5,054 nt of DNA from Acetobacteraceae bacterium. Lineage in GTDB: Bacteria; Pseudomonadota; Alphaproteobacteria; Acetobacterales; Acetobacteraceae. The stretch lies in the NCBI GenBank assembly GCA_003164305.1, contig PLSZ01000048.1:5521-10574 (forward strand). The letters are read 5' to 3'. The number at the start of each line of letters is the position of its first letter. Positions within the stretch are counted from its first letter, which is position 1. The notes under the pieces were generated by a model, which ran no database searches, was not told the origin of the DNA, and saw only the letters and a list, made by a program, of their open reading frames with translations. Shown piece after piece: positions 1-5,054 of the stretch. A program made the translations under genes and the position numbers.

Positions 1-391
1 TGCTGTGCCATGCCGGCCCGGTCGCGTGCACCATCGCGAGGCGTCCGGTCGGCGCTCCGCCGGGGTCCGCACCCACCACCAGCGCCAGCGATCCCGCCCG
101 CGGCACGACTGCCGGCGCCGGCAATTCCCCGCTCAGTGGCGTCTCCAGGCGGAACACGGCCACGTTGGTGGTCGGGTCGCGGCCCGCCAATTTCGCCTTC
201 ACCTCGGTGCCGCCTTGCACGATGACCGCGCTGTCCTGTTCGCCGACGACCTGTTCCGACGTCACGACGACATCCGGGCGCCACAAAATGCCGCTTCTGG
301 GCCGCGACCCGGCCTTCAAAGCGACCACCGACGGGCCCGCCGCCACCAGCCGGTCCGCCAAAGCCGCCGATAGTTGTGCGATTATGTCCAT
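1..391 (-). CDS. HtrA-like S1C pseudoprotease, N-terminal 130 residues (partial, runs off left edge)
   Basis: The reverse strand opens at ATG 389-391 and stays open to the window edge, giving 130 residues. AGGAG at 402-406 lies 10 bases upstream and supports this start. The protein resembles the first beta-barrel of trypsin-like HtrA/DegP proteases. SGILWRPDVVVTSEQVV (residues 33-49) matches the family block usually ending TNxHVV, and GRDPTTNVAVFRL (70-82) matches GxDxxTDLAVLxL. In the first block Gln47 replaces the catalytic His; in the second Asn76 replaces the catalytic Asp. The Ser motif lies beyond the window. There is no signal peptide or membrane segment at the N-terminus, so a cytoplasmic location is inferred. 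With two of three triad residues changed, proteolysis is unlikely; a binding, scaffold or regulatory role, perhaps with a PDZ domain further on, is possible but unseen. It lies head to head with a degraded HtrA-like gene. Family assignment is fairly secure; function is not. Confidence 0.75.
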   Translation of the reverse strand, partial: MDIIAQLSAALADRLVAAGPSVVALKAGSRPRSGILWRPDVVVTSEQVVGEQDSAVIVQGGTEVKAKLAGRDPTTNVAVFRLETPLSGELPAPAVVPRAGSLALVVGADPGGAPTGRLAMVHATGPAWHS

Positions 392-411
392 TTCGGACGC
401 TCTCCTGTGTT

Positions 412-423
412 GATGCCGGCATC
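412..423. promoter_or_regulatory. 12-base perfect palindrome upstream of the pseudoprotease gene
   Basis: GATGCCGGCATC is a perfect palindrome lying 20 bases upstream of the pseudoprotease start codon, just beyond its ribosome binding site. It is in the 150-base divergent spacer (392-541) shared with the HtrA remnant. The position would suit an operator, but a 12-base palindrome in GC-rich DNA can arise by chance. I saw no convincing -35/-10 pair in this spacer. Confidence 0.25.
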
Positions 424-541
424 CTGCCCTGGGCCTCGCGGCAGCGGTATCGGATGGATGGCCAGGGGTCGCCCCGGTCTTTTGGCCAGGGTAGCCGAAG
501 CAGCCGGCGCGTTTATGTGGTGCTCCCACTTCAATTTGACC

Positions 542-774
542 ATGGGAAAATCCGCCATGCCGCTGGATGCCGTCTCCGGTCTCGACCCGTATTCCGGGCT
601 TGTCACCCACGCCTTCGACGGCGTCGGGCCCGCTGTCGTCCCCTGGCACCCGCACGCACGGATGGATGCCCGGCCGGCCGGCGCTCCGGCGTCATTTTCA
701 CCCCCGACGGCTGCGTGCTGACCATCAATGACGGAAAGAAAACGTTCGTGCGACCTGTTCGGGAATTGCGCTAA
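542..774 (+). pseudogene. Frameshifted, truncated HtrA-like (S1C) serine protease remnant
   Basis: Two adjacent frames together read as the N-terminus of an HtrA-type protease. In frame from ATG 542 (or ATG 557) come MPLDAVSGLDPYSGLVTHAF and then DGVGPAVV, a typical cytosolic HtrA-like opening. After the codons for RPAG (671-682) the homology moves to the other frame, reading SGVIFTPDGCVLT from 685. One lost base at about 683-685 would explain the change. The expected xxHVV stretch with the catalytic His is missing: after VLT comes INDGKKTFVRPVRELR and a stop at 772-774. The rest of the protease domain (Asp and Ser blocks) and any PDZ domain are absent. I see no clear ribosome binding site before 542. 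It stands head to head with the HtrA-like pseudoprotease, and its stop overlaps that of the convergent membrane-protein gene. It is most likely a decayed gene; a sequencing error could explain the frameshift but not the truncation. Confidence 0.65.
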
Positions 775-2126
775 CGTCCCGCCTCCGTGCGGGTGTAAAT
801 CCCGACCAGACCGTAACGTTCCAAATAAAACTCGCCTGGTCCCCAGGGCGAACGCGCGTCCAGCACGGCCATCGCGTGGGACGCGACAATGCCAACAACG
901 GTCGCTCCAATGACCCACGCGCGAAACCCGCGGGTCGCGTCCATCCGCCGGCCCGCCGCCGCCACGCCGTAAAGCGCCGCCAGGAACAGCATCGGATAAA
1001 ACTCCATCCGGTATCGGTGCGCCATGCTGATCGCGCACAGCATCAGCACCGGCGACGCGCACAAGCCCAACAGCAATGCCGCCCGCGCGCGATCGCGGAT
1101 CGAGGCCATTCCGGCGACCGCCAGCCCGATCAGCAGCGGATCCGTCAGCAAGAAACTCCCTGGCGGCAATTCCATCGCGTCCATCAATGTCGCTTGCGTT
1201 TCCGCGAACAGCACATGCCCATCGGACCGCACCCACACCCAGATCGGCAAAAAATAATAACCGAGCCCCAACCAAATCCGCGCCGGATTAAACGTGCCGT
1301 ACGCGGCCAACCGCCCCAACCGGTCCGGCGCGGCGTCCTGGCTCAGATCGAAACGCGAAAAATCGGCGAAGGTCAGTGGATCGCCCCAGCGTCCCGCGTT
1401 CACGATCCCCACCATCGCGATGAACGCCAGCAGGATGAAGCCGGGCGCCAGCCATTCGCGTGGCCGCCAGCGCGCAACGAAAAAGGATCCGAACGCCGCG
1501 TAAAGCCCGACGCCGAACGAAACGCGCGTCAGCAACGTCAACCCCGCGCATAACGCCATCAGGCACAACGTGGAACGATCGAAGCCGCGTGGAGTGACAA
1601 GGCCTCGTGTGGCCAGAAAAATGAAAGCCATGCTCTGAGCAAAAGCCCAATTGATCGGTTCCTGGTAGATTGAGGGCCTGAGAAACTGGATGTGCTGGCC
1701 GCCGAGCACCACCGACACCAGCAACGCCACAGCCAGCCAGCCTTGCCGCGGCGAAGCCGTCGTCCAGACCAACGCGATCGCGCGCATTTGAAACCAGATC
1801 GCCAGCCACGCCGCGACCAGACACGACCACCATGTGACGTCGGTGCGCGCCAGACCCGGCAGAACGACCAGCGGAATTCGCGGCAGGGCGCAGAATATTC
1901 CGAAATACGACACGGTCCGGTCGCCGATGTCGAACCCCTCGGCGCCGATCGCGTCCGGATCGACATCGAACCGGCCGGACAGCAAATGCTCCGCCATCGA
2001 GTTGAACGCCAGCCCGAAATCGAATTTTTCGCCCGGCGGAAATCCCAACAGCCAGATCAGCGCCGGATACCAGACCATCGCGATGGCGATGCAAACGATC
2101 CAAAGCCGGGGGTGGCGTGCGAACAT
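771..2126 (-). CDS. Polytopic membrane protein, GT-C glycosyltransferase-like, uncharacterised
   Basis: The 451-residue product has many hydrophobic segments, roughly at residues 8-29, 74-91, 98-121, 129-143, 160-173, 184-199, 203-217, 226-243, 283-299, 327-341, 347-366, 374-390 and 402-420, so it is an integral inner-membrane protein. After the first helix comes a soluble loop with two notable blocks: FNSMAEHLLSGRFDVDPD (41-58) and DRTVSYFGIFCALPRIPL (69-86). Late in the protein, HRYRMEFYPML (369-379) resembles the Arg-Tyr-rich region of polytopic GT-C-type transferases that use polyprenyl-linked sugars. The acidic first loop is also typical of that superfamily, but no diagnostic motif proves transferase activity. 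The C-terminus (about 421-451) is hydrophilic. The start at 2126 has only GGGAA close upstream; Met17 is a less likely alternative. The gene is divergent from the hydrolase operon across 66 bases. Its reading frame is certain; its function is unknown. Confidence 0.85.
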   Translation of the reverse strand: MFARHPRLWIVCIAIAMVWYPALIWLLGFPPGEKFDFGLAFNSMAEHLLSGRFDVDPDAIGAEGFDIGDRTVSYFGIFCALPRIPLVVLPGLARTDVTWWSCLVAAWLAIWFQMRAIALVWTTASPRQGWLAVALLVSVVLGGQHIQFLRPSIYQEPINWAFAQSMAFIFLATRGLVTPRGFDRSTLCLMALCAGLTLLTRVSFGVGLYAAFGSFFVARWRPREWLAPGFILLAFIAMVGIVNAGRWGDPLTFADFSRFDLSQDAAPDRLGRLAAYGTFNPARIWLGLGYYFLPIWVWVRSDGHVLFAETQATLMDAMELPPGSFLLTDPLLIGLAVAGMASIRDRARAALLLGLCASPVLMLCAISMAHRYRMEFYPMLFLAALYGVAAAGRRMDATRGFRAWVIGATVVGIVASHAMAVLDARSPWGPGEFYLERYGLVGIYTRTEAGR

Positions 2127-2134
2127 TTCCCGTG

Positions 2135-2153
2135 TCTATCCGAACCGGGTAGA
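2135..2153. promoter_or_regulatory. Operator-like inverted repeat in the divergent spacer
   Basis: TCTATCCG-AAC-CGGGTAGA is a dyad with 8-base arms, one mismatch and a 3-base centre. It lies in the 66-base spacer between the divergent membrane-protein and hydrolase genes, 9 bases from the start codon of the former and 40 bases before that of the latter. Size and position would suit a dimeric repressor acting on both promoters. I could not identify confident -35/-10 boxes, and no regulator gene is present in the window. Confidence 0.4.
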
Positions 2154-2177
2154 GTGCCGCCACAAGCAATACGACGT

Positions 2178-2185
2178 GGAGGAAA
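2178..2185 (+). promoter_or_regulatory. Ribosome binding site fixing the hydrolase start
   Basis: GGAGGAAA lies 7 bases before ATG 2193. The frame is open far upstream (from about 1692, antisense to the membrane-protein gene), so this site decides the start. Confidence 0.75.
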
Positions 2186-2192
2186 CGCCGGG

Positions 2193-2978
2193 ATGGAGAA
2201 CTGGAACCCGCGACCGCTCAACCCGGATCAGATCACGTTCCATCGGCGTGGGACGGGCAAGCCGCTCGTGCTGCTGCACTGCCTGGGTCAGTCCTGGCGT
2301 TTCTGGGACGTGCTGGACCCGCTCGCGGATCGCAACGAACTCATCGCCTACAACTTTCCGGGCCATGGCGATTCGCCTCTGCCCGGGCATCAATACGGCG
2401 CGCCGGAACTGACCGGGCAACTGCGCGCCGCCGCCTCGCGGGCGGGCCTGACCAAATTCCACCTGATGGGGATTTCGTTGGGAGGCAGCGTCGCGCAACA
2501 CTTCGCCGGCACGTATCCGGAGATGGTCGATAAACTCGTGCTGGCGGATTGCACGCCGCGCTACGACGACGAATCCCGCGCCAACTGGCCGGTGCGCGCC
2601 GCCGCCGCCCGCCGCGATGGCGTCGCCAGCCTGATCCCGTTCCTGACGCAGGTGTTCTTCACCAAGGACTCGCTGGACGACGACGGTCCCGACGTGCGTC
2701 ACGTGCGCGAAACGTTCCAGGCCTGCGACGGCGAAGCCTATGCGCTGGCCTGCGAAACGCTCGCGGCCCTCGACGCGCGCGAGCAAACCAAGAATATCAC
2801 CGCGCCGACATTGATTTTGTATGGCTCCAACGAACGTCAGTCATTCAAGGACGCCGCCCAATGGATGCACGAAACCATCAAGGGCAGCCGCGTGGTGGAA
2901 GTGCCCGGAGCCGGCCATGCCTCGGTGCGCGAACGGCCGGAGTTCGTGGTCCAACAGTTGCGCGAATTCCTGGATTGA
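2193..2978 (+). CDS. Alpha/beta hydrolase, 3-oxoadipate enol-lactonase-like
   Basis: The 261-residue product is a compact alpha/beta-hydrolase fold enzyme with no signal peptide, so it is presumably cytoplasmic. The N-terminal strand and oxyanion loop read PLVLLHCLGQSWRFWD (24-39), with His-Cys where most relatives have His-Gly. The nucleophile elbow is GISLGG (93-98) with Ser95, and the catalytic His is His242 in PGAGHASVRERP (238-249). The acid is less clear: at the usual GxxD site the sequence is YGSNERQSF (210-218), putting Glu214 near the expected Asp, with Asp220 just beyond. Length and motifs resemble PcaD-type enol-lactone hydrolases, esterases and C-C bond hydrolases; the exact reaction cannot be told. 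It is the first gene of a likely operon: its TGA (2976-2978) overlaps the ribosome binding site of the MetE-like gene, which starts 10 bases on. The pairing with a carboxymuconolactone-decarboxylase-family gene hints at ring-fission or lactone chemistry, but this is inference. Confidence 0.9.
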   Translation: MENWNPRPLNPDQITFHRRGTGKPLVLLHCLGQSWRFWDVLDPLADRNELIAYNFPGHGDSPLPGHQYGAPELTGQLRAAASRAGLTKFHLMGISLGGSVAQHFAGTYPEMVDKLVLADCTPRYDDESRANWPVRAAAARRDGVASLIPFLTQVFFTKDSLDDDGPDVRHVRETFQACDGEAYALACETLAALDAREQTKNITAPTLILYGSNERQSFKDAAQWMHETIKGSRVVEVPGAGHASVRERPEFVVQQLREFLD

Positions 2979-2984
2979 GGAGGT
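2978..2984 (+). promoter_or_regulatory. Ribosome binding site of the MetE-like gene, overlapping the hydrolase stop
   Basis: AGGAGGT is a full Shine-Dalgarno sequence that shares its first A with the hydrolase TGA and lies 4 bases before ATG 2989. It selects this start in a frame that stays open upstream into the hydrolase gene, and it suggests translational coupling of the two. Confidence 0.8.
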
Positions 2985-2988
2985 AACC

Positions 2989-4164
2989 ATGCTGAGCGTG
3001 ACACGCGATATGGTGATGCCAACGGCGATTACCGGGTCTTATCCCAGGCCGCTTTGGTACGACGTCAGCCTCGGCGGCCGGTCGTTCAAAGCCGCGATGG
3101 GCGATTCTTTATTCCGCGAACAATACCTCGACGCCGTGGCCGCCGTGATCAACGCGCAGGAGGCCGCGGGCCTGGACATCGTCACCGACGGCGACGCCCG
3201 TTTCGATCTCGCCGTCGGGGGCAAATCATGGTTCTTCTACCCCATCGAGCGATTGGGCGGCGTCACCGGCCATCGCGACATGTCGCGCGGCTGGATGAGC
3301 CGGCACGGGCTGCGTCCGGGCAAAATCCTGTGGGAAGTGCAGGAAGCCTACCAACCTGGCGTGGTGACGGAAAGACTGACGCGCGGCCCGTTGGAATACA
3401 CTGCCTTGTGGAAGACGGCGCAGCGCCTCACGGATAAACCGGTGAAGTTCGGCGGCATCTGCGCGCCGGCTCTGGCGGGCATGCTGTGGAACGAACATTA
3501 CGCCGACGAAAAGGCCATGATCCTCGATCTGTGCGACATCATGAACGCCGAGTTCCGTGAACTCGCCGACTCGGGTTGCCCACTGATCCAGGTCGAGGAA
3601 CCGCCGCATCACGGCCGGGCCGTCAATCCCGAAACGACCGACGCCGACCTGCGCTTCATGACCGAGGCGTTCAACCGCCAACTGGTCGGCGTCAACGCGG
3701 AGATCTGGGTGCACACCTGCTGGGGCAATCCGAACCAGCAACGAGTCCATTGGATCGTGCCGAGCTACGAACGCGCGTTGCCGCATCTGCTGGAACTCGA
3801 CGCGGATGTCATCACATTTGAATGCGCCAGCAGCGAGGGCCGCGACCTTCCATTGTTCGCCCAGTACAAGACCGACAAAAAGATCGGCATCGGCGTGGTC
3901 AATCACTGCAACACGACGGTGGAGCCTCCCGAGTTCGTCGCCATGCTGATCCGCAAGGCGCTGGAATACATCCCGCCCGAGCGTCTCGTCATCACCACCG
4001 ATTGCGGTTTCGGCCGCGAAGGCCTCAGCCGTCGCATCGCCTATTACAAATGCGTCTCGCTGGTCGAAGGCACCAACATCGTCCGTAAGGAACTCGGATT
4101 GCCGGAAGCACGGGTGCGCGCCGCCGATCCCGGACTTTACTTCGCCTCAACCGGAAAGGACTAA
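2989..4164 (+). CDS. Stand-alone MetE C-terminal-domain family zinc methyl/alkyl-transferase
   Basis: The 391-residue product corresponds to the C-terminal catalytic barrel of cobalamin-independent methionine synthase (UROD/MetE-like superfamily). It lacks the N-terminal half of full MetE, which is about 750 residues. Family marks run in order: GSYPRP (16-21), equal to the GSFPQT loop; VTDGDARFD (65-73); QVEEPP (201-206); HTCWGN (242-247); FECASSEG (277-284); and TDCGFG (337-342). His242, Cys244, Glu278 and Cys339 match the four zinc ligands of MetE, so a zinc-activated thiol substrate is expected. The acids thought to hold the homocysteine amine in MetE appear changed: Asp69 where Glu is usual and Glu203 where Asp is usual. 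Known single-domain relatives include folate-independent methionine synthases and epoxyalkane:coenzyme M transferase, so the thiol acceptor is open. The gene sits between a hydrolase gene and a carboxymuconolactone-decarboxylase-family gene, pointing to catabolism. Automated labels of methionine synthase should be doubted. Family call is secure; substrate is unknown. Confidence 0.9.
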   Translation: MLSVTRDMVMPTAITGSYPRPLWYDVSLGGRSFKAAMGDSLFREQYLDAVAAVINAQEAAGLDIVTDGDARFDLAVGGKSWFFYPIERLGGVTGHRDMSRGWMSRHGLRPGKILWEVQEAYQPGVVTERLTRGPLEYTALWKTAQRLTDKPVKFGGICAPALAGMLWNEHYADEKAMILDLCDIMNAEFRELADSGCPLIQVEEPPHHGRAVNPETTDADLRFMTEAFNRQLVGVNAEIWVHTCWGNPNQQRVHWIVPSYERALPHLLELDADVITFECASSEGRDLPLFAQYKTDKKIGIGVVNHCNTTVEPPEFVAMLIRKALEYIPPERLVITTDCGFGREGLSRRIAYYKCVSLVEGTNIVRKELGLPEARVRAADPGLYFASTGKD

Positions 4165-4167
4165 ATC

Positions 4168-4716
4168 ATGGCCCGCGTTCCGCTTATCCTCAACAAGGAT
4201 CAGGTTCCGCCCGAGCATCACGCGATCGTCGATTCCATCATCGGCAGCCGCGGCGCCTTGCACGGCCCGTTCAGCGTGTTCCTCCACAGTCCGGAGATCG
4301 CCGGCCGCGTCGCGCATCTGGGCGCGCTGGTGCGGTTCGAAGGGACGCTCGATTTCCGCGTCCGCGTGCTGGCCGCGATGGTCGTGGCGCGCGAGTTCGA
4401 GGCCGAATACGTGTGGGGCGCGCAAACCGGAAGCGCGCGGCGGCAGAACGTTCCGGAAGCGACGATCACCGCGATCCGGGACAACGCGCCGCTGGACGGC
4501 GTGCCGCCCGAGGACGCGATGGTCATCGAATATACGCGCACCCTGCTGCGTAAACACCGCGTCCCGGCGGCGATGGACAAGGCGATGCGCGACCGTTTCG
4601 GCAACGACCAGATGATCCAACTCAGCGGAGCGATCGGCTATTACAGCATGCTGGCGATGACGGTGAACGCCTGCGAACTGGAGGCCGCGCCAGGCGCGGA
4701 AGTTCTGAAGGTTTAA
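4168..4716 (+). CDS. Carboxymuconolactone decarboxylase/AhpD-family protein lacking CxxC
   Basis: The 182-residue all-helical product matches the carboxymuconolactone decarboxylase-like fold. An N-terminal GPFSVFLHSPEIAGRVAHLG block (33-52) is followed by RVRVLAAMVVAREFEAEYVW (64-83) and the C-terminal block GAIGYYSMLAMTVNACELE (154-172). AhpD-type peroxidases carry CxxC followed by His in the central helix. Here that region reads FEAEYVWGAQTGSARRQNVP (77-96): there is no cysteine, and Gln86 stands where many non-redox members have His. A peroxidase or disulfide role is therefore unlikely; a decarboxylase-like, isomerase-like or binding role remains possible. The only cysteine is Cys169. The start at 4168 has GGAAAGGA seven bases upstream, and only 3 bases separate it from the MetE-like stop, so it is the third gene of the hydrolase operon. 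Members of this fold usually act as homo-oligomers. Family call is good; function is unknown. Confidence 0.85.
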   Translation: MARVPLILNKDQVPPEHHAIVDSIIGSRGALHGPFSVFLHSPEIAGRVAHLGALVRFEGTLDFRVRVLAAMVVAREFEAEYVWGAQTGSARRQNVPEATITAIRDNAPLDGVPPEDAMVIEYTRTLLRKHRVPAAMDKAMRDRFGNDQMIQLSGAIGYYSMLAMTVNACELEAAPGAEVLKV

Positions 4717-4775
4717 GGCGAGGCTGTCATCACGCGATCAACTTCGGCGCGGGCATTGAGAAAGAAAAGATAATA

Positions 4776-4854
4776 TCACCACAGAGCCACAGAGTTCACT
4801 GAGAAAAAATTAAACATTCAAAAACTCTCGGTGGGCTCTGTGGCTCTGTGGTGA
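4776..4854 (+). repeat. Long inverted repeat built on tandem CCACAGAG, possible terminator or mobile palindrome
   Basis: Arms at 4776-4804 and 4826-4854 can form a 29-base stem around a 21-base AT-rich loop. The outer 19 bases (TCACCACAGAGCCACAGAG and its complement) pair perfectly. The inner 10 contain three positions that pair only as U·G in plus-strand RNA and would be A/C mismatches in minus-strand RNA. Each arm holds CCACAGAG twice in tandem. The flanks (AAGATAATA on the left, TTATTCTT on the right) extend the symmetry imperfectly. It sits 60 bases past the operon stop and 52 bases before the convergent stop. No T-tract follows the stem, so it is not a classic intrinsic terminator, though it could end or protect transcripts. 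From memory, similar CCACAGAG-rich palindromes are scattered in intergenic DNA of several bacterial phyla; this copy may belong to such a family. Confidence 0.85.
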
Positions 4855-4905
4855 ATTATTCTTGCTTCCTTAATCGAAACCGCACTTCGGTCAGACCTGA
4901 TAATC

Positions 4906-5054
4906 TCATACCACCCTGGACACCGCCTCCAAATTCCCCCGCGTCTCGTAAGCCAGCAGCAACGTCAGCCCAGACGCCAGGAACAGCGCGCCCGCCAACA
5001 TCCCCCAGACCAGAATTAAGTTGCCGCCGCCGATCAACATGCCGGCGACCACCG
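4906..5054 (-). CDS. C-terminal 49 residues of a membrane protein (partial, runs off right edge)
   Basis: On the reverse strand a frame enters from the window edge and ends at TGA (4906-4908). It encodes VVAGMLIGGGNLILVWGMLA, then GALFLASGLTLLLAYETRGN, then LEAVSRVV. The Gly- and Leu-rich stretch makes at least one and perhaps two membrane helices, followed by a short charged tail. The ending looks like the C-terminus of small bacterial membrane proteins whose last helix is followed by an ETR-type tail, but I do not recognise the family. It is convergent with the hydrolase/MetE-like operon, with the inverted repeat in between. Coding is supported by the hydrophobic pattern and an uninterrupted frame; the short length limits certainty. 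Confidence 0.6.
   Translation of the reverse strand, partial: VVAGMLIGGGNLILVWGMLAGALFLASGLTLLLAYETRGNLEAVSRVV

Follow-up and report, generated by a model that had tools for sequence, protein, structure and literature searches.

The window, the whole stretch of 5,054 nucleotides analysed here, probably derives from a member of the Acetobacteraceae, the acetic-acid-bacteria family. Between positions 2193 and 4716 it carried three genes, which were presumably co-transcribed, with the following features.

2193..2978, forward strand: hydrolase gene, ORF of 261 aa; alpha/beta hydrolase, most similar to the PcaD (3-oxoadipate enol-lactonase) family, though below its cut-off
2976..2988, forward strand: hydrolase/MetE-like junction with a 10-base gap; Shine-Dalgarno GAGGAGGT overlaps the hydrolase stop; read directly
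2989..4164, forward strand: MetE-like gene, ORF of 391 aa; zinc thiol alkyl-transferase type, catalytic domain only
4162..4170, forward strand: MetE-like/CMD junction with a 3-base gap; read directly
4168..4716, forward strand: CMD/AhpD-fold gene, ORF of 182 aa, without CxxC

The first-pass annotation of this DNA had described a tightly packed operon with strong ribosome binding sites. The same-strand arrangement was confirmed, with the ORFs at these coordinates and separated by exactly 10 and 3 bases. Strong sites were present for the first two genes (GGAGG upstream of the hydrolase gene, GAGGAGGT upstream of the MetE-like gene), but the candidate site of the CMD gene, GGAAAGGA, lies within the MetE-like gene and was less than strong. 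All three genes were under purifying selection and are thus not chance ORFs, with dN/dS values against two other trios of approximately 0.03-0.05 (MetE-like), 0.08-0.11 (CMD) and 0.10-0.14 (hydrolase). No RNA families and no monooxygenase gene were found in the window, promoter- and terminator-like sites did not exceed the shuffled level, and comparison to PHROGs gave generic matches only.

The MetE-like protein passed the cut-off for PF01717 (Meth_synt_2; 97.8 bits, cut-off 21) and fell below that for the folate-binding N-terminal domain (PF08267; 14.7 bits, cut-off 27), with predicted zinc ligands aligned at H242, C244, E278 and C339. The earlier description of a protein lacking the folate-binding half and keeping the zinc site was therefore borne out. 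The substrate-pocket positions were aligned at S17, D69 and E203. The homocysteine pocket of the E. coli enzyme is given as S433, E484 and D599 in a passage of PMC7857596. The two acidic residues hold the homocysteine amino group in MetE and MesD, whereas in the clade containing the window's protein they are exchanged (Glu to Asp and Asp to Glu) and all four zinc ligands are kept. The full S-D-E plus H-C-E-C signature was present in 196 of 200 relatives, the four exceptions showing gaps, an X or a broken reading frame. All 20 clade rows had the pocket S/D/E, compared to the MetE-type S/E/D in 29 of the 33 other PF01717 rows (20 paralogs, four MesD, three epoxyalkane:coenzyme M transferases, two MetE, one split MetE and three others), among which Glu was never observed at position 203 (0/33) and Asp only once at position 69 (1/33). 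The motif CWGN at the first two zinc ligands was shared by the clade, all three epoxyalkane:coenzyme M transferases (EaCoMT) and one Ruegeria row, and by none of the 29 others. An AlphaFold model of the protein (close alignment) supports no claim because its mean pLDDT was 64.1, with residues 1-86 below 50.

Phylogenetic analysis placed the MetE-like protein within one tight clade (support 100/100). Its members come from Acetobacteraceae, Rokubacteria, Binatota and other groups, nearly all of them represented by metagenome-assembled genomes; cultured carriers include Reyranella soli NBRC 108950 and Bradyrhizobium sp. LHD-71. In a 48-row tree this clade was sister to the EaCoMT (98/93), namely XecA of Xanthobacter Py2 and EtnE of Nocardioides JS614 and M. 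chubuense NBB4. That tree lacked five long-branch rows, dropped after the first tree was seen; with all 53 rows the placement beside EaCoMT did not resolve (88/59), and three of the five grouped with the clade. On the preferred reading, EaCoMT would be the closest characterised kin of the clade within the sample. They share a single PF01717 domain, the H/C/E/C zinc ligands, CWGN and, in part of the clade loci, a dehydrogenase gene nearby. EtnE of Nocardioides JS614 was also the top-ranked of 356 matching plasmid records (30.6% over 99%, 148 bits), a score slightly exceeded by EtnE against MesD-type proteins (up to 156 bits). The EaCoMT pocket is, however, N/K-or-R/D (three rows) as opposed to S/D/E, and we infer that these residues read the sulfonate of the thiol. 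In addition, a ComA match was found in only 3 of 39 relatives' genomes and no comA match in the other 36, making coenzyme M unlikely as the thiol.

The best PDB match of the MetE-like protein was the MesX-linked MesD (3RPD; E 3.5e-25), likewise a folate-free catalytic domain with zinc ligands. Its pocket is S/E/D rather than S/D/E, and a joint clade with MesD was rejected in the 48-row tree (p-AU 0.00014). The MesX profile (DUF1852, PF08908) matched none of the 39 relatives' genomes, yet it matched none of 14 control genomes either. MetE and archaeal split MetE have the catalytic domain and zinc ligands in common with the MetE-like protein, but neither this protein nor the window contains a folate half, and the pocket pair is exchanged. 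Separation from MetE was less firm than from MesD, a joint clade with MetE/split MetE being weakly rejected in the same tree (p-AU 0.041). Of the families MesA, MesB, MesC and MesD, the tree contained MesD.

The 39 host genomes were those of relatives and did not include the window's own. MetH (TIGR02082) was matched in 36 of them, in some by single domains only, and exceeded the cut-off in 30, while PF01717 matches occurred in all 39 (2-27 per genome). One genome with the trio (G002) encoded both MetH (1200.6 bits) and a full MetE (504.9 bits). Three genomes (G001, G006, G017), drafts of unstated completeness, had no MetH match and no full-length MetE; the G001 protein was sister to the window's protein in the tree.

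The hydrolase matched Pfam Abhydrolase_6 (80.9 bits) and the PDB entry 2xua (E 3.3e-22), with a nucleophile motif GISLG at residues 93-97 and GAGH at 239-242. Its best models were PcaDC (166.7 bits) and PcaD (TIGR02427; 152 bits, cut-off 255.85), each below its own cut-off. The CMD-fold protein just missed PF02627 (21.0 bits, cut-off 23). It contains a single cysteine, C169, which was not conserved across 16 aligned rows, and therefore has no CxxC, as had been claimed; AhpD peroxidases, by comparison, carry a CxxC redox pair. As a sequence search of the PDB gave nothing meaningful (one chance match, E 0.61), the protein was compared by fold. Its predicted structure (mean pLDDT 88.1) has the same all-helical fold as the AhpD/CMD-fold alkylhydroperoxidases, with a TM of approximately 0.76 to 3lvy and 6e8l (3lvy, 0.76). 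The best structural matches were SMU.961 and AhpD, proteins of approximately 180 residues, at 12-13% identity to the best AhpD/CMD matches, and a putative gamma-CMD subunit was matched at E 0.55 only. The label "decarboxylase" is thus weak. A hydrolase and a CMD-fold gene in one operon, with PcaD-type hydrolase models, recall PcaD/PcaC of the beta-ketoadipate pathway, but membership of PcaC and PcaD was rejected as both proteins missed the curated cut-offs (PF02627; TIGR02427).

Among 80 related loci, the trio was complete in two (L001, L002), both from Acetobacteraceae. The hydrolase adjoined the MetE-like gene in two loci and a CMD gene lay beside or near it in four (the two trios, L015 and L018). 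A conserved pathway made up of the trio was rejected on these counts, conservation of the trio being a test that the first-pass annotation had itself set, and the operon-specific pathway that it proposed is not supported. Gene order was kept in L001 and L002, with a 7-base overlap and an 11-base gap, respectively, between the hydrolase and MetE-like genes and 3 bases between the MetE-like and CMD genes in each, and synonymous divergence among the trios was high (dS 0.5-1.0). In the more distant L015 the CMD gene was directly 3' of the MetE-like gene with a one-base overlap. CMD relatives were found near a family of approximately 210-aa genes in five loci, two of these being typed EthD/DUF4286-like; in L015 and L018 they had a GFA-family gene nearby.

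The most frequent neighbour, present in 16 of 80 loci, was a zinc alcohol dehydrogenase gene. It lay upstream in every case, in the same orientation, and within 3 kb in 15; the other 64 loci had no dehydrogenase in the DNA examined, where many contigs end early. A short-chain dehydrogenase directly followed the MetE-like gene in L003. An amidohydrolase link was real and confined to nine Rokubacteria loci, in eight of which the gene lay between the dehydrogenase and the MetE-like gene (L016 had no dehydrogenase in the DNA examined). When the neighbours were clustered more loosely, luciferase-like, SDR and other superfamilies occurred in 17-19 loci each, in mixed places and strands, and were not considered linked. 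Neighbours of the CMD gene and of the dehydrogenase differed between genomes.

Our preferred reading, with a probability of roughly 0.48, is that the MetE-like protein is a zinc thiol alkyl-transferase that works in varied catabolic settings with a thiol that is not coenzyme M. Compared with methionine synthesis, both the group transferred and the sulfur compound that receives it are probably different. As first suggested, the protein is best read as a zinc thiol alkyl-transferase distinct from the main methionine synthase, because it keeps the zinc site, lacks the folate half, mostly occurs in genomes with MetH and is phylogenetically separate from MesD and, with less certainty, from MetE. 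The zinc held by H242, C244, E278 and C339 would bind and deprotonate a small thiol, whose thiolate would attack an electrophilic carbon (an epoxide, another activated alkyl or a donated methyl) to give a thioether. Since D69 and E203 preserve the acidic pair in exchanged form, the thiol probably bears an amino group and is probably not coenzyme M. The upstream zinc alcohol dehydrogenase, or the SDR of L003, could then carry out an oxidation, either of a hydroxyalkyl thioether or of an aldehyde that has been released. In the window's lineage the lactonase-like hydrolase and the presumably non-redox CMD-fold protein occupy the presumed operon instead of the dehydrogenase. The order of steps and the substrate of such a route are speculation. 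In a bolder version, which we consider rather unlikely, this widespread clade, as sister to EaCoMT, would couple epoxides or other electrophilic alkyl compounds to a thiol with an amino group, for example homocysteine, cysteine or a gamma-glutamyl thiol. The enzyme most often linked to it is a class III-like zinc alcohol dehydrogenase, and the system would form a coenzyme M-free counterpart of the bacterial alkene-epoxide pathway.

The exchange of the acidic pair is conservative, so the protein might still bind homocysteine and act as a methionine synthase that draws its methyl group from an unusual donor. Four families of core (folate-independent) methionine synthases are described in PMC7857596, and a fifth kind, accessory to MetH and supplied by a corrinoid protein, a methylated osmolyte or an oxidatively released methyl, would agree with PF01717 lacking the folate half, the intact zinc ligands, the retained pocket Ser with acidic residues at the other two positions and the three genomes with neither MetH nor full MetE matches. 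We regard this as somewhat unlikely given the separate grouping from MesD (less clear for MetE/split MetE), the MetH proteins over cut-off in most host genomes and the typed neighbours (alcohol dehydrogenase, amidohydrolase, SDR, hydrolase and others), among which there was no methionine gene.

The rarity of the complete trio and its confinement to Acetobacteraceae, together with the varying neighbours and the lack of a MetE-like gene in 10 of the 14 genomes that carried CMD in the sample of the order, would suit chance neighbours of one lineage that work separately. That is unlikely, because order and close packing persisted in L001 and L002 despite their divergence and the CMD gene recurred next to the MetE-like gene in L015 and near it in L018. 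In a set of 395 genomes from the order, CMD was also present in four of five MetE-like carriers (expected 0.18) and nine of ten dehydrogenase carriers (expected 0.35), figures uncorrected for kinship. Closer to the original proposal, the MetE-like protein might be the demethylase arm of an aromatic or ether catabolism, with a thiol receiving the methyl or alkyl group of an ether, ester or sulfonium and the hydrolase and CMD-fold protein processing the remaining product. The resemblance of the two partners to a PcaC-PcaD pair and the EthD/DUF4286-like and GFA-family genes near CMD relatives are consistent with such an arm, but it is quite improbable: the flanking genes differ in nearly all relatives, both partners score below the family cut-offs and no ring-cleavage or ring-hydroxylating gene was found in the 5-kb window.

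A non-exhaustive search of open-licence PMC articles found no paper describing the clade and no activity for any member. Among 120 relatives listed, all those named by their source carried some version of the name methionine synthase or homocysteine methyltransferase. This name is probably wrong for the clade, as the acidic pair is exchanged, the clade is separate and MetH is present in most carriers examined, and the two exchanged residues provide a marker by which its members can be re-annotated. A passage of PMC11507031 takes weak EtnE homologues of methanotrophs to be probably methionine synthase; the clade is, in contrast to that passage, an example of why such a homologue need not be one. 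If the thiol and electrophile were found, this would show the MetE fold being used without coenzyme M by Acetobacteraceae, Rokubacteria and Binatota.

The overall reading, to which we give slightly less than even odds (about 0.48), is that the MetE-like protein of the window is a zinc thiol alkyl-transferase rather than the main methionine synthase, is related to the epoxyalkane:coenzyme M transferases (EaCoMT) with a different thiol, and occurs in gene settings that vary by lineage. The window's trio is one of these settings, seen in a single lineage. The window carries the following genes:

2-388, minus strand: start of a trypsin-like (Trypsin_2) peptidase, truncated at the window edge (Pfam match)
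771-2126, minus strand: 451-aa protein, upstream of the trio, without a Pfam, NCBIfam or PHROGs match
2193-2978, plus strand: alpha/beta hydrolase (open reading frame)
2989-4164, plus strand: MetE-like protein (PF01717 match)
4168-4716, plus strand: carboxymuconolactone-decarboxylase-like (CMD) fold protein (fold model; PF02627 score below cut-off)

The tight spacing noted in the first-pass annotation was confirmed, with gaps of 10 bases (hydrolase/MetE-like) and 3 bases (MetE-like/CMD). The MetE-like protein matched the PF01717 catalytic domain with 97.8 bits, a Pfam search of the protein found no folate-binding half and the zinc-ligand positions were kept, in line with the general idea of a zinc thiol alkyl-transferase lacking the folate half. 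Its best solved relative was 3RPD (E 3.5e-25), called a methionine synthase and classed as MesD in PMC7857596. The hydrolase, earlier described as lactonase-type, was nearest to PcaD-type models yet below their cut-offs (TIGR02427, 152 vs. 255.85 bits). The decarboxylase-fold protein said to lack CxxC has a single cysteine, not conserved in the alignment of relatives, and its predicted model (mean pLDDT 88.1) resembled AhpD/CMD folds of ~180 residues (TM about 0.76, identity 12–13%), with PF02627 slightly missed (21.0 bits, cut-off 23). An E-W-x-x-H motif is found in many of the CMD proteins that lack CxxC. This protein reads Y-V-W-G-A-Q at that position, invariant in 16 aligned rows, which gives no basis for a decarboxylase claim. 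Downstream of the CMD gene lies an imperfect inverted repeat (4767-4863; 38-nt arms, 82% complementary, 21-nt spacer), the 16-base core of which was found in none of 199 loci at zero mismatches.

In the E. coli enzyme zinc is bound by H641, C643, E665 and C726, and homocysteine is contacted by S433 and, through its amino group, by E484 and D599 (PMC7857596). The aligned positions in the window protein were H242, C244, E278 and C339 for zinc and S17, D69 and E203 for homocysteine, with the two acids exchanged. The complete set was present in 196 of 200 relatives (120 listed proteins and 80 loci), the four exceptions (loci L046, L076, L077, L078) being due to an X, gaps or a broken reading frame. 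The order S/E/D was found in 29 of 33 other family members, among them all 20 sampled PF01717 paralogs from host genomes (G001, G002, G006, G010, G013, G019, G027); one Streptomyces row read S/D/D and three EaCoMT rows read N, K or R, D. The thiol of EaCoMT, a sulfonate, lacks an amino group, and EaCoMT has no acid at the first acidic position, whereas the clade (the MetE-like protein and its close relatives) keeps an acid at both. Because of this difference, the thiol used by the clade may still bear an amino group.

In a 53-row tree the clade of 20 formed one group (100/100), with a weak sister position (88/59) where long branches meet. When five long-branch rows were dropped (48 rows), the clade was sister to EaCoMT (98/93). 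On this tree, grouping with MesD was rejected (p-AU 0.00014) and grouping with MetE plus split MetE was weakly rejected (p-AU 0.041), the groups tested having been named only after the first tree was seen; all trees were built without MesA, MesB and MesC sequences. EtnE of Nocardioides JS614, an EaCoMT in an alkene cluster, ranked top (148 bits) among the 60 plasmid matches listed across the ranking of 356 records. Against MesD-type proteins EtnE reaches as much as 156 bits, and therefore pairwise evidence alone is not decisive. The JS614 cluster includes a ComA (phosphosulfolactate synthase) gene; ComA matches were present in 3 of 39 host genomes. The source names of three loci (L004, Nitrosovibrio; L045, Asaia; L068, Klebsiella pneumoniae) look unlikely for the encoded proteins, and these are probably misnamed or contaminated MAGs. 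Searches of open-licence PMC papers found no description of the clade. A Mes-like gene of Phaeobacter was dispensable for the effect studied when deleted, according to PMC12366255.

All genome-level results come from genomes of relatives. Among 39 genomes with a MetE-like gene, chosen from 80 loci, MetH (TIGR02082) matched in 36, some single-domain only, and exceeded the cut-off in 30, while full-length MetE scored ~500 bits in G002, G012 and G019. As to a separate metE or metH, the check proposed in the first-pass annotation, G002 (trio locus L002) has both; against this, G001 (trio locus L001), G006 and G017, genomes of unstated completeness, showed neither MetH nor full-length MetE. PF01717 matches occurred in 39/39 (2 to 27 each); MesX, a MesD-linked protein, matched in 0/39 and likewise in no control genome, so the zero is uninformative. 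PF01717 catalytic-domain proteins were multiplied in G006, G007, G009, G011, G013 and G017 (21 to 27 matches per genome).

The specific three-enzyme pathway proposed earlier was not borne out by gene neighbourhoods. One genome per species was scanned, giving 100 encoded MetE-like relatives and 80 kept loci, in which neighbour counts are lower bounds because many contigs are short. The hydrolase adjoined the MetE-like gene in 2/80 (L001 and L002, both Acetobacteraceae; 79% and 85% identity to the window hydrolase) and CMD in 3/80 (L001, L002, L015), with CMD 0.8 kb downstream in L018 and a weak 25% match on the opposite strand in L024. The hydrolase/MetE-like junction was a gap of 10 in the window and 11 in L002 and a 7-base overlap in L001; the MetE-like/CMD gap was 3 bases in all three, with a one-base overlap in L015. 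A same-cluster member of the 451-aa protein also adjoins the trio in L001 and L002. In the next nearest relative, L003, the MetE-like gene is preceded by genes for an AAA (MoxR-type) ATPase and a CoxE-like protein and followed after 3 bases by one for a short-chain dehydrogenase. On a Ruegeria plasmid (L178:42-1354), another PF01717 protein, likewise with CWGN, has a SAM methyltransferase on one side and an alpha/beta hydrolase on the other, a second lineage pairing a MetE-like protein with a hydrolase.

The largest neighbour family (at least 40% identity) was a zinc alcohol dehydrogenase in 16/80 loci, assigned by source names to Rokuibacteriota and Pseudomonadota. It lay upstream on the same strand in 16/16, within 3 kb in 15, at gaps of 16–139 bases in L015, L018, L020 and L075. 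Eight aligned members shared 78–84% identity with the first of them, and the nearest models for two scanned were NDMA-dependent, glutathione- and mycothiol-dependent dehydrogenases, all below cut-off. An Amidohydro_2 gene was upstream of the MetE-like gene in nine Rokubacteria loci, eight of which have the order dehydrogenase, Amidohydro_2, MetE-like.

Among 395 genomes from the order to which G002 belongs, 5 had the MetE-like gene (E 1e-150), 14 had CMD (E 1e-45) and 10 had the dehydrogenase (E 1e-150). Observed overlaps exceeded expectation for MetE-like and CMD (4 vs. 0.18), MetE-like and dehydrogenase (3 vs. 0.13) and dehydrogenase and CMD (9 vs. 0.35), with probabilities that ignore kinship. 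CMD was present in 7/7 dehydrogenase carriers left after dropping four genomes drawn in via the MetE-like scan, and the MetE-like gene was missing from 10 of the 14 CMD carriers. Dehydrogenase and CMD were on separate contigs in 7 of the 9 genomes with both; in G639 the two are direct neighbours, and in G012 they flank the MetE-like gene. In a class-wide draw of 385 genomes, 53 had a CMD relative, close or distant (E 1e-20), three of them with a match under 1e-60.

L015 has the dehydrogenase first, then the MetE-like gene, then CMD, and 1.3 kb further on a GFA-family gene; in L018 an EthD/DUF4286-type gene separates MetE-like from CMD, followed by a GFA-family gene. A family of ~210-aa proteins is encoded close to CMD in five loci (L018:7131-7763, L137, L138, L140, L145), and the two members scanned (L018, L137) were DUF4286/EthD/ABM-like.
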